From Vibrio lentus (lineage in GTDB: Bacteria; Pseudomonadota; Gammaproteobacteria; Enterobacterales; Vibrionaceae), in contig NZ_JAUFQE010000002.1 in the NCBI RefSeq assembly GCF_030409755.1, positions 744,001-808,000 of the forward strand: 64,000 nucleotides of DNA, in the 5' to 3' direction. Made by a program: the position numbers and the translations under genes. Below the pieces are notes generated by a model. That model did no database searches, had not been told where the DNA came from, and worked only from the letters and a program-made list of their open reading frames with translations. Every line of letters begins with the position of its first letter. The first letter of the stretch is position 1. Positions 1-64,000 of this stretch are shown here, piece after piece.

Positions 1-286
1 TTGGCGACGACGTGTGTACAGAATGAGATACAAGAGAATCGAGGAGATGCTCGGTATGTTCTGAAACAAACTCAGGCTGCTCAGGGATATGAGCATTCGA
101 AAAATCTTTCTCAATCTCACGCAATGGCTTTTCTTCAGCCACAATGTGTTCGCGTAAGAATTGATTCAGGTTTCGTGAAAGTTTGTCTTCGATTTGAGTG
201 AGTGTTGAGTCTGGGCCTTCTGGTACTGTAAAGATACGTAGAAGACTGTCGAAGCTAACATCTGCTGTTTTTTGTTCCGTAACCAT
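1..286 (-). CDS. panP: PanP-like PLP-dependent decarboxylase, 5' end only
   Basis: This gene is incomplete. From an ATG at 286, 95 codons run leftward off the window with no stop. The N-terminus (MVTEQKTADVSFDSLL) matches my recall of the Vibrio PanP family, PLP-dependent decarboxylases of the glutamate/aspartate decarboxylase group that are annotated as aspartate 1-decarboxylase, supplying beta-alanine for pantothenate. The catalytic lysine region lies outside the window, so the call rests on N-terminal similarity only. A plus-strand open frame over the same bases has no family resemblance and is treated as a shadow. Confidence 0.75.
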   Translation of the reverse strand, partial: MVTEQKTADVSFDSLLRIFTVPEGPDSTLTQIEDKLSRNLNQFLREHIVAEEKPLREIEKDFSNAHIPEQPEFVSEHTEHLLDSLVSHSVHTSSP

Positions 287-329
287 AGCAAGCGAGTTAT
301 TTTTCTTATATTGACGCGAGCGGGACAAT

Positions 330-357
330 TTAAACGAAAACGGGAACAATGTCCCGT
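330..357 (-). terminator. Rho-independent terminator of the 405-932 gene
   Basis: On the minus strand a 6-bp stem (ACGGGA / TCCCGT, 6-nt loop) is followed by TTTTCGTTTA. It lies just downstream of the stop of the exported-protein gene and upstream of panP. A wider inverted repeat, CGGGACA at 321-327 and TGTCCCG at 350-356, overlaps it and could instead be an operator for panP. Confidence 0.55.
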
Positions 358-404
358 CTTAATTATGAAATCCAACTTCCCACAAAAGCATAGTAAATCA
401 AGGG

Positions 405-932
405 TTATTTACACTTGATCGCTTCAAGTTTAGCAATCGACTGGTTGTAACGCTGCAGTGCAGTGTCGATTTGCTTAGGGTGGCTAAGCAGCTCAGCAAA
501 CGCTGAACGTAGCTCGTAGTTTTGAGCGTGAGGTGTTGATTGACGGTCGTCGAACGTCTGTTTCGCAATTTTTCCAAGCTCATCGTCGCGTGTTGATAGC
601 GTCTTAATATCGTGCTGTTCTAGTTGTAACCAACCTTCAACAGACTGAGCTGTCGCAACTTTGCTTGGATCATTCACTAAGTAGTAGTTTACCGCCGCGC
701 GGTTGAGTTCAAAGTGGTGTTTACGGCCTTCTAGGAACCACTCACTGACTTCTTCGAGCTCTGGATATTGCTCAGAGGTTAACGCAGCAAGATCAGCATA
801 CCAATTCAAAGAAGCGTCGATGTACGCATCGTATTTTGTTGCTTGGCACTGGTTTGTTTCAGACATTGAATCTGCTGCAAAAGAGAAAGTAGAAGTTGAA
901 GCTAGCAGTAATGCGACGCAAAGGCGTTTCAT
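405..932 (-). CDS. Exported protein of unknown function (175 aa)
   Basis: I do not recognise the family. Residues 1-20 form a clear signal peptide (MKRLCVALLLASTSTFSFAA, cleavage after AFA or AA), so the mature protein of about 155 residues should be periplasmic. The remainder is mainly helical and charged, with no metal-binding or catalytic signature. Two cysteines, one near residue 29 and one near the C-terminus, could form a disulfide. It is transcribed alone, with a terminator-like hairpin after it. There are no neighbours in the same operon to suggest a role. Confidence 0.75.
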   Translation of the reverse strand: MKRLCVALLLASTSTFSFAADSMSETNQCQATKYDAYIDASLNWYADLAALTSEQYPELEEVSEWFLEGRKHHFELNRAAVNYYLVNDPSKVATAQSVEGWLQLEQHDIKTLSTRDDELGKIAKQTFDDRQSTPHAQNYELRSAFAELLSHPKQIDTALQRYNQSIAKLEAIKCK

Positions 933-1107
933 AGTGGTTCCTTTTGTAAGTTTATTCTTTTTAGGACTTTGTCGTTACAGAGTACCGTGATCATTATTTG
1001 TTGAGCAATGACACTTAGTGTCTTTTTATTTCGGTAACTGTATCGGTATCTTGGGCTTTGGTATTCAGAGATGCATTCTAATCTAAAACAATCGCTATTC
1101 CTGCGAT

Positions 1108-2013
1108 CTAGTTAGCAAGAGATACAAAGAACAACATCATAATAGGGACGAGAAGACTCAATATAAACCCGCTGACGATGGCGATAGGGACACATCGAAC
1201 TCCGCCTGTTGTTTGAATCACAGGCAAAGTGAAGTCCATCGCGGTGGCACCTGCATAACCAATAGAAGTACACGGATAACTGCGAATCAGCACCGGGATC
1301 AGTACTAAGGCAACCAACTCTCTCAGCAGTTCGAGCATGAACGAAGCACCACCATAAACAGGGCCAAAAGCGTCACCCATGAGAATGCCTGCGAGAGAAT
1401 ACCAACCGAATCCGGATGACATCGCTAAAGCTTTGAAGAGTGGAATATCAAGCAAGTAAGCGGCAATCACACCACCGATCATTGAGGTCACAATAATCGT
1501 AAGGGCGATCACCATACCGTGTTTGTTCAGTAAGATTTGTCTAAGGGTCAATCCGCTATTACGCAGTTGAATGCCAATAAAGAACAGAAGAACGAATAGA
1601 ATCCATTCACTTGCTGTATCGACCCAATCGAGCCCGATTGGGAGAACCAAGCCCGCGATGAGGCCAGAACCGACCACCAGAATCAACTTTGCCGATTCCA
1701 TCGCCATTGAAGACAGGGGGAGCTTTTTCTGGCTGCTGTCAGTTTTAAGCGGCAGTAATTTATCGATTGCTGGCAGCGCCATTAGGTTGCATACACTTAA
1801 ACAGACAAAGAAAGTGACAGTATAAAGAAGGATTGTCTGTAGATTGCTGCCTAAGTTATCGAGCGCGGCTAGGCTCAGCCCCATAAGCGAGAGGATTACG
1901 TAGATCAGCCTAGACGTCGAGCGGTTAATGAACTCTAACGTCTGGGTGTTTGATATAGAAAAAAGATACCCCACGACGAGTGGCGCAAATATAAAGATCA
2001 TCCCTGTAAACAT
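1108..2013 (-). CDS. lysO: LysO-type lysine exporter (DUF340 family)
   Basis: This 301-residue integral membrane protein has about eight hydrophobic segments spread over its whole length. Its length and pattern fit the E. coli LysO (YbjE) family, which exports L-lysine across the inner membrane. Conserved acidic residues inside membrane segments, such as the GLDWVDTASEW region near residue 127, are typical. The start ATG at 2013 has GGAAAG directly upstream. The gene follows the HDOD gene on the same strand by 54 bp, so the two may be co-transcribed. No lysine riboswitch is visible in that short gap. Confidence 0.8.
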   Translation of the reverse strand: MFTGMIFIFAPLVVGYLFSISNTQTLEFINRSTSRLIYVILSLMGLSLAALDNLGSNLQTILLYTVTFFVCLSVCNLMALPAIDKLLPLKTDSSQKKLPLSSMAMESAKLILVVGSGLIAGLVLPIGLDWVDTASEWILFVLLFFIGIQLRNSGLTLRQILLNKHGMVIALTIIVTSMIGGVIAAYLLDIPLFKALAMSSGFGWYSLAGILMGDAFGPVYGGASFMLELLRELVALVLIPVLIRSYPCTSIGYAGATAMDFTLPVIQTTGGVRCVPIAIVSGFILSLLVPIMMLFFVSLAN

Positions 2014-2067
2014 GCTTTCCCTTTTACATTTACTTACTATTACAACTACTTAGCAATTTACGGTGAC

Positions 2068-2988
2068 TTAGAAGCCGCTAGCGTTGATAACGTCGCTTAG
2101 CTTTGCATTAAAATCATTTTTACTCAAGTTGCTTAATTTATAAAGAACTTCGGCACCCGTGACATTAAGCTCCACTTCATGCTCATCGATGTTTTCATCC
2201 TTGTTTCTAAACATCAAAAGGTGATTGGCAATTCGTGCAATATCAAGGTAAGACACTTCGCGCTCTTCTTGCTGATTGATGGTGTTACTACACACATCAA
2301 TGAAGTCACTGTCGAATCCCCAACGTCTAAGAACCAGCTTACTGGTTGCAGAGCATTGGCCTTGGAATATTTGCAGAGCGATGTCGTGGTCTAGGTAGTT
2401 GCCATTTTCAAGGTAGAGGTGGTACTCACTCACTAAGCAGAACAAACCAATATCGGCTAATAGTCCGACGAGTAGAGATTTCTCATGCTCTAGGTAGCGG
2501 TACTCGATAGGGGACAGTTCTTTGAAGCTATTGGTGACCAGTACCATCGTCGCGCCAAGTTCTTTTGAGATAGAAGCGCTTTGAACCAAAACTTGGTTAC
2601 ATTCGTGGTTTAGATTCACAGAATGCTTAAGTTGTTCGATAGCTTGGGCAGTGACGATGTCCCTTACTCTCAATATCCCTAAGCGAGATACCGCCGTCAT
2701 AATGTCGACACAGGTGATATTTCGTCTGTTGAATACCACAGAGTTAGCGACGCGAATCACGATAGCGGTTAGGCCAGGGTCTTCGAGTAAGCACTCAGCA
2801 ACTTCGGCAATGCCGGTCGTTTCTTGGGTACATAATTTTTGAATTTTTAAAACGACTTCAGGGATAGGAGGAAGGGTTATTTTTCCCGCTGAGATAGAAT
2901 GGCCAACAAGTTGGGCAAACTCTGATTCTAGACCCTTTAAGAGGAGAGCCTTATTTTGTGGTAGCCAGAAAAACGATAAATGATTCAT
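2068..2988 (-). CDS. HDOD-domain signalling protein
   Basis: The 306-residue protein carries an HDOD domain (residues about 20-220), recognised by the LPPIPEVVLKIQKL opening, the ANSVVFN segment and a tail of small helices. HDOD proteins are inactive relatives of HD phosphohydrolases that usually act in signalling, often near c-di-GMP or chemotaxis genes. The metal-binding HD residues of true hydrolases are absent. I start it at the ATG at 2988; the longer frame opens with a TTG at 3045 and adds 19 residues that do not look like part of the family. Regulation and partners are unknown. Confidence 0.75.
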   Translation of the reverse strand: MNHLSFFWLPQNKALLLKGLESEFAQLVGHSISAGKITLPPIPEVVLKIQKLCTQETTGIAEVAECLLEDPGLTAIVIRVANSVVFNRRNITCVDIMTAVSRLGILRVRDIVTAQAIEQLKHSVNLNHECNQVLVQSASISKELGATMVLVTNSFKELSPIEYRYLEHEKSLLVGLLADIGLFCLVSEYHLYLENGNYLDHDIALQIFQGQCSATSKLVLRRWGFDSDFIDVCSNTINQQEEREVSYLDIARIANHLLMFRNKDENIDEHEVELNVTGAEVLYKLSNLSKNDFNAKLSDVINASGF

Positions 2989-3128
2989 ATAAAAAGTAAA
3001 AAATGTATGTGGACCTATTTTACAAGCCGTGATGCTGTGAGGCAATACTCATCGGGCCTCATAACCCTAGAAAACTTGAACCGATGTATCAGCGATCGTC
3101 AAAAACCATTCATATTTTGATGTTTTAC

Positions 3129-3144
3129 TGTGATGTCAATCATG
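3129..3144. promoter_or_regulatory. Candidate CRP site upstream of tfoX
   Basis: TGTGA-TGTCAA-TCATG matches the CRP half-sites TGTGA-N6-TCACA at 8 of 10 positions. It sits about 200 bp upstream of tfoX, and cAMP-CRP control of tfoX has been reported in vibrios. The rest of 2989-3346 is AT-rich and holds the two hairpins listed separately. It has no GEMM (c-di-GMP) riboswitch. Confidence 0.4.
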
Positions 3145-3220
3145 AAAAACCAGAATACTCAATTGATTGATGTGAACTAAGTCCAGACTTATTTTTCTTT
3201 TCGAAGTATCATTTATTTAA

Positions 3221-3250
3221 AGGTGAAAAACGAAATCATAATATTCACCT
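3221..3250. repeat. Inverted repeat in the tfoX upstream region
   Basis: AGGTGAA at 3221-3227 and TTCACCT at 3244-3250 form a perfect 7-bp inverted repeat with a 16-nt spacer, about 100 bp before tfoX. It could be an operator or a stem in the 5' untranslated region. I cannot tell which from sequence. Confidence 0.45.
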
Positions 3251-3304
3251 AAACAATAAAAAAATAGATTTAACATTTTTCGCATAAAAAAGCTGCTTGT
3301 CTGG

Positions 3305-3340
3305 TGATCAACCTAATCGGGGTAATTTGATTAAGGATCA
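3305..3340 (+). promoter_or_regulatory. tfoX leader hairpin covering the Shine-Dalgarno sequence
   Basis: The ribosome-binding site AAGGA (3333-3337) can pair inside a hairpin: TGAT (3305-3308) with ATCA (3337-3340), CC (3312-3313) with GG (3335-3336), and TAATC (3314-3318) with GATTA (3329-3333), with a 10-nt loop. In V. cholerae, tfoX translation is blocked by leader structure and released by the chitin-induced small RNA TfoR. This fold is consistent with the same control. The TfoR gene is not in the window. Confidence 0.5.
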
Positions 3341-3346
3341 ACGGAT

Positions 3347-3928
3347 ATGACCGAGACAGCATTTATTAATTACGTGAATCAATTTGGTGAGCATCAAAAA
3401 CGTTCTATGTTTGGAGGTATTGGCCTCTTTCAAAATGACGCTATGTTCGCTTTGTTGAGTGAAGGTTGTTTATTCATTAGAGGTGGAAAGTCATTAGATA
3501 AGAAACTGACGGATCTTGATTGTGAAAAGTATCGTCATGTAAAAAAACAGACAACAGCAACCGTAAATTACTACGATATTACTGATCTGTTTACATGCGA
3601 ACACCCTGAATTGGATAGCATTATTCGTACTTCGATCGATAATTCAATTCAACAACGTAGCTTCAAAAAATCATCAGCTAGCCGTAGATTGAGAGATCTT
3701 CCAAACATGCAACTCACATTAGAGCGCATGGTGAAAAAAGCGGGTGTTGATGATGTTTCAATGTTTATGCAGTTAGGCGCACCTGAAGTATTTAACAAAG
3801 TTCGCGAAGCGTACGGCAATGATGTTGACCTAAAATTACTTTGGAAATTTGCGGGCGCAATTGATGGTATCCACTGGAAACTATTGCAAGAACCACGCAA
3901 GCAGCAATTATTGAAGAGCTGCCACTAA
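3347..3928 (+). CDS. tfoX: TfoX, regulator of natural competence
   Basis: The 193-residue protein has the two TfoX/Sxy domains: an N-terminal domain (residues about 1-90, with the KRSMFGGIGLF motif) and a C-terminal helical domain (about 110-190, with LRDLPNMQLTLERMVKKAG). TfoX is the chitin-responsive activator of natural transformation and type VI secretion in vibrios. The paralogue TfoY usually has a c-di-GMP riboswitch in its leader. None is present here, and the gene lies six genes from serC as tfoX does in V. cholerae (from memory), so TfoX is preferred. The start has AAGGA nine bases upstream. A strong terminator follows. Confidence 0.85.
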   Translation: MTETAFINYVNQFGEHQKRSMFGGIGLFQNDAMFALLSEGCLFIRGGKSLDKKLTDLDCEKYRHVKKQTTATVNYYDITDLFTCEHPELDSIIRTSIDNSIQQRSFKKSSASRRLRDLPNMQLTLERMVKKAGVDDVSMFMQLGAPEVFNKVREAYGNDVDLKLLWKFAGAIDGIHWKLLQEPRKQQLLKSCH

Positions 3929-3970
3929 AGAAGTCATCCCTCTATGCTTAAGATTACTGTTAATAAATAA

Positions 3971-3997
3971 AAACCGAGGAATGTCCTCGGTTTTTTT
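3971..3997 (+). terminator. Rho-independent terminator after tfoX
   Basis: A 10-bp stem (AAACCGAGGA / TCCTCGGTTT) with a 3-nt loop is followed by a run of T. The flanking A-run lets it also work for the convergent barrel-protein gene. Confidence 0.9.
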
Positions 3998-4073
3998 GTT
4001 TGTCTTAGTCGCATTTCTTAAAAGATTAAGTATTAAAAGACTAAGTGCTCATTGGGGGCTGTCTCGCTAAGTA

Positions 4074-4616
4074 TTAGTACTTGAAACGAGCAGTGAACAT
4101 AAGTTGGTCACCGTAGAAGTCGTTGATACGAGCTTCAGCACCTAGAGAGAATAGCTCTGTAGAGTGGAAACGAGCGTAAACAGAACCTGTCCAATCATCG
4201 TTGTCATCGATTGAAACGTAACCACCTTTACCACCCACTTCTAGTTGTGGACCAAGCCATTGGCGAACACCAACGTTGATTTCCATACCGATATCAGTAG
4301 AGCTTGAGTTTTCAGGCTGAACGATACGCGCTAGCATTTCACCAGTTAGGTCAGCCCAGTTGTTTAATGGAGCGTGGAAACCAAGACCTACAGCTGAGTC
4401 GTAATCGCCTTCAAATTCTGAATCGATACGTGCTATAGCGTGAGCATTCGGGTGAATTGACTTACTGAACGCGCCACCAAATGTTACTGGGCTAGCACCG
4501 ATACGTGCTTCAAAGTAATCGTAGTTAAAGTTACTCATTACTTGTGGTTGTTCATCAACAGCTAGTGCTGGGCTAGAAGCCAATAGCATAGCGGTAGTAA
4601 GTAGAATTTTGCGCAT
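4074..4616 (-). CDS. Outer-membrane beta-barrel protein (180 aa)
   Basis: The protein has a signal peptide (MRKILLTTAMLLASSPALA) and alternating-residue strands throughout. It ends ...MFTARFKY, a C-terminal strand closing on an aromatic residue as expected for outer-membrane barrels. At about 160 mature residues it would form a small barrel of around eight strands. It resembles YfaZ-like small barrels, but I cannot name an orthologue with certainty. No ligand or enzymatic signature is visible. It is a single gene, convergent with tfoX. Confidence 0.75.
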   Translation of the reverse strand: MRKILLTTAMLLASSPALAVDEQPQVMSNFNYDYFEARIGASPVTFGGAFSKSIHPNAHAIARIDSEFEGDYDSAVGLGFHAPLNNWADLTGEMLARIVQPENSSSTDIGMEINVGVRQWLGPQLEVGGKGGYVSIDDNDDWTGSVYARFHSTELFSLGAEARINDFYGDQLMFTARFKY

Positions 4617-4824
4617 AACGACCGTAAACCTTTAATTAGTGTTAATTCCTTTGGTTTGAGAAAAATCAGGCAAACCATAAACATTGAGACAGTTTAATCT
4701 AACTCACGGAAAAGTAATCCATAAAAATGCGAATCATTTGTCAATTAGCCAAAAAATGAACAAATTATGTATCACTCTGTAACTGAGATCTCATGTTTTC
4801 GGGCGATTCAGCTGAAATTAAGCG

Positions 4825-5322
4825 TTATTCGCCAAAACTAGTCCGTTTATTCGCCATCGCTGTAAGGATGCGTTCGGTATCTAAGATAGAAGTCCAGTTC
4901 AATAGCTGCTTGTCATTGGCAATCACAAAGTCGGTTAGCTGTTTCGTAATCGTGTCTCTGAGTTGGTCGCCTCGCCAAGGCTTAGAGATATAGAAATCAA
5001 GCGCAGCATTATTGATAGCCGTTACGGTGTCTTCAAGTCCGGCTTGGCCGGTGAGCAGCAACTTACGTGTTGGCTGCGTCGAATCGTGTTGGTTGAGTTC
5101 GATGAGAAAATCGATGCCCGTTTTGTCAGGCATGATGTGGTCACACAAGATTAAGGCGAGCTTAATACCATCTTGTCCCATTTCTTTAATCACTTGTTTA
5201 GCTTCATCGACCGATTCGGCTCCTTCAACAATAAAGTACTCTTCAAATGGCGCTAAGTCTTGAAGGACACTGTTGAGAACCTCAGGTTCATCATCGACAC
5301 ATAAAATTAGGTACTTATTCAT
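4825..5322 (-). CDS. Single-domain response regulator with an intact receiver
   Basis: Residues 1-125 form a CheY-like receiver with all key residues: D10/D11, phospho-acceptor D61 (in CDHIMPDKTG), T91 and K114. The last 40 residues have no DNA-binding or enzymatic domain, so it probably acts through protein contacts or phosphorelay. Its ATG overlaps the stop of the upstream kinase gene by 8 nt, which implies translational coupling and makes that kinase the likely partner. It resembles the degenerate receiver at the N-terminus of that kinase, including shared tail motifs (LTSFVI / LTDFVI), so the two probably arose by duplication. Confidence 0.85.
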   Translation of the reverse strand: MNKYLILCVDDEPEVLNSVLQDLAPFEEYFIVEGAESVDEAKQVIKEMGQDGIKLALILCDHIMPDKTGIDFLIELNQHDSTQPTRKLLLTGQAGLEDTVTAINNAALDFYISKPWRGDQLRDTITKQLTDFVIANDKQLLNWTSILDTERILTAMANKRTSFGE

Positions 5323-7258
5323 GAGGTGCTCCTTCTTGTTTGAATGGAAGCCACACCTGCATGTGAGTATGGCTGCCTACCTCAGACTCCACCAAAATAA
5401 ACCCTTGATGAGCCGAAACGATTTGTTGAGAAATGGATAACCCAATCCCTAAACCAAAGTTGCCTTCTTTTTTGGTGGTGAAGTTTGGGTTGAAAATGGT
5501 GTGGATGTATTCCTTGGCGATGCCGTGGCCAGTGTCTGATATTTGCACCACTAAAAAAGTGTCGTCTCCCTCTATTTGTTGAGAGGTGGTAATAGAGACT
5601 GTTCCTCGCTCTGAAAGCGCATCTAGTGCATTAGAGATAAGGTTCGTCCACACTTGTTGTAACGCGAGCGACTGGCACAATAAAGGTGGCAAATCGGTGT
5701 CATAGTGTTTTTCGAGTTGGTGATGCTTCAATCTGTTTTCAAAGATCACTAAGGTGTCTTCAAGCCCTTCGTGAATATCAGCGTAGTGACGCACTTCATC
5801 ATCTTCTCGGGCGTAGCTTTTTAGGCTTTTCACCATATCGGCAATGCGTTTACTGCACACTTGAATCGAGCGAATAGAGTTTCCTACATAGTGGTAATGC
5901 TCTAAGTCGTTGAGTAGTTCTTTGCCTGCAATAGGGGAGTCTTTTAAGGTATCTAAAACCTTAGAATCTTGACTCAGGTTTAGCCTCACCGCTTTTTTGG
6001 CTAGCGTACGATCATCGATAGTCGATGTAAGGTGTTTAACGAGCTGTCTCTCTTGTGCCGTGGATAGAGGCTTAGCCAGCTTTGAGTGTGCTAATACTTC
6101 AGTCCCTTTATTCGATTCTGGGAGTGATGAGTTTTCGAGTATCTGGTCGAGATGTTCAGACAAGGTTTCAATACTTCGTAAGATCGCTGCAATAGGGTTG
6201 TTCAACTCATGAGCAACACCGGCTACAAGCTGCCCCAACATCGCCATCTTCTCTTTCTCAATCAATTGTTGATGTGCAGACTCTAACGATTCAAGTGTTT
6301 GTTGCAGCTTGATCTTATTGGTGATGCTGCGTTGTAAACGGCGATTGAAGTGACGGAGTAACAGGTTAGTAAATAGCGGCAGCAGCGTATTGTTTGAATG
6401 CATAACCTGAGCAAAGCTATCTTTATCAAGCTTAATCACTCGTGTTTGGGTTAGGGTGATCGCAGTAGAGAATGAAGGTTCACCCGTCACGAATGACATC
6501 CCTCCGACAATGTTGCCCTTAGAGTGACGCACAACTTCGCGTTGTTGCCCCAGTTCATCTTTTTTATAGAGAGCGGCTTCACCTTCAATAATTAACCAAA
6601 GAAAGCGATTATCTTCGCCCTCAACCGTCAGCAGATGCTCTGGTGAATAATCACGAATGGCTTTGGTTTTGTCGTCTTTTGAAAAGACATCCTGCAGAGC
6701 ACTGACGACACGCTCAGCAAGGGCATTGTCAGAAAGCTGGTGGTAATCGTGGATGAAGCCAGATTGGAACGAATGAATCTTTTGCTCAATGTGTGCTCTT
6801 AGTAAACGTTGTTGATCCAACGCATCACTGTAAGACAACAGGTTTTCTGAGTCGTACTCGATAACAAAAGAAGTCAGCTCTTTCTGTGCTGATTTGAAGA
6901 GAACCTGATCTTGAACTGGTTTGGTTAGACAGTGGTTGAGCCTACCTTCGTTGACTGCGGTTAGGATGGATTGGATATCTGATGAGGCGCTCACTAATAT
7001 TGTTCTTGCGGTATTACTGTGGGGCAGTTGTTCAAGCTCAATCAGAAATTGCACACCATTGAATTCAGAATGATGGTGAGAGATCACCAAGGCGACGGTT
7101 TGGTGATTGTCGTGGATATCTTCTAATGCGTGATGAGCATCTTCTAAGTTCTCGGCAGTATAAATGTCGAATACATAAGACAACGGAGCCAGTTCGGAGC
7201 GTATTCTTTCTATGCTCACCGGATTATTGTCCAAACAAATAACAGCGTATTGATTCAC
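5315..7258 (-). CDS. Sensor histidine kinase with degenerate receiver and cNMP-type domain
   Basis: The 647-residue protein has a receiver-like domain (1-125), a cyclic-nucleotide-binding fold (about 190-300, with GGMSFVTGEPS), a coiled linker, and a kinase core with H350 in HELNNP, an N-box (SNALDAL) and G-boxes (DTGHGI, GLGIGL). No membrane segment is seen, so it should be cytoplasmic. The receiver has lost its phospho-acceptor: position 61 is H (SHHHSEF), D11 is N11 and T91 is A91, while K113 remains. The start is a GTG at 7258 with AAGG upstream. The downstream response-regulator gene overlaps by 8 nt. The ligand of the cNMP-like domain is unknown. Confidence 0.85.
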   Translation of the reverse strand: MNQYAVICLDNNPVSIERIRSELAPLSYVFDIYTAENLEDAHHALEDIHDNHQTVALVISHHHSEFNGVQFLIELEQLPHSNTARTILVSASSDIQSILTAVNEGRLNHCLTKPVQDQVLFKSAQKELTSFVIEYDSENLLSYSDALDQQRLLRAHIEQKIHSFQSGFIHDYHQLSDNALAERVVSALQDVFSKDDKTKAIRDYSPEHLLTVEGEDNRFLWLIIEGEAALYKKDELGQQREVVRHSKGNIVGGMSFVTGEPSFSTAITLTQTRVIKLDKDSFAQVMHSNNTLLPLFTNLLLRHFNRRLQRSITNKIKLQQTLESLESAHQQLIEKEKMAMLGQLVAGVAHELNNPIAAILRSIETLSEHLDQILENSSLPESNKGTEVLAHSKLAKPLSTAQERQLVKHLTSTIDDRTLAKKAVRLNLSQDSKVLDTLKDSPIAGKELLNDLEHYHYVGNSIRSIQVCSKRIADMVKSLKSYAREDDEVRHYADIHEGLEDTLVIFENRLKHHQLEKHYDTDLPPLLCQSLALQQVWTNLISNALDALSERGTVSITTSQQIEGDDTFLVVQISDTGHGIAKEYIHTIFNPNFTTKKEGNFGLGIGLSISQQIVSAHQGFILVESEVGSHTHMQVWLPFKQEGAPHE

Positions 7259-7441
7259 GGCTCAACCTTAGTAGTAGCGACGCTTGTAGCCTACCAAGAA
7301 GCGCTGGGTAAGGATGAGAGCTAGCCGTTAATTTGTTGAGGGAATTGAAGTATCGAGCAATAGACTGATTTAACTCAATGTTTCTTGTTTGCTACTGATG
7401 GGTTAGACTAAAAAAAACAGACTAGTGTAGAAAGAGAACTC

Positions 7442-8704
7442 ATGGAACAGTTAAGAAAAATTGGCGCAATCGGCGGAGCAATCTCATTGGCACTTTGTTG
7501 GCCGCTAGCGGTTGGGCAAATTGGACAGAACGCGATTACTGATGGCGTTGCAAAGCTTAACAATTCAAGCATTCAAGCTGAGATCGTGGAATATGATAGA
7601 GGTTACCTTTCTTCTAATGTAACCACTCGCGTGACTGTGATGGATGAGAATTTGAAAGAGCAACTCGCGCTCGATGGCTTACCTAGTGAGTTTGTTATTA
7701 ATAGTGCGGTTAGCCATGGTTTGGTTAGCTTAAACGCGATTTCGACGTTTGAGAATACTGACATTCTGCCTCTTACTCTGACTACCAGCACGGAGTTAAA
7801 CGGCAATACGGATTTCAACTTCGAGTTAAGCCAGTTCAATCATCAAGGTTCGGATGAAAATGGTACCTCGGTATCTATCACGAAGTCGAATCTATCTGGC
7901 CATGCCACCGTATTAGGACAGGTTGATTACGAGCTTTCTATCCCATCGGTTCAAATTGATTTTGAAACGGGTGAAGAGGTGACTCTATCTAACCTAAAAG
8001 GTATTGGTTCGGGCCAGCAAGCGAAAGGTTACTGGTTAGGCACACAGAACTTTACTATTGATAGCTTCTTGATTTCAGATTCTGCAATGCAGCCGTTCAT
8101 GACCATCGAAAATTCTAAGTACGATTTTGAATCGCATCTAGATGAAGCGACTAAACGCTTGAGCAGCAGCCTTAAGCTGGATATCGCAAACATCGAGACC
8201 AACGAAGGCCAGTTGAACAATCTAAATGTCGATTTTGAAATGTCGAAACTGGACAGTCAGTCGTTTGAGAAAATCTTTGAAATTTACCAGGCGAATCCTG
8301 TTTTGACGCAGGAAGACGTGGCTGAGATCATTCCGTTCATCGACGTACTGTTTGCTAAAGGCTTCGACCTTTCAATGAACAATATGTCGCTAGAACTAGG
8401 TAAAGGTCAGTTTGAATCTAAATGGTTGGTGAGCGTACCGGAAGGCACAGAAAACATCAGCAGCAACCCTTCAATGATTGTTCCTGCATTAACCGGCAAT
8501 GTTCAATCTAGCTTCTCAAATGAGCTTGTCGAAGAATACCCATTCATCCGTGAAGGTATCGACGAATTGATCGTGATGGAAATGATCAAGCAAACAGAAA
8601 GTGGTTATGAAATCACTGCTGACCTAAAGAATGGAAATCTAGTGTTTGAAAATGGACAAGAAATTCCATTAATTGCACTACTTATGCCGGCTTTTGTTCA
8701 ATAA
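7442..8704 (+). CDS. DUF945 / YdgA-like protein
   Basis: The 420-residue protein has an N-terminal hydrophobic helix (about 8-27, probably a signal anchor) and a long beta-rich body. It has the DUF945 pattern: a 'DRGYLSS' segment near residue 54 and a closing region that includes 'LLMPAF'. E. coli YdgA is an inner-membrane-associated relative of unclear function. The protein is likely anchored in the inner membrane with the bulk in the periplasm. It is divergent from the kinase/response-regulator operon. A perfect palindromic terminator follows. Confidence 0.75.
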   Translation: MEQLRKIGAIGGAISLALCWPLAVGQIGQNAITDGVAKLNNSSIQAEIVEYDRGYLSSNVTTRVTVMDENLKEQLALDGLPSEFVINSAVSHGLVSLNAISTFENTDILPLTLTTSTELNGNTDFNFELSQFNHQGSDENGTSVSITKSNLSGHATVLGQVDYELSIPSVQIDFETGEEVTLSNLKGIGSGQQAKGYWLGTQNFTIDSFLISDSAMQPFMTIENSKYDFESHLDEATKRLSSSLKLDIANIETNEGQLNNLNVDFEMSKLDSQSFEKIFEIYQANPVLTQEDVAEIIPFIDVLFAKGFDLSMNNMSLELGKGQFESKWLVSVPEGTENISSNPSMIVPALTGNVQSSFSNELVEEYPFIREGIDELIVMEMIKQTESGYEITADLKNGNLVFENGQEIPLIALLMPAFVQ

Positions 8705-8770
8705 AAAGAGTCGGACTTAATACTGATAGGGCGATCTAACGGGTTAAGTTAAACATTTTGTACGGTACGA

Positions 8771-8800
8771 AACAAAAGAGGTCTTAAGACCTCTTTTGTT
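8771..8800. terminator. Perfect 30-bp palindromic terminator
   Basis: AACAAAAGAGGTCTT is followed immediately by its exact reverse complement, 15 bp with no unpaired loop base, and then by GTTTTTAT. It ends the DUF945 transcript and lies 66 bp before the serC start. Confidence 0.85.
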
Positions 8801-8866
8801 GTTTTTATGTTGGGTAAAACATGGTATTACTTGCATAGTTATTATTTAGCAGGAGCAATCATCCCC

Positions 8867-9961
8867 ATGGAACTTACATTAGATAACGTATTCAACTTTA
8901 GTGCTGGCCCAGCGGCACTGCCTAAACCGGTAATGAAACAAGCACAAGCGGACTTCATTGATTGGAATGGTTTAGGCACTTCCGTTATGGAAATCAGCCA
9001 TCGCAGCAAAGAGTTTATTCAAGTTGCCGATGAGTCTGAGCAAGACCTACGTGATCTTCTGAACATCCCAGACAACTATAAAGTTCTTTTCTGTCAGGGG
9101 GGCGCTCGTGCTCAATTCGCTGCTGTTCCTCTAAACCTTCTTGGTGACGCGACGAAAGCGACTTACATTGATGCGGGGTACTGGGCTGAAAGTGCAGTGA
9201 CTGAAGCGAGTAAGTACTGTGAAATCGATGTATTCAATGCCAAGACATCAATTGATGGTAAAGCGGCTGTTGTTCCAGCTAAAGATTGGGAAATCGACCC
9301 TGAAGCGGCATACGTGCACTTTTGTCCAAATGAAACCATCGATGGCATCGAAATCAGTGAGCTTCCTCAAACCGATAAGCCTATCGTTGCCGACATGTCA
9401 TCTAGCATCTTATCTCGCCAGATTGATGTCTCTCAGTACGGTGTTATCTACGCGGGCGCTCAAAAGAACATTGGCCCTGCTGGTATCTGCATTGCTATCG
9501 TACGTGATGATCTACTAGAACTCGCAAACGACGTGTTGCCGAGCATTCTAAACTACAAAGTACTTGCTGAAAAAGACTCAATGTTCAATACACCACCAAC
9601 CTATGCATGGTACCTATCAGGCCTTGTATTCAAGTGGCTGAAAGCTCAAGGTGGCGTTGAAGCGATGGAGCTTGTGAACAAAGAGAAAGCGGCGTTGCTT
9701 TATAATGCGATTGATAGTTCTGCTTTCTACAAAAACGACGTTCATACAGCAAACCGTTCAAGAATGAACGTGCCATTCCAATTAGCGAAACCAGAGCTAG
9801 ATGCTAAGTTTTTAGAGTTGGCTGATGCTGCTGGTCTGAAATCGTTAAAAGGTCACCGAGCGGTGGGTGGAATGAGGGCTTCACTTTACAATGCGATGTC
9901 TCTGGAAGGTGTTCAGGCGCTAGTTAGCTTTATGAAAGACTTCGAAGAGAAATACGCATAA
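8867..9961 (+). CDS. serC: Phosphoserine aminotransferase SerC
   Basis: This 364-residue enzyme is a fold-type I PLP aminotransferase that makes O-phosphoserine (serine pathway) and also serves pyridoxine synthesis. Family marks are [11 protein letters not shown] at the N-terminus, QGGARAQF, and the PLP lysine in [12 protein letters not shown]. The frame stays open 20 codons further upstream, but the ATG at 8867 has AGGAG 11 bases before it and gives the usual family length. The gene appears monocistronic, between two strong terminators. Confidence 0.95.
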
Positions 9962-9986
9962 TAAGCGAGTTCGATGTTTACCAATG

Positions 9987-10015
9987 AAAAGAGGAGCTAA
10001 GGCTCCTCTTTTTGT
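9987..10015. terminator. Terminator after serC
   Basis: The stem AAAAGAGGAGC / GCTCCTCTTTT has a 4-nt loop and a T-run. With A-runs on the other side it can serve the convergent AraC-type gene as well. Confidence 0.9.
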
Positions 10016-10047
10016 TTCCCATAGAAGGTGAAAATATAGAGACCTAA

Positions 10048-10860
10048 TTACCTTCTTCGACCATTAAAGCGAAACTGTTGTGGCGTTACATCAAAAGACG
10101 CCTTAAAAGCTTTAATGTAAGACGAGTCGTTTTGATAACCGACTTGATCAGCAATATTCTGGATTGAGAACTCTTCATCCAACAAAGACAACGAGTAAAT
10201 CAGGCGGATTTGTTGTCGCCATAACTGAAATGACGTGTTGAACTCTTTTGAGAATAAGCGCGACAAGGTTCGCTCCGATGCGCCGACTTTCTCTCCCCAT
10301 TCCTTCAACGAAAAGTCCAGCGTTGGTGCCTCTGTCAGCGCTTCAAAGATAAGCTTCAATCGTCGGTCTTCGGGTAGCAACAATTGATAGGTCTGAACGT
10401 TGTCTTTCATGATCTGATCGTGCAATACCGAGAGCAATCGCGATACCTCTTCATCACTCACTAATCCTTCGCACTGTCTGCGAATTTCCTGCAATAACTC
10501 ATTCAAAAACGGCGTCAGGGTAATGGTTCGTACTTGAGGCTCATACTTAATACCAAAGGCTGGATTAAGGTAAATACCGACAAACGTCGTATGGCTCAAT
10601 GCGATAGATTCATGTTGAATCCCTGCAGGTACAAACAAAGCAGAAGTATGGGGCACAAGATGTTGGTAGTGCTCGGTTTTCGTTTGCAATAGGCCTTTGA
10701 GTGGGAAGATCACTTGATGCCACGTATGTTTGTGCATTGCATCGACGTAGCCCTTGGGCATATCGATGGTCTTCACTAACGCTGGTGAATTAGGATTAGC
10801 GACCATCATCTCATTTGAGGTGATGATTCCGGAGTGAGAATTTATTTGGCGGGTTGGCAT
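10048..10860 (-). CDS. AraC-family transcriptional regulator with cupin domain
   Basis: The 270-residue protein has an N-terminal cupin fold (about 30-110; metal-type residues in the HKHTWHQVIF segment) and a C-terminal double HTH (about 170-268) ending with the AraC signature GYQNDSSYIKAFKASFDVTPQQF. This architecture is typical of sensors of small molecules. It is divergently transcribed from the small frameshifted gene and the MOSC gene, with only 87 bp between, so it may control those genes or itself. No effector can be named. Confidence 0.85.
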   Translation of the reverse strand: MPTRQINSHSGIITSNEMMVANPNSPALVKTIDMPKGYVDAMHKHTWHQVIFPLKGLLQTKTEHYQHLVPHTSALFVPAGIQHESIALSHTTFVGIYLNPAFGIKYEPQVRTITLTPFLNELLQEIRRQCEGLVSDEEVSRLLSVLHDQIMKDNVQTYQLLLPEDRRLKLIFEALTEAPTLDFSLKEWGEKVGASERTLSRLFSKEFNTSFQLWRQQIRLIYSLSLLDEEFSIQNIADQVGYQNDSSYIKAFKASFDVTPQQFRFNGRRR

Positions 10861-10947
10861 GGTTAACTGTCTTTACATCCCTATTCTGACTCGGTGGGAC
10901 TAGGCTATCATGCCCGGCAGAGCTAATGAAGTAGAGAGGGCACGCGT

Positions 10948-11153
10948 ATGCGATATCAAGTTGAAATATCGAAAGAAAACCAACTATTATTCAAAGTCGA
11001 TATTGAAGACATTAACCAAAACAAGTGTGAAACATCGCTCGAAACCGTGTTAACTAAGTTTCCGACAGCGAAACTCGTTACTTAAAAAGCACAGAACACA
11101 CCATGGAAGTACTGGCAGCGATTCCGGTATTTGAATCACTGGGCGAGCAATAA
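10948..11153 (+). pseudogene. Small gene with a 1-nt frameshift
   Basis: An ATG at 10948, with AGAGAGGG seven bases upstream, opens a 45-codon frame ending at 11085 (...ETVLTKFPTAKLVT). The frame one base back continues from about 11062 as SDSETRYLKSTEHTMEVL and then AAIPVFESLGEQ to a stop at 11153. Restoring one base after TTTCC (about 11063) would give a single protein of about 69 residues reading ...VLTKFPDSETRYLKS. I recognise no family. This is either a real frameshift mutation or an assembly or sequencing error. It is transcribed toward the MOSC gene, which starts 55 bp later. Confidence 0.6.
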
Positions 11154-11208
11154 GTTGGCTTTAGCTTGTATAACACAGCAAATAAGTTTCAGGTAAGAAG
11201 GAAGAGAT

Positions 11209-11901
11209 ATGAAGAAGTTAGGCGTAGTAAATAGTGTATTGGCTGGCAAAACCGTTACTTTTGCGCACGGTGCAAACAGCGCTATTGATAAGCAGGTTTT
11301 GTCGGAGCGCCAGCACGCCACAGAGCTTGGTTTTACCAATGATGAACAAGGCGACCCTCGCTTTCATGGTGGCATTCAGAAAGCCCTTCATATTTATCCA
11401 AGTGAGCATTATCCGGTTTGGCAGCAAGAACTGGGCGACAGAGACATCTTCCAATCTGCAGGCGCATTTGGCGAGAACCTAAGTTCCAGCGGTATTACAG
11501 AACAATCCATTTGCTTGAAAGATCAGGTTCGTATTGGCTCAACTTTATTAGAAGTCTCACAGGGGCGCATGCCTTGTTGGAAGCTCAATGTACGATTCGA
11601 TCAAAACGATATGGCAAGAAGACTGCAAGACACACTTCGAACTGGCTGGTACTTCCGAGTCTTGGAAGAAGGCGATATTGGCGCAGGTGACGAGATTATC
11701 CTGTGTGAAAGACCTTACCCAGATTGGTCGCTCGCTCGTATCATGGGCTCGGTATTTACTGGCAGTCTTGATAGAGAAGAATTAAGTCAAATGGCTGACC
11801 TTCCGTTAGTCGAATCTTGGGGGGCACTCGTTGCGCGACGTCTTGAAACCGGCGAAGTCGAAGATTGGGAGATGCGTTTAGTTGGTCCAACAGCAGCATA
11901 A
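11209..11901 (+). CDS. MOSC-domain protein, YiiM-like
   Basis: The 230-residue protein has a MOSC domain at about 20-165, including the conserved cysteine in SQGRMPCWKL and the HGGIQKALHIYP segment typical of YiiM. It also has a C-terminal helical 3-alpha extension (about 170-220). MOSC proteins bind molybdenum cofactor. E. coli YiiM reduces N-hydroxylated base analogues and gives resistance to 6-N-hydroxylaminopurine. The ATG at 11209 follows GGAAGAG. The gene is convergent with the exonuclease gene and shares a terminator with it. Confidence 0.8.
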   Translation: MKKLGVVNSVLAGKTVTFAHGANSAIDKQVLSERQHATELGFTNDEQGDPRFHGGIQKALHIYPSEHYPVWQQELGDRDIFQSAGAFGENLSSSGITEQSICLKDQVRIGSTLLEVSQGRMPCWKLNVRFDQNDMARRLQDTLRTGWYFRVLEEGDIGAGDEIILCERPYPDWSLARIMGSVFTGSLDREELSQMADLPLVESWGALVARRLETGEVEDWEMRLVGPTAA

Positions 11902-11920
11902 ACTCGGATGACACAAAGCA

Positions 11921-11954
11921 ATAAAGCCCACTAATGAAAGTTAGTGGGCTTTAT
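11921..11954. terminator. Bidirectional terminator between MOSC and exonuclease genes
   Basis: A perfect 14-bp stem, ATAAAGCCCACTAA with its complement at 11941-11954, has a 6-nt loop and A- and T-rich flanks on both sides. It sits between two convergent genes. Confidence 0.9.
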
Positions 11955-11992
11955 GTTTATGCGTTCAGTTTAACGTCAGTCTTAATTGGTAA

Positions 11993-12709
11993 CTAGAGCC
12001 AGAAGTTCTTCAAAGGCATCTCAGAGTCAAAGTGATGAGCGATCTGCGCTTGGAGTAGCTCTGCGGTCGCTATGGCATCGGTTAGCGCGTGGTGTGGCGT
12101 GTAGTCGGGCAAGTGATATCGACGACGACTCTGCCCCAATCTCACAGACGCAGGTTTCTTACCTTTTAGCTTATTCCACAAACCGCCAGCCAGTTTGTTC
12201 TGGATTTGAGATTCAATCTCGAGCGTGTCGAGGACTGGAAACTCTATCCCTTCACCGAGTCGCACCTTCAATGCATTATCCAAGAAGTCCCGTTCGATAC
12301 GACGATAGTGAACCACTGGGATATGTCCTGCCATTGATTCTAAGATCTCGCCCAGCACTTCGCTAAGATCTGGCGCATCAATGATGTCATTGTGAGTGAT
12401 GCCATGAATCACAACAGACTCTTCTTCCAACTTCTGTTTTGGTCTTAATGTCCAGTGTTTGGCTTGTCGCAAGTAGATGCGATTGAGCGTAAATGGCACT
12501 AAACCAATGGTAATGATGCCGTCTTTGTTTGGGTTTAACCCCGTGGTTTCAAAGTCGACAGCCAAGAAGGTCACTTCTGAAAGTGGCGTATCAGGCGCAG
12601 GAAGAGGCTGGCTATAAAAGTGCTTTAAGCGGTCGTCTCGCGCTCGTTCGAGTTTCTGAGCAAACTTAAATGGCCAATCGACCGCAGGTGATCTGAATAG
12701 TTTGTTCAT
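11993..12709 (-). CDS. DEDDh 3'-5' exonuclease, DnaQ-like
   Basis: The 238-residue protein has an exonuclease domain (about 48-225) with the DEDDh motifs DFETTG (ExoI), a middle aspartate in the HYRRIERDFLD segment (ExoII) and HHALTDAIATAEL (ExoIII with the catalytic His). It resembles stand-alone DNA polymerase III epsilon-like exonucleases. It is 5 bp downstream of the DUF294 gene on the same strand, an arrangement I recall from other marine gammaproteobacteria, which suggests a joint function. The substrate is unknown. Confidence 0.85.
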   Translation of the reverse strand: MNKLFRSPAVDWPFKFAQKLERARDDRLKHFYSQPLPAPDTPLSEVTFLAVDFETTGLNPNKDGIITIGLVPFTLNRIYLRQAKHWTLRPKQKLEEESVVIHGITHNDIIDAPDLSEVLGEILESMAGHIPVVHYRRIERDFLDNALKVRLGEGIEFPVLDTLEIESQIQNKLAGGLWNKLKGKKPASVRLGQSRRRYHLPDYTPHHALTDAIATAELLQAQIAHHFDSEMPLKNFWL

Positions 12710-12714
12710 AAGCC

Positions 12715-14604
12715 CTACTTAAACTTATTGCTAGCTTGATAACGGAACTTAAGGAAGTTTTGCGCATTACTTAAAATTTGGAATGCGTCCTTTAGATTGC
12801 GTCGTTCGAAGTCAGATAAGTTCTCTGGCTCAATGTTGTTATCAGGTTCGATATTATTATCAACATCGTGCGCTTGGTGACGAATACGAACCAAAGAGAT
12901 GAACTCCATGGCGTCTTTCAAATCCTGCGCTCTGCCTTTAGGCAAAATACCGGCATCGATAATATCGTCTAAACGCTCAAATGAGTTTTTCGAACGAGAA
13001 GCCACCGCTAAAGAGTGAACACGAATCAAGTCTGCGAGTGGCGCGGTGCCACGACGTTTCAGGTTGATCGAGTTGTTATGACGGCCATCTTTCTCCATTA
13101 CGAAATCTTTGAAGAAACCAAGAGGCGGTGTTCGGTTGAGCGCGTTACGAGCAAGACACGCCAAGAAGCGATTGTTCTTACGTGCACGTCGAACAATAAA
13201 GCTATTCAATTGCTCAGCCCATTTCAAGCGTCCATACACACCATCTAAATCAAAGAAGATAGAGGCGTTCAGCAGTGCTTTCGGGTTTGGATCATCAATC
13301 CAATCGGCAAAGCACTCTTCCCATTGTCGACGTGTCATGCGCCAAGTAGGGTTTGTCGCCATGATGTCACCAGTACAGTAAACATAACCACACTGGTCTA
13401 AGCCGTCACAAATGAACTTTGAAAGTTCTTCAAAGTACTTGCCGTGCTTTTTCTCGTCGTAGGTGTCATCAAGAATGATGGCGTTATCTTGGTCTGTGAC
13501 CAGCAACTGTTCGTCACGTCCCATAGAACCAAGAGCAAGGAAACAATACGGAATTGGCGCTTTACCGAGTTTCTCTTCACCTAGTTCGATAATACGTTGT
13601 TTAAAGCTGCGTCCGATTACCGACATTGCAGTACCCACCATGTGGGCATTGGCATCTTCATTAACCAAACGTACAAAGCTGTCTTTCACTTGTTCGGAAA
13701 GCACTTTCAGGTCTTCGATACTTTGTTGCTGGAAGATGCTGCTTACCAATAACAGCGAGTTCTGAGACTCGTAACGTACGATATCGGTCGCTTCGATAAT
13801 ACCAATCGGCTTCTTATCTTTTAGTACTGGTAGGTGATGCACGTTGTAGCGAAGCATGGTCATCATAGCTTCGTATACATAGGCATTATGGTCGAGTGAG
13901 ATAACCTCTGGTGTCATTACGCTAGAGACTTCATCCGATGGTTCGAGACCTTCAGCAAGTACACGCGTACATAAATCACGATCGGTAATAATACCGATAA
14001 CGGGTGTCGAATCATCCTCTTCGTCTTCAACGATATCTGGGTCGATAATCAGTAGGGAAGAGACGTTATCTTCGGCCATCATGGTGGCAGCTTGCTGAAT
14101 CGTGCGCGTTTTCTCGATCATCGGTGCTTCACTGGTGAGCAGTGTTTTAACCTTGGATGTCGTTAAATCGTTGGCGTCGTTGCTGTCTAAGTTAGCCTGA
14201 CGCAGTCGCGCGTTATCTTCTACTTCGACAAAGTCAGCGAATGAATCATAGTTGTCGTAGAGTTCTTGGAAAATAGGCTCAGGGATACAATAGAGCAGGG
14301 TGTCTTCTGTTGCCTTAACAGGGAAGCGAACTTTGTTGTTGGTGAGTAGTCCCATTTGGCCGAACAAGTGGCCTTCATCGAGACGGTTATAGAGCTCACC
14401 TTTACGACGATAGACTTCTACTTCGCCGCTTCGAACAATGTAAAGATCATTAATCTGGTCACCAAAGTGAATGATAGGCGTATCTTGGCGGTAATAAGAA
14501 ATTTCCACGCTACTGGTCACTTTCACCAACATCTCCTCAGGGAGTTCAGTGAAAGGGGGGTATTGTGCCAGAAAGTTTTGAATCTCTAATAACTCAGCAT
14601 CCAT
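12715..14604 (-). CDS. cNMP-binding / CBS / DUF294 nucleotidyltransferase-like protein
   Basis: The 629-residue cytoplasmic protein has, in order, a cyclic-nucleotide-binding fold (about 10-130), two CBS repeats (about 160-310), a DUF294 nucleotidyltransferase domain (about 320-470) with GSMGRDEQ and DQDNA motifs like the GlnD/GlnE superfamily, and a helical C-terminal DUF294 domain (about 490-625). The family is thought to be a regulatory nucleotidyltransferase responding to nucleotides, but its target is not known. Near the C-terminus the segment NNIEPDNNIEPEN is a short internal duplication. I chose the ATG at 14604 (GGA eight bases upstream) over the ATG three codons earlier. Confidence 0.8.
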   Translation of the reverse strand: MDAELLEIQNFLAQYPPFTELPEEMLVKVTSSVEISYYRQDTPIIHFGDQINDLYIVRSGEVEVYRRKGELYNRLDEGHLFGQMGLLTNNKVRFPVKATEDTLLYCIPEPIFQELYDNYDSFADFVEVEDNARLRQANLDSNDANDLTTSKVKTLLTSEAPMIEKTRTIQQAATMMAEDNVSSLLIIDPDIVEDEEDDSTPVIGIITDRDLCTRVLAEGLEPSDEVSSVMTPEVISLDHNAYVYEAMMTMLRYNVHHLPVLKDKKPIGIIEATDIVRYESQNSLLLVSSIFQQQSIEDLKVLSEQVKDSFVRLVNEDANAHMVGTAMSVIGRSFKQRIIELGEEKLGKAPIPYCFLALGSMGRDEQLLVTDQDNAIILDDTYDEKKHGKYFEELSKFICDGLDQCGYVYCTGDIMATNPTWRMTRRQWEECFADWIDDPNPKALLNASIFFDLDGVYGRLKWAEQLNSFIVRRARKNNRFLACLARNALNRTPPLGFFKDFVMEKDGRHNNSINLKRRGTAPLADLIRVHSLAVASRSKNSFERLDDIIDAGILPKGRAQDLKDAMEFISLVRIRHQAHDVDNNIEPDNNIEPENLSDFERRNLKDAFQILSNAQNFLKFRYQASNKFK

Positions 14605-14754
14605 AATGATCATCCATTAGTTTGTATGATTTCATGGTACAACATTTGATAATATTTTGCCGTCACAAATCAATCTGTGAGCTAAAACCTTTTTAAAGTC
14701 TTATGGATAGACTAACCTTTCAATTAATGGAGTGACAGTTGAAGGATGATAGGA

Positions 14755-15399
14755 ATGTCGAAGTGGAAGCTTAGTTTGGTATCTGCAGTTTTTATGTTTT
14801 CTCCAAGTTTGTGGGCAGCCACTGACGTTGTGGATATTCTTGATTATGACCATATATACGCCACTGCTCATTCGGGCAGTTTGAATGAAGACGCTGGTGG
14901 TAATAATAATGCTTCGTCGTATGGATTAGGTGTTAGTTACGCCATGACCGATGATTGGTTGTTGCTAGGAGACTATAGCGCACGCTTCATTCACCCAGAT
15001 GAAAGTACCACTCGAATTGATACCTTAATGGCAGGGGCTGGGTATCGTTACAGCATAAAGAAAGACTTGGATATTGTCGCTTCTTACTTGCTGGGTATTA
15101 CTAAAGGTGAGGTGGAGCTTAACGGTAGCAATGAAACCATCGAATCGGATACTGAATTTGTTCAAGGTGTAAAAGCCGAGCTTAACTATGGTTTTGCAAA
15201 GCGTTGGATTGCGAATGGTAGCGTGCAGGTAAACCGAAGTGATTTGTTCGACGAAGAGATTTACCATTTAGGTTTGCGTTATCTCGTGACCAACAAATTT
15301 GCGATTGGTGGCTCTTACCAACACCGAGATGGTGAAGGCAGTAAAGGTGGAAGTGAGAGAACCAATGAATTGGGTGTTGAGTTTTTCCTAGAGTACTAA
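14755..15399 (+). CDS. Outer-membrane beta-barrel protein (214 aa)
   Basis: A signal peptide (MSKWKLSLVSAVFMFSPSLWA) precedes a body of alternating strands such as SYGLGVSYAMTDDWLLLGDYS and ends ...GVEFFLEY, as in small porin-like barrels. GAAGGA eight bases upstream supports the ATG at 14755 rather than the one three codons earlier. It resembles the OmpA-like/OprG-size class of about 8-10 strands, but I cannot assign an orthologue or substrate. It stands alone, divergent from the cNMP/DUF294 gene and convergent with aspC. Confidence 0.75.
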   Translation: MSKWKLSLVSAVFMFSPSLWAATDVVDILDYDHIYATAHSGSLNEDAGGNNNASSYGLGVSYAMTDDWLLLGDYSARFIHPDESTTRIDTLMAGAGYRYSIKKDLDIVASYLLGITKGEVELNGSNETIESDTEFVQGVKAELNYGFAKRWIANGSVQVNRSDLFDEEIYHLGLRYLVTNKFAIGGSYQHRDGEGSKGGSERTNELGVEFFLEY

Positions 15400-15434
15400 C
15401 TTAATTAAACCTAATACGTCAAAGACAGACACAA

Positions 15435-15460
15435 AAAAGCCAGCTTAGTCGCTGGCTTTT
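15435..15460. terminator. Terminator between barrel-protein gene and aspC
   Basis: The stem AAAAGCCAGC / GCTGGCTTTT has a 6-nt loop and lies between convergent genes. The A- and T-runs make it usable from both sides. Confidence 0.9.
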
Positions 15461-15500
15461 GCATATCTATAGGCCTACAAATACAGGTTTCGCTTTACGA

Positions 15501-16691
15501 TTAAAGAACCGCAGCAAGACCTTTACATAGAGGACCCATGTTTGACTTAGTCATACCAGCAACACTGATACGGCCAGAACCAACAATGTAGATAGCGAAT
15601 TCATCTTTTAGGCGAGTTACTTGCTCTTTGCTTAGACCAGAGAACGAGAACATGCCGTTTTGGCGCTCGATGAATGTGAAATCTGCGTCTACACCTTCAG
15701 ATTTCAGTGTCGTTACAAACAGTTCACGCATCTCTTGGATACGGTCGCGCATTTCAGCTACTTCTGCTTCCCATTCAGCACGTAGATCAGCATCACCAAG
15801 GATGTGAGTAACGACAGCACTGCCGTGCGCTGGTGGGTTAGAGTAGATAGAGCGGATAATGCTCTTAACTTGAGAGAACGCTGTAGTTGCAACGTCTGCA
15901 GATTCAGCAACCAGAGTGAATGCACCAACACGCTCGTTGTACAAGCCGAAGTTCTTAGAGAACGAGCTAGCAACAAGAATTTCTTTGTTGTATTGAGCAA
16001 AAATACGTAGGCCAGCTGCGTCTTCTTCAACACCTTTTGCAAAACCTTGGTAAGCAAAGTCGAATAGAGGTAGCAGTTTCTTCTCAGCAACTAGCTTAGC
16101 CAGTACTTCCCACTCGTCAGTTGTAGGGTCGATACCTGTTGGGTTATGACAGCAGCCGTGAAGAAGAACGATATCGCCTTCAGAAGCTTTCTCTAGGTCA
16201 GCAACCATGCCTGCGAAGTTTTTGTCTTTTGTTTCAGCGTTGTAGTAGCTGTATTGAGCTGTTTGGATACCCGCAGCCGCGAAAACGCCGTTATGGTTAG
16301 CCCAAGTTGGGTTACTGATCCAGATTTTTACATCGCCAAGTTGACGCTTGATGAATTCACCCGCAACACGAAGTGCACCTGTACCACCAGGAGCTTGTGC
16401 TGTTTTAGCGCGTTGAGATGTTACGATCTCTGCATCTGCACCGAAAAGAAGCTTCTGAACCGCTAGGCCGTATTCAGCTGTACCTTCAATCGTTAGGTAA
16501 GATTTGGTTTTTTCGTTTTCAAGAAGTGCAGCTTCTGCTTTCTTTACTGTTTTAAGAACCGGCGTTTGACCATCTTCATTTTTGTAAATACCAACACCTA
16601 GGTTGATTTTTTCTGCGCGAGAGTCTTTTTTAAACTCTTCAGTAAGGCCGAGGATAGGATCGGCGGGAGCAGCTAACACTTTTTCAAACAT
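15501..16691 (-). CDS. aspC: Aromatic/aspartate aminotransferase, class I (AspC-like)
   Basis: The 396-residue protein is a fold-type I PLP enzyme interconverting aspartate/2-oxoglutarate and oxaloacetate/glutamate. The PLP lysine lies in SSFSKNFGLYNERVG and the arginine for the distal carboxylate near the C-terminal VGSGRISVAGM. The ATG at 16691 (MFEKVLAAPADPIL) gives the same length as E. coli AspC. Six further upstream in-frame codons are not needed. Separation from TyrB (aromatic) is not certain by sequence alone. The gene is monocistronic. Confidence 0.9.
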   Translation of the reverse strand: MFEKVLAAPADPILGLTEEFKKDSRAEKINLGVGIYKNEDGQTPVLKTVKKAEAALLENEKTKSYLTIEGTAEYGLAVQKLLFGADAEIVTSQRAKTAQAPGGTGALRVAGEFIKRQLGDVKIWISNPTWANHNGVFAAAGIQTAQYSYYNAETKDKNFAGMVADLEKASEGDIVLLHGCCHNPTGIDPTTDEWEVLAKLVAEKKLLPLFDFAYQGFAKGVEEDAAGLRIFAQYNKEILVASSFSKNFGLYNERVGAFTLVAESADVATTAFSQVKSIIRSIYSNPPAHGSAVVTHILGDADLRAEWEAEVAEMRDRIQEMRELFVTTLKSEGVDADFTFIERQNGMFSFSGLSKEQVTRLKDEFAIYIVGSGRISVAGMTKSNMGPLCKGLAAVL

Positions 16692-16840
16692 AATCTTCAT
16701 CCATGTCAATTGAGAGGGGATAGTATCTATGGGTAGTTATACCTGTATGGAATTTTTAAGACAATACGAAGTGAACAGAAAGAACAAAAAAAATCCATTT
16801 CAATCAGATTAATTGACTAAAGAGGGTATTTGATAACAAA

Positions 16841-16868
16841 ACACCCTACGGATTAACCTATAGGGTGT
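16841..16868 (-). terminator. Terminator of the HD-GYP gene
   Basis: ACACCCTA and TAGGGTGT form an 8-bp stem. On the minus strand it is followed by TTTTGTT, as expected downstream of the HD-GYP gene that ends at 16894. Confidence 0.75.
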
Positions 16869-16893
16869 AAGAAGTTAGTGCTTTTTGAAAGGA

Positions 16894-18396
16894 TTATGCA
16901 GGCTGTGTAATGAAGCTTTCTCGCTCAAGTTCACTCACTACATTTTTTCCATCTTTATAGGTGGCAGCGATCTTAACAAACTGATGCTCAACGGCTAAGA
17001 AAGCTTGCACGACTTGAGGATCAAAATGAGAACCATTGCCTTCCAAAATGATTTGCTTGGCTTGCTCGTGAGTAAAGGCTGGCTTGTAGACACGTTTTGA
17101 AATCAATGCATCATAAACATCCGCTAAAGCCATTAAACGACCCGAGATTGGAATATCTTCACCAGACAGCTGATTTGGATAACCGCTGCCGTTCCATTTC
17201 TCGTGGTGAGTCAGAGATATCTCCTTTGCGACTCTTAAGAAAGAGCTACTTCCTAGCTGTTTTTCTGCAATAGACAAGGCTTCAGCACCGATAGCCGGGT
17301 GACCTTTCATTATCTCAAACTCTTCATCGGTCAATTTGCCCGGTTTCAGTAGGACACTGTCAGGAACACCGACTTTACCTACATCATGCAGCGGAGCCGA
17401 TTTGTAAAGCAACTCGATGTAGTTTGGTGTTAATAACGTTGCGTGTGCTTCAGACTTACTGAGCTCTTGTGCGAGCACCTTAACGTACTCTTGGGTTCTC
17501 AGAATGTGAGCACCGGTTTCATTGTCTCGAGATTCTGCCAACGCAGACAAGCTTACGATCGCAACATCACGGGTAGTTTTGACTTCGTTTTGTGCTGTTT
17601 CGAGGCTATCAAGCATGGTGTTGGTCATTGATGCCATTGAGCCAAGCTCGTTGTAGCCGAAAATAGGTAGACGCACGCCAGGTTCACCTAGGGTCACTTT
17701 ATTTAATGCGCACTCTTGGCTAAGGAGAATACGCTTAACGAGCCTGCTCCATAGCGCCATGATGGTTATCGCGTATCCGCCAAGTACTACAGCCAAATAG
17801 ATGAACTCTTTGATCACGCTGATCTTGCCAGAACCATCCAACAATCGCTCTGGGTTGTTCTCTAGCCAGAAGATGTCTTTGACCGCAACCATCGTTAACA
17901 TTGTGGTAAGGGTGATAAGAAGCACGATGACCAAACCAATCATCTGTTTAACTAAAGAGCTTCGCTCGCCAATCAGTTGAAAATCAAACTCTCCAGACGC
18001 TTCCATTTTATCCATTTGAGTCAACTTGGCGTTCAATTGGAGAATGGTTCCGGTGAAGAAACCAAACAAGGTCATGCCGAACAGCACTTTCAAATTACTA
18101 TCGATGGTGAAGTCGTAGCTTAGGTTGTAGTAGAGCGCGAAAGGGACACTCGCAGCAAAAAATAGCAAAGTATCGAGCTGTGCGAATCGACCTTGTTCAA
18201 CTAATGCGTGTTTCGCTAATAGGAAATGGCGAGTTAGCCAAACCAAGACAAAAACGATACTGACTTGAGTAAAAATTTCCAAAGTTGTTAGGGTTTCGAG
18301 CATAGGGCATACCCGACTGCCGTAGGTGCCGAAAAGCACGCCAGCGACAACGTATAACTGGGTAGTTAGCGATTGATTATAGTTTGAAGTATCCAT
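16894..18396 (-). CDS. Membrane HD-GYP phosphodiesterase
   Basis: The 500-residue protein has an N-terminal membrane region with about five or six hydrophobic segments (residues 10-230), a short HAMP-like linker, and a C-terminal HD-GYP domain (about 275-470). The HD pair is in PLHDVGKVGVPD and the downstream HHEKWNGSGYP matches the HHE...GYP signature, so c-di-GMP hydrolysis is plausible. A small sensor module in the membrane part is not recognised. AAGG nine bases upstream supports the ATG at 18396. Confidence 0.85.
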   Translation of the reverse strand: MDTSNYNQSLTTQLYVVAGVLFGTYGSRVCPMLETLTTLEIFTQVSIVFVLVWLTRHFLLAKHALVEQGRFAQLDTLLFFAASVPFALYYNLSYDFTIDSNLKVLFGMTLFGFFTGTILQLNAKLTQMDKMEASGEFDFQLIGERSSLVKQMIGLVIVLLITLTTMLTMVAVKDIFWLENNPERLLDGSGKISVIKEFIYLAVVLGGYAITIMALWSRLVKRILLSQECALNKVTLGEPGVRLPIFGYNELGSMASMTNTMLDSLETAQNEVKTTRDVAIVSLSALAESRDNETGAHILRTQEYVKVLAQELSKSEAHATLLTPNYIELLYKSAPLHDVGKVGVPDSVLLKPGKLTDEEFEIMKGHPAIGAEALSIAEKQLGSSSFLRVAKEISLTHHEKWNGSGYPNQLSGEDIPISGRLMALADVYDALISKRVYKPAFTHEQAKQIILEGNGSHFDPQVVQAFLAVEHQFVKIAATYKDGKNVVSELERESFITQPA

Positions 18397-18749
18397 CGAT
18401 AAGCCTTGGTTCAGTTCTTTTTAGGTTCACGTAATTCACACCGGTTTCTCAGGTTTTTTGCCCGATTTAAGAAACTCTTTTTGTTTTACGTAAGTCTGAT
18501 ATTGATTCACGAGCTTGGAATTGCGAGCTGTATGTATAGCTAATGTGAATAAGACCGAGAATTCTATCGATAGCTTTCGTTGATTGATACAAGAAAGTGG
18601 ATTGCGTGAGTGATTTGTTAACTGGATGGAGGTTATTGCAGCGTTACTATGAAGATACACGAATAGCCTCAATGAGGTTCGAGGCTATTCAGTCGATATA
18701 TTTGAGCAAAGTCGCGAGTAATTGAGGTCGCTACTTACTTTAAATCAAA
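18397..18749. other. Intergenic region without a convincing gene
   Basis: These 353 bases hold the promoter side of the HD-GYP gene and a 10-bp perfect hairpin (18661-18690). A 78-codon minus-strand frame at 18436-18672 has no recognisable family or ribosome-binding site and I do not call it. No RNA gene is evident. Confidence 0.5.
18661..18690. terminator. Hairpin downstream of the 99-aa protein gene
   Basis: GAATAGCCTC and GAGGCTATTC form a perfect 10-bp stem with a 10-nt loop, 60 bp past the stop of the 18750 gene. It lacks a strong T-run, so termination is inferred from position. Confidence 0.45.
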
Positions 18750-19049
18750 TTACTTTTTCAGATTGATTTCAGCTTCAATAGAGCTGGTTTCAATGTCAGG
18801 GTGAGACGCAAGCTTGTCTGCTGCCCATTGGTTCAGGTGCTTCAAGATAGCAGATACCGCGTGTTTCTCAGTTGGTGCTTGGTCTTGATCTACATCGATT
18901 TTTTGTTTTGGATGTGAGCCTGTCGCATCTTCAGCAATGTGTAGCCAGTCTGGGTGCCAGTAATATGGCTGGCCACTTGGTGTTGTCCAACTATGAACAC
19001 CGTTTGACTCTCCTTTGTAACTTAACTGGTCTGCTTCTATTTTTTTCAT
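18750..19049 (-). CDS. Small cytoplasmic protein of unknown function (99 aa)
   Basis: I do not recognise the family. It has no signal peptide or membrane segment. The N-terminal half has a WTTPSGQPYYWHPDW aromatic patch and the C-terminal half is charged and helical. It starts at an ATG at 19049 (MKKIEADQLSYKG) preceded by GAGATAAC. It is divergent from the MocR regulator gene with 220 bp between. The composition looks like a real, folded protein rather than a chance frame. Confidence 0.6.
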   Translation of the reverse strand: MKKIEADQLSYKGESNGVHSWTTPSGQPYYWHPDWLHIAEDATGSHPKQKIDVDQDQAPTEKHAVSAILKHLNQWAADKLASHPDIETSSIEAEINLKK

Positions 19050-19269
19050 TGTTATCTCGCATGTTTTTTGGGTTACATCAAATTATAGAGGCGTAGAACG
19101 AACTTGGCTCCCGCCTTGGTTACAAACTTAGCAAAGCTTACAAAGTTATCTGTGAACTGATTCACACTATTATAGAAATTAGGCTCATTCATATGGATAG
19201 CAGCAATAGTTGTTAACGTTAGTGATAAAATCTCCGGCTTATTAGAATTTCTCTAGGTAGTACAATTAG

Positions 19270-20673
19270 ATGGCGCGTTATGAAGAGCTTGCAAAGGATA
19301 TTCGAACTCAGATCGCTAACAACACTTGGCGATCCGGGGAGAAGATCCCTTCTGTGCGTATGAGTTGTCGCAATTACAACGTCAGTAATAGTACTGTTCT
19401 ACAAGCTTATCAATTGCTAGAAAGCGAAGGGTGGATCATCGCTAAGCCTCAATCGGGGTATTTTGTTGCGCCTAAAGTCGATGGGGTTGAGCATCAATTA
19501 GCACCAGTTCGCGAAAAGAAAGCCATTAATGATCGTTTGTTCGATTTCTTAAAATCCAGCTCGGCTGAAGGCGTGATTCCTTTTGGCTCTGCCTTTCCAG
19601 ACCCAGATTTGTTCCCTTTACCTACTTTAACTCGAAATCTTGCGAGTGCCGGACGAAAAATGACCGGTGCCAGTGTTATCAATAATCTTCCTCCGGGTAG
19701 TGAGTCTCTAAGAAGACAAATCGCACAGCGCTATTTGCAGCAAGGTATTACGGTAAATCATCAAGACATCGTGATTACGTCTGGTGCAATGGAAGCACTT
19801 AACTTGAGCCTTCAAACTGTAACCAAGCCAGGTGACTACGTTGTGATTGAGTCTCCTGCATTCTATGGCGCGTTACAGGCGGTAGAGAGGCTAGGTCTAA
19901 TCCCTATTGAGGTCGATGTTTGCCCGATTGATGGTTTGAACATTGAGCAATTTGTAGAAGCACTTAAAAGCCAACAGGTAAAAGCGTGTTGGTTGATGAC
20001 GACTTTTCAGAACCCGACTGGAACAAGTTTGTCTGAAGAAGCGAAGCGCCGCGTGGTAGAGATTGCTGAACAATACAAAACTTATATTATCGAAGATGAT
20101 GTTTACGGTGATCTTTATTTCGAAGGGCATAAACCTAAACCGCTAAAAGCCTTTGATAAGACAGACTCAGTGTTGTTATGCGGCTCTTACTCTAAGAGCT
20201 TATGCCCTGGCTATCGTGTTGGTTGGTTGGTGAGTTCTCGTTTTAATGATGCCATTCAAAAGCTTCAGCTTCTTTCTACCTTATCGAGCAGTGCTCCGGT
20301 TCAGCTTGGGGTCGCACACTTTCTCACTCATGAAAGCTACGATAATCACCTTCGTAAATTGCGTAAAAATCTCTTGGTCAGAAAAGAGCGGTTCATTAGT
20401 GCTATCAGACAGTACTTCCCCCAATCAATCGAGATTGAAGAACCTGCTGGTGGTTATTTCATTTGGGTTCGTTTCTCTGTGAATTTTGACAGCCAACAAT
20501 TCCATCAATTAGCGATTGCTCAAGGTATTAGTGTTGCATCTGGCGATTTATTTAGTGAGCAGGGCAGAGTAGACAACGCGATTCGATTGAACTTCTCTTA
20601 TGAACTCACAGCAGAGAAAGAGCAAGCGCTGATCCTACTTGGCAAACTCGCGCATCAACTGATGCACTCTTAA
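19270..20673 (+). CDS. MocR/GntR-type regulator with aminotransferase domain
   Basis: The 467-residue protein fuses an N-terminal GntR winged helix (about 1-70, with GEKIPSVRMSCRNYNVSNSTVLQAYQ) to a fold-type I aminotransferase domain (about 100-460). The PLP lysine is in SYSKSLCPGYRVGW. It resembles the YdcR group. MocR proteins sense an amino compound through PLP and regulate neighbouring genes. The next gene, 191 bp downstream, encodes a 68-residue membrane protein and has direct repeats before it that could be its operator. The effector is not known. Confidence 0.85.
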   Translation: MARYEELAKDIRTQIANNTWRSGEKIPSVRMSCRNYNVSNSTVLQAYQLLESEGWIIAKPQSGYFVAPKVDGVEHQLAPVREKKAINDRLFDFLKSSSAEGVIPFGSAFPDPDLFPLPTLTRNLASAGRKMTGASVINNLPPGSESLRRQIAQRYLQQGITVNHQDIVITSGAMEALNLSLQTVTKPGDYVVIESPAFYGALQAVERLGLIPIEVDVCPIDGLNIEQFVEALKSQQVKACWLMTTFQNPTGTSLSEEAKRRVVEIAEQYKTYIIEDDVYGDLYFEGHKPKPLKAFDKTDSVLLCGSYSKSLCPGYRVGWLVSSRFNDAIQKLQLLSTLSSSAPVQLGVAHFLTHESYDNHLRKLRKNLLVRKERFISAIRQYFPQSIEIEEPAGGYFIWVRFSVNFDSQQFHQLAIAQGISVASGDLFSEQGRVDNAIRLNFSYELTAEKEQALILLGKLAHQLMHS

Positions 20674-20772
20674 AACAGATTCTCTAACGGCTTATCTCAT
20701 TTAACTGTGAGAGAGTAAAAGTCGAAGTTGTTCATAAAACCTTAAGTCACTCATAAAAAAGAAAATGATTGC

Positions 20773-20805
20773 AACTGTACGGATTGTTTCCGGCGTAACT
20801 GTACG
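20773..20805 (+). repeat. Direct repeat AACTGTACG x2, possible MocR operator
   Basis: AACTGTACG occurs at 20773-20781 and again at 20797-20805, 24 bp apart, about 60-90 bp before the small membrane-protein gene. Repeats of this kind are typical of MocR/GntR sites. The link to the upstream regulator is inferred from position only. Confidence 0.35.
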
Positions 20806-20864
20806 CCTAATTGACCAGATAGTTGTGGTTCAATAACGATAGACCAAATATTGGAGATACCGTT

Positions 20865-21071
20865 ATGTTGAAAATGACTATGGGTAACGAAGTTAAGTTG
20901 ATTATCGTTGCTATTGTGTGTGCACTTCTGTTAATCCTCGGCCACGTATTACTGGCAAAAGCATTCGCTGATATGGCTTGGGCAGAATACACCACTGCCG
21001 CAATCCCATTCGTTATGATGGCAATCTGCGGTCTCGCGATAAAATACGCTATCGACCAAGATGTCGATTAG
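20865..21071 (+). CDS. Small membrane protein (68 aa)
   Basis: The protein has two hydrophobic helices (about residues 10-30 and 40-60) and ends with acidic residues (IDQDVD). The ATG at 20865 has GGAG eight bases upstream, which favours it over an earlier TTG in the same frame. I recognise no domain. It follows the MocR gene on the same strand and is followed by a strong bidirectional terminator shared with asnS. It could be an accessory or transport-related protein under the MocR regulator, but that is inferred only from position. Confidence 0.65.
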   Translation: MLKMTMGNEVKLIIVAIVCALLLILGHVLLAKAFADMAWAEYTTAAIPFVMMAICGLAIKYAIDQDVD

Positions 21072-21140
21072 CCTTTGAATCATTAGTTTTAGCTGGTGGT
21101 TCGTAGAAGTATCCGTCGCCTCATCTTATTCCGAACATAA

Positions 21141-21168
21141 AAAAACCTCCGCAAGAGCGGAGGTTTTT
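21141..21168. terminator. Bidirectional terminator before asnS 3' end
   Basis: The stem AAAAACCTCCGC / GCGGAGGTTTTT has a 4-nt loop and A- and T-runs on both sides. It sits between the small membrane-protein gene and the convergent asnS gene. Confidence 0.92.
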
Positions 21169-21205
21169 ATTTGTTCTTAACTTTTAAATTCGACTAAGGT
21201 TCGAA

Positions 21206-22606
21206 TTAGAAGTTCGCAGAGCGTGGTGTACGTGGGAACGGGATAACGTCACGAACGTTGCCCATACCTGTTACGTAAGATACTAGACGCTCGAAACCAA
21301 GGCCGAAACCAGCGTGAGGCACTGTGCCGTATTTACGTAGGTCGCGGTACCAGCTCATGTGCTCAGGGTCAATACCCATAGCAATCATGCGCTCGTCTAG
21401 AATGTCTAGACGCTCTTCACGTTGTGCACCACCGATGATTTCACCGATGCCTGGTGCAAGTACGTCCATTGCTGCAACTGTTTTGCCGTCGTCGTTTAAG
21501 CGCATGTAGAAAGCTTTGATGTCTTTCGGGTAGTTCTTAACGATAACAGGTGCTTTGAAGTGCTCTTCGGCTAGGTAACGCTCATGCTCAGAAGACATGT
21601 CGATGCCCCACTCAACGTCGAATTCAAATTTCTTACCAGAGTCTAGTAGGATTTGGATTGCGTCAGTGTAGTCAACTTGTGCGAAATCAGCGTCTACGAA
21701 TTGCTCTAGACGAGTGATTGCTTGCTTGTCGATGCGAGAAGCGAAGAACTCAAGGTCATCGCGGCGCTCTTCAAGAACAGCAGCGAAAACGTACTTAAGC
21801 ATGTCTTCAGCCAGTTTCGCTACATCGTCAAGGTCTGCAAACGCAACTTCAGGCTCAACCATCCAGAACTCAGCTAGGTGGCGGCTTGTGTTTGAGTTTT
21901 CAGCACGGAACGTAGGACCGAAAGTGTAAACCTTGCTTAGTGCACAAGCGTAAGCTTCAGCATTAAGTTGGCCAGATACTGTAAGGAAAGTTTCTTTACC
22001 GAAGAAATCTTCGTTGAAGTCAACTTTGCCTTCGTCAGTGCGAGGTAGGTTTTCCATGTCTAGTGTAGATACGCGGAACATTTCACCAGCGCCTTCTGCA
22101 TCAGATGCAGTGATAAGCGGAGCTGAAGTCCAGAAGAAACCTTGCTCGTGGTAGAAACGGTGAATCGCTTGAGATAGACAGTTACGTACACGTGCTACTG
22201 CGCCGATCACGTTTGTACGTGGGCGTAGGTGAGCAACTTCACGAAGGTATTCGATAGAGTGACGTGTCTTAGCCATTGGGTAAGTGTCAGCGTCTTCAAC
22301 CCAGCCTACAACTTTAACGTCAGTTGCTGCTAGTTCGAAGTCTTGACCTTTCGCAGGAGACTCAACAATCTTACCTGTTACTTCAACAGAGCAGCCAGTA
22401 GTTAGCTTTAATACTTCGTCTTCGTAATTATTAAGATTATTAGGAACCACGGCCTGAATCGGGTCGAAACAAGAGCCGTCATAAATGGCAAGGAAAGAGA
22501 TTCCAGCTTTGGAATCACGACGTGAACGGATCCAGCCGCGAACAGTTACTTCACTGTCTACCGCTAGCTTGCCGCCAAGTACGTCTGTTACAGGCGCGTA
22601 AGTCAT
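21206..22606 (-). CDS. asnS: Asparaginyl-tRNA synthetase
   Basis: This 466-residue class II enzyme charges tRNA-Asn. The OB-fold anticodon domain (about 1-105, [17 protein letters not shown]) is followed by the class II core with motif 2 ([21 protein letters not shown]) and motif 3 ([15 protein letters not shown]). The ATG at 22606 gives the standard length; a longer frame with six more residues begins at 22624. Its upstream 280 bp hold the promoter and the end of the MCP gene. It is monocistronic. Confidence 0.95.
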
Positions 22607-22886
22607 GTTGATTTCATTCTCCATTGAGGGACAAATTCAACTCAAAGTCTCTAGCATTGCAGCAAATAAACCATTATTTGAACAATAATTAGCCGAAACA
22701 TTGAGTTGTATAAACTTTTTAAATCGATTGAACATATTACCTGTCATACAGACAGCTTCAACCTTTATTCTTGCTCGGCGAAAGAAATATTTTGTCTATC
22801 GAGGATAAAAGCCAATAAGGGCTGATTTTTTGCTCTATTTTCTACTTTGTCACACCAAAAGTTGTCTCTTTGGTCTCAATTGAATA

Positions 22887-24512
22887 CTAATTTTTACGGT
22901 TTCCAGTGTTGGCGAGCGTGAATTGATTAATCAGTGACTCGAGATGATCAGACAGCTCTTCTAAATCGTTACTGATCCCGCGTGTTTCTCCTGCTGACTG
23001 CGAGGTATCATTGGCATGAGAAGTAATGGTTTCGACTTTGTGTTGAACATCTTTGGTCGCGAGTGTTGTGGATTGTGTTTGCTGTTGAATATTTTGAGCA
23101 TGAGCGAGCACTTGTTTCATCTCTTCGACCACTCCGTTCATATCGTGAGACAGAACATCAATATCTGTTGAGCTTTGATGAGCTTGCGCACAAACACGGT
23201 CAGCAGAAGTCAGAGACTCCTCACTGCCTTGTTGGAATTGGTGAATGATCGATTCAATGTTACCCGTAGCTTCAGCCGTTCGTGAGGCGAGGTTGCGAAC
23301 TTCATCGGCAACGACAGCAAAACCTCGACCTTGCTCTCCCGCTCGTGCCGCTTCGATCGCAGCATTGAGTGCCAATAAATTGGTTTGTTCAGCAATGCCA
23401 CGAATAACACTCAATATAGAAGATACTTCGCCCGTTTGTTCATTGAGCGTGAGTATTTTGTGTTTCACCTCTTCAATACTGGTGACCAAGTTTTTAATTT
23501 CGCTGCTTGCACCGTGTGCTTGATTGGCACTTTTACACGCGACATCGGCGGTGTGATTGATCAACTCGGATGCTGTTGACGTAGCTTGCTCTACGTTAAC
23601 TTGTTGCGCTTGTATCCCTTCCACATTGTGTTGAACTTCAGCGGTTTCGCTTTGTTGATCACCGGCGGCTTGTTCTGTGATTTGGGCAACGTTGGTTAAC
23701 TGATTGGCAGAAGCATTGAGCTTATGCGAGGTGTCTTGTACTTTGACTAAGCTGTCTGAAACCGTCCCCATAAAAGAGTTTATAGAACTCGCTAAAGTAC
23801 CTATTTCATCGTTACTTTTTTCAGGTAGTCGAGTGGATAGATTTTTATCTTTGCTGACTTGTGTCATGAAGTTTGAAGTCTGCTGGAGAGGGCGAACAAT
23901 AATTTTACGAATTAACCCCATCGTCAGTACAAAACCAACGAAGGAAATCACCGCCATAATGCCAATGGCCGCCATGGTTTGAGTGTTAATCAATGAATTG
24001 ACATGGTTTAGGTTGTATTCAAGACGTATTGCGCCAAGTACTTCACCTTCAGGAGCCATATGACAGGCGACACAATTGGTTCCACGGTAGTTTTCACTCG
24101 ACTTCATCGGTAGGGCGATAACCAAGCCTTTACCCCATTCGGCAGAGAAAGGTTCAATAATGGTTTCACCTGCCAGTGCCCGTTTATCAATATCATCAAC
24201 CGGTTTCTGATTCTCGTTACCCGGCCCGTAGAGCTTACTGACTGCATCAGCACGTAGTACTCGTACGTTTTCAATCCCTTCTTGAGCTAATGCTTTCTGA
24301 CGTAACGTTTCTTTTTGTGCCATCGTGCCAGTGAGCATCATCATATTGAGGCTATCGAAATAGTTGCTGGCTTTATCATGAAGTTGTTCACTCAATACTG
24401 AGTTAACCAGTTGTTTTTGCTGTGAGTATTGAAAATACGTCGATATGACGAGCAGAAACGTGAACACGATGGCGAGAGCCACTAGGATTTTGACGGTGAT
24501 TGTTGAGCGCAT
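22887..24512 (-). CDS. Methyl-accepting chemotaxis protein with c-type heme motif
   Basis: The 541-residue protein has an N-terminal membrane helix (about 8-28), a periplasmic domain (about 30-178), a second helix (about 180-205), HAMP, and a long cytoplasmic signalling domain with the hairpin tip [20 protein letters not shown]. The periplasmic domain contains C147-V-A-C150-H151, a CxxCH site for covalent heme c. The overall form is the DUF3365/Tll0287-like heme-sensor type, so it may sense redox state, oxygen or another heme ligand. It lies next to an anaerobic oxidoreductase gene, also on the minus strand and 321 bp away. Confidence 0.85.
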
Positions 24513-24833
24513 AGGGTAGTCGGTTTTTATTATTTATAATGACGCGCATACTTTAACGGGAAGAACATCTACTCCCTATGGGGTATAACGAATTGTGTGA
24601 CCACACTCCGGTTGTGGTTATGTTTCTGTGATGTAGCGAGTTTGTGATTATGTTCTTTAGGGTTTGAACGGGAGTCTATCTTTCAATTTAAAGTGTATGA
24701 AAGGCATCAGGAAAGTAGATGATTTAAATAAACATGTTCAGCGGGCTATCTTTATACTGGTCAGCGTCAATATTAAAATCCACCTGCCAAAACAGGTGGA
24801 TTTTTACTTTTACTTTCAGTGACCGATTGCTAA
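24513..24833. other. Intergenic region upstream of the MCP gene
   Basis: These 321 bases contain the ydeP-like gene terminator (24775-24804) and presumably the promoter of the MCP gene. A short inverted repeat (ACCACA / TGTGGT at 24600-24618) is visible but weak. I see no gene or RNA here. Confidence 0.4.
24775..24804 (-). terminator. Terminator of the ydeP-like gene
   Basis: The stem AAAATCCACCTG / CAGGTGGATTTT has a 6-nt loop. On the minus strand it ends in a T-rich stretch about 30 bp after the stop at 24834. Confidence 0.88.
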
Positions 24834-27158
24834 TTAGCTGACGTTTGAAAGGGGAATGGCGTCAGAGGTTGATTTCTCTAATCTGATGGCGATAAATTTC
24901 GAGGTAGGGGTAAAGGTTCGTTCGCCATAGCTGTCTAAAGGAACCAGAGGGTTGGTTTCAGGATAGTAAGCCGCCGCCTGACCCTGTGGAACGTCATAAG
25001 CCACCAAGGTAAACCCTTTCACTTTTCTCGTCACACCATCTTCCCAAAGCGACACCATATCGACCTTGTCACCCGGGTTAAAACCGAGCTTCAATATATC
25101 CGCTTCATTGATAAACAAAACTTCGCGCATACCAAAGACACCGCGGTAACGGTCATTCAAGCCATATAACGTGGTGTTGTATTGGTCATGGGAACGCATG
25201 GTTTGCAAGATCAGATCGGGTTTATTATCACCCTGCAACACGGCTTCGTTAATCAGCTGTTTTGGCAGTTCATTGGAGCCAAATTGCGCTTTGCCGCTGA
25301 GGGTGTTCCATTGACGATTTGCGGCCGGATTGACTAAATGAAACCCACCCGGATTTTCCAGTTTCTGATTGAAGTCAGTAAAGCCCGGAATCGTATCTGC
25401 AATGAGATCTCGAATATGCCCATAATCTTGAATGACCCAATTCCAATCGATTGGATGACTGCCCAGTGTGGCATTGGCAATACCCGCGACAATGGCTGGT
25501 TCAGAACGTAAATGCTCTGATCGAGGTTCGAGCTGTCCGTAAGAGATGTGAACCATGCTGAAGGTATCTTCAACGGTGATGCCTTGTGGCCCATTAGCTT
25601 GTGTATCGATTTCCGTACGTCCCAAACAAGGCAGAATCAGGGCATCTTGACCGGTAACAAGGTGAGAGCGATTGAGTTTGGTTGAGATATGAACGGTTAG
25701 GTCACAATTTTTCATCGCCAGATGCGTGCGAGGAGTATCGGGTGTGGCTTGCGCAAAATTACCACCTAAACCAATAAAGACTTTAGAGCGTTTTTCTTCC
25801 ATCGCTTTAATCGCTTGTATGGTGTTGTGGCCTACATCACGTGGGACATTGAAGTTAAAGCGGCGTTCAATGCTATCAAGCAATTGGTCTGAGGGTTTTT
25901 CATCGATACCCATCGTACGATCGCCTTGGACATTACTATGTCCCCGAACAGGTGATAACCCAGCACCCGGCTTACCGACGTTGCCGCGCAACAATTGCAC
26001 ATTGGCTACTTCTTTGATGGTTTGTACTGAATGACGATGTTGTGTTAGCCCCATAGCCCAACACATGATCACTTTTTCTGAACGGCGGTACATGTCTGCG
26101 ACCATTTCTATTTCGCTTAAAGCTAACCCCGATTGTTCAGCGATATGTTCCCATGTTGTCGCGTCAACTTCTGCTAAGTATTCATCAATACCTGTGGTGT
26201 GTTCGCTGATGAATTGACGATCAAATATGGCTTTTCCTTCGGTTGCGAGCGCATCACGTTCCCATTGCAGCAAATATTTAGCCATCCCACGAAAGACGGC
26301 CATATCGCCACCTAATGCTGGTCTTAAATAAGCGGTATTGGTTGGCTTTGAACCATTGCTTAACATTTCAACCGGAACTTGAGGATTTTGGAAACGTTCA
26401 AGTCCACGTTCTTTCAATGGGTTGAAACAGATCACCTGCGCACCGCGTTTTACCGCTTCACGCAAGGGTTCAAGCATGCGGGGGTGGTTAGTGCCTGGGT
26501 TTTGCCCGAGCACAAAGATCGCGTCTGCTTTTTCAAAATCGTCAAAAATCACGGTTCCTTTGCCCACACCGACCGTATCTTTCATGCCAATTGCACTGGC
26601 TTCGTGGCACATGTTTGAACAGTCTGGGAAATTATTTGTTCCAAACGCACGGACGAAGAGTTGGTATAAGAACGCCGCTTCATTACTGGCTCGACCCGAG
26701 GTGTAAAATTCAGCTTGATGCGGTGAGTCGAGTTGCTTCAAATGCTTGGCTACGAGTGAAAATGCTTCGTCCCACGCGATAGGAATATAGTGGTCGGATG
26801 CAGCATCGTACTTCATCGGATGGGTTATTCGGCCTTGGTATTCCAGCCAGTAATCTGTTTGTGACGACAAGGATGTTACGCTGTGTTCAGCGAAAAAATC
26901 AGGATCCATAAATCGATTTGTGGCTTCCCAGTTCACGGCTTTTGCACCGTTCTCACAGAAGTTCACTTTACTGCCTTGTGGAGATTCACCCCATGCGCAT
27001 CCCGGGCAATCAAAACCACCGTTTTGATTCGTTTTAAGCATTGTTCGAATGTTTTTGATGGCGTTTTCGCTGCCCCACCAACTCTTAGTGACGGCTTTTA
27101 ACGCCCCCCAACCACCAGCAGGACCTTTATATTTTTTTATCTGTTCTTTTTGGCTCAC
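24834..27158 (-). CDS. YdeP/FdhF-like molybdopterin oxidoreductase
   Basis: This protein of about 774 residues matches E. coli YdeP along its length (shared AGGWGA, GFDCPGCAW, NFPDCSNMCHE, GKGTV, RGHSNVQGDR, RSHDQYNTT segments). It belongs to the formate-dehydrogenase-like group binding bis-MGD and probably a [4Fe-4S] cluster. The cluster cysteines are not fully clear from the sequence. A cysteine sits where selenocysteine would be in FdhF. Its substrate is unproved (YdeP is linked to acid resistance). The GTG at 27158 with GGAG seven bases upstream is preferred over the GTG at 27173. FdhD and a LysR regulator are encoded next door. Confidence 0.82.
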   Translation of the reverse strand: MSQKEQIKKYKGPAGGWGALKAVTKSWWGSENAIKNIRTMLKTNQNGGFDCPGCAWGESPQGSKVNFCENGAKAVNWEATNRFMDPDFFAEHSVTSLSSQTDYWLEYQGRITHPMKYDAASDHYIPIAWDEAFSLVAKHLKQLDSPHQAEFYTSGRASNEAAFLYQLFVRAFGTNNFPDCSNMCHEASAIGMKDTVGVGKGTVIFDDFEKADAIFVLGQNPGTNHPRMLEPLREAVKRGAQVICFNPLKERGLERFQNPQVPVEMLSNGSKPTNTAYLRPALGGDMAVFRGMAKYLLQWERDALATEGKAIFDRQFISEHTTGIDEYLAEVDATTWEHIAEQSGLALSEIEMVADMYRRSEKVIMCWAMGLTQHRHSVQTIKEVANVQLLRGNVGKPGAGLSPVRGHSNVQGDRTMGIDEKPSDQLLDSIERRFNFNVPRDVGHNTIQAIKAMEEKRSKVFIGLGGNFAQATPDTPRTHLAMKNCDLTVHISTKLNRSHLVTGQDALILPCLGRTEIDTQANGPQGITVEDTFSMVHISYGQLEPRSEHLRSEPAIVAGIANATLGSHPIDWNWVIQDYGHIRDLIADTIPGFTDFNQKLENPGGFHLVNPAANRQWNTLSGKAQFGSNELPKQLINEAVLQGDNKPDLILQTMRSHDQYNTTLYGLNDRYRGVFGMREVLFINEADILKLGFNPGDKVDMVSLWEDGVTRKVKGFTLVAYDVPQGQAAAYYPETNPLVPLDSYGERTFTPTSKFIAIRLEKSTSDAIPLSNVS

Positions 27159-27318
27159 AACTGCACTCCTCACACGTGGGAACGGCAGTAAACAAGGGAA
27201 CCGGTAAAAAACAGGCGCGTTATAAAAATAAGGCGGGAGTAAAACGGTTTTGATTATTTGATGTCGATACCTGTTTACTGCTTTGAAAATTCAGAAATAG
27301 ACTGGCTGATTGTTTGCC

Positions 27319-27332
27319 ATGATCTAAATCAA
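27319..27332. promoter_or_regulatory. FNR-like site upstream of the ydeP-like gene
   Basis: ATGAT-CTAA-ATCAA matches TTGAT-N4-ATCAA at nine of ten half-site positions. It is 161 bp from the GTG start on the ydeP side. The region 27174-27759 has no gene; a 71-codon minus-strand frame there is probably chance. Confidence 0.4.
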
Positions 27333-27380
27333 AGGTTATGCCGTTAAGGGGCGATGAGTCCAATTGATATTGCCGACTAA

Positions 27381-27694
27381 GTGATAAATAGAATCTATCA
27401 TGGCGAGTAAATATGGAAAGTATCGCTTTTGTCACAGTGATAAATAGACTTGTTACAGTGATAAATAGAATTTATTAGCCAGTGCGATGTGAGTTCTATT
27501 TTATGAGAGATTCGTCGAGCAGCCTTGGTATAGCTGAGCCTTTCATGATAATTGCTGTCTATCACGCTATAGATAATTTAGATTTGACCTGTATTTAAAT
27601 TAGGCATACTTTGATTTAAATCAAAAAATACCGTTTTATTTTGGCTGTTGCTTTACAGATTGAGTCATTTCCCGTGATAGCTCTTTTCAATCAC
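27381..27694. promoter_or_regulatory. Array of five 21-bp dyads (RTGATA-N9-TATCAY type)
   Basis: Five copies share the form GTGATA/ATGATA, nine bases, then TATCAC-like: 27381-27401 (right half TATCAT), 27437-27457 (degenerate right half GTTACA), 27458-27478 (right half TATTAG), 27545-27565 (right half TATCAC) and 27674-27694 (right half AATCAC). Three of them start with the same 12-base GTGATAAATAGA. The second and third are exactly adjacent, 21 bp apart (two helix turns). They lie between the ydeP-like and LysR genes, so they are the natural candidate sites of that LysR regulator. Confidence 0.65.
27611..27624. promoter_or_regulatory. Perfect FNR-type site
   Basis: TTGATTTAAATCAA matches TTGAT-N4-ATCAA exactly. 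It is 136 bp upstream of the LysR start codon and lies inside the dyad array. It fits anaerobic control of this locus by FNR. Confidence 0.6.
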
Positions 27695-27759
27695 AGAGAA
27701 CAGTGAATGTACGACGAACGCGAAGACGACGCTTCATTTCAAGGTTTTACTAATCATTC

Positions 27760-28644
27760 ATGGATATAAAACAACTTAAGTATTTAATCGCTTTAGATCA
27801 AACGAAACACTTTGGTCAGGCTGCGACACTTTGCCATATTACTCAGCCTACGTTGTCGATGAGGATAAGGCGTTTAGAAGAAGAGTTAGACCTCGAATTG
27901 ATTTCAAGAAGTCAACGTTTTGAAGGGTTTACCGAAGCGGGCGAACGTATATTGGCTTGGGCAAAGACGGTCTTAGCAGCTCATGACGGTTTACAAGCTG
28001 AAGCGGCTAACTGCCGTGGTCAACTGGTCGGCTCGCTAAGAGTTGGCATGGTGCCTTTAGCCAGCCAAAACCCAATGCAGTTGATTAAGCCTTTAGCAGA
28101 AAAATTCCCTGAACTTCGTTTTCAAATCTTGTCGATGACATCTGAGCAGATCATAGACCAGCTCAATCGTAACCAACTTGATTTAGGTATGTGTTACACC
28201 GACCAGATCAATACGGCTTATTTTGACGTTATAGAAATGAACTCGACGGATTTAGGCATTCTGTATGATAGCCGATTCTTTGATTTTGCTGAGTCGGAAG
28301 TCTTATGGGAATCACTCAATAGCATTCCTTTAGGGCTTTTGTCTAAAGGCATGCATTATCGTCATTCGATTGATTTGAGTTTCGGTAGTAAAGGCCTAGT
28401 TCCGCAGACTTTGATTGAAAGTAACTCTACGTTTCATCTTATCCAAGCTGTCACCAGTGGCTTGTGCTGTGCTGTTATGCCGCTTAACTCAGGATTGGAA
28501 GAGCTCAACGAACAACTGCGTATCGTACCGATAGAAAAAGCTGTGGTGCATTCGCCTCTCGGTCTACTTAAGCGTAAACAAGAACCTTATTCGGCACTCA
28601 CTGATCAGTGCTTTGCTGAAGCAAAACACTTGTTTAATCAGTGA
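27760..28644 (+). CDS. LysR-family transcriptional regulator
   Basis: The 294-residue protein has an N-terminal winged HTH (MDIKQLKYLIALDQTKHFGQAATLCHITQPTLSMRIRRLE) and a substrate-binding domain (about 90-290). It is divergent from the ydeP-like gene, and the next plus-strand gene is fdhD. The five 21-bp dyads in the intergenic region would be its likely operators. LysR proteins usually bind T-N11-A dyads and repeat over about 60 bp, which this layout fits. The ligand is unknown. Its stop codon lies within an 18-bp tandem repeat. Confidence 0.85.
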   Translation: MDIKQLKYLIALDQTKHFGQAATLCHITQPTLSMRIRRLEEELDLELISRSQRFEGFTEAGERILAWAKTVLAAHDGLQAEAANCRGQLVGSLRVGMVPLASQNPMQLIKPLAEKFPELRFQILSMTSEQIIDQLNRNQLDLGMCYTDQINTAYFDVIEMNSTDLGILYDSRFFDFAESEVLWESLNSIPLGLLSKGMHYRHSIDLSFGSKGLVPQTLIESNSTFHLIQAVTSGLCCAVMPLNSGLEELNEQLRIVPIEKAVVHSPLGLLKRKQEPYSALTDQCFAEAKHLFNQ

Positions 28645-28684
28645 TGTTTGTTTAACCAGTGATATTTATTTAATCAGTAACGTT
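28631..28684 (+). repeat. Three 18-bp tandem repeats over the LysR stop codon
   Basis: Units at 28631-28648, 28649-28666 and 28667-28684 read TGTTTAATCAGTGATGTT and close variants. The first unit contains the LysR stop (TGA at 28642-28644), and the second and third repeat the same residues and stop. The repeats fill much of the gap between the LysR gene and fdhD. Confidence 0.7.
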
Positions 28685-28733
28685 TTCAGTCTGAGTCGAT
28701 ATCGTCAAGCTGACCGTCTTTCCGGGTGATTTT

Positions 28734-29564
28734 ATGAGATGTATAACTCAATCCTATATTGAACTGCCTGATTTTAATCAAGCGCCTCCACAACCCAATG
28801 CCATGAGTTATCGAGAGCTTACCGGCTATAGCATGGTGGTGGATGCACCTCTGGCAAACGAATCTGCATTGGCGATCAGTTATAACGGGATCAGTCAGGC
28901 GGTTATGATGGTGACGCCAGGCCACATGGAAGACTTTGTGCGCGGTTTTAGTTTAAGCACCGGCATCATAAAAAGGTTCAGTGAAATTCGTGATATCGAG
29001 ATTGGTGGCAATGGTGAATCTCATTTCGCACAAGTAGAAATTAGCAATCGCGCTTTTTGGGACATGAAAACTCAGCGGCGTAACTTGGCTGGAACCACAG
29101 GTTGTGGTTTGTGTGGTGTTGAAGCGCTTGAACAAGCACTTCCGGATTTGGTTCCATTGCCATCGTCGTTACCACCCAGTCCACTGGTTTTTGAGGGGTT
29201 GAGAGGGCGAATTGCCGAACATCAAAAAGCAGCCAAAATATCCGGTGCTTTACATGCCGCTTTGTTTGCGAATTCGAAAGGTGAAATTTCACTTTGTCGT
29301 GAAGACATCGGCCGCCATAACGCACTGGATAAATTAATAGGGGCGATGGCTGTGAACGAGATCAACCCAAAGTCAGGGTTCGTGATTATGACGAGTCGTT
29401 GCAGTTTAGAGCTTATCCATAAAGCCGTGCGTGCCGAAATCGCAACCTTGGTTTGTTTGTCGGCTCCGACCTCATTGACGGTCGAATGGGCAAGACGTAA
29501 TCGCTTAAATCTGATTCACTTACCAAACAACAGTCCACCTCGTTTATATAGCCCAGCGCCTTAA
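28734..29564 (+). CDS. fdhD: FdhD, sulfur carrier for formate dehydrogenase maturation
   Basis: The 276-residue protein has the FdhD hallmarks: the CGLCG motif (GTTGCGLCGVEAL) and EDIGRHNALDKLIGA. FdhD transfers sulfur from IscS to the molybdenum cofactor of formate dehydrogenases. The gene follows the LysR gene by 89 bp and is probably co-transcribed. The nearby molybdopterin enzyme is the probable client. The start is the ATG at 28734 with MRCITQSYIELP. A terminator follows. Confidence 0.9.
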   Translation: MRCITQSYIELPDFNQAPPQPNAMSYRELTGYSMVVDAPLANESALAISYNGISQAVMMVTPGHMEDFVRGFSLSTGIIKRFSEIRDIEIGGNGESHFAQVEISNRAFWDMKTQRRNLAGTTGCGLCGVEALEQALPDLVPLPSSLPPSPLVFEGLRGRIAEHQKAAKISGALHAALFANSKGEISLCREDIGRHNALDKLIGAMAVNEINPKSGFVIMTSRCSLELIHKAVRAEIATLVCLSAPTSLTVEWARRNRLNLIHLPNNSPPRLYSPAP

Positions 29565-29587
29565 ATGTAATGTTTTCGTTTGGATAA

Positions 29588-29620
29588 AAAGAGAGGCCAT
29601 TGGGTCTCTCTTTGGTTTTT
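29588..29620 (+). terminator. Terminator after fdhD
   Basis: The stem AAAGAGAGGCC / GGTCTCTCTTT has a 4-nt loop and one G-T pair, followed by GGTTTTTATT. It ends the LysR-fdhD transcript. Confidence 0.8.
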
Positions 29621-29830
29621 ATTATAAATGATTATTGTTTTACGCGGTTTGGTGGTTAATTTCTGCTCAAACGGCTGCTTTGTTCAATTTAATAGCAGAA
29701 ATTGTGGTTACAGCGTTGTGTTTCGAGGCTCATTCGATAAGATGAAAAGACCTTTAATGTTAGAGGTAGGGCAGCAACGGATACGCTGCTTCAAATACTA
29801 TGGAATGTGACTCAATTATTGGACACATAC

Positions 29831-30028
29831 ATGAAATTCAAGATTACATCGCCGATTATTGAACCTACAGAAGGTTCACCACATCAGTTAACGCTCACTC
29901 ACGCTTCTCGTTTTACCTCCTTTAAGACAAGATCCCCTTTGAACACCCTGTTCGACAACGTCTCTGCACGCTTCTTTACTGCTTATCGCTCCTATTGTTA
30001 TTCGTTTTATAACTTTATTTCTATCTGA
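29831..30028 (+). CDS. Short aromatic-rich open frame before the permease gene
   Basis: A 65-residue frame opening at an ATG (29831) ends with a cluster of aromatic residues: SARFFTAYRSYCYSFYNF in the final 20. It ends 70 bp before an aromatic amino acid permease gene, so a leader peptide that senses Phe/Tyr charging is possible. There is no clear ribosome-binding site and no terminator hairpin between the two, and the frame is long for a leader. A 7-bp hairpin (29860-29878) lies within it. The rest of 29565-30097 holds the fdhD terminator and nothing else I can name. Confidence 0.35.
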   Translation: MKFKITSPIIEPTEGSPHQLTLTHASRFTSFKTRSPLNTLFDNVSARFFTAYRSYCYSFYNFISI

Positions 30029-30097
30029 ACTCCTTTGTCATCCGCTTGATGTACGAAGACTCACACCTATAAAAACTAAACAAATAAGTTAAAAACA

Positions 30098-31252
30098 ATG
30101 AATATTAAAATGATGGGTAGCTCCCTAATTATCGCTGGTACCGCTCTCGGTGCTGGTATGCTTGCGATCCCAATGGTATTAGCTCAATTTGGATTGCTTT
30201 ACGGCACACTGCTGATGGTTCTGATCTGTTTCGGCACCACTTACGCAGCATTATTACTTCTAGAAGCGACCATCAAAGCCGGTGGCGGTCTAGGGTTGAA
30301 CTCTATTGCTCGAAAAACTCTGGGCAAACAAGGGCAGTTGATTACCAACGGCCTACTTTACGCGTTATTGATTTGCCTATTGATGGCCTACATTCTGGGC
30401 GCGGGTGATTTGGTGAGTAAGTTACTGTCTAACTTCGGTGTAGACATTAGCGCAACGACGAGCCAAATCACGTTTACTTTACTTGCTGGTGCTGTTGTCG
30501 CGAGTGGCACAGGAGTGATTGATAAGCTTAACCGCGCATTGTTCTTTGTGATGCTAGCAAGCTTGTTTGCAACTATGGTGTTTTTAGCGCCGAGCATGAC
30601 GCAAGAAAACTTGATGCAGGTAACTAGTCATGACCACGTCGATCTAATCAAAACCAGTGCAATCCTGTTCACAAGCTTTGGCTTTATGGTTGTGATTCCA
30701 ACCTTGGTTTCTTACAACCACGAAGCGACAGACAAACAGCTGCGTAACATGGTGATCGTCGGTTCTCTGATTCCATTAGTGTGCTACTTGTGTTGGTTGT
30801 TTGCTGTGGTCGGTAACTTGAGTGAAGAGCAATTTAGAAGCTTCAAGAACGTATCAGATTTGATGGCGGCGTTTGAGGCTCAGTCTCCTTGGGTGGGCAA
30901 CGTTCTGTCTACCTTCACTGGCTTGGCGTTGTTGACCTCTTTCTTTGGTGTAGCGATGTCTTTGTTCAACCAGAACAGAGACATGTTTAACCAAAACACA
31001 GCGGTCACTTACTGCATTAGTTTCATCTTGCCGCTGGCGGGTTCACTGCTTGCTGCAGATAAGTTCCTACAAGTGTTGAACTATGCAGGCATCATCTTAG
31101 TGTTCTTGGCTGTTTTTGTTCCTCTGGTTATGGTTCATAAGCAACGCTTTATGAAAGTAGCGGAAGACAGATACAGCGCTGAAGGTGGCCGACCAATGAT
31201 GTTGTTCTCATTGTTGTTTGGTTGCTTCTTGCTTATCTCACAAGTGATTTAG
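30098..31252 (+). CDS. Aromatic amino acid permease, HAAAP family (TyrP/Mtr-like)
   Basis: The 384-residue protein has about eleven membrane segments and the HAAAP signature GTALGAGMLAIPMVLAQ at the start. TyrP and Mtr import tyrosine or tryptophan with protons. This one is closer to TyrP by feel, but tyrosine and tryptophan permeases cannot be separated by eye. No TyrR box (TGTAAA-N6-TTTACA) is apparent upstream. The short aromatic-rich frame precedes it. A good terminator follows. Confidence 0.85.
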   Translation: MNIKMMGSSLIIAGTALGAGMLAIPMVLAQFGLLYGTLLMVLICFGTTYAALLLLEATIKAGGGLGLNSIARKTLGKQGQLITNGLLYALLICLLMAYILGAGDLVSKLLSNFGVDISATTSQITFTLLAGAVVASGTGVIDKLNRALFFVMLASLFATMVFLAPSMTQENLMQVTSHDHVDLIKTSAILFTSFGFMVVIPTLVSYNHEATDKQLRNMVIVGSLIPLVCYLCWLFAVVGNLSEEQFRSFKNVSDLMAAFEAQSPWVGNVLSTFTGLALLTSFFGVAMSLFNQNRDMFNQNTAVTYCISFILPLAGSLLAADKFLQVLNYAGIILVFLAVFVPLVMVHKQRFMKVAEDRYSAEGGRPMMLFSLLFGCFLLISQVI

Positions 31253-31302
31253 CAAAACAATTTGGGCGGTTGAATAAATCAGTCACCAAGTTTCAGATAC
31301 TA

Positions 31303-31330
31303 AAAAAGGAACGCATTGGCGTTCCTTTTT
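31303..31330. terminator. Terminator between permease gene and sdaA
   Basis: The stem AAAAAGGAACGC / GCGTTCCTTTTT has a 4-nt loop and A- and T-runs. It separates the convergent permease and sdaA genes. Confidence 0.9.
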
Positions 31331-31388
31331 ATTATCTGCTCGTTATCAAGCAGACTGAGTTAAGTGTTGGCTTGTTAACTAATACAGA

Positions 31389-32750
31389 CTAGCAAACAAC
31401 CTTAACAGCCAAACCACCTTGAGAAGTCTCACGGTATTTAGCGTTCATGTCTTTACCGGTTTCTAGCATAGTTTCGATAACTTTATCTAGAGAAACAGTA
31501 GGAGCAGAAGAGCGACGAAGTGCCATACGAGTTGAGTTGATTGCTTTAACTGCAGCAATACCATTACGCTCGATACATGGAACTTGTACTTGGCCAGCAA
31601 CTGGGTCACACGTTAGACCTAGGTTATGTTCCATACCGATTTCTGCAGCCATACATACTTGCTCAGGGCTACCACCCATAAGCTCAGCAAGACCAGCAGC
31701 AGCCATAGAACATGCCACACCAACTTCACCCTGACAGCCAACTTCAGCGCCAGAGATAGAAGCGTTACGCTTGTACAGACCACCGATCGCACCAGAAGCT
31801 GCGAAGTAACGGATGTAGTCTTTCTCTGTAACCGTTTGGATGAACTTATCGTAGTACGCCAATACAGCAGGGATGATGCCACACGCGCCGTTTGTTGGTG
31901 CCGTTACTACACGACCGCCCGCTGCGTTTTCTTCGTTTACTGCGAAAGCAAACATGTTCACCCAGTCAACAACCGTCATTGGATCGTTAGTTGTTTTTTC
32001 TGAAGTGATCAGCTGTTGGCGAAGTGCCGCTGCACGACGAGGTACACGCAGTGGACCAGGCAGGATACCTTCAGTATTCATACCGCGATCCATACACTCA
32101 CGCATCGTTCTCCAGATGTTAGCGAAGTAAGTACGAGACTCTTCGTCTGAGTGGAACGCTGCTTGGTTTTTCATAACCAGTGTACTGATAGAAAGACCGC
32201 TTTCTTTACACTGATTAACCAGCTCTTCAGCTGTTGTGAATTCGTAAGGTGCTTTAATTGGGTTTTCTTCTTCTTTGCCGAAGCTCTCTTCGTCAACGAT
32301 GAAACCACCACCAATTGAGTAGTATGTTTTTGAGTATGCTACTTCGTCATCAACCCAAGCATGAATGCTCATGCCATTTTCATGTAATGAAAGGTTTGAA
32401 GTATGGAAGTTCATTCCGCCATCTTTAGGGAACGAAACAGTATGACAGTGCATACCAACAGGTAGACGTTCAGTTTCTTCTACTCGAGCAATAAAGCCCG
32501 CGATAGAGTCGATATCTACTTTCTCAGGAGTATTGCCAGCAAGACCCATGATGATAGCGATATCTGTGTGGTGACCTTTCCCTGTCAGTGATAGTGATCC
32601 ATATACGTCCACGGTGATTTTAGTGATGTCGCGCAATTTTCCCATTGAACGTAGGTCATCAATAAATTCTTTACCCGCTTTCATTGGTCCAACTGTGTGT
32701 GAGCTCGATGGACCAACACCGATTTTATAGATATCAAATACACTAATCAT
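31389..32750 (-). CDS. sdaA: L-serine dehydratase SdaA
   Basis: The 453-residue single-chain [4Fe-4S] L-serine deaminase converts serine to pyruvate and ammonia. The N-terminal segment SVFDIYKIGVGPSSSHT and the cysteine in CDPVAGQVQVPC are characteristic. The ATG at 32750 has GAGGT seven bases upstream and gives the E. coli SdaA length; the longer frame is not needed. It follows sdaC with a hairpin between. Vibrio sdaC-sdaA operons are well known. Confidence 0.95.
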   Translation of the reverse strand: MISVFDIYKIGVGPSSSHTVGPMKAGKEFIDDLRSMGKLRDITKITVDVYGSLSLTGKGHHTDIAIIMGLAGNTPEKVDIDSIAGFIARVEETERLPVGMHCHTVSFPKDGGMNFHTSNLSLHENGMSIHAWVDDEVAYSKTYYSIGGGFIVDEESFGKEEENPIKAPYEFTTAEELVNQCKESGLSISTLVMKNQAAFHSDEESRTYFANIWRTMRECMDRGMNTEGILPGPLRVPRRAAALRQQLITSEKTTNDPMTVVDWVNMFAFAVNEENAAGGRVVTAPTNGACGIIPAVLAYYDKFIQTVTEKDYIRYFAASGAIGGLYKRNASISGAEVGCQGEVGVACSMAAAGLAELMGGSPEQVCMAAEIGMEHNLGLTCDPVAGQVQVPCIERNGIAAVKAINSTRMALRRSSAPTVSLDKVIETMLETGKDMNAKYRETSQGGLAVKVVC

Positions 32751-32769
32751 AGCGATTACCTCAAAAAGA

Positions 32770-32797
32770 GAGCCTCCCAAGGGGAGTAGGGAGGCTC
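32770..32797 (-). terminator. Intercistronic terminator-like hairpin, sdaC to sdaA
   Basis: A 9-bp perfect stem, GAGCCTCCC / GGGAGGCTC with a 10-nt loop, is followed on the minus strand by TCTTTTT. It lies between sdaC (stop at 32871) and sdaA (start at 32750). It would lower the sdaA transcript level relative to sdaC, or be overcome under some condition. Confidence 0.75.
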
Positions 32798-32870
32798 ATT
32801 TATTATCATTATATTTTGTGTTTAATCTCGCGATATAAGATGAAGCTCATCTTATAAAAAGTGCTTTAGA

Positions 32871-34124
32871 TTAAAGAGCGCCGTAGATTACAGAACTAAT
32901 AGCCGCTAGACCACATAAAGCTGTAAAGATTTGCACAGGTGCTGATGTTTTGTACTTAGCCATTGCTGGTACTTTCTGCATCGCGAATACAGGCATTAGG
33001 AACAGGATAGCTGCAATCATTGGAGCGCCCATTGTTTCAATCATACCTAGGATGCTTGGGTTAACTACCGCAACAATCCAAGTTGTAACAACGATGAACG
33101 CTAGAGATGCTTTCTCAATCGTGCTGATTGAAGAACCAGAGCGAGACTTGATTAGACCAACAAGACCCTCATGAGCACCTAGGAAGTGACCGAAGTAGCT
33201 AGAAGTGATTGCTGCGAACGCTACTAGAGGACCCATGTAAGAGATAAGTGGAGACTCGTGAACGTTAGCTAGGTAAGAAAGTACAGAGATGTTTTGTGCT
33301 TGCGCTGTTGCTAGTTGCTCTGGAGATAGAGAAAGTACTACAGAGAATACGAAGAACATTACAAAACCCATCAGCATCATTGCTGCGCCGCCAGTGATCG
33401 CGTCAGTTTTCTTAACTGCGTCATCACCGTATACACGACGTTGCTCTTTAGAGAACTGTGAAATGATTGGGCTGTGGTTGAAAGAGAACACGATGATTGG
33501 AATCGCAAGCCAGATAATAGAAGGCATTGCTGACCATTCTGGGCTTGTTTCCATCATTGAAGTGTTCCAATCAGGAACTAGGTAGAAAGATAATGCTAGT
33601 AGGATGAATACTAGTGGGTAAACCATCGCTGAAGTTGCTTTAAGCATCAGCTCTTTACCGAATACAACACCTGCTGTCATAGCAAGGATAAGTGCACCAG
33701 AAAGAAGAGGACGAGGAATAGATTCCATGCCCATTTGGTTTACTAGGAAAGAATCAACCGTGTTGGTGATACCAACGCCGTAGATAAGAACGATTGGGTA
33801 GATAGCGAAAAAGTAAGCAAAAGTAATAAGGTTTGCGCCGGTCTTACCGAAGTGTTCTTCAACTGTATCTGTAATGTCTGCTTCAGGGTTCTTAGAAGAC
33901 AGTACGAAACGAGCTAGAGATTTGTGTGCGAACCAAGTCATTGGCGCCGCGATTAGAGCTAAGATAACTAATGGCCAAAAACCACCCGCACCAGCTTTGA
34001 TTGGAAGAAATAGTACGCCAGCACCAACTGCTGTACCGAATAGTGATAAACACCAGGTAAAATCTTTATAGTTAAACTTGCTTGAATCTTTAACGGCATT
34101 TGCCGAAGAAGTTGTTGTGTTCAT
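32871..34124 (-). CDS. sdaC: Serine transporter SdaC, HAAAP family
   Basis: The 417-residue transporter has eleven or so membrane segments and an N-terminal SdaC/TnaB motif (GTAVGAGVLFLPIKAG). SdaC imports serine with protons. Together with the downstream sdaA it makes an import-and-deaminate operon, which fits. The ATG at 34124 starts MNTTTSSANAVK. Serine as substrate is inferred from the pairing with sdaA. The upstream 309 bp hold its promoter. Confidence 0.9.
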   Translation of the reverse strand: MNTTTSSANAVKDSSKFNYKDFTWCLSLFGTAVGAGVLFLPIKAGAGGFWPLVILALIAAPMTWFAHKSLARFVLSSKNPEADITDTVEEHFGKTGANLITFAYFFAIYPIVLIYGVGITNTVDSFLVNQMGMESIPRPLLSGALILAMTAGVVFGKELMLKATSAMVYPLVFILLALSFYLVPDWNTSMMETSPEWSAMPSIIWLAIPIIVFSFNHSPIISQFSKEQRRVYGDDAVKKTDAITGGAAMMLMGFVMFFVFSVVLSLSPEQLATAQAQNISVLSYLANVHESPLISYMGPLVAFAAITSSYFGHFLGAHEGLVGLIKSRSGSSISTIEKASLAFIVVTTWIVAVVNPSILGMIETMGAPMIAAILFLMPVFAMQKVPAMAKYKTSAPVQIFTALCGLAAISSVIYGAL

Positions 34125-34433
34125 GTTAAATTACTCATTTTTTGGGAACAGGAAATAAGTTGGGGCTAATTCTGCAGAATTTTCTTCTGCAAAAAATAGA
34201 TCTAAATCATGTAATGAAACGGCGTGTCACATGATATGCGAAAAACGGATTTTTGATCACGAAATTGGCGTGCTACAGGTGATTTATGTTCATGCTAGCT
34301 ATTAGTTTTTATTATGCGAAAGGCGGGGTTGTTCAGATTTATACCAGGAAAACGTTTGCGTAAAATTGCATTAATAAATCTGTTCCATAGAAAGGCTGAT
34401 TTTTGTTAACAGAGATTAAACAAAACGTAGTTG
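34125..34433. other. Intergenic region upstream of sdaC
   Basis: These 309 bases lie between sdaC and nudL and contain the sdaC promoter. A 7-bp inverted repeat, ATCATGT (34206-34212) and ACATGAT (34229-34235), could be an operator. No riboswitch or coding frame is convincing. Confidence 0.4.
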
Positions 34434-35033
34434 CTATGTAATTCGTTGCACTACATGCTGCTGCAAAGATTGGATGATTTGAGCTGTGACGCCCCATATA
34501 AGGTGCTCTTCGAAGGGCATGGCAAAAACACGGTGTTTGATTTTCTTAAAGTTGACGGTGTGGCTATGAAGCTTGGCTTGGTCCAAAACATAGGTGGCAG
34601 GAACCTCAAAAATAGAGGCAACTTCGTTCTGATCAATAACCGCTTTGTAATCAGGATCGACCATTGCAACAATAGGTGTCACAGAAAATTTACTAATGGT
34701 ACTCAATGCTGGTAATTGCCCAACAATTTTAACTTGATCCGATCGAATTCCTACTTCCTCGTGTAGTTCTCTTAGTGCAGTAAATTGCATAGAAGGGTCA
34801 GATTGCTCATGTTTCCCCCCCGGGAAGCTGATTTGGCCGGGGTGATGCTTAAGATGTGCTGCTCTTTTAGTAAAAATGACATGTAAACCGTCTTCTCGTT
34901 CAACTAAACCAACCACAACTGCAGCCTTACGTAGTTGCTCCCCACTAATATGAGAAACACGCTCTACAGATTCAGGGTGGTAACCAACCGTTGGGTTAAG
35001 TTGGAACTGTTGAAGGAAGTTGTCTTTATTCAT
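34434..35033 (-). CDS. nudL: CoA pyrophosphohydrolase NudL
   Basis: The 199-residue Nudix hydrolase carries the UPF0035 opening ISFPGGKHE within HPGQISFPGG and the Nudix box (about 73-95) RELHEEVGI. NudL/YeaB hydrolyses CoA and acyl-CoA derivatives to phosphopantetheine and 3',5'-ADP. The upstream motif TKRAAHLKHHPG is typical of the family. Its neighbours (serine metabolism, pabB, fumarase) match the order I recall in V. cholerae. It seems monocistronic. Confidence 0.88.
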   Translation of the reverse strand: MNKDNFLQQFQLNPTVGYHPESVERVSHISGEQLRKAAVVVGLVEREDGLHVIFTKRAAHLKHHPGQISFPGGKHEQSDPSMQFTALRELHEEVGIRSDQVKIVGQLPALSTISKFSVTPIVAMVDPDYKAVIDQNEVASIFEVPATYVLDQAKLHSHTVNFKKIKHRVFAMPFEEHLIWGVTAQIIQSLQQHVVQRIT

Positions 35034-35373
35034 GTCATGCCAATATATTGATTATTATACTTTTAAGTATAGGCACAACAGCGAGTTGAAAGCCAATTTC
35101 GCGGCTCAGCTCATTTGGCGTAGGCCTTTGTACCTGATCTGTTTGCTTCACCCTTTTTCAGGTACCGATAGATAGCATCGCCAATCAATAGAGAAGCTCT
35201 ATGTGCTTTATCTTAAATTGTCAGGTTTTTGCTATATTCAATATGGGTATATGAGCCAGTAAGCGTTACCCATGTCATAAAATTGAGTGGTGAAACGTAG
35301 TTTTTGTCTTTAAGAATTTGATAACACTCACTTAGTGGCTCATTCTAAAAAGAAATAGAAGAAAAGGTATGAG
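35034..35373. other. Intergenic region upstream of the H-NOX gene
   Basis: These 340 bases separate divergent nudL and the H-NOX gene and hold both promoters. An 8-bp inverted repeat, GTACCTGA (35130-35137) and TCAGGTAC (35158-35165), lies 209 bp before the H-NOX ATG. I find no clear NorR or NsrR site by eye. Confidence 0.4.
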
Positions 35374-35916
35374 ATGAAAGGAATCATATTCACTGAATTT
35401 TTAGAGCTTGTTGAAGATAAGTTTGGTTTGGAACTTTTGGAAGAAGTTTTAGAAATGTCTGAAGACGAAGGGATCTATACATCGGTTGGAAGTTACGACC
35501 ATAAAGATCTCGTGAAGCTCATTATTAACCTAAGTAAGAAAACCGATATCGATGCTGGGAGTTTACAACGCGTATTTGGGCAGTCGGTATTTAAGAACTT
35601 GTTAGCCTCTTTACCAAATAAAGCCAGCCTTGCACATAGCAATACCACTTTTCAATTTATCCAACACGTAGAGCGCTATATTCATGTAGAAGTGAAGAAG
35701 CTCTATCCCGACGCAGAGCCACCAGAATTTAGTTTCATCACTACGACTGAAGCGCAACTCATCTTTGATTACAAGAGCGCAAGATGCATGTCGCATGTCT
35801 GCTTGGGGTTAATCGAGGGGTGTGCTGACTATCATGGCGAAACCATCGTGGTAGAAATGACACCTCAGAATGATGACCAAAGCGTGGTTAGGTTTAATTT
35901 AAAAGTCGAAAAGTAA
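35374..35916 (+). CDS. hnoX: H-NOX heme protein
   Basis: The 180-residue protein is a bacterial H-NOX (heme nitric oxide/oxygen binding) domain. The probable proximal ligand is H104 (in YIHVEVKKLYPD), and the heme-propionate motif Y133-x-S135-x-R137 is intact (YKSAR). C138, C143 and C150 are cysteines that could bind zinc or sense oxidation. In vibrios H-NOX binds NO and inhibits the adjacent kinase, feeding into quorum sensing or biofilm control. The kinase gene starts 1 bp after the stop. The ATG at 35374 follows AAAAGGT. Confidence 0.92.
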   Translation: MKGIIFTEFLELVEDKFGLELLEEVLEMSEDEGIYTSVGSYDHKDLVKLIINLSKKTDIDAGSLQRVFGQSVFKNLLASLPNKASLAHSNTTFQFIQHVERYIHVEVKKLYPDAEPPEFSFITTTEAQLIFDYKSARCMSHVCLGLIEGCADYHGETIVVEMTPQNDDQSVVRFNLKVEK

Positions 35917-35917
35917 T

Positions 35918-37636
35918 ATGGATCTGGCATCAGCCCTAGAAAAGAAGCTTAAACGTCAAATAGCGGCACGAAAAGCGGCTGAAGCATTGTTGGAACAAAA
36001 GAGCCTTGAACTGTTTGAGGCTAACCAACAGCTTGAACTAGCACTTCGTCAGTTAGAAAAACGTTCGAACGCGAATATTCGTCGCATTGAGTTTCAAGAA
36101 CAAATCGACAACTTGTTGATCGATTTTGGGCGCGCGTTTCTCAGAAATGACCTTGACGATATTATGTTGTCTGAACTAACGACTAACGTAACCAACAGCT
36201 ATTTGATTGAATCCAGTCGCCTGATACTGCCTCCAAAGCTCATTCCCCAACTTCTTACATACGATTATGGCGACGAAACTGTCGGTGAACTTGACCAAAA
36301 TATTCAGGAGCCTCAATGGCAAGGTGACTTGTTGACGGTGCCTCTTGAAGTGGAGAAGGTGATCGTTGGTGCGTTGATCGTTAAGGTTAGGTTGCTCGAT
36401 CAAGACTATGAGTTTATCGAGAGTCAGCTCTTGCTAGTCACGGATCTGATTTGCAGCGCGCTCAGTCATCAATTAGCGATTAATCGAAATATTGAGTCGC
36501 GACAACGAGCGGAAGAATCCGAAAGGGCGACACGCGATTTCGTTGCGATGATCAACCATGAACTAAGAACTCCGCTTAACGGCTTGCTAGGCAGTGCTGA
36601 GTTGATCAGTGATACCGAGCTGAACTGTTCTCAGCGCGAGATAGTGAACAACCTAAGTCAATCTGGTGAATTTCTAAGGACCATCATTAATGATCTACTG
36701 GATTACAGTAAAATTAATGCAGGGATGCTGGAGCTTATTCCTAAGAAATTCGCGCTACACGATTTGAGAAATACGATTGAAAGTATCTTCATCAACCGAG
36801 CGATTGAGAAGCAGCTTAAATTCCAGATCACTATTGCGCCAGACGTACCGACTCATTTCAACGGTGATTTAGAACGTATCACTCAACTGTTCGTAAACTT
36901 AATTGGCAATGCAATCAAATTTACAGAACACGGGCATGTCAAAGTCGATATTAAGTGGGAAAACAACCAGTTCGTTTTCTCTGTGGAAGATACCGGTGTC
37001 GGTATAGCCGAATCCGCCCATAAAACACTGTTTGAACCTTTTACCCAGGCTGACAATTCAAGTAGCAGAAACTACGAAGGCACGGGGCTTGGTTTAGCGA
37101 TTTGTCGTAAGTTGGTGGTGTTGATGAATGGTGATATTGGCGTTACCAGTGTCTTTGGTTCTGGTACTACGTTTACTATCTCAGTTCCGCTTCAAGTTAT
37201 CGACGTCCCAGTAGAGAGCGATTGTGTGGCTAAAAGCTTCGAATCAGAGGTCGAACTGTCTTTACTTAAAGTTCTAGTGGTGGATGATATTAAGATGAAC
37301 CAAATCATCATCCAACAGATGCTACGTAAATATGAGATAGAGCCGACTATCGCCGGTAATGGAGTCGAAGGACTTGAACTGGCCTCTGACAATGAATATG
37401 ACATCGTGTTTATGGATTGCAGGATGCCAGTTATGGATGGTTTTGAAGCGACACAAAGGCTCAGAGATAAAGGCTACACTAAGTCTATTGTGGCACTCAC
37501 CGCCGGCACGACACTTGAAGAGCGTGAACGTTGCATCAAGTCTGGAATGGATGACATTCTCAGCAAACCCTATACCTCGAATGATCTTAAAGATATGCTT
37601 AAGAAGTGGGGTATTGCGCCAGTAACTGTTGCTTAA
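35918..37636 (+). CDS. H-NOX-associated hybrid histidine kinase (HqsK-like)
   Basis: The 572-residue protein has a coiled N-terminus (about 1-60), a sensing region (about 60-190), a HisKA domain with H214 (MINHELRTPLNG), an HATPase domain (N-box NLIGNAIKFT, G-box EDTGVGI, GTGLGLAICRKLV) and a C-terminal receiver with D456/D457, phospho-acceptor D500 (FMDCRMPVMDG) and K550. No membrane segment is seen, in keeping with control by soluble H-NOX. Vibrio HqsK feeds phosphate to LuxU. That connection is established in V. harveyi and inferred here. It is the second gene of the H-NOX operon. Confidence 0.9.
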   Translation: MDLASALEKKLKRQIAARKAAEALLEQKSLELFEANQQLELALRQLEKRSNANIRRIEFQEQIDNLLIDFGRAFLRNDLDDIMLSELTTNVTNSYLIESSRLILPPKLIPQLLTYDYGDETVGELDQNIQEPQWQGDLLTVPLEVEKVIVGALIVKVRLLDQDYEFIESQLLLVTDLICSALSHQLAINRNIESRQRAEESERATRDFVAMINHELRTPLNGLLGSAELISDTELNCSQREIVNNLSQSGEFLRTIINDLLDYSKINAGMLELIPKKFALHDLRNTIESIFINRAIEKQLKFQITIAPDVPTHFNGDLERITQLFVNLIGNAIKFTEHGHVKVDIKWENNQFVFSVEDTGVGIAESAHKTLFEPFTQADNSSSRNYEGTGLGLAICRKLVVLMNGDIGVTSVFGSGTTFTISVPLQVIDVPVESDCVAKSFESEVELSLLKVLVVDDIKMNQIIIQQMLRKYEIEPTIAGNGVEGLELASDNEYDIVFMDCRMPVMDGFEATQRLRDKGYTKSIVALTAGTTLEERERCIKSGMDDILSKPYTSNDLKDMLKKWGIAPVTVA

Positions 37637-37674
37637 CGCTAACGCATCCGTATTTTGTCTTTTCTAAAAACTGA

Positions 37675-37707
37675 AAACCCTAAGCGATCTTGGATGGCTT
37701 AGGGTTT
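37675..37707. terminator. Terminator of the H-NOX/kinase operon
   Basis: The stem AAACCCTAAGC / GCTTAGGGTTT is followed by GTTTTATTT. It lies between convergent hqsK-like and pabB genes. Confidence 0.85.
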
Positions 37708-37774
37708 GTTTTATTTAATGACTTAGATTGGCTAACACGCCGCTAATTTATGCTGAGGTAGTTATCGATTTAAA

Positions 37775-39181
37775 TTAGCACTCTTCAAGTACAGGCAAGA
37801 TACGGCTCAGTTTATCCAGTGTTTCTTGATATTCAGAGGCACAATCACTATCAAAGACCACGCCACCGCCAGCCCACGCATAAAGGGCATTATTTTCCGC
37901 TACCAAGGTACGAATCGTAATACTGGTGTCCATTCTGCCATTACGGCTGATATAGCCAATACTGCCACAGTAGGCTGAACGTCGATGGGGTTCTAACTCT
38001 TCAATGATCTGCATTGCACGAACTTTCGGAGCGCCCGTAATCGAACCGCCAGGGAAGCAGGCTCTCAATAAGTCAGTCGCTGAGTACTGAACATCCAACT
38101 CTGCTCTAATTGTACTGACCAAGTGGTGTACGGCAGGGAAGCTTTCAATCTCAAACAACTTAGGGACGTGAACCGAGCCTGGTTTTGCGACTCTACCGAT
38201 GTCATTGCGTAGTAGGTCGACGATCATCAGGTTTTCTGCCTGATCTTTTTCTGCTGCCGCTAAGTCTTGAGCATTAGCGTCGTCAATCTTAGGTTCTTCA
38301 GAACGAGGACGTGTGCCTTTGATTGGTTTTGTTTCAATGGTGCCACTATTGAGTTCTAAGAATCGTTCCGGAGAGACACTTAAGATTGCAGAGTGCTTTA
38401 GACGAATAAAACCAGAAAACGGCGCTGAGTTGTATTGCTCTAACTTTTCATAAGCGAGCCATTCGCTGCCTTGGTAATCGGCACGAAAACGTTGAGCAAG
38501 GTTTATCTGATAACAGTCACCCGACAACAAGTACTCTTGAACGCTATCGAACTTATTGGCATAACTCTGCTCAGTCATATTGGATTGCCATGGGGTGGTT
38601 AATCCAAACTTCTGATGAGCTTGTCCTGCTCGTTCTGCTCGTTCTGCTTGTTGGCTTGGCGATTGTTGTTGAGTTAACCAATCCCAATGGGTATCAATGT
38701 TTTGCCCAACAAGGAACGCAGCTTTAAGCTTATGATCAACAATCACAGCCCATTCATACAGTCCAACCGCCATGTCTGGCGCAGAAATATCGCGCTTAGC
38801 AAGAGAGGGCAGAGCTTCCACTCGTCGTCCCAAATCGTAGCTAAAATAGCCTAAAGCGCCACCTATGAAAGGCAGTTCTGGATGCTCACTGGTTGCGGGT
38901 AGCAATTGCTGCTGATGTTGGTCGAGTAGTTCGAAAGGGTCTGACTCTGAAACCTCGCACTTCTCATTAACATTGACGGTCGTTTTTGCACCGATTGTCT
39001 CGAAGGTGGCGATGGGTTGAGCAACTAAAATGTCGTATCGACTATCGACGTGGCTTTCTGAGGCAGAGCGTAATAGCATTGCCCACGGCACGCTTTCAAT
39101 ATGAGAAAACAGCTGTTTAGCTAAAGTTGATTGATATTCAAGCGGCTTGATTTGGATAGAGCGAAATTCGTTGTTATTCAT
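37775..39181 (-). CDS. pabB: Aminodeoxychorismate synthase component I PabB
   Basis: This 468-residue chorismate-binding enzyme makes 4-amino-4-deoxychorismate, with a separate glutaminase, for folate. It has the PabB PIKGTRPR motif, and the C-terminal core includes ACFPGGSITGAPKVRAMQIIEELE and GSIGYIS. The ATG at 39181 is preferred over a TTG six codons upstream; neither has a clear Shine-Dalgarno. Near residues 180-190 the sequence ...AERAERAGQ reflects three 9-bp tandem repeats (38626-38652). Confidence 0.9.
   Translation of the reverse strand: MNNNEFRSIQIKPLEYQSTLAKQLFSHIESVPWAMLLRSASESHVDSRYDILVAQPIATFETIGAKTTVNVNEKCEVSESDPFELLDQHQQQLLPATSEHPELPFIGGALGYFSYDLGRRVEALPSLAKRDISAPDMAVGLYEWAVIVDHKLKAAFLVGQNIDTHWDWLTQQQSPSQQAERAERAGQAHQKFGLTTPWQSNMTEQSYANKFDSVQEYLLSGDCYQINLAQRFRADYQGSEWLAYEKLEQYNSAPFSGFIRLKHSAILSVSPERFLELNSGTIETKPIKGTRPRSEEPKIDDANAQDLAAAEKDQAENLMIVDLLRNDIGRVAKPGSVHVPKLFEIESFPAVHHLVSTIRAELDVQYSATDLLRACFPGGSITGAPKVRAMQIIEELEPHRRSAYCGSIGYISRNGRMDTSITIRTLVAENNALYAWAGGGVVFDSDCASEYQETLDKLSRILPVLEEC
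38626..38652 (-). repeat. 9-bp in-frame tandem repeat within pabB
   Basis: Three units of CTGCTCGTT (third CTGCTTGTT) are in tandem on the plus strand and encode the AERAERA run in a linker. Copy number could vary between strains without breaking the frame. Confidence 0.6.
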
Positions 39182-39435
39182 TTGTTTAATTTGTGACAAA
39201 GAGTTCGATCACTGCATGGCGTGTGAGAGGAAGCAAGAGTATCATAAATTGAAAATAAAATGGGTTCTTGATTAGAACGGTGCAAACCACATGGTCTAGT
39301 TTAAAGCTATGCAAGCGATTGCTAAAGCAACTAAATACAGCTCAACATAATAAAAAGCTAAGCCAACTAATCCGGTTAGACAAAAACAGTCTAACCAAGA
39401 CCCCACATGGAACCAGAACAATAAAGAGGCATGCA

Positions 39436-40953
39436 ATGACGGTTATTCGTAAGCAAGATGTGATCAGCAGTGTCGCTGACGCACTTCAGTACATTTCTTA
39501 TTATCACCCTTTAGACTTTGTCCAAGCCCTAGAAAAAGCGTACGAGAAAGAAGAGAGCCAAGCAGCAAAAGATGCTATCGCTCAGATTCTTATCAACTCG
39601 CGTATGTCTGCGGAAGGCCATCGTCCAATTTGTCAGGATACGGGTATTGTTACTTGTTTCGTGAACATCGGTATGGATGTTAGGTGGGAAACGGATCAGA
39701 CAGTACAACAGATGGTTGATGAAGGCGTTCGTCAAGCTTACAACAACCCAGATAACCCATTGCGTGCATCTGTCCTAATGGACCCTGCAGGTAAGCGTAT
39801 TAATACCAAAGACAACACACCAGCGGTTGTTCACATTAATATGGTTCCTGGCAACAAAGTTGAAATTCAAATCGCAGCAAAAGGCGGCGGTTCTGAGAAC
39901 AAAACCAAGATGGTGATGCTGAACCCTTCTGATGATATTGCAGAATGGGTAGAGAAGACGCTACCAACAATGGGTGCGGGCTGGTGTCCACCGGGCATGC
40001 TAGGCATAGGTATTGGCGGTACGGCAGAGAAAGCAGCAGTACTAGCAAAAGAATCTCTGATGGAACACATCGATATTCAGGAGCTTATCGACAAAGGTCC
40101 AGAGAACGCTGAAGAAGAGCTTCGTTTAGATATCTTCAACCGTGTAAACAAACTGGGTATTGGTGCACAAGGTCTTGGCGGTCTAACGACTGTGGTTGAC
40201 GTGAAAATCAAAACAGCACCAACGCATGCAGCCTCTAAGCCTGTTTGCTTGATCCCGAACTGTGCAGCAACACGTCACGTACATTTCACATTAGACGGTA
40301 GCGGCCCTGCAGAGCTAACACCACCTAAGTTAGAAGAGTGGCCAGATATTACTTGGGAAGCAGGCGCGAATACACGCCGTGTTAACCTTGATGAAATTAC
40401 TAAAGAAGACGTTCAAGAGTGGAAGACCGGCGAAACGGTTCTTCTATCAGGCAAGATCTTAACCGGTCGTGATGCAGCGCATAAGCGTATTCAAGGCATG
40501 CTTGAAAGTGGTGAAGGTTTACCAGAAGGCGTCGACTTGAAAGGTAAGTTCATTTACTACGTAGGCCCTGTTGATGCAGTAGGCGATGAAGCGGTAGGTC
40601 CTGCTGGCCCAACAACGTCTACTCGTATGGATAAGTTCACCGACATGATGCTAGAAGAAACCGGCATTATGGGCATGATTGGTAAAGCAGAGCGCGGCCC
40701 TGCAACGGTTGAGTCAATCAAACAACATAAATCGGTTTACCTGATGGCGGTTGGTGGTGCAGCTTATTTAGTAGCTAAAGCAATTAAAAAAGCACGTGTG
40801 GTTGCGTTTGAAGATCTCGGTATGGAAGCGATCTACGAGTTTGAAGTTGAAGACATGCCGGTAACGGTTGCGGTTGACTCTAACGGCGTGAACGCGCACC
40901 AGATCGGCCCTGACACGTGGAAAGTGAAAATTGCTGAAGCTGAAAAAGCATAA
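39436..40953 (+). CDS. fumA: Class I fumarate hydratase
   Basis: The 505-residue [4Fe-4S] class I fumarase hydrates fumarate to malate. The N- and C-terminal parts of the class I family are fused in one chain, with a cysteine in HRPICQDTGIVTCF and others in AGWCPPGM and LIPNCAATRHVHF as cluster ligands. The frame stays open 56 codons upstream, but the ATG at 39436 has AAGAGG six bases before it. It is divergent from pabB. No downstream partner is needed. Confidence 0.92.
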   Translation: MTVIRKQDVISSVADALQYISYYHPLDFVQALEKAYEKEESQAAKDAIAQILINSRMSAEGHRPICQDTGIVTCFVNIGMDVRWETDQTVQQMVDEGVRQAYNNPDNPLRASVLMDPAGKRINTKDNTPAVVHINMVPGNKVEIQIAAKGGGSENKTKMVMLNPSDDIAEWVEKTLPTMGAGWCPPGMLGIGIGGTAEKAAVLAKESLMEHIDIQELIDKGPENAEEELRLDIFNRVNKLGIGAQGLGGLTTVVDVKIKTAPTHAASKPVCLIPNCAATRHVHFTLDGSGPAELTPPKLEEWPDITWEAGANTRRVNLDEITKEDVQEWKTGETVLLSGKILTGRDAAHKRIQGMLESGEGLPEGVDLKGKFIYYVGPVDAVGDEAVGPAGPTTSTRMDKFTDMMLEETGIMGMIGKAERGPATVESIKQHKSVYLMAVGGAAYLVAKAIKKARVVAFEDLGMEAIYEFEVEDMPVTVAVDSNGVNAHQIGPDTWKVKIAEAEKA

Positions 40954-41116
40954 TTTACCGAAGTCAAAAGTCGTAACAGGCGCTAGCTTTAGCGTTTGAA
41001 TTGCAATTCTTGACAGAAAGTTGAAGACAAAAGTGCAGCATTATTTGCACTTTTGTCTTATTATCAATGATATAGTGATGAACACATAGTTTGATATAAG
41101 AACATAGGAGAGAGGA

Positions 41117-41302
41117 ATGCCTCGTTTTATTCAGATCCTACAGATTATCTTGGCAGTGGTGATTGGTGCTTTTGTTGGTTACGACCTGATCTTGAAAGGG
41201 ATCAGTATCTTTGATAATAAATACGTGACGATTACTTGTGCACTTTGGCTAATCGCAGAGATTGCACTGTTTGTTATCTACAAGTTGATTGAAGACGATT
41301 AA
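41117..41302 (+). CDS. Small two-helix membrane protein (61 aa)
   Basis: The 61-residue protein has two hydrophobic helices (about 5-25 and 38-56), starts MPRFIQILQ and ends on acidic residues (LIEDD). AGGAGAG upstream of the ATG supports translation. I recognise no domain. It stands alone between the fumarase and ycjX genes, followed by its own terminator. Confidence 0.65.
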   Translation: MPRFIQILQIILAVVIGAFVGYDLILKGISIFDNKYVTITCALWLIAEIALFVIYKLIEDD

Positions 41303-41327
41303 GAGTCGGATATCGCAGAAAAATTCT

Positions 41328-41361
41328 AAAGCCCCTGATTATGAATGTAGTCAGGGGCTTT
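41328..41361 (+). terminator. Terminator after the 61-aa membrane protein gene
   Basis: The stem AAAGCCCCTGA / TCAGGGGCTTT has a 12-nt loop and is followed by TATTC. Confidence 0.82.
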
Positions 41362-41513
41362 TATTCATCTAGCATTAAGAATGGGTATTGCATACTCACC
41401 ACTATTAGTAAAAGAACAAGCGAAAGCATACAAACTATCCCAACAGGGAAAGCATATAGGCTTGCCTCTCTATTATCATAATCAGCTAGCCTAACTATCA
41501 CGGAGTCGTTCAA

Positions 41514-42887
41514 ATGAAACACCTAACTCAAGAAATGAGTGACTTTATAAGCAGAGGAACGGATTCTCACATTCGAGTAGCGGTCACGGGGCTTTCTCGT
41601 GCGGGTAAGACAGCCTTCATTACTTCGCTGGTTAATCAGCTTCTTCATACGTCTACCCACAAAAATCTGCCTCTACTTGCATCGGCGAGAGACGGAAGAA
41701 TTATTGGCGCTAAACGCATTCCGCAACACAACATGATGATCCCACGCTTCTCTTATGATGAAGCGATGGAATCTTTGAATGCGCAGCCACCAGAATGGCC
41801 AGTGCCGACGCGCGATGTCAGTGAGATTCGTCTAGCCATCAAATATAAGCCAGCTAAAGGCGCAAAGAAGCTGCTGAGTAAAAACAGCACCCTTTATCTC
41901 GATATTGTCGATTATCCGGGTGAGTGGCTACTTGATTTACCTTTGCTGGATATGGACTTTGATACTTGGAGCCAATCCCAATTCGCCGCGTTGAAAGGCG
42001 ATCGAGAAACCTACTCGCAACAGTGGAACACAATGCGTGGTGGCATTGACTTGCTAGCCGAAGCCGACGAAAAGAAACTGGTCGCGATTGCCGATAGCTA
42101 TACTCAGTACCTTCATACTTGTAAGGATAACGGATTGCACTGGGTACAACCGGGTCGATTCGTATTGCCGGGTGAGCTTGAAGGTGCGCCTGTGCTGCAA
42201 TTCTTCCCGTGTGCTGCGCCCGAGGGTAAGTTCTCGAAAACCAGCAACTATGCAGTGCTAAAAGCTCGTTATGAAGAGTACCAACAGAAGGTCGTGAAAG
42301 CGTTCTACAAGAATCACTTTGCCACGTTCGACAGACAAATCGTGCTGGTGGATTGCTTACAACCACTTAACGCAGGCTATGACTCTTTCATGGACATGCG
42401 TGGTGCATTAGAACAGTTATTGAAGAGCTTTAAGTACGGGCGAAGCAATATGCTAAGACGCTTGTTTGCACCGAAGATCGACAAGATTTTGTTTGCAGCC
42501 ACCAAAGCTGACCATGTGACACCGGATCAACATCCGAACTTAGTATCACTGTTACAGCAGATGGTACACCCTGCTTGGCAACAGGCGGCGTTTGAACATA
42601 TCGACATGAGTTGTATGAGCATCGCGTCTATTCAAGCGACCAGTGCGGGATATATTTCGTCGGGTTCAGACAATGTTCCAGCACTGCAAGGTGTCACTTT
42701 AAACAACGAGCCTCAAACCATGTATCCGGGTGAGGTACCGCGCAAACTGCCGAACAAACAGTATTGGGAAAATAACCAGTTTGATTTCACGAGCTTTAGG
42801 CCTATGGAGCAACACTCCGATGAGCCTTGTCAGCATCTGAGAGTCGACAAGGTTTTAGAGTATCTCATTGGCGACAAGTTGAAGTAA
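41514..42887 (+). CDS. ycjX: YcjX-family P-loop NTPase
   Basis: The 457-residue protein has a P-loop near the N-terminus ([12 protein letters not shown], about 27-36) and a [13 protein letters not shown] segment acting as the G3-like motif. The YcjX family is predicted GTPase/ATPase of unclear role, in some bacteria tied to phage-shock and tyrR-linked loci. It is followed by ycjF (15 bp gap) and tyrR, which is the usual order. A downstream role at the envelope is inferred only from the neighbour. Confidence 0.88.
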
Positions 42888-42901
42888 TTGAGGCAATCAA
42901 A

Positions 42902-43954
42902 ATGAGTGAATTGAAAACAAAGCAGGTCTTTGATGAACCGTTGAAGACCTCGTTCGACGAGCCTGATAAGAATGAAATTAGTCCAGACTTGGGTGCCCAA
43001 CAACTATTTACGGAACAAGAGAAGTTTGTGCCCGTCGCTCCACAAGTGGAAAACGACCTTGATGGTGACGCTGAGCTGCAATTGGAACAAGTGATTCGAC
43101 CGAGCAAAAAGAAAAAGTGGTTTGGAACGGGTTTACTGGTCGCTTTCTCCGGTCTGGTTGGCTGGCAAGCGATTGACTCTGTCATTACTGCTATTCAAAC
43201 CGCTGACTGGCTAGCTTTAGGTTGGGCAGGCTTCATCGCTGCCATTGCTTCATTAGGTTTAGGCGCAATAGGCAAAGAGTTGTGGAAGCTGCGTTCGCTG
43301 AAAGACCATTTTAGTGTGCAAGAGCAGAGTGAAGAGCTACTGCAAAGCCAGAGTGTTGGTAAAGGTAAAGCGTTCTGTGAAAACATTGCTAAGCAGGGCG
43401 GTATAGTGGCTGAGTCTCCTTCGTACGATAAGTGGCGAAATAGTATTAATCCGGCGCACAGCGATGCTGAAGTGTTGGATATGTACGATGCGTTGGTCGT
43501 GAGTCAGCAAGATAAGGTCGCTACTCAAATCGTCACTAAGTTCTCGACGGAATCCGCGGCCTTGGTTGCTGTGAGCCCGTTGGCTGCTGCTGATATGTTG
43601 CTGGTGGCATGGCGTAATTTCACTATGATAGACAAGCTTGCCGACGTCTATGGTATTGAGCTTGGCTATTGGTCTCGCATTAAGTTGTTCAAGTTGGTGT
43701 TAATCAACATGGCAGCGGCAGGGGCGAGTGAGCTGGCGATTGATGCGAGTATGGACTTAGTCTCGATGGATCTTGCGGGTAAAGTCTCAGCTCGAGCAGG
43801 GCAGGGTCTTGGTGTTGGTATTCTTACTGCACGACTTGGTCTGAAAGCGATGTCATTGCTTCGACCTATGCCTTGGCACAATGACCGAAAAGTAAAACTA
43901 TCAGACCTCCGCAAAGCTGTCCTTTCTGAAATAAAGTGTATCACTCTCAAATAA
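42902..43954 (+). CDS. ycjF: YcjF membrane protein (DUF697/TIGR01620 family)
   Basis: The 350-residue protein has a charged N-terminal region and two membrane helices in the middle (about residues 79-120), with a C-terminal DUF697 domain (about 200-340). YcjF is the usual partner of YcjX. The ATG at 42902 has GAGG nine bases upstream; a longer frame beginning inside ycjX (42827) is a shadow. The function of the pair is unknown; envelope or stress roles are suggested by family context. Confidence 0.85.
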
Positions 43955-44077
43955 AGTATTGAAAGATCAATAGTTTGAGAAGAAGGGTAAACATATGTTT
44001 ACTCTTCTTCTTGACTGAACTCAGAGCTTAATCCACACTACTGTCAACTTATCCTGACACCTATAATAGGACTATTT

Positions 44078-45622
44078 GTGCGTCTTGAAGTATTGTGTGA
44101 AGACAGACTCGGCTTAACGCGTGAGTTGCTCGATATCTTGGCCTCAAAAAGCATTGATTTAAGAGGAATCGAAATTGATGTTAAAGGCATTATTTACCTA
44201 AACTGCCCTGATATTAATTTTGATGCTTTTAGTGAACTTATGGCTGAAATTCGCCGAATTTCAGGTGTGAAGGATGTACGTAAAATCCAATTTATGCCGA
44301 GCGAAAGGCATAATACCGAGCTGATTGCTCTGCTGGCTAACCTGCCAGATCCCGTGATTGCGATTGACCTTAAAGGCTCAGTCGACATGGCGAACCACGC
44401 TGCATTGAACCTATTCGGCAAGCAAGAAGACGAAGTCATCGGTGAGCCGCTAGCGACGTTTGTGCCTAGCTTTAACTTTGCTCGTTGGATCGAAGGCGAT
44501 GTAACGCGCCATCGTGAAGTCGTGGTGTTAGAAGGTTTGGACTTCTCTATCGAGATACTGCCGATTTATCTTGGCGGTGACGTTAACGAAGCGGTACTGG
44601 CGAGCGCAGTAATGACGATTCGTTCTTGTAATCAAGAGATGAATTCGCCAGATTCAATCCCTGAACAGAACAACCTAGGTTTTGAACACTTTGTTGGTGT
44701 CTCTAATCGCCATAAAGCCTTGATCAGCCAAGCTAAGAAATTGGCTATGCTGGATCAGCCTCTACTTATTGAAGGGGACACAGGTACGGGCAAAGAGATG
44801 TTGGCTAAAGCGTGTCATAACCGTTCGAACCGAGCGTCTTTCCCATTCTTGATTCTAAGCTGTGCATCAATGCCTGATGATGTGGCTGAAACTGAGTTGT
44901 TTGGTCATGCACCGGGTTCATTTAACCATGAACAAGGTCATAAAGGCATTTTCGAACAAGCGAATGGCGGTACGGTATTTTTAGATGAGATCGGCGAGAT
45001 GAGCCCGCATCTACAAATCAAACTGTTGCGTTTCCTACAAGATGGTTCATTCCGACGTGTAGGCGAAGAAGAAGAGATGCACGCCGATGTGCGTATTATC
45101 GCTTCAACACGTCATCGACTTTCTGAATTAGCTGACTCTGGTTCATTCCGTGAAGACCTGTTCTACCGTTTAAACGTTTTGACTCTGTCTATTCCGGCAC
45201 TGCGTGAACGCTCAAACGACGTAGCACCTTTGTTGGAACTCTTTGTCGCAAAATACGCACAGCAATTGGGCATGTTAAAACCAAAACTGACGGTAGAACT
45301 TATCGATCAGTTAGGGAACTACCAATGGCCGGGCAACATTCGTCAGTTAGACAACATGGTGCTGCGTGCATTAACTGAGTTAGATTCAGACACGTTAACC
45401 GTTGAGCAATTCCACTTGCCTCAACTAGAAACTATGACGGCAGGAATGGCGAACTTAAGCTTAGACGGTTCACTCGATGAGATCATGAAAGACTACGAGT
45501 CGCAGATTCTAGAGAAGCTGTATCAGTCGTTCCCATCGAGCCGAAAGTTGGCAAAACGTCTGAATGTTTCTCACACCTCAATTGCGAACAAACTTCGCGA
45601 TTACGGTATCAGAAAGAACTGA
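44078..45622 (+). CDS. tyrR: TyrR, aromatic amino acid regulator
   Basis: The 514-residue protein has an ACT domain (about 1-75, LEVLCEDRLGLTRELLDILA), a PAS domain (about 80-190), a sigma-54-type AAA+ core (about 207-430, GDTGTGKEMLAKA, ATPase motif GGTVFLDEIGEM) and a C-terminal Fis-like HTH (about 480-514, LAKRLNVSHTSIANKLRDYG). The sigma-54 contact loop GAFTGA is replaced (GHAPGSFNHE), as in known TyrR. It controls aromatic amino acid transport and synthesis. The start is a GTG at 44078. It follows ycjF by 123 bp. Confidence 0.93.
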   Translation: MRLEVLCEDRLGLTRELLDILASKSIDLRGIEIDVKGIIYLNCPDINFDAFSELMAEIRRISGVKDVRKIQFMPSERHNTELIALLANLPDPVIAIDLKGSVDMANHAALNLFGKQEDEVIGEPLATFVPSFNFARWIEGDVTRHREVVVLEGLDFSIEILPIYLGGDVNEAVLASAVMTIRSCNQEMNSPDSIPEQNNLGFEHFVGVSNRHKALISQAKKLAMLDQPLLIEGDTGTGKEMLAKACHNRSNRASFPFLILSCASMPDDVAETELFGHAPGSFNHEQGHKGIFEQANGGTVFLDEIGEMSPHLQIKLLRFLQDGSFRRVGEEEEMHADVRIIASTRHRLSELADSGSFREDLFYRLNVLTLSIPALRERSNDVAPLLELFVAKYAQQLGMLKPKLTVELIDQLGNYQWPGNIRQLDNMVLRALTELDSDTLTVEQFHLPQLETMTAGMANLSLDGSLDEIMKDYESQILEKLYQSFPSSRKLAKRLNVSHTSIANKLRDYGIRKN

Positions 45623-45634
45623 TCGAATAAGAAC

Positions 45635-46228
45635 ATGATTATGGAAGATTTGAGCACACCAGAACGCATTTATAAGCGCGATGGAAACCTGATTCTACGT
45701 ACCGCTGAGATAGATGATGCGAACATGATCAGTGATTACTTTCAAACTAACCGAGAGTACCTTAAGCCTTGGGAACCAATTCGTGAAGATGCGTTTTTTG
45801 ATAGAACGGGTTGGGCGCAGCGCCTGATTAAGCTAAACGAACTTCATAAAATGGGGCTAGGTTATTACTGTTTGCTTGTTAATGATGACACCAACGAAAT
45901 GTTGGGCACCATTTCATTCAGTAATCTGTCTCGATTCCCTTTCTATGCGTGTAACGTGGGCTATTCGCTTGCTGAAAGTGCACAAGGCCACGGTTACATG
46001 CGCAGAGGCTTAAGCATGGCAAAGGACTATATGTTTGATGTTCAGAACATGCATCGTTTGATGGCGGGTTATATGCCTCATAATGAGCGTAGCGCTGGTG
46101 TGTTGGAATATTTAGGTTTTGTTCGTGAAGGCTTTGCCAAAGATTATTTGCAGATCAACGGTAAATGGGAAGACCATATACTGACTGCACTAGTTAACCC
46201 GAACTGGGAAGATAGGCGCGCTGTTTAG
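45635..46228 (+). CDS. rimJ: RimJ-like GNAT N-acetyltransferase
   Basis: The 197-residue GNAT protein has the acetyl-CoA-binding motif A region (SLAESAQGHGYMRRGLSMA) and a late HNERSAGVLEYLGFVREG motif. E. coli RimJ acetylates ribosomal protein S5. It starts 12 bp after tyrR (ATG at 45635, or at 45641) and may be co-transcribed with it. The family is broad, so the substrate is inferred. Confidence 0.78.
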   Translation: MIMEDLSTPERIYKRDGNLILRTAEIDDANMISDYFQTNREYLKPWEPIREDAFFDRTGWAQRLIKLNELHKMGLGYYCLLVNDDTNEMLGTISFSNLSRFPFYACNVGYSLAESAQGHGYMRRGLSMAKDYMFDVQNMHRLMAGYMPHNERSAGVLEYLGFVREGFAKDYLQINGKWEDHILTALVNPNWEDRRAV

Positions 46229-46283
46229 ATACCAAGAGTCATTACGTGTAAGTATCAATTAAACGTAAATACAGATTTAGAGG

Positions 46284-46318
46284 CAGTGACGAACATAGAT
46301 AAAATGAAACCGTCACTG
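46284..46318. repeat. Inverted repeat after the rimJ-like gene
   Basis: CAGTGACG (46284-46291) and CGTCACTG (46311-46318) form a perfect 8-bp inverted repeat with a 19-nt spacer, in the gap before the DUF2947 gene. No T-run follows, so it is either a weak terminator or an operator. Confidence 0.4.
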
Positions 46319-46380
46319 TATCAAAAAGAGCATATAGGCATGGTAATCCATAAGCCTAAGAAGAAATTTGAGGAATTTTG

Positions 46381-46854
46381 ATGTCATATACAACTTTGGA
46401 CGAATACCAAAGAAAATGGATTTTTACTCACCAGTCGATGCCATTACCGGCAGAGGACTTGGAAAAGATTAAACCAATGACACAGGCAAGGGCGTCTCAG
46501 TTTTGGAAAGAGAACGTAAGCCCTCAAAGCCCGGACGCAGAAAGACTAAGTTCACAAGACTGGCCAAGCAAGGCATCCAACTGGAACGAAGAGATCAGCT
46601 GGATGGCAAATTGGGAAGCCGATGAGCCTGAAATGCCAGAAGAGATCCTTAACTTCATTGATTGGCAAGATGACGTAACTGTTTATTTTTGTTATGAAAA
46701 GTATAACATTCTCGAAACTAAATGGTCAGTTTTTAAGAAGCACTGGAAGAACTTTTTGTTCTACGATGATGGCCCAATTTTACTAGGTCGCCGTCGTTCA
46801 GAAGCACTTTGGTTTGCAACAAACGGCACCGTTAAAATTGGTAACCGAGCTTAA
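46381..46854 (+). CDS. DUF2947-like protein of unknown function (157 aa)
   Basis: The 157-residue cytoplasmic protein is rich in tryptophan and acidic residues (WMANWEADEPEMPEEILNF) and resembles the Vibrio DUF2947 family. No active site is apparent. The ATG at 46381 has AGGA six bases upstream; a TTG one codon earlier (46378) also opens the frame. It stands alone before a terminator shared with the convergent GGDEF gene. Confidence 0.65.
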   Translation: MSYTTLDEYQRKWIFTHQSMPLPAEDLEKIKPMTQARASQFWKENVSPQSPDAERLSSQDWPSKASNWNEEISWMANWEADEPEMPEEILNFIDWQDDVTVYFCYEKYNILETKWSVFKKHWKNFLFYDDGPILLGRRRSEALWFATNGTVKIGNRA

Positions 46855-46880
46855 GCTTTAGAACGTATGTATAGCTGAAG

Positions 46881-46907
46881 AAAAGCGAGCCTAGTGCTCG
46901 CTTTTTT
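46881..46907. terminator. Terminator between DUF2947 and GGDEF genes
   Basis: The stem AAAAGCGAGC / GCTCGCTTTT has a 5-nt loop and a T-run. It lies between convergent genes. Confidence 0.88.
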
Positions 46908-46908
46908 A

Positions 46909-47904
46909 TTAGAGCTGAGCATAACGTTTACTCATTTTGTTTTCATACATCTGCGTGTCTGCTAGTCGTATTAACTCTTCTATGGCTGGAATATTTGATG
47001 AGAAAATGAGTGAACCATGACTAAAGGTAGCATGGCAATCTATACCTAGTTTTTGAGAGTGTTTGTTAAAGTCTGATTGTATTCGGCTTAGAATCTTATT
47101 TAAGGAGCTTTCTGTGACGTCTCTACATAATAAGATAAATTCATCTCCTCCAAGCCTTCCACAAATATCTTCCTTGCGGGTGTTGTACTGAAGTGAATGA
47201 GAGAACGACTTTATATATTGGTCGCCAATATTATGTCCGAAGTTGTCATTGACATGCTTAAGACCATCAATATCAAAATAGGCAGCTCCAATGCTAACTC
47301 CACTATCTATGGCATTATCGATGAATTTAGGGGATTCACTTAATATGGCTCGCCTATTAAAAACCTGAGTTAACTCGTCATGATTAGAAGTGTATTTTAA
47401 TTTTCGTACCCGCTCAGCAATGTGAACCTCCCTCTCTAATAGAGCACTAATACTCTCCATTAAATTTATCTGTATCGGCTTATAAGAGGTCTCTTTAGTG
47501 TCTAGGGCACAAAGTGTCGCAAACATTCTGCCGTCTGATTGGAAGATGGGTAAGCCAAGATAAGAAACGTAACCCATTTGTGTCAGTTCTGGGTTGTCGC
47601 TCCACTCCTCTTTACCGGAAGCATTTTGTACATAAAGCATGGCCTTGGTTTCCATCACTTTCTTACAGTACAAATTGATGTCTCTAGGGATGATTTTTCC
47701 GGGGTTTGCTTTTACGCCTGGTGATGAAGACATAGCAATGTTTTGGAATCCAACTTTTGACGTAAGAATAAGCCCTACAGCCGGCGCATTAAGCACTTCT
47801 GCTATGTTGTTGAGCATACTTTTCCATAAAGAGAGGTCCATTTCTTTAACTAGATCATTGATGGCATATTTAGAACTGGATTGATATATATTGGTAAATG
47901 GCAT
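46909..47904 (-). CDS. GAF-GGDEF diguanylate cyclase
   Basis: The 331-residue protein has an N-terminal GAF domain (about 15-160) and a GGDEF domain (about 170-330) with intact active-site RLGGDEFILL and the substrate motif FDIDGLKHVNDNFGHN, so c-di-GMP synthesis is likely. It has no membrane segment and is cytoplasmic. GAF ligands are variable and not predicted here. It is monocistronic. Confidence 0.87.
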   Translation of the reverse strand: MPFTNIYQSSSKYAINDLVKEMDLSLWKSMLNNIAEVLNAPAVGLILTSKVGFQNIAMSSSPGVKANPGKIIPRDINLYCKKVMETKAMLYVQNASGKEEWSDNPELTQMGYVSYLGLPIFQSDGRMFATLCALDTKETSYKPIQINLMESISALLEREVHIAERVRKLKYTSNHDELTQVFNRRAILSESPKFIDNAIDSGVSIGAAYFDIDGLKHVNDNFGHNIGDQYIKSFSHSLQYNTRKEDICGRLGGDEFILLCRDVTESSLNKILSRIQSDFNKHSQKLGIDCHATFSHGSLIFSSNIPAIEELIRLADTQMYENKMSKRYAQL

Positions 47905-48234
47905 AAATGATCACCTTTTTGGAATGTCATACTGTTGACTCTAATGTCAAATTTTCACCTTTGCAATCTGAAATAATGTATTTCCTTCTATTTGTATTTT
48001 TAATAAGACAAAGGTGTAACCCCTAGGTGGTGCATTTATAAAAACATTCAAAAAATCATCATGACCATATTTATTTTTTAATAAAAATAAGTGGTTTATC
48101 TGTTTGAATAATTCACTTATAAAGCTGTTTTCGATATGTAAATCACAAATTCGTTATGGTTTAACCGGAAAATATTGAATCAATAGGGGGGAGCTCTATA
48201 TTGGGAAGTGTAGCCTTAGTGGAGGTGAAGTATT
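47905..48234. other. AT-rich intergenic region
   Basis: These 330 bases between the GGDEF gene and a short orphan gene are very AT-rich, with A- and T-tracts. They should contain two divergent promoters. I see no reading frame, repeat family or RNA gene. Confidence 0.4.
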
Positions 48235-48450
48235 ATGATTTGGGATACTCTCGAACGTGTAAATAAACTTCGCAAGGAAGCAATGGAGGATCCGGATTTT
48301 CTGGATTCGGCAAAAATGCATGAGCAATGGCTTTTAAGCGAAACTCATAATCAATCTAAGAATGGAGAGAAAGAGAAGAAACCGAAAAAGTTATCAGACA
48401 TCTATGAAAACACCGAATTTCCTATTAACCCAACCGGAACGAAACATTAA
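48235..48450 (+). CDS. Small charged protein of unknown function (71 aa)
   Basis: The 71-residue protein is rich in E, K and D with no hydrophobic segment, starting MIWDTLERVNKLRKEAMED. The ATG at 48235 has a strong GGAGG nine bases upstream, which supports translation. The latter half (NGEKEKKPKKLSD...) looks disordered. I recognise no family. A terminator follows. Confidence 0.65.
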   Translation: MIWDTLERVNKLRKEAMEDPDFLDSAKMHEQWLLSETHNQSKNGEKEKKPKKLSDIYENTEFPINPTGTKH

Positions 48451-48532
48451 TAATGATTAACTGCAACACGGCTAAGGCTCTTAACCAAAAAGCTATAAGT
48501 CGATTAAACATACCAGTCTTAAGCCACCAATA

Positions 48533-48568
48533 AAAAAGCCACTTTCAACGAACCGAAAGTGGCTTTTT
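48533..48568. terminator. Bidirectional terminator before the Hsp70 operon end
   Basis: The perfect 14-bp stem AAAAAGCCACTTTC / GAAAGTGGCTTTTT has an 8-nt loop and lies between the small-protein gene and the end of the Hsp70 operon. Confidence 0.92.
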
Positions 48569-48621
48569 CTTTTCTCGTTAGCTTCTTTACTCATTAACAA
48601 CTAAAGCTAATCGTTTTAAAG

Positions 48622-51462
48622 CTAGCTATTGATCAGGCTTAAACCGCTTGGTAATGCATCACCAAACACGCGCTTAGACTCGCTCTCAGAAAGCTCAGTA
48701 ACTTCACTTACTAGCGTTAGCCAAGACTCTGGCACCTTGCTTTGCTTTAATTTTTCAAGAACCTGAGCACGGTAGTCATCAGAGATATCGAACTGTCGGT
48801 CACCCGTCTTACGACAAATCATCACAGCCGCGAAGGCAATCATCTGCTCTTTCTGCCAATTCTGGTCAAGCAGCTTTGGTAACCACTGTTCTGCTTGCTC
48901 TCTTGGAATTACGCTGTGTTGGCTTCCGTACAAAGGTGTACGAGACGCTAAGCGACCCAGAGCCCACCAGTGAGCTTGTTCGAACTGATTATGGTTAATC
49001 GCTTTGCTTAAGAACCAAGTCGCTAATAGAACCTTGTCTTCCACTTCCAGTTGTTCAAGTGACGCTGCCAATCTCACCATGGCTTCATAACCATTGTCTT
49101 GTGCATCTTTAGCCGTTTTAGGGTTCTTCATTGCACCTGGGTGAAGGTACTTCGCGATATCAGCCAAGATGCTCTCTTGCTGCTCTTGATTCAGGCCACC
49201 CGCAACTCGACGCCAGAATACCCACCAATCTGTCCAACCTTGATGGTTCTGGAATTGGATATTTTGTTGGTAGAGGCTCCAAATTTGTTCGATACGCCAT
49301 GAGTCAGTTGGAGCACCAAAGCCAGGCCGCATAGAGTAACCCGCTAAACGCAGCCAGTTTTTCTCGTGCGCTTCAGAGCGACGACGACGTTTACGACCTA
49401 ATGAGAACGAATCAAACAGGTGACGGAGAGTCGTAAAGTCCCACTCTTCGCGCTTACCAAGTCGTTTCTCAAGAGCTTTGGCCAGCGTTTTGATCTCTTT
49501 AGACTCAGCACTTTTCTTGTTGCCACTGTACAGACGAGAAATCAACTCCTTACACTCATCCAATCTTGGATGAAGTTTAGAGTTGTCGGATTCATCGCCT
49601 TGCTTGTTTCTGACTTCGAACTCAAGCAACCAACGCTTGGTGTCATCTTCCGTACTCACACACTCCATTTTCAATGTGCCGACTTCGGTTAACTGACAAG
49701 CAAGCAACACTTCAACACGCTCTTTTTGGTTGGCCTGAAGCTCTGCAGTGCCTGATCCTTCCAGCGTAGAAATATAAGGTGGAAGAGGGGAGAACAAGTC
49801 GGCATCCACATTGACCATCACGCCGTTTTGAATGGCAGTGTCGTGAGCAATTTGATCGTGCGTTGAAGTCAGTAGATTGAAACGTACGGGCTCACCCAAA
49901 GTCAGTGAGAAACGACGGCTGTTCAAACGTATCTCTTGGCCTTCTTCAGTCCCTTTAGCAAGCAGACAAAGTGCTTTACCCATCTTGTTCTTCTCTTGTA
50001 AATGCAAGAAGTAAGAACGAGCGGCACCACCACCAATTTTCAGCTGTGCACCACGGCGTGCTTTACCAAAAGCTACAGCACCAAGGGCTACAGACCAGTC
50101 AGGGTGAGGGTTATCTAAGACGGTGATTGGTGCACCGTTCCAATTGCCAAGTAACTGAGTAATACGTTCAGTGACAAGCTCACTGTTGAATACACCGCCG
50201 TTGAGTAGTACACCAACAGGAATCGCCGGTTTTGTCTCATCAAATTCGATTGTTCCAGATTTCTCTAGTGCCGCTTTTGATACTTGCTGGTGTGTCGCTA
50301 GGAATTCGGCAACGTGCTTACTTACCGCAGGATCTGCTGCGTAGGGTAGGCCGAACTCAACCACCGCGCTGCGGCGTTTGTCTGGCACTTCAGTGAACTC
50401 AGAAAGTGGGAAGAAACCTTCCAGAGCAATCTGATGAACTTCTTGCTTGGTTAAACCAATACTCTTCGTACCGCCAAGCAGTTTTGAACCGCTGCCCAGC
50501 ATGGTGATCTTCACATCGTCTGGCGCATTAGCAGAAAGCAGGCTCTCTTTTGCGGCGCGAGTTTGCTGAATAAGCTTGGTTAGGCTAGACGCATTCAGCT
50601 TTTTGTTTTGATTGAAGCGTTGTTCTGCAAGGTGAGCAAGGGCTAAATCGAGGTTATCACCCCCGAGCATCAAGTGCTCACCAACGCCGATACGGTCGAG
50701 TGCGAGTTCTTGGTCATTGCCATTGCTTGAGTTGAAGCTAGCTTCGATCAAACTTAAATCGGTAGTACCGCCACCAACATCACACACTAGAATCAGCGGG
50801 ATCTGTTGAAGTTCGTCTGCAGCGGTTTTTTGATGACGGGCGTACCAGTCATAACAAACGGCTTGTGGCTCTTCGAGTAACAGAATCTTACCTAAGCCCG
50901 CCAGTTCTGCCGCTTCGAGTGTCAGCTTACGTGCTGTCTCATCGAATGAAGCGGGAACAGTTACTACAACGTCTTGGTCTTCAAGCTTATTGCTTGGGTT
51001 ACGGTAGTTCCATGCTTGACGGATGTGGTTCAGGTAGCTTGCGCTTGCGACAACAGGAGAGACCTTATCGACGTCAGTTGCGCCTGCCCAAGGCAGAATG
51101 TCGGAGTTACGATCAACTGCTTGGTGAGATAACCAGCTCTTAGCACTGGATACTTGGCGGCCTTCAACTTTTGCGCCCAGTTCGCGAGCCCACTCACCAA
51201 CGATGACGTTTTGAATATCACCTTCAACCAAGCTCGGTTCCCAAGGCATAGTGAGATCGGAAGGGGAGATCTGACCTTGTGCCGGATGGTAACGAAATGA
51301 AGGAAGTAGCGGCTTGCGAACCACTTCACCGGGGCCGATGAGTTGGTCAATATCGAAAAGAGAAACGGGAGCATGTTGTAGGTCGTCGTTGATTTCACAG
51401 TAGGCAACCACAGTGTTGGTTGTACCTAAGTCAATGCCGACTAAAAAACGAGGAGATGCCAT
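48622..51462 (-). CDS. Hsp70-family protein with long DUF3731-type C-terminus
   Basis: The 946-residue protein has an Hsp70-type nucleotide-binding domain in its first half (phosphate loop VGIDLGTTNTVVAYCE at residue 8, second loop VCDVGGGTTDLSL near 230, and GVLLNGGVFNS near 405). The C-terminal half (about 480-946) is not the DnaK substrate domain but a long helical region of the DUF3731 type. A run GRKRRRRSEAHEKNW near residue 695 is strongly basic. It is the third gene of the operon, separated from the second by 138 bp with a hairpin. Function is unknown; a chaperone-like ATPase is inferred from the fold. Confidence 0.8.
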   Translation of the reverse strand: MASPRFLVGIDLGTTNTVVAYCEINDDLQHAPVSLFDIDQLIGPGEVVRKPLLPSFRYHPAQGQISPSDLTMPWEPSLVEGDIQNVIVGEWARELGAKVEGRQVSSAKSWLSHQAVDRNSDILPWAGATDVDKVSPVVASASYLNHIRQAWNYRNPSNKLEDQDVVVTVPASFDETARKLTLEAAELAGLGKILLLEEPQAVCYDWYARHQKTAADELQQIPLILVCDVGGGTTDLSLIEASFNSSNGNDQELALDRIGVGEHLMLGGDNLDLALAHLAEQRFNQNKKLNASSLTKLIQQTRAAKESLLSANAPDDVKITMLGSGSKLLGGTKSIGLTKQEVHQIALEGFFPLSEFTEVPDKRRSAVVEFGLPYAADPAVSKHVAEFLATHQQVSKAALEKSGTIEFDETKPAIPVGVLLNGGVFNSELVTERITQLLGNWNGAPITVLDNPHPDWSVALGAVAFGKARRGAQLKIGGGAARSYFLHLQEKNKMGKALCLLAKGTEEGQEIRLNSRRFSLTLGEPVRFNLLTSTHDQIAHDTAIQNGVMVNVDADLFSPLPPYISTLEGSGTAELQANQKERVEVLLACQLTEVGTLKMECVSTEDDTKRWLLEFEVRNKQGDESDNSKLHPRLDECKELISRLYSGNKKSAESKEIKTLAKALEKRLGKREEWDFTTLRHLFDSFSLGRKRRRRSEAHEKNWLRLAGYSMRPGFGAPTDSWRIEQIWSLYQQNIQFQNHQGWTDWWVFWRRVAGGLNQEQQESILADIAKYLHPGAMKNPKTAKDAQDNGYEAMVRLAASLEQLEVEDKVLLATWFLSKAINHNQFEQAHWWALGRLASRTPLYGSQHSVIPREQAEQWLPKLLDQNWQKEQMIAFAAVMICRKTGDRQFDISDDYRAQVLEKLKQSKVPESWLTLVSEVTELSESESKRVFGDALPSGLSLINS

Positions 51463-51570
51463 ACAAAACCTTATTCTGCCAAAGTGATGACCAGTTAATG
51501 GATAGTCTTGGTCTTATTATTGTCTTTGGAATGCTTTTAATACAGGGCTAGGGAATCGCATTGATAAAGT

Positions 51571-51594
51571 AACGGCACCCGTTAAGGTGCCGTT
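51571..51594 (-). terminator. Intercistronic hairpin between the two Hsp70 genes
   Basis: AACGGCACC (51571-51579) and GGTGCCGTT (51586-51594) form a 9-bp stem with a 6-nt loop, 7 bp after the stop of the upstream Hsp70 gene. The minus-strand downstream stretch is only moderately T-rich (ACTTTATC), so it may reduce rather than stop read-through to the third gene. Confidence 0.55.
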
Positions 51595-51600
51595 GATTCA

Positions 51601-53580
51601 TTATGCTTGTTCGTTTGAGTCGCTATTCGTATCTTCACGAACGTCGAACTCAACGTGCCATTTCTGACCATTGTCAGTGGCAATCGCTTCTAGGTATAAC
51701 GTGCCTAATTCAGTAACACGAGACGCTAAAGTCACCGGAACCACTTCACCTTCGCGACGACCTTCAGAAACAGGCAGTGTCACTTGGATTTCAGGAAGTT
51801 CATCAAGATCTTCTGGAGCCCAGTGATCAAGGTGCGTACCTGCTTGGTCTTCACGACGTGTTGTTGAACCGAAGAATTGGAAGTGTACTGGCTGACCAAT
51901 CACTAGACCGAACTCTTGGCTAGGCACTTGAACGCTTGAGCCTTCTTCCATACCAAATGGTGCAACACACAGAGCTTCCATCGGAGGAGCCATACCTGGG
52001 ATAGCTGGCATCGCGCTTTCAATTCCTACGTAGTAAGAAGAAGCGATGCCACCGCGGATACGAACGCCTTGGCCACGACGTACTGCGCCGTAGTAAGAAG
52101 CGCCACTTGCAACCGCTAGGTCTAAGTCTAAGCCTGAAAGCTGTTTAGCGAATTCAGCGTCTGCGTTAATTAGCCATTCATTGATCGTGTCTGAAAGACG
52201 ATCAGCAAGTAGGTTAGATTTTAGAACACCACCATTGAACAGTACCGCTGTTGGTTTGATGAAGTCTGCCGCTGGCGCTTCTGACCCTTGCGCTTCTGTA
52301 CCGGGCATACCGGGCATGTTTGCAAATGGGTTGAAATCTTGTTGAGCCGTTTCGCTGTTTCCAGAAAGCGCGTTCGCTTGTTTAGAAAGGAATGCGGCAA
52401 TGTGACGAGTAATACCTGCGTCTTGAGCGTAAGGCAGACCCATTTGAGTCAGTGCACCACGAGTTTTCTGTACCGGGTGATCCGTTACAGCGACTTGTGG
52501 GAAGAAGCCGTCAACCAATGTTTGTTGTACTTCTTGCTGAGTCAGTTCTGTTTTCAGTGTTGCGCCAAGTAGCTTAGAGCCACGGCTTGGAACAACGATC
52601 GGCACAGATTGAAGGTCAGCATCGTTTAACAGTGCTTCTTTCGCATCACGACATGCATGAGTCATCGCTTGAACCTGCCAAGGAGCCAGTTCTTTGCCTT
52701 CTTGAGCCAGTTTCATTTTCAGACGGTAAGCTAACGCTAAGTCCATGTTGTCGCCGCCAAGTAGGATGTGTTCACCTACTGCGATACGGTTCAGACTTAG
52801 GTTGCCTTCATCTTGTGTTACTTCAACTAACGAAAGGTCAGTTGTACCACCACCGATATCGACAACAAGAACGATGTCGCCAACATTCACTTCATCACGC
52901 CATGTATCGTTGCTGTTATCAATCCAGCTGTAAAGAGCCGCTTGTGGCTCTTCTAGAAGCGTTAGGTGAGTAAAACCAACATTACGTGCAGCCTCAGCCG
53001 TTAGGTCACGAGCCGCAGGATCAAACGAAGCTGGAACGGTGATCGTTACATCTTGGTCTGCCAGTTTGTGTTCTGGGTTAGCGTGGTTCCAAGCATCTTT
53101 CAGGTGCTCTAGGTACAACTCAGTTGTCTTAAGCGGAGATACTTTTTCAACTTCTTCAGGGCTACCTGCAGGAAGAAACGCATCGCGACGGTTCACACCA
53201 CCGTGGCATAGCCAAGATTTAGCACTTGCGACCAAGCGGATAGGGGTTTTAGAACCAAGGTTACGAGCAATAGCACCAACCAGTGCTTTAGGCTCAGAAG
53301 ACCAAGGCAGAACGCGAGAACCCGCATTCATTTCATGTTCGTGTGGCTGGTATAGGAACGAGCCTAGTTGGCTGCGAGTTTCTACTGTACCAGGTGCAGT
53401 TAGCTGAGGGATTTGCATCACCTCTACACGAGCATCTTCATTGGTTGTGTCGATGTAAGACAAAACGCAGTGTGTTGTACCTAAATCGATACCAACACTG
53501 AACTTAGGCGCCTGATGTTGCTCTTGAGAATGCGTCTGTGCAGATGACTCGTGCGATGATGGCTGAGTTTGGTGTTCCAT
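51601..53580 (-). CDS. Hsp70-family protein (659 aa), second operon gene
   Basis: The 659-residue protein has an N-terminal variable tail rich in Gln/His/Ser (residues 1-25), then an Hsp70 nucleotide-binding domain (SVGIDLGTTHCVLSYID; DIGGGTTDLSLVEV; GGDNMDLALAY). The nucleotide domain has an insertion rich in Pro, Met and Gly near residue 410 (NMPGMPGTEAQ). The C-terminal third is beta-like, with no DnaK EEVD end. It resembles the 946-residue partner in the ATPase part but is shorter. The ATG overlaps the upstream stop by 1 nt (TAATG), so coupling is likely. Confidence 0.8.
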   Translation of the reverse strand: MEHQTQPSSHESSAQTHSQEQHQAPKFSVGIDLGTTHCVLSYIDTTNEDARVEVMQIPQLTAPGTVETRSQLGSFLYQPHEHEMNAGSRVLPWSSEPKALVGAIARNLGSKTPIRLVASAKSWLCHGGVNRRDAFLPAGSPEEVEKVSPLKTTELYLEHLKDAWNHANPEHKLADQDVTITVPASFDPAARDLTAEAARNVGFTHLTLLEEPQAALYSWIDNSNDTWRDEVNVGDIVLVVDIGGGTTDLSLVEVTQDEGNLSLNRIAVGEHILLGGDNMDLALAYRLKMKLAQEGKELAPWQVQAMTHACRDAKEALLNDADLQSVPIVVPSRGSKLLGATLKTELTQQEVQQTLVDGFFPQVAVTDHPVQKTRGALTQMGLPYAQDAGITRHIAAFLSKQANALSGNSETAQQDFNPFANMPGMPGTEAQGSEAPAADFIKPTAVLFNGGVLKSNLLADRLSDTINEWLINADAEFAKQLSGLDLDLAVASGASYYGAVRRGQGVRIRGGIASSYYVGIESAMPAIPGMAPPMEALCVAPFGMEEGSSVQVPSQEFGLVIGQPVHFQFFGSTTRREDQAGTHLDHWAPEDLDELPEIQVTLPVSEGRREGEVVPVTLASRVTELGTLYLEAIATDNGQKWHVEFDVREDTNSDSNEQA

Positions 53581-54212
53581 TATAGCTCCACCTCTGCCGG
53601 TGCAATCACAGATGCATCGTAGTTCTCAGCAAGTTTAGGCAGGTTCATGTCAGTTGCTTTCCAACCTTTGTGAACCAATGTGCCATTGAACGGTGCATTG
53701 CCCGTTACGTTGCCTGTTAGGCGAATTTCTTGTGGGTTGAAGCCTTCAACAACTGTGATGCGCGTTTCTTCATCTTCTGTGCGGATGTGAGACAGCGTTA
53801 CGTAGTCTGTTAGTACTTTTTTACCGCCAGTGTGAATAACACGTGCTGCTGCACCAACTTCTTCATCAGAGAACGAAGTCAGGTCTTCTTTTAGGAAGTC
53901 GATTAAACGCGCTTCTTGTTGCATGATAGACAGAAGTTGCATTGCAGAATCTGTCGGTGCTGTTGCTAGCTTAGATTCAACTTCAACGACTTTCTCGATC
54001 ACTTTTTCTACTTCAACAACTTTCTCTACTTCGACAATTTTTTCAACTTGCTTTTCAACTTCAACGATTTTCTCTACTGGTTTTTCTACGACTTTCTCAA
54101 CCACTTTGGTTTTACGAGAAACGGCAATTAACAGTAGTAAAACGCTTGATGCAGTTAGGCCTGCGTGAAGCATATCAAACGTCTGTGGGATTAGGTTCAA
54201 ATCAACGATCAT
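53580..54212 (-). CDS. DUF2760 protein with VEK-repeat linker (210 aa)
   Basis: The 210-residue protein has an N-terminal hydrophobic segment (about 14-31), a repetitive linker of VEK/VEV units (residues 36-79, as in KIVEVEKVVEVEK), and a C-terminal DUF2760 domain (about 90-205). The linker is charged and helical and could be a coiled coil. It suggests a membrane-anchored partner for the two Hsp70 proteins. It is the first gene of the operon and overlaps the next by 1 nt. The function is unknown. Confidence 0.8.
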   Translation of the reverse strand: MIVDLNLIPQTFDMLHAGLTASSVLLLLIAVSRKTKVVEKVVEKPVEKIVEVEKQVEKIVEVEKVVEVEKVIEKVVEVESKLATAPTDSAMQLLSIMQQEARLIDFLKEDLTSFSDEEVGAAARVIHTGGKKVLTDYVTLSHIRTEDEETRITVVEGFNPQEIRLTGNVTGNAPFNGTLVHKGWKATDMNLPKLAENYDASVIAPAEVEL

Positions 54213-54321
54213 AGTGATTTCTCTTTAAAATTGATTTAACGGTATATTCGTCGGTTTAAAGGAATATACAGGTTGGAAAGAAACACGATGGTACAAGTCC
54301 GAAACGGTCACTTTCAAGCTA

Positions 54322-54351
54322 TAAATATGGGTGGATACTAGCATATTCAAG
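54322..54351 (-). promoter_or_regulatory. Candidate sigma-32 heat-shock promoter of the DUF2760 operon
   Basis: On the minus strand CTTGAAT (54345-54351) is followed, after 12 bases, by ACCCATATTTA (54322-54332). These match the RpoH elements CTTGAAA and CCCCATATTTA closely, with the same spacing as the groE promoter. The predicted start would leave a leader of about 100 nt before the ATG at 54212. A second CTTGAAA lies at 54312-54318. The remainder of 54213-54560 contains no gene. Confidence 0.6.
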
Positions 54352-54560
54352 GCTTAAGAGTGGTATTTAATGTTTTCGATTAAGTGGGTTTTTGGCGTGT
54401 TAGCTTGAAATTTAGCCGAGATTTGTCTGAATATTGGTCTCTGATGTAAGCGAGAAGTAAACTATGCCCGTTTTATGTCAGTTTTAAGACTAAACAGAAA
54501 TGGAGCACGATTCTCTTCCGTTATATACTTTCAACTCATTAGAGCCTATTTGGAACCTAT

Positions 54561-56099
54561 ATGCCTCACACCACCGACCCATTAACAGGGTTGAAGAGAC
54601 GAACTCTCCCATTGGTCGTATTTGCGGTCAGTTTTTTGATTACTGTGTTGTGTTTTATCTTAGTCGCGCTGAACCAAAATCGCGCACTGAATATGAATTT
54701 GAATAGTTTTGCTAATCATCAGACCCTGAGCTTGGAAGCATTTATCGGTAATGATGTAGCTTACATAGGTTCCGGCGCTAATTTTTTCTATTCCAATGAT
54801 CCCGAGAACTGGGATAAATTCGACCGCTTTGCTCAACAAACCATTAACGATTCAAAGAGTCTAATCGGTTTGCAGTGGATGCAAAAAGTGTCAGTAGATG
54901 AGATTGCTGAACACACGGCTAAAATGGAAGAAAAGTACCCATTCTATAAGCTATTCACCATCCCGAAGCATGAAGCAAAAACCTATGGCTACATCTTAGA
55001 TGGCGCGCCAGCTTTTATCGCCAGCGATATCTATCCCAATACCCCAGCGAACGATAGAGTCCTCGGTTTTTACTCTTCTCGCGAGCGATTTAAGCTTGTC
55101 TTAGAAAACATTAAACAGACACGCGAAGCGAATATTTCAGACAAGGTTCGCTTGATACAAGATGGCTTAGAACAAGAGACACCAAAGAGTGGCATGTTGG
55201 TTTATCACCCTGTGTTTGAAGGCGAAAGCGACAATTTACTCGGTGTTGTGATTGGTGTGGTTCGCACTACGTATTACTTTGAAAATCTGCTGGCGTCTGC
55301 GGTGGGTGATATGGATGTTTATGTTCGTGTTACCGATACTGGATTCGAAGCGGAAGATTCGCCAATATTGTTCGAAACTGATGGCTATGACGCGGTATCT
55401 GGGCACCACATAACCAAGACAATCGCACTGACCAACCGTGACTGGAAGGTTGAGTACAAGATAGATTCATGCATCTCTTTTTATGGCTATTTGGTGTTAA
55501 CAGGCATCGCATTGGTCGGTACAACCATCTCATTGTTGTTGGCGTATATCGTTAACATGCAAATCAGAGAGAAAGAGCGTTTGTATCGGATGCTGAATAA
55601 GCGAACTGAAGAACTTCGCTTCTTAGCTGATCACGACAGCCTGACGGAAATTTATAACCGACGCGCGTTCAATAAGAAGCTAGACAAAGCCATTGAGCGA
55701 AACCAGCCCTTTAGTCTCGTTGGGTTTGATATCGATAAGTTCAAAGGCATTAATGATCAATTTGGCCACCCTGCAGGTGATGCCTTACTTATTCATGTCA
55801 TCAAACTGATCTCGGTGAACTTGAAAGAAGGGGACGACCTGTTCCGCTTAGGTGGTGATGAGTTTTGCATTATTTCTAGCATCTCAAACCATGAAGCCCT
55901 GAATCGTTACTTAGACTGCATTATCAACACCGTAAGTCACTCTCATTGTGAACACAAAGGTCGACAGTTAAGTTGTACTTTGAGTATCGGTGCAGCCATT
56001 CGTGACGGTGAGGACTCTGAAGAGATTATGCAAAAAGCGGACAGCATGCTCTACCAAAGTAAGTCAAATGGCCGAAATAGAGTCACAATTGCAGGCTAA
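54561..56099 (+). CDS. Membrane CHASE-GGDEF diguanylate cyclase
   Basis: The 512-residue protein has an N-terminal membrane helix (about 15-37), a periplasmic CHASE-type sensor domain (about 55-270), a second helix (about 300-330) and a C-terminal GGDEF domain (about 350-510) with RLGGDEFCI and FDIDKFKGINDQFGH intact. It should make c-di-GMP in response to an external signal. GGAA precedes the ATG at 54561. It is divergent from the DUF2760 operon. Confidence 0.87.
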   Translation: MPHTTDPLTGLKRRTLPLVVFAVSFLITVLCFILVALNQNRALNMNLNSFANHQTLSLEAFIGNDVAYIGSGANFFYSNDPENWDKFDRFAQQTINDSKSLIGLQWMQKVSVDEIAEHTAKMEEKYPFYKLFTIPKHEAKTYGYILDGAPAFIASDIYPNTPANDRVLGFYSSRERFKLVLENIKQTREANISDKVRLIQDGLEQETPKSGMLVYHPVFEGESDNLLGVVIGVVRTTYYFENLLASAVGDMDVYVRVTDTGFEAEDSPILFETDGYDAVSGHHITKTIALTNRDWKVEYKIDSCISFYGYLVLTGIALVGTTISLLLAYIVNMQIREKERLYRMLNKRTEELRFLADHDSLTEIYNRRAFNKKLDKAIERNQPFSLVGFDIDKFKGINDQFGHPAGDALLIHVIKLISVNLKEGDDLFRLGGDEFCIISSISNHEALNRYLDCIINTVSHSHCEHKGRQLSCTLSIGAAIRDGEDSEEIMQKADSMLYQSKSNGRNRVTIAG

Positions 56100-56186
56100 A
56101 TGAGCACTTGATGCAACTGGGGTCGAGTTCTTTATTGGGCTCATGTACAATTTCAAAAAACTTTTGATGAAAGAATTGGGCGACGT

Positions 56187-56717
56187 ATGAATCACAATCG
56201 AGTGGTATGTTTCGATTTAGAAATGTGCTGTTGGAGCAAAGATGGTGTAGGAACAACAGGAGAGATCATTGAAGTGGGTCTTGCTGAGATCGATCTTGTA
56301 TCTGGAACCATCGTGAAGCGCGCGCAATATTACGTTAAGCCTGAAAAAGACGAAGTCTCTCTGTTTTGTGCGGAGCTAACAGGTATCACACCTCGCAAGA
56401 TAGAAAAGCAGGGTCGCCCTTTAGAATCGGTGATTAAATCGATGATTAAGAACTTCGGTGGCCCAAAGAAAATCTATGCCGCTTGGGGGCGTGATGACCT
56501 TATCTTACATAAGGAATGTATAGAGAAAGGCATCGAACCGCCGTTTAGCGAGTTCTTGAATATCGCCACACTTTACCGCGTTCAAAACCGCCTTAAAGAG
56601 AAACGTATCGGACATCGTGCCGCTCAAGAAGCTAAGAACATTGAGTGGGAAGGTCGTCAGCACTCGGGTTATGTCGATGCTTATAACCTCGCGAAACTGA
56701 CATTGACGATGCTTTAG
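56187..56717 (+). CDS. DEDDh 3'-5' exonuclease (176 aa)
   Basis: The 176-residue single-domain exonuclease has the motif I pair D/E in CFDLEMCCW, a middle aspartate near GRDDLILH and the H/D pair in HSGYVDAYNLAK. It resembles the ERI-1/KapD-type small exonucleases. The substrate is not known. The gene is alone and followed by a hairpin. Confidence 0.8.
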   Translation: MNHNRVVCFDLEMCCWSKDGVGTTGEIIEVGLAEIDLVSGTIVKRAQYYVKPEKDEVSLFCAELTGITPRKIEKQGRPLESVIKSMIKNFGGPKKIYAAWGRDDLILHKECIEKGIEPPFSEFLNIATLYRVQNRLKEKRIGHRAAQEAKNIEWEGRQHSGYVDAYNLAKLTLTML

Positions 56718-56763
56718 CTTTTAAAAGCGTTCGGTCTCTGAAAAAAACAACAGACAACAAAAG

Positions 56764-56817
56764 CCACCTTCTGAGTTTCTATACGATCTGAGTCTCTATA
56801 TGAAAACTAGGTGGTTT
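56764..56817 (+). terminator. Terminator after the exonuclease gene
   Basis: CCACCT (56764-56769) pairs with AGGTGG (56809-56814) and is followed by TTTTTTG. The long loop contains a direct repeat, CTGAGTTTCTATA and CTGAGTCTCTATA, whose role is unclear. Confidence 0.55.
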
Positions 56818-56882
56818 TTTGTTATTCAAGGAAAGATTTTCAGCCTGTTTCCTTATTTAATCTAGTGCCTAATTCAACCTAA

Positions 56883-57128
56883 CTATTTACCAAGCATGTT
56901 TTTTAACTTATCGCCTTTATCGAAAAAGTGATGCTTCATCGCGCCTAACACATGTAACGTTACCAACGACATGAACACCTTAATTGCAGTCGCATGAATA
57001 AAAAACAATAGGCTAACCATCTCTCTTTTTGTTGCCCCTTCACTAAATACCCATGAGTAAACACTGAATATCGGTGTATCAATCAATGCGATACTTAAAC
57101 CCGATACCGCAATAAAGGTCAGTGTTAC
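56883..57128 (-). pseudogene. Cytochrome b561, 3' fragment
   Basis: This is the C-terminal 81 codons of a cytochrome b561 gene, beginning right after the target duplication of the IS10-like element. It includes the last two membrane helices and histidines (FFIHATA and TLHVLGAMKHHF), which bind heme b in this family. Joined in frame to the 5' fragment at 58460-58756, it makes a single protein of about 176-180 residues, the usual family length. An apparent longer frame at 56883-57257 owes its first 43 residues to the element. Confidence 0.85.
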
Positions 57129-57137
57129 CGCCTGAAT
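57129..57137. repeat. Left target-site duplication CGCCTGAAT
   Basis: CGCCTGAAT directly abuts the left end of the IS10-like element and is repeated exactly at 58460-58468. Nine bp is the usual duplication for IS10. Confidence 0.95.
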
Positions 57138-58459
57138 CTTGCGAATCCCCTCATAATCAGGCTTAAAAACAATGAGGTAGACGTGCATCGCCGTCTTTGA
57201 TCTAATGAATATCGCTGAACACACATTTCGAACAAGTGGGTTAATAATGCGCGACATTCAGATTCTACAACAAACCATACAAAACCAATGCCCCTCCATT
57301 CACAAAAAACGCGTTAGTTCTCTGATACTTGCTACAAAAAGTGTACTTGACGGCTCAGACTTAACGCTGACTAAACTAGGTCGCAAACTAGAAACTAATA
57401 CCACGGTAAAACATGCGATCAAACGCGTTGATAGACTGCTTGGAAATCGCCAACTACATCGTGAAAAAGACCTTATTTATAAATGGCATGCCTACTTAAT
57501 AACGGGCGCTAACCCATGCCCTGTGATCCTTGTGGATTGGTCTGATGTTCGTGAACAACTTCGTTATATGACGTTAAGAGCATCCGTTGCACTTGATGGT
57601 CGAGCCGTCACAATCTTTGAACAAGTTTTTGAGTATGGCCAATACAATTCACCGAAAAGTCACCAAACATTCCTCGATAAATTGCAGAGTATTTTGCCGA
57701 ATAAAATCAGTCCGATCATCGTTTCTGATGCGGGTTTTAGAAATACTTGGTTCCGCCAAGTTCAGGAGAAAGGTTGGTTTTGGTTAGGTCGTGTCCGAGG
57801 TGAAGTATCAATCAAACAACCTCAAAAACCTTGGGTCTCAAATAAAACCTTTTATCCAAACGCTGTCCATAAACCCAAATATCTTGGCAACTGCTTATTA
57901 GCAAAGAGATCACCGATATCTTGTGAAGCCTATGTTTATAAGGGATTAGAAAAAGGCCGAAAAGCCCAGCGCCATAGTAGAACCAGCCAAAAACACTCCG
58001 CTACACATCTCTATCAACGCAGTGCAAAGGAGCCGTGGCTACTCGCGACTAATGTCCCTCGACATATCTTAAATGAAGTACAAATTACCAATCTGTACGC
58101 CAAGCGTATGCAGATAGAAGAAGCCTTCCGCGATCTAAAGAGTACCGCCTATGGGATCGCACTTCGTCACAACAGAACTCGCTGTACTAAGCGATTAGAT
58201 ATCCTGCTTCTTATTGCGTTGCTCGCTGAAATCTTGATGTGGTGGAATGGCCTAATTGCAGTACAAGCCAAATGGCATTTTGACTTCCAAGCCAACAGCA
58301 TTAAACACCGCCGAGTTCTATCCATACCTCGTCTAGGGAGAGAGGTACGAAATCATCGGCGATATCAAATTAATGAATCCCAATATCAATGGGGAATGTT
58401 CGAATATCAAAGGCTCACACACAACGCAGGACTAGGGAAATTATGAGGGGATCCGTCAG
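57138..58459 (+). mobile_element. IS10-like element (IS4 family), 1322 bp
   Basis: The ends are imperfect inverted repeats: left CTTGCGAATCCCCTCATAAT and right (read inward) CTGACGGATCCCCTCATAAT, matching at 17 of the first 21 positions. The 9-bp target duplications CGCCTGAAT flank it at 57129-57137 and 58460-58468. The size is close to IS10 (1329 bp) and the right end GAGGGGATCCGTCAG is nearly the same as IS10. The element has one transposase gene. The insertion is inside a cytochrome b561 gene on the opposite strand. Confidence 0.93.
57247..58446 (+). CDS. IS10-like transposase
   Basis: The 399-residue DDE transposase resembles Tn10 IS10 across its length (KHAIKRVDRLLGNRQLHREKDLIYKWHA; VLVDWSDVREQLRYMTLRASVALDGR; SKRMQIEE-type region). 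Aspartates in LVDWSD and IIVSDAGF and a glutamate in RMQIEEAFRDLKS form the DDE set. The ATG at 57247 (MRDIQILQQ) aligns with the IS10 transposase start; the in-frame start at 57205 adds 14 residues. The frame is intact, so the element may be active. Confidence 0.93.
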   Translation: MRDIQILQQTIQNQCPSIHKKRVSSLILATKSVLDGSDLTLTKLGRKLETNTTVKHAIKRVDRLLGNRQLHREKDLIYKWHAYLITGANPCPVILVDWSDVREQLRYMTLRASVALDGRAVTIFEQVFEYGQYNSPKSHQTFLDKLQSILPNKISPIIVSDAGFRNTWFRQVQEKGWFWLGRVRGEVSIKQPQKPWVSNKTFYPNAVHKPKYLGNCLLAKRSPISCEAYVYKGLEKGRKAQRHSRTSQKHSATHLYQRSAKEPWLLATNVPRHILNEVQITNLYAKRMQIEEAFRDLKSTAYGIALRHNRTRCTKRLDILLLIALLAEILMWWNGLIAVQAKWHFDFQANSIKHRRVLSIPRLGREVRNHRRYQINESQYQWGMFEYQRLTHNAGLGKL

Positions 58460-58468
58460 CGCCTGAAT
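58460..58468. repeat. Right target-site duplication CGCCTGAAT
   Basis: This is the second copy of the 9-bp duplication, directly after the right inverted repeat of the IS10-like element and within the cytochrome b561 gene. Confidence 0.95.
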
Positions 58469-58756
58469 AAGTTGAACTACTCTAGGGATGGTAAATCGAC
58501 GTTCACCTCTTTTCGGTTTAGCGAGCATTCTTGCAATCAGTATGTTGATCAACACCAAAATAACAGACCCAAAAATCTGATGTATTAATATTGTTGGGTA
58601 TTTATCTGGGAAGGGGAGCAATCGGCTTGATATAAACCCAAGCGTTAAGGTCATCATAACAGCACACAACATTGCCCAATGTAATGAATCGACTTTGTTA
58701 TTTTCGTGTTTGTTTATTCTATTTTGTATTATTTCTTGGTTCATACGATATTCCAT
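58460..58756 (-). pseudogene. Cytochrome b561, 5' fragment
   Basis: This is the N-terminal 99 codons of the split cytochrome b561 gene, with membrane helices and heme histidines in LHWAM and TILIHQIFG. It probably starts at the ATG at 58744 (MNQEIIQNRI), though the frame is open from 58756. Reading through the single target copy ATTCAGGCG (I-Q-A) into the 3' fragment at 57128 keeps the frame exactly. The protein would be a diheme inner-membrane electron-transfer cytochrome. With the element in place it is broken. Confidence 0.85.
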
Positions 58757-58929
58757 TATTAGTGTTGTTCGATTTATTATATTTATCTGGCGTGTGTTAT
58801 GAATATGTTCACCGAATGTTTAATATTAATAATAACGTATCGATTTAATTAATATTAAATCGTTCGTATTGCTCTTGATGGCGGTTTTATCTCTGTTAGC
58901 GTGGTCGAATCTAACCCACGGAGAACGAC

Positions 58930-59295
58930 ATGAAGAACATCAAGAGTTTGATTAAACGAGCCATTGCGTTGAGTTTGTTGAGTGTGAGCCCCTTAGTTTT
59001 AGCTCAGCCCGTTGTACTTATTAACACCTTCTCAGTTGAAACTAGTAAAGAAACTGAAACGTTAGCGTATTGGGAAAGCGCTAGGGATGTACTCATTGAA
59101 CAACCAGGATACATCTCTACCACGCTGCACCGCTCACTAAGCGCTGATGCCACCTACCTGTATGTGAACGTTGCCAATTGGGAAAGCCAGAAGCATTTTA
59201 TCGACGCTATCTCTGTGATGAGAAAACAACTGCCTGCACTCGATATTAAGGGTGTGACTGCCGATCCTAATCTTTACGAAGTTATTCGCCACTAA
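58930..59295 (+). CDS. Exported ABM-type monooxygenase-like protein (121 aa)
   Basis: A signal peptide (about 1-25, ending PLVLAQ) precedes a 96-residue antibiotic-biosynthesis-monooxygenase-type (ABM) barrel. It has a family pattern LINTFSVETSKETETLAYWESARDVL and QPGYISTTLHRSL, and ends ...NLYEVIRH. Most ABM proteins are cytoplasmic; here a signal peptide is present, which is unusual. It starts with GGAGAACGAC upstream of the ATG at 58930. The following gene begins 16 bp later and is probably co-transcribed. Confidence 0.7.
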   Translation: MKNIKSLIKRAIALSLLSVSPLVLAQPVVLINTFSVETSKETETLAYWESARDVLIEQPGYISTTLHRSLSADATYLYVNVANWESQKHFIDAISVMRKQLPALDIKGVTADPNLYEVIRH

Positions 59296-59311
59296 TTGAG
59301 AGTTTGTTTAA

Positions 59312-59992
59312 ATGAAATATGTACCACGATTGTTTTTAGTTCTTTTTAGCTTTTTGTTCTCTGTCAGCAGTTATTCTGCGGCTTATGGTGTTTCCGTTGC
59401 ATGGAAAACACAAGACGCCCAAGCGGTATTTGATGCCATGCCTACTCAGAAAAAGGCGTTTGCTAATCTGATTGATGCAGGGCTAATTCACGACATGTTT
59501 ATCTCTGAAAGCTTTATTGGCGATCAAGCATTTCCAATCATTAAATTTGTAATGGAAGCAGACAGCGAAGAAGAAGTTCGACGTGTTATTGGTAATCTTC
59601 CTCTTCAATTTAAAGAGTTAGCAGAAATAACAGAGGTGAGAGATATCGGAAGCAAGTGGTTAGATACTGAAGTTGCGTTTAAAAATTATGCGATTGAGTT
59701 ATCTTGGAAAGAGCCAGAAGATCAATTAATAGCAGACAAAATAATCAGCGTTGATTTGCAAAAGGTGGTGGACTGGAGTGCTGAAGGCGTTATTACTTCG
59801 GCCTATTTAAAAAACCAAGCGATTGCAGAAGCTCAAGCTAATCAAATGGCGATGATCAGACCTATCTATTCGATTGCTGTATTAGCACGAGATAAACAAC
59901 ATGCACTTGAAATTGCTAATGAACTTAATGCCGTTAAATTAGGGTTTGCTAGTGTAAATATCAGTGAACTTGGTTTTAAACTCACGTTATGA
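59312..59992 (+). CDS. Exported protein with two similar halves (226 aa)
   Basis: A signal peptide (about 1-24, ending SSYSAAYG) is followed by two similar halves of about 95 residues: one starting YGVSVAWKTQDAQAVF and one starting YAIELSWKEPEDQLIA, each with a late 'F/YSIAV/IIKFVMEAD'-type strand. This looks like two dimeric alpha-beta barrel (ABM/muconolactone-type) units in tandem. It sits 16 bp after the ABM-like gene and is likely its operon partner. I cannot name a substrate. Confidence 0.55.
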   Translation: MKYVPRLFLVLFSFLFSVSSYSAAYGVSVAWKTQDAQAVFDAMPTQKKAFANLIDAGLIHDMFISESFIGDQAFPIIKFVMEADSEEEVRRVIGNLPLQFKELAEITEVRDIGSKWLDTEVAFKNYAIELSWKEPEDQLIADKIISVDLQKVVDWSAEGVITSAYLKNQAIAEAQANQMAMIRPIYSIAVLARDKQHALEIANELNAVKLGFASVNISELGFKLTL

Positions 59993-60026
59993 TTTTGAAA
60001 TAAAATAAATTTCCATGTTATTCTAG

Positions 60027-60056
60027 GGTGAGTTTATTTAATGCATTTAACTCACC
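60027..60056 (+). promoter_or_regulatory. Hairpin over the ToxR-like gene start
   Basis: GGTGAGTT (60027-60034) and AACTCACC (60049-60056) form a perfect 8-bp inverted repeat with the ATG (60041-60043) in the 14-nt loop and the AGGGTGAG ribosome-binding site inside the left arm. It could limit translation or be an operator for self-regulation. Confidence 0.5.
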
Positions 60057-60924
60057 TTATGAATAATAAAATACAAGAATATAGCTTGGTTATTGAACTT
60101 GAAAATCGACAGCTGCTTAACCTTTCTTTAAATAAGCATGTGACCTTATCCCCATCAGAATGTTTAATTTTAAAGCACTTGATGGATAATTGTTCACAAA
60201 CCATAGGGCGAGAGTTCCTCCTAAAGCATTGTTGGCCGGGTAGAGTGGTAACAAGCAGTTCTCTTAACGTCGCAATTAAAAACGTTCGTACCGCGCTTAA
60301 AGCAGTCGGTTCGGAATGCAAAGTTGTCACGGTCCAAAAAGAAGGATATTGCTTTATTTCACCAGATAAAGGTGAGGCTCAAGTGACTGAGCTTATCAAC
60401 AACCCTAGCGATAGAGCCCCAGAGCGACTAGAAATTAGCAGCGCTCCACAAGTAGTGAAAGATCCTACCGAAGTTTCTGATGTTATAGAGAAGCCTTCTT
60501 CTAAGCGTCACTCATTACTTAATCAAGCTAATGGCAAAAACAAACTCTATTTTGTACCGTTAGCGGCTGGTATTGCGGCGAGCGCGTTGTTGGTCGTGGT
60601 GTTGTCTTTCCTTGGCTTTTTATGGAGAAAACGTCTATTAATGGGATTGCGGTGTACCACGATAGCGTCAACTTGGATTCGATGCTGGTGGAGGACTTAA
60701 CATCGATTGCTGAACCTGGAGTCGAAGCAATATACCTGCATCGTATGGGTGCTGATTGCGGCGCCATACAGGTGGTGATATTGAACCAAAGTGGCTGGAA
60801 AGACATCAGCTCAAGCTTTAAATTGACACACTGCAATGATGCGCAAGTTGGGCTTTATGAGATCGAACCAATTAATAGGCTGGGAATAAACCAAGCAACA
60901 GAAGGAACGGTCGATGAAGCGTAA
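60041..60924 (+). pseudogene. ToxR-like transmembrane regulator, frameshifted
   Basis: The first frame (60041-60700) gives a winged HTH of the OmpR/ToxR type (about 20-115, REFLLKHCWPGRVVTSSSLNVAIKNVRTALK) and a membrane helix (about 171-193), then runs into nonsense. The frame at 60622 continues as a periplasmic domain MEKTSINGIAVYHDS... to 60924, with two cysteines (predicted C240 and C265) that could form a disulfide as in ToxR. One added T in the five-T run 60617-60621 joins them as a ToxR-like protein of about 294 residues. A ToxS-like gene overlaps the end. Either a true mutation, slippage or an error is possible. Confidence 0.7.
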
Positions 60925-61351
60925 GTTTTGGCTACCTATCGTGGTTACCTTGTCTGCTATTTTACTGTTCGGTGTCATTTCCGGTGTGATGACCCGAGGG
61001 GCTTTTCAGTTTGAGGGTATCTATGAAAACGTCGGTTATGAAGTGCTGACGCTTGATCTTAAGAATGGCCGTTCAAAGATGCGTTATGTTGGCTATGATA
61101 TCAACGGTCAAGTCGTGCAGACCAAGCAGTTTTTTGGCGTGTTCTTACGTTGGGGCAATCACTACTATTTCTATCAGATTGCACAAGACCAAGCGCACGG
61201 GCAGCAGACCTTTAATGTGAAGAATTTTTTTATTCAGCATCACAACAATAGGCGTAGCGTAATGGTGTCGGATCAGCGCGGTGCTTATGTGACCAAAGAT
61301 GGGAAAATTCTGGAACTGAAAGGGATTCTATATGGGCGAGCACTTCGCTAA
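60914..61351 (+). CDS. ToxS-like membrane partner protein (145 aa)
   Basis: The 145-residue protein has one N-terminal membrane helix (about 5-25) and a periplasmic beta-rich domain, as in ToxS and VtrC. The ATG at 60914 overlaps the end of the ToxR-like reading frame by 11 nt, the typical toxRS/vtrAC arrangement. ToxS-type partners stabilise or complete the ligand-binding barrel of the ToxR-like protein. The sequence is not close enough for a specific gene name. Confidence 0.6.
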   Translation: MKRKFWLPIVVTLSAILLFGVISGVMTRGAFQFEGIYENVGYEVLTLDLKNGRSKMRYVGYDINGQVVQTKQFFGVFLRWGNHYYFYQIAQDQAHGQQTFNVKNFFIQHHNNRRSVMVSDQRGAYVTKDGKILELKGILYGRALR

Positions 61352-61430
61352 TTCATATCCCGTTCTTTAAGCAAGCTTGTAGATAATAGTTCAGCTTAAA
61401 TCAATTTGACTCTGGCTCATCAAATCCATT

Positions 61431-61455
61431 AGCGACGGTTTATTGAGCCGTCGCT
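61431..61455. terminator. Hairpin between ToxS-like and TerB-like genes
   Basis: AGCGACGG (61431-61438) and CCGTCGCT (61448-61455) form a perfect 8-bp stem with a 9-nt loop between two convergent genes. No long T-run is present. Confidence 0.5.
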
Positions 61456-61473
61456 GCTGATTCCGTTCAGAGT

Positions 61474-61923
61474 CTAATCTTCGCCCAGAACGCTTAATTT
61501 ACTTTTGATGAAGTCTTTGTGGTCAACGTAAAGCAGTTCTGCTGTTTTGCGAATTACTGAATCTTCAAGTGGGTCAATCTCTCCATCGGCGTGCGCGACT
61601 TCCCACATAGCTTTGATCAAGTCTATGCGAACTGGCTGCGAAAGTTCTCGCAGTTGAGAAGTGAAATCGTACAGAGAAACAGATTGTTCAACTTGAGGCT
61701 CAGCTTGCGCCAATAAGGCTTTGGATTCTTCTTCGGTTATGTTCAACAAACGTTGTAGTAAGTGAAGCTTGGCTTCTTGTTCTGATTCGTTGATTGCGTG
61801 GTCTGCACCGGCCACTTCGCATAACAAGCTGGCGATAGCTAAGTTAGGTGAGGCGGTGGGTGTTTTACCCAAATCAGAGCCTTCAACTAATTGTTTAAAT
61901 AACGAGGTAAGTGAGTTAAACAT
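61474..61923 (-). CDS. TerB-like protein (149 aa)
   Basis: The 149-residue all-helical protein has the TerB/YebE pattern: LLCEVAGADHAINESEQ near residue 33 and MWEVAHADGEIDPLEDSVIRKTAELL near 105. Two Asp/Glu-rich turns suggest metal binding as in TerB. TerB-like proteins appear in tellurite-resistance clusters, but the remaining ter genes are absent here, so tellurite resistance is not implied. It is monocistronic. Confidence 0.75.
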   Translation of the reverse strand: MFNSLTSLFKQLVEGSDLGKTPTASPNLAIASLLCEVAGADHAINESEQEAKLHLLQRLLNITEEESKALLAQAEPQVEQSVSLYDFTSQLRELSQPVRIDLIKAMWEVAHADGEIDPLEDSVIRKTAELLYVDHKDFIKSKLSVLGED

Positions 61924-62036
61924 AAGAGCATTCCAGTTATGGTGAATATTATTACTATTGGGCCTACAGAGTGTGATCGCAAGCGTCTTTACTTAAAACT
62001 GACATTACGAAGAGGTCAGCAATAAGGAACACTTTA

Positions 62037-64000
62037 TCAATCTGGTTCAGGGAAACGGGTAATTTTACCGTCGCCACTTAACGTCGTAATCGCCTGTGGC
62101 TTCCCGTCGCTATCTAACCTTAACTCACCAATGGCACTGCGGTTTGAAAGGCGATAAAAGGTCTGATTGTCAGGGCTACGTTTCTCTATTCTTAGGCGCT
62201 TTCGCTTGGTGAAATAGTTAAGAACTGAGCGCGGGCTATACAATAATCGGTCACACACATCGCAGAATTTAAGCAATGGAGCAGGGAACTGATTCTTGAT
62301 ACCACTACAAGTAATCTGGTAAATGTTCGGACTGTTTCGGCGATACCTAAGCTTAATATCGTAGGCAAACGAGTAGTGAACATCACCAGAAAGCACCACA
62401 AAGTTGGTGGGCGTTTTGGTGTGGGTAAAGATACTGATGAGCGTGTTAGCACTGCCTGGGTGTGCCATCCAGTTTTCAGCATCAATCATCAATGGCTTAC
62501 CTATTGTAGTCGCCATCTTTTGTAGTGTTTCAATGAACTTAACGCCGAACATTGGCGCAGCAGAAACAATCACCACCTTTTCTTGATTAATCAATTGATG
62601 CTGAAATTCCGTCAGCGCTTCCCAGTCCATCAAACCCGATGGCTTGTTCATACGGGACTCTGAGCGCCAACGACGTGTCCGAGTATCCAACACAATCACT
62701 TTTGGTGACGTGTTGATGGTGTAATGCCACTCTTCAAAGCGGTCGATCATCTCTAAATATTGTTGGTGCTGTTGGGGATCGATATTCTTACTGAGATTGC
62801 CGTTGTTTTTGCCATTATTTTCGACATAGCTTTCATCATTATCTTCGCCACTGCTTTCGCTTTCGTTACTGCTAATCACCGGAGAGAAAAGCTGTTTGGT
62901 CTGCTCAATGAATTCGCTGCTGAACTTCTCTGGCGCGTTACCCCAGCCTTGGCACATCCAATAGGCTACAAGGCCATTGCCAATCACTTGAGTCGCAAAG
63001 CGATTTTGATCGACGGCATGTTCCCAACCTACGGTTAGGTTCCAATCATCAGTGACATCGTGGTCATCGAAGATCATGTAAGTCGGAATATGAGCGAACA
63101 ATCGCTGCACTTGTGGCAAGCCTGCTACGAAGTCATCAATGATAACGCTTTCGTCACGCCACTGTTGTTGCTCGGCAGGTGTTAATTGACGATCAGCCTG
63201 CTTGAAATCATTGTCGATTAATCGCTCACGGTTGATGCATTGCCACAAGGTCGGGGACCAAACCAGCAGGTACATCGCGATGAATTCAGACAAGGTGACT
63301 AAGTGATTCTCACAATCGGTCGAGCTAAAGATAGGAATCCCGCGTTTAGGGAATAACTTATCGAGCAGCGAATCCGAAGTGTTGTGGTGTGGCAGTAGGT
63401 GATGACGCTGATAAAGGTGATATTCGCTCTCAAACAAGGCATCGCTGCTATTGATTTGGTTAACCTGTGAATCCGTTGGTAATGCTTCACCAATCAGACC
63501 AAGCAACTGAATCACTTGCTGAATGGCATCCAGCGTTGGGCCTGCCACATGGTCAGCGTAGATTTGGTCGCCGCTCATCATCAACATATCCGGTCGTTCA
63601 AGTACCGTTTGATTTGCGATTTTGTTGTCTGCTGCGACTAGGCTGTCTTTGCTCGGATGGTGTGGGTTACGACAAGAGCCATGCAAAATGTAGTCAGCAG
63701 TGGTCGATATCTTAAATTCGATTCGAGAACTGTCGTTGTTGGTTCGCGTGTCCTTGTAAATCAAATGCGGTGCCAGCTCAGTGATTGAACCTTGCTCGGT
63801 CTCTATTTGATATTCCAACGGAACGTTGGTGGGAAACTCACCCTGTAAATGAATCAAGGTGACCCAAGCGTGTGTGCCGACTTGTATCGATTCTTGCTCA
63901 TCGAGTGATGACGAATAAAAAGGCGTCTCTTGCTCTGCATTGAATAGTTGAGTTGTGCCCGAAAGTGGGGCGCTGGTGACTATCCAGAGTACCACCTCAG
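62037..64000 (-). CDS. PhoD-like metallophosphatase, 5' end outside the window
   Basis: The frame is open to the right edge. A GTG at 63995 is only an internal codon, since the upstream codon (GAG) is also open and the protein begins mid-domain (...EVVLWIVTSAPLSG). About 650 residues are visible, with the PhoD-type metallophosphoesterase signatures HGSCRNPHH, MMSGDQIYADHV, FDDHDVTDDWN and VVLSGDVHYSFAYD. An acidic, asparagine-rich insertion (NESESSGEDNDES) is near residue 380. It would be a Ca/Fe phosphodiesterase or phosphatase. No signal peptide can be seen because the start is missing. Confidence 0.8.
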   Translation of the reverse strand, partial: EVVLWIVTSAPLSGTTQLFNAEQETPFYSSSLDEQESIQVGTHAWVTLIHLQGEFPTNVPLEYQIETEQGSITELAPHLIYKDTRTNNDSSRIEFKISTTADYILHGSCRNPHHPSKDSLVAADNKIANQTVLERPDMLMMSGDQIYADHVAGPTLDAIQQVIQLLGLIGEALPTDSQVNQINSSDALFESEYHLYQRHHLLPHHNTSDSLLDKLFPKRGIPIFSSTDCENHLVTLSEFIAMYLLVWSPTLWQCINRERLIDNDFKQADRQLTPAEQQQWRDESVIIDDFVAGLPQVQRLFAHIPTYMIFDDHDVTDDWNLTVGWEHAVDQNRFATQVIGNGLVAYWMCQGWGNAPEKFSSEFIEQTKQLFSPVISSNESESSGEDNDESYVENNGKNNGNLSKNIDPQQHQQYLEMIDRFEEWHYTINTSPKVIVLDTRTRRWRSESRMNKPSGLMDWEALTEFQHQLINQEKVVIVSAAPMFGVKFIETLQKMATTIGKPLMIDAENWMAHPGSANTLISIFTHTKTPTNFVVLSGDVHYSFAYDIKLRYRRNSPNIYQITCSGIKNQFPAPLLKFCDVCDRLLYSPRSVLNYFTKRKRLRIEKRSPDNQTFYRLSNRSAIGELRLDSDGKPQAITTLSGDGKITRFPEPD

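Follow-up and report, generated by a model that had tools for sequence, protein, structure and literature searches.

A co-inherited set of a DUF2760 protein and two divergent Hsp70-like ATPases, a candidate membrane-associated chaperone system

We analysed a 64,000-nucleotide stretch of Vibrio lentus DNA (the window; contig NZ_JAUFQE010000002.1, positions 744,001 to 808,000) and find in it three genes that are inherited together, encode a DUF2760 protein and two Hsp70-like ATPases, HspA and HspB, and lie behind a heat-shock promoter-like element. Both ATPases retain their ATPase motifs and belong to families that have mostly lost the J-docking arginine. The chances are about even, in our estimate, that the trio is a dedicated, stress-induced and membrane-associated Hsp70 machine, in which an unequal pair of ATPases would work independently of J-proteins and GrpE.

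Gene set, co-inheritance and promoter

The DUF2760 protein (53580..54212, minus strand, 210 residues) carries a PF10816 domain at residues 87-209 (E 1.3e-53, 180.5 bits, Pfam cut-off 25). It is followed on the same strand by HspA (51601..53580, minus strand, 659 residues) and HspB (48622..51462, minus strand, 946 residues), which both match PF00012 above the Pfam cut-off of 20.6 bits (E 1.6e-16 and 60.1 bits for HspA; E 2.9e-17 and 62.6 bits for HspB). HspB has a PF12531/DUF3731 domain at residues 696-943 (E 6.7e-100, 334.5 bits, cut-off 25), placed after the Hsp70 core as in the corresponding Hsp70 subfamily. Open reading frames and Pfam matches agree with a first-pass annotation of this DNA in the coordinates and strand of the three genes, the DUF2760 and two Hsp70 assignments, the DUF3731 C-terminus and the length of 946 residues.

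The DUF2760 and HspA genes overlap in a TAATG, which is the sole overlap within the trio of the window; 138 bp separate HspA from HspB, and the plural "overlaps" of that annotation is thus wrong here. The HspA/HspB junction is coupled in some other species (gap of -1 in loci L059, L060 and L062), and 74 of 80 DUF2760-HspA junctions fall within -4 to +3 bp. The proposal of one translated unit is thus well supported as an operon for DUF2760-HspA, and extension of this operon to HspB is plausible. A stem-loop directly past the HspA stop codon (51570..51595, minus strand) has no T-run on the minus strand and could, speculatively, be an attenuator or stability element. A 14-pair stem-loop downstream of HspB (48533..48568, minus strand), with T-runs on both strands, is the likely operon end; terminator-like sites in the whole scan show no excess over shuffled sequences (8 versus 7.7).

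PF10816 was found in 22 of 299 genomes, and an HspA profile (E <= 1e-40) returned the identical 22. PF12531 is present in 21 of these and in 0 of the 277 others; in the remaining genome (G026), HspA sits at the extreme end of a contig. Among 80 named loci, HspA comes after DUF2760 in all 80 and HspB in 75. One exception (G053) has a TPR-protein gene after HspA and a DUF3731 gene, broken in frame, on another contig. A Thiodictyon plasmid carries DUF2760-HspA with DUF3731 absent from the entire plasmid, and in two Methylococcales contigs HspB is not seen in the 1.1-1.5 kb remaining past HspA. This near-perfect co-occurrence, which the first-pass annotation had proposed as a check, and the constant gene order support its notion of a dedicated unit.

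A sigma-32 (heat-shock)-like promoter, CTTGAA-N13-ACCCATAT (54322..54351, minus strand), starts 139 bp upstream of the DUF2760 start codon and has 12/13 consensus matches. Part of the Vibrio element would suit sigma-70 as well. When upstream regions from related, non-independent loci were scored out of 13 for a CTTGAA-N12..16-CCCCATNT-type pattern, 47 of 82 reached at least 11 (1.95 expected from Markov shuffles; 3/82 on the reverse strand) and 21 of 82 reached at least 12 (0.09 expected; 1 on the reverse strand). Scores of at least 11 occur in 36/48 Vibrio, 7/19 Photobacterium, 3/3 Aliivibrio and 1/12 other regions, and the 35/82 regions below 11 comprise 12/48 Vibrio, 12/19 Photobacterium and 11/12 others. 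Three loci of the same genus (L051, L058 and L061) score 9-10, and the element is missing from all 18 non-Vibrionaceae regions of a separate scan (scores 7-10). Vibrio grpE promoters combine a CTTGAAT/CTTGAAA box with CCCCAT at a spacing identical to that of the operon element. A strict CTTGAA-N12-15-CCCCATNT search across the own genome gave 3 matches and none at the operon, whose element has one mismatch. As judged from these patterns, RpoH (sigma-32) probably drives the operon in many Vibrionaceae, and heat probably induces it in Vibrio.

The orthologous operon in V. cholerae is VC1375-VC1374-VC1373, described as a single operon (VC1373-1375) in the available text of PMC9201469. The accessible part of PMC10328515 lists a 22-bp HapR ChIP site for VC1375<>VC1376 and reports that HapR activates the "VC1375 promoter" in vivo and in vitro. 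Of 227 same-genus genomes, one contains this site (<=1 mismatch allowed). It is flanked there by a GGDEF gene and a DUF2760 gene whose product is 74% identical to that of the window, and HspA follows the DUF2760 gene. The site is ∼15 bp away from where the divergent GGDEF gene begins, compared with 326 bp for DUF2760. The closest start site that has been mapped lies on the plus strand, and we take it to belong to VC1376. We therefore do not regard quorum control of the VC1375 operon as established. No prominent HapR site occurs in the upstream regions of the window or the other loci, and HapR control in the window was rejected, since the site of V. cholerae shows no conservation and the best window match is at shuffle level.

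In the accessible portions of the literature, VC1375-VC1373 are listed or assayed as loci without study of the proteins, and "VC1374" in the available text of PMC9608740 is a strain name. The words DUF2760 and DUF3731 are absent from the open-licence literature searched. A P. angustum "DnaK-related protein" (available text of PMC3706606) was rejected as a match, since its peptide is absent from HspA, HspB and DUF2760 of loci L123 and L124.

ATPase cores, C-terminal domains and J-protein docking

The nucleotide-binding domain extends to about residue 503 in HspA and 472 in HspB. The phosphate-1 motif, the lysine of SAKSWL, which hhalign places on DnaK K70, and the phosphate-2 motif are kept in 90/90 HspA and 96/96 HspB rows (12 HspB loci are entered twice among the 96), and the glutamate before proline in 88/90 and 95/96. 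The second Hsp70, on whose ATPase residues the first-pass annotation had made its reading depend, hence retains them. An xNGGx motif is present in 90/90 HspA and 93/96 HspB rows; the adenosine-motif pattern used matched 0/28 DnaK rows, so the forms of this motif differ from those of DnaK. By their ATPase core, HspA and HspB are members of the Hsp70 superfamily. Their nucleotide-binding domains align with DnaK over the full length (hhalign E 8e-23 for HspA and 2.5e-21 for HspB) and keep the phosphate-1, phosphate-2, Glu171-type and Arg151-type residues, whereas identity in these alignments is only ∼25%.

Like HscA and HscC, the two proteins are Hsp70 paralogues beside DnaK. Both fall far below the DnaK equivalog cut-offs of NCBIfam; the highest scores, each from HspB, are 59.2 bits (cut-off 648) and 54.2 bits (cut-off 822.55). 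HscA is the top NCBIfam match, below threshold (HspA 80.6 and HspB 84.9 of 620 bits; 80.6 and 82.4 bits against a second cut-off of 708.55), whereas the HscA of the same genome reaches 1036.3 of 620. PRK11678 "molecular chaperone", which we take to be the YegD family, resembles HspA and HspB in having an Hsp70 ATPase core without the C-terminal domains of DnaK; they score 36.4 and 27.5 bits against its cut-off of 331, compared with 718.3 for the 450-residue copy of the genome itself (contig C1). In a tree of 64 rows, which holds no identified HscC row, HspA forms a single group (support 100/99), HspB does not, and the two together are separate from DnaK/HscA (97/90); the branch of the PRK11678 copy is too long for placement.

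HspA and HspB share a C-terminal domain following the nucleotide-binding domain. Both differ from DnaK beyond the ATPase core: past the common domain HspA has nothing where the lid would sit, and HspB has DUF3731. Profile searches of both C-termini returned no match to a DnaK-type substrate-binding domain, in agreement with the non-DnaK C-termini noted earlier; the profiles are shallow and likeness at the level of the fold is possible. Visual inspection allows the stretch that follows the nucleotide-binding domain (GVRIRGGIASSYYVGIES) to be overlaid on the DnaK linker (DVLLLDVTPLSLGIET), a reading rejected as not significant. The DnaK-type VLLLD linker, searched as [VI]LL[LI]D, occurs in 0/83 HspA and 0/42 HspB segments found versus 8/8 DnaK segments, with 7/90 HspA, 42/84 HspB and 20/28 DnaK rows missed by the segment search. 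The arginine equivalent to DnaK R167 is found in 2/88 HspA, 10/95 HspB and 28/28 DnaK rows; this residue contacts the HPD aspartate of the J-domain, according to the available text of PMC8215388. With neither the J-docking residue nor the DnaK-type linker conserved, HspA and HspB probably have their ATPase cycle governed within the set and not by DnaJ/GrpE.

Alternatively, HspA and HspB could be divergent Hsp70s that need a J-protein encoded elsewhere, for example DnaJ or the "DnaJ-related" protein of family PF12339, while DUF2760 would serve for targeting. We give this a possible but rather doubtful standing. A GrpE HMM that detected the control grpE found no GrpE-like ORF across 101 system loci, the whole window among them, and J-domain ORFs are found in 6 of the 101, all from Photobacterium and ∼3.2-6.2 kb upstream of the operon. 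The earlier statement that neither a J-domain nor a GrpE gene lies alongside consequently holds for GrpE and has these six exceptions for the J-domain. All three of the six that were scanned are PF12339 proteins, and this family is enriched in the DUF2760 genomes (15/22 versus 43/277; one-sided Fisher 2.4e-7, with kinship ignored). A precedent exists in HscC, which works with its own J-proteins (available text of PMC8215388). PF12339 is, however, lacking in 7/22 operon genomes, among them all four of family f9, and was rejected as a strict partner on this count; the non-conserved docking arginine and the linker unseen in the segments found also speak against dependence on a J-protein.

It is unlikely that the trio is no folding machine at all and that the Hsp70/actin-fold ATPases form, with DUF2760, a membrane-bound ATP-driven scaffold or regulatory switch in the manner of FtsA/MreB. 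The C-terminal domains without likeness to a substrate-binding domain would fit such a role, as would an MreB_Mbl match of HspA, which at 29.4 bits is barely above the cut-off of 27 (HspB is below it at 22.8). This match spans no more than a portion of the shared ATPase core, and the Hsp70 matches of both proteins are stronger. The heat-shock-like promoter and one groES-groEL neighbour, found after the trio in Bradyrhizobium CB82, point instead to protein quality control.

The DUF2760 protein and a proposed mechanism

The membrane-type helix and the VEK linker described by the first-pass annotation are both present in the DUF2760 protein, at about residues 14-32 and 36-80. In a sample of 102 DUF2760 proteins, mostly from Vibrionaceae, 94 have a hydrophobic 19-mer inside the first 100 residues and none has one in the C-terminal 123. 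Because beta-proteobacterial copies and those of L062/L063 have lower N-terminal hydrophobicity, we infer the membrane tether suggested earlier from the hydrophobic N-terminus of most copies and do not extend it to all. A PDB search found no relatives of DUF2760 (top match E 0.82, unrelated proteins). The protein of the window ends in APAEVEL, and a ..A(P/Q/A)AEVEL tail is nearly invariant among homologues.

That DUF2760 is a membrane-bound, GrpE-related nucleotide-exchange factor for HspA and HspB is very improbable. The idea comes from a resemblance by eye of its end (GTLVHKGW..LP..APAEVEL) to that of GrpE (TVxxVMQKGY..RPAMVMV), and was rejected as homology: hhalign of 42 DUF2760 against 18 GrpE sequences, with shallow profiles of Neff about 3, aligned one column with a probability of 0.2 percent, and the GrpE HMM matches nothing in the 101 loci. 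Functional analogy to GrpE without homology is possible.

We favour the reading of the trio as a dedicated Hsp70 machine, which might operate as follows. DUF2760 would be anchored in the inner membrane through its N-terminal helix, with the conserved domain and C-terminal tail facing the cytoplasm and held out by the spacer. It would recruit HspA, the two genes showing translational coupling in nearly all cases, and HspA and the longer paralogue HspB, as unequal partners, would together handle clients at the membrane. DUF3731 of HspB may serve as a lid, scaffold or exchange arm specific to its partner, much as Hsp110 does with Hsp70. In that eukaryotic system, two unequal Hsp70 paralogues cooperate, one of them with an enlarged C-terminal part. 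The likeness is an analogy, with no sign that the pairing shares descent, and unlike Hsp70-Hsp110 the bacterial set adds a third, apparently membrane-anchored partner.

That J-proteins and exchange factors control Hsp70s is taken as a general rule. It would be put directly to the test by a widespread pair that travels with a membrane-type protein, keeps its ATPase motifs and mostly lacks the docking arginine. A 2021 review (available text of PMC8215388) counts three prokaryotic types, DnaK, HscA and HscC, of which the latter two rely on their own J-proteins. HspA and HspB, as we read them, would not. More tentatively, and with considerable doubt, the set could represent a further class beside these three, a membrane-tethered, J-independent hetero-Hsp70 in which DUF2760 would be both recruiter and, through its tail, a trigger replacing the J-protein, and HspB would be Hsp110-like. 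If so, bacteria would have their own version of the way Hsp70 and Hsp110 divide their labour. DUF2760 and DUF3731, both domains of unknown function, gain a testable role from the set.

Distribution and neighbouring genes

Many proteobacteria carry the trio, nearly always complete. DUF2760 proteins are recorded in V. cholerae, V. parahaemolyticus, V. vulnificus, Comamonas and Delftia, and also in Photobacterium, Aliivibrio, Burkholderia and Bradyrhizobium. In a Vibrionaceae sample, 51 same-genus genomes carry the operon and the negatives listed (20 of 33) are from other genera, so the operon looks genus-core and not island-like. It is matched by 0 of 50,697 phage records and 11 of 72,556 plasmids, and a mobile element was rejected on these counts. 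The same counts and the genus-core distribution make an anti-phage defence system very improbable, even though DUF2760-HspA on the Thiodictyon plasmid sits between anti-phage-annotated genes and a TIR-domain gene, and weak PADLOC matches to PDC-M61B (E 4.7e-7 and 2e-7) fall in the ATPase core.

Recurrent neighbours of the operon in Vibrionaceae are GGDEF and exonuclease genes. Across lineages, recurrent neighbours are otherwise shadow ORFs and the domain-scanned neighbours are diverse; an ABC-transporter ORF recurs near the operon in L117, L129, L141 and L144, and an unassigned ORF recurs in L052, L054, L143 and L150.

An operon of DUF2760 and two Hsp70-like genes

The operon occupies the minus strand of the window and encodes, in transcription order, DUF2760 (53580-54212; 210 aa, PF10816), the 659-aa Hsp70-like ATPase HspA (51601-53580) and HspB (48622-51462), a 946-aa paralogue that carries DUF3731 (PF12531) as an extra domain relative to HspA. 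The DUF2760 protein shows 99% identity to its Vibrio lentus counterpart, on which basis we assign the genome to Vibrio. The DUF2760 and HspA genes share one base (TAATG), whereas a 138-bp gap with a stem-loop inside lies between HspA and HspB; the first-pass annotation had written of overlaps in the plural, but its three-gene operon was otherwise accurate and the finding is real. A stem-loop of 14 pairs with T-runs (48533-48568) lies 3' of HspB, and terminator-like stem-loops show no excess over the whole scan (8 versus 7.7 in shuffles). Beyond it, downstream, we find a GAF-GGDEF gene (46909-47904, minus), and a CHASE-GGDEF gene (54561-56099, plus) is divergent from the operon on its upstream side; the operon is thus flanked by GGDEF genes on both sides. 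The region 44078-46854 encodes, on the plus strand, a DUF2947 protein (PF11163, E 7.5e-67), a GNAT acetyltransferase and a protein with an ACT-PAS-sigma54-activator layout that we would call TyrR-like (our own naming). A DDE transposase gene (57205-58446, plus; PF01609, E 2.6e-18) is located ∼3 kb upstream of the operon.

The three genes are nearly always inherited together. In a sample of 299 Pseudomonadota genomes, PF10816 is present in 22, all of which also match the HspA-family profile (E ≤ 1e-40), and PF12531 is present in 21 of these, while each of the three occurs in 0 of the remaining 277, so the co-occurrence of DUF2760 with an Hsp70-DUF3731 gene proposed for checking at first pass holds. 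The order DUF2760-HspA-HspB is found on a single contig in 20/22 genomes, with gaps of 317-511 bp at loci L064, L066 and L068. One of the two exceptions, G026, has a contig end that coincides with the end of HspA. In G053 (L069, L070), a 205-aa ORF and the gene of a 609-aa TPR protein come after DUF2760-HspA, and the DUF3731 gene, its frame broken, is located on a different contig. At L054, one of the 20, a porin and a Na/Ca-exchanger gene lie between HspA and HspB. Among 80 named loci, which are the top-ranking ones of 500 confirmed and come largely from Vibrionaceae, HspA follows DUF2760 in all 80 and HspB comes next in 75; three of the other five contigs break off inside HspA, and two Methylococcales contigs have no HspB within the remaining 1.1-1.5 kb beyond HspA. 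The DUF2760-HspA junction measures -4 to +3 bp in 74/80 named loci, and both junctions are coupled in some other lineages (L059, L060, L062). Within a Vibrionaceae sample, DUF2760 occurs in 117/150 genomes and 6/13 genera.

Plasmids carry these genes as well. pTs485 of Candidatus Thiodictyon syntrophicum (NZ_CP020372.1) has a DUF2760-HspA pair in the company of a TIR-FHA gene and of genes with an anti-phage annotation (DUF1156, phospholipase D-like), and DUF3731 was not found anywhere on this plasmid. On a conjugative plasmid of Bradyrhizobium sp. CB82 (NZ_CP121651.1), groES-groEL lies ∼1 kb downstream of the trio.

Sequence features of HspA and HspB

Profile alignments with DnaK cover the whole nucleotide-binding domain of HspA (E 8e-23) and HspB (E 2.5e-21), and the nucleotide motifs are complete in both, as the first-pass reading required of the second Hsp70. 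The segment C-terminal of this domain is common to the two proteins (E 8e-30) and contains no recognizable DnaK substrate-binding domain, in line with the non-DnaK C-termini noted at first pass. A VLLLD-type linker was found in none of 83 HspA and 42 HspB segments, with a pattern that missed 7/90 and 42/84 rows, respectively, and 20/28 rows for DnaK. Arginine at the position equivalent to DnaK R167, which touches the aspartate of the J-domain HPD motif (as described in PMC8215388), is retained in 2/88 HspA and 10/95 HspB (12 HspB loci being counted twice) compared with 28/28 DnaK; the J-docking arginine is lost in most HspA and HspB.

Both proteins score below every NCBIfam threshold for DnaK, HscA and PRK11678, while the HscA and PRK11678 proteins of the same genome pass theirs. 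A 2021 review lists three prokaryotic Hsp70 types, DnaK, HscA and HscC (PMC8215388). In a midpoint-drawn tree of 64 rows that we chose, all 27 HspA rows form a single group (support 100/99) and HspA plus HspB separate from DnaK/HscA (97/90); HspB rows do not form a single group, and the program flags two long-branch rows as possibly misplaced. In the most distant lineages, HspA orthologues share 40-44% identity with the HspA of the window, more than the roughly 37-39% between HspA and HspB, which supports an old origin of HspA. For HspB, whose orthologues in these lineages reach just 30-37% identity, an old origin is less clear.

DUF2760 and the proposed chaperone system

In 94/102 DUF2760 proteins, a 19-residue stretch with a mean hydropathy of at least 1.6 lies within the first 100 residues, and no such stretch is found in the C-terminal 123 residues of any of the 102. 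This fits the previously annotated membrane helix for most copies; the N terminus of the beta-proteobacterial ones (FLSRxSLAxGxFFAxLGD-type) is less hydrophobic. HxGW and LP motifs are among the invariant positions. The C-terminal end reads A[PQ]A[EQ][VI]E[LV](K) in 195 of 222 sequences (a redundant set of 102 from loci and 120 best database matches); the other 27 end in AAAEVEL (24), TPAEVEL, SAAEVEL or ATAELEL. Linkers vary: a VEK/VEVP repeat at L052 and L054 closely resembles that of Vibrio, and those at L050, L053, L059 and L060 are rich in proline. By sequence we found no structural relative of DUF2760, and a relationship to GrpE was tested and is unsupported.

The trio is best read as a dedicated, membrane-tethered Hsp70 pair. 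DUF2760 would be located at the membrane and, given translational coupling and its conserved tail, may contact HspA; HspA and HspB would divide labor in a J-independent cycle. The chief alternative, in which the pair is J-dependent and works with a PF12339 protein ('DnaJ-related') or DnaJ, stays alive because PF12339 is enriched with the operon (15/22 DUF2760 genomes versus 43/277 others). We read the trio as an Hsp70-type machine worth experimental work.

A J-domain gene lies 3.2-6.2 kb upstream of the operon in six Photobacterium loci (L121, L123, L124, L131, L146, L153), and the three scanned (L124, L131, L146) encode PF12339 proteins, a candidate J-partner.

A conserved promoter-like element and the V. 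cholerae operon

A heat-shock-promoter-like element (54322-54351, minus) precedes the operon in the window, and this layout recurs in many Vibrio loci; the operon would be heat-induced. Scored out of 13 against CTTGAA-N12..16-CCCCATNT, 47/82 upstream regions reach at least 11 and 21/82 reach at least 12; Markov shuffles predict 1.95 and 0.09 such regions, and the reverse strand yields 3 and 1, respectively. The loci are related and the trials thus not independent. Scores of at least 11 occur in 36/48 Vibrio, 7/19 Photobacterium, 3/3 Aliivibrio and 1/12 other regions; lower values were obtained for 18 further regions from outside Vibrionaceae (7-10) and for the same-genus loci L051, L058 and L061 (9-10). 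Some Photobacterium loci have a heat-shock-like element at a different distance and with different flanks. A box of the same kind is present in Vibrio grpE promoters. The Vibrio element includes a TGnTAnnAT stretch that also fits an extended -10 sigma-70 promoter, and both promoter types may be in use.

The orthologous operon of V. cholerae is VC1375-VC1373. The words DUF2760 and DUF3731 are absent from the open-licence literature searched. The VC1375 promoter is reported to be activated by HapR (PMC10328515). Orthology of the V. cholerae operon is drawn from the VC1375<>VC1376 ChIP site printed there, which was matched in 1/227 same-genus genomes, between a GGDEF gene homologous to the CHASE-GGDEF gene of the window and a DUF2760 gene. 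Since the V. cholerae site is ∼15 bp from the start of the divergent GGDEF gene, the target of HapR may be this c-di-GMP gene and not the chaperone operon. VC1374 is listed among genes repressed in biofilm, with the operon given as VC1373-1375 (PMC9201469), and as down (log2 -2.7) in an untreated vc1639 mutant (PMC5636140); a transcriptome table on riboflavin and iron gives -1.0 for VC1373 (PMC5816637).
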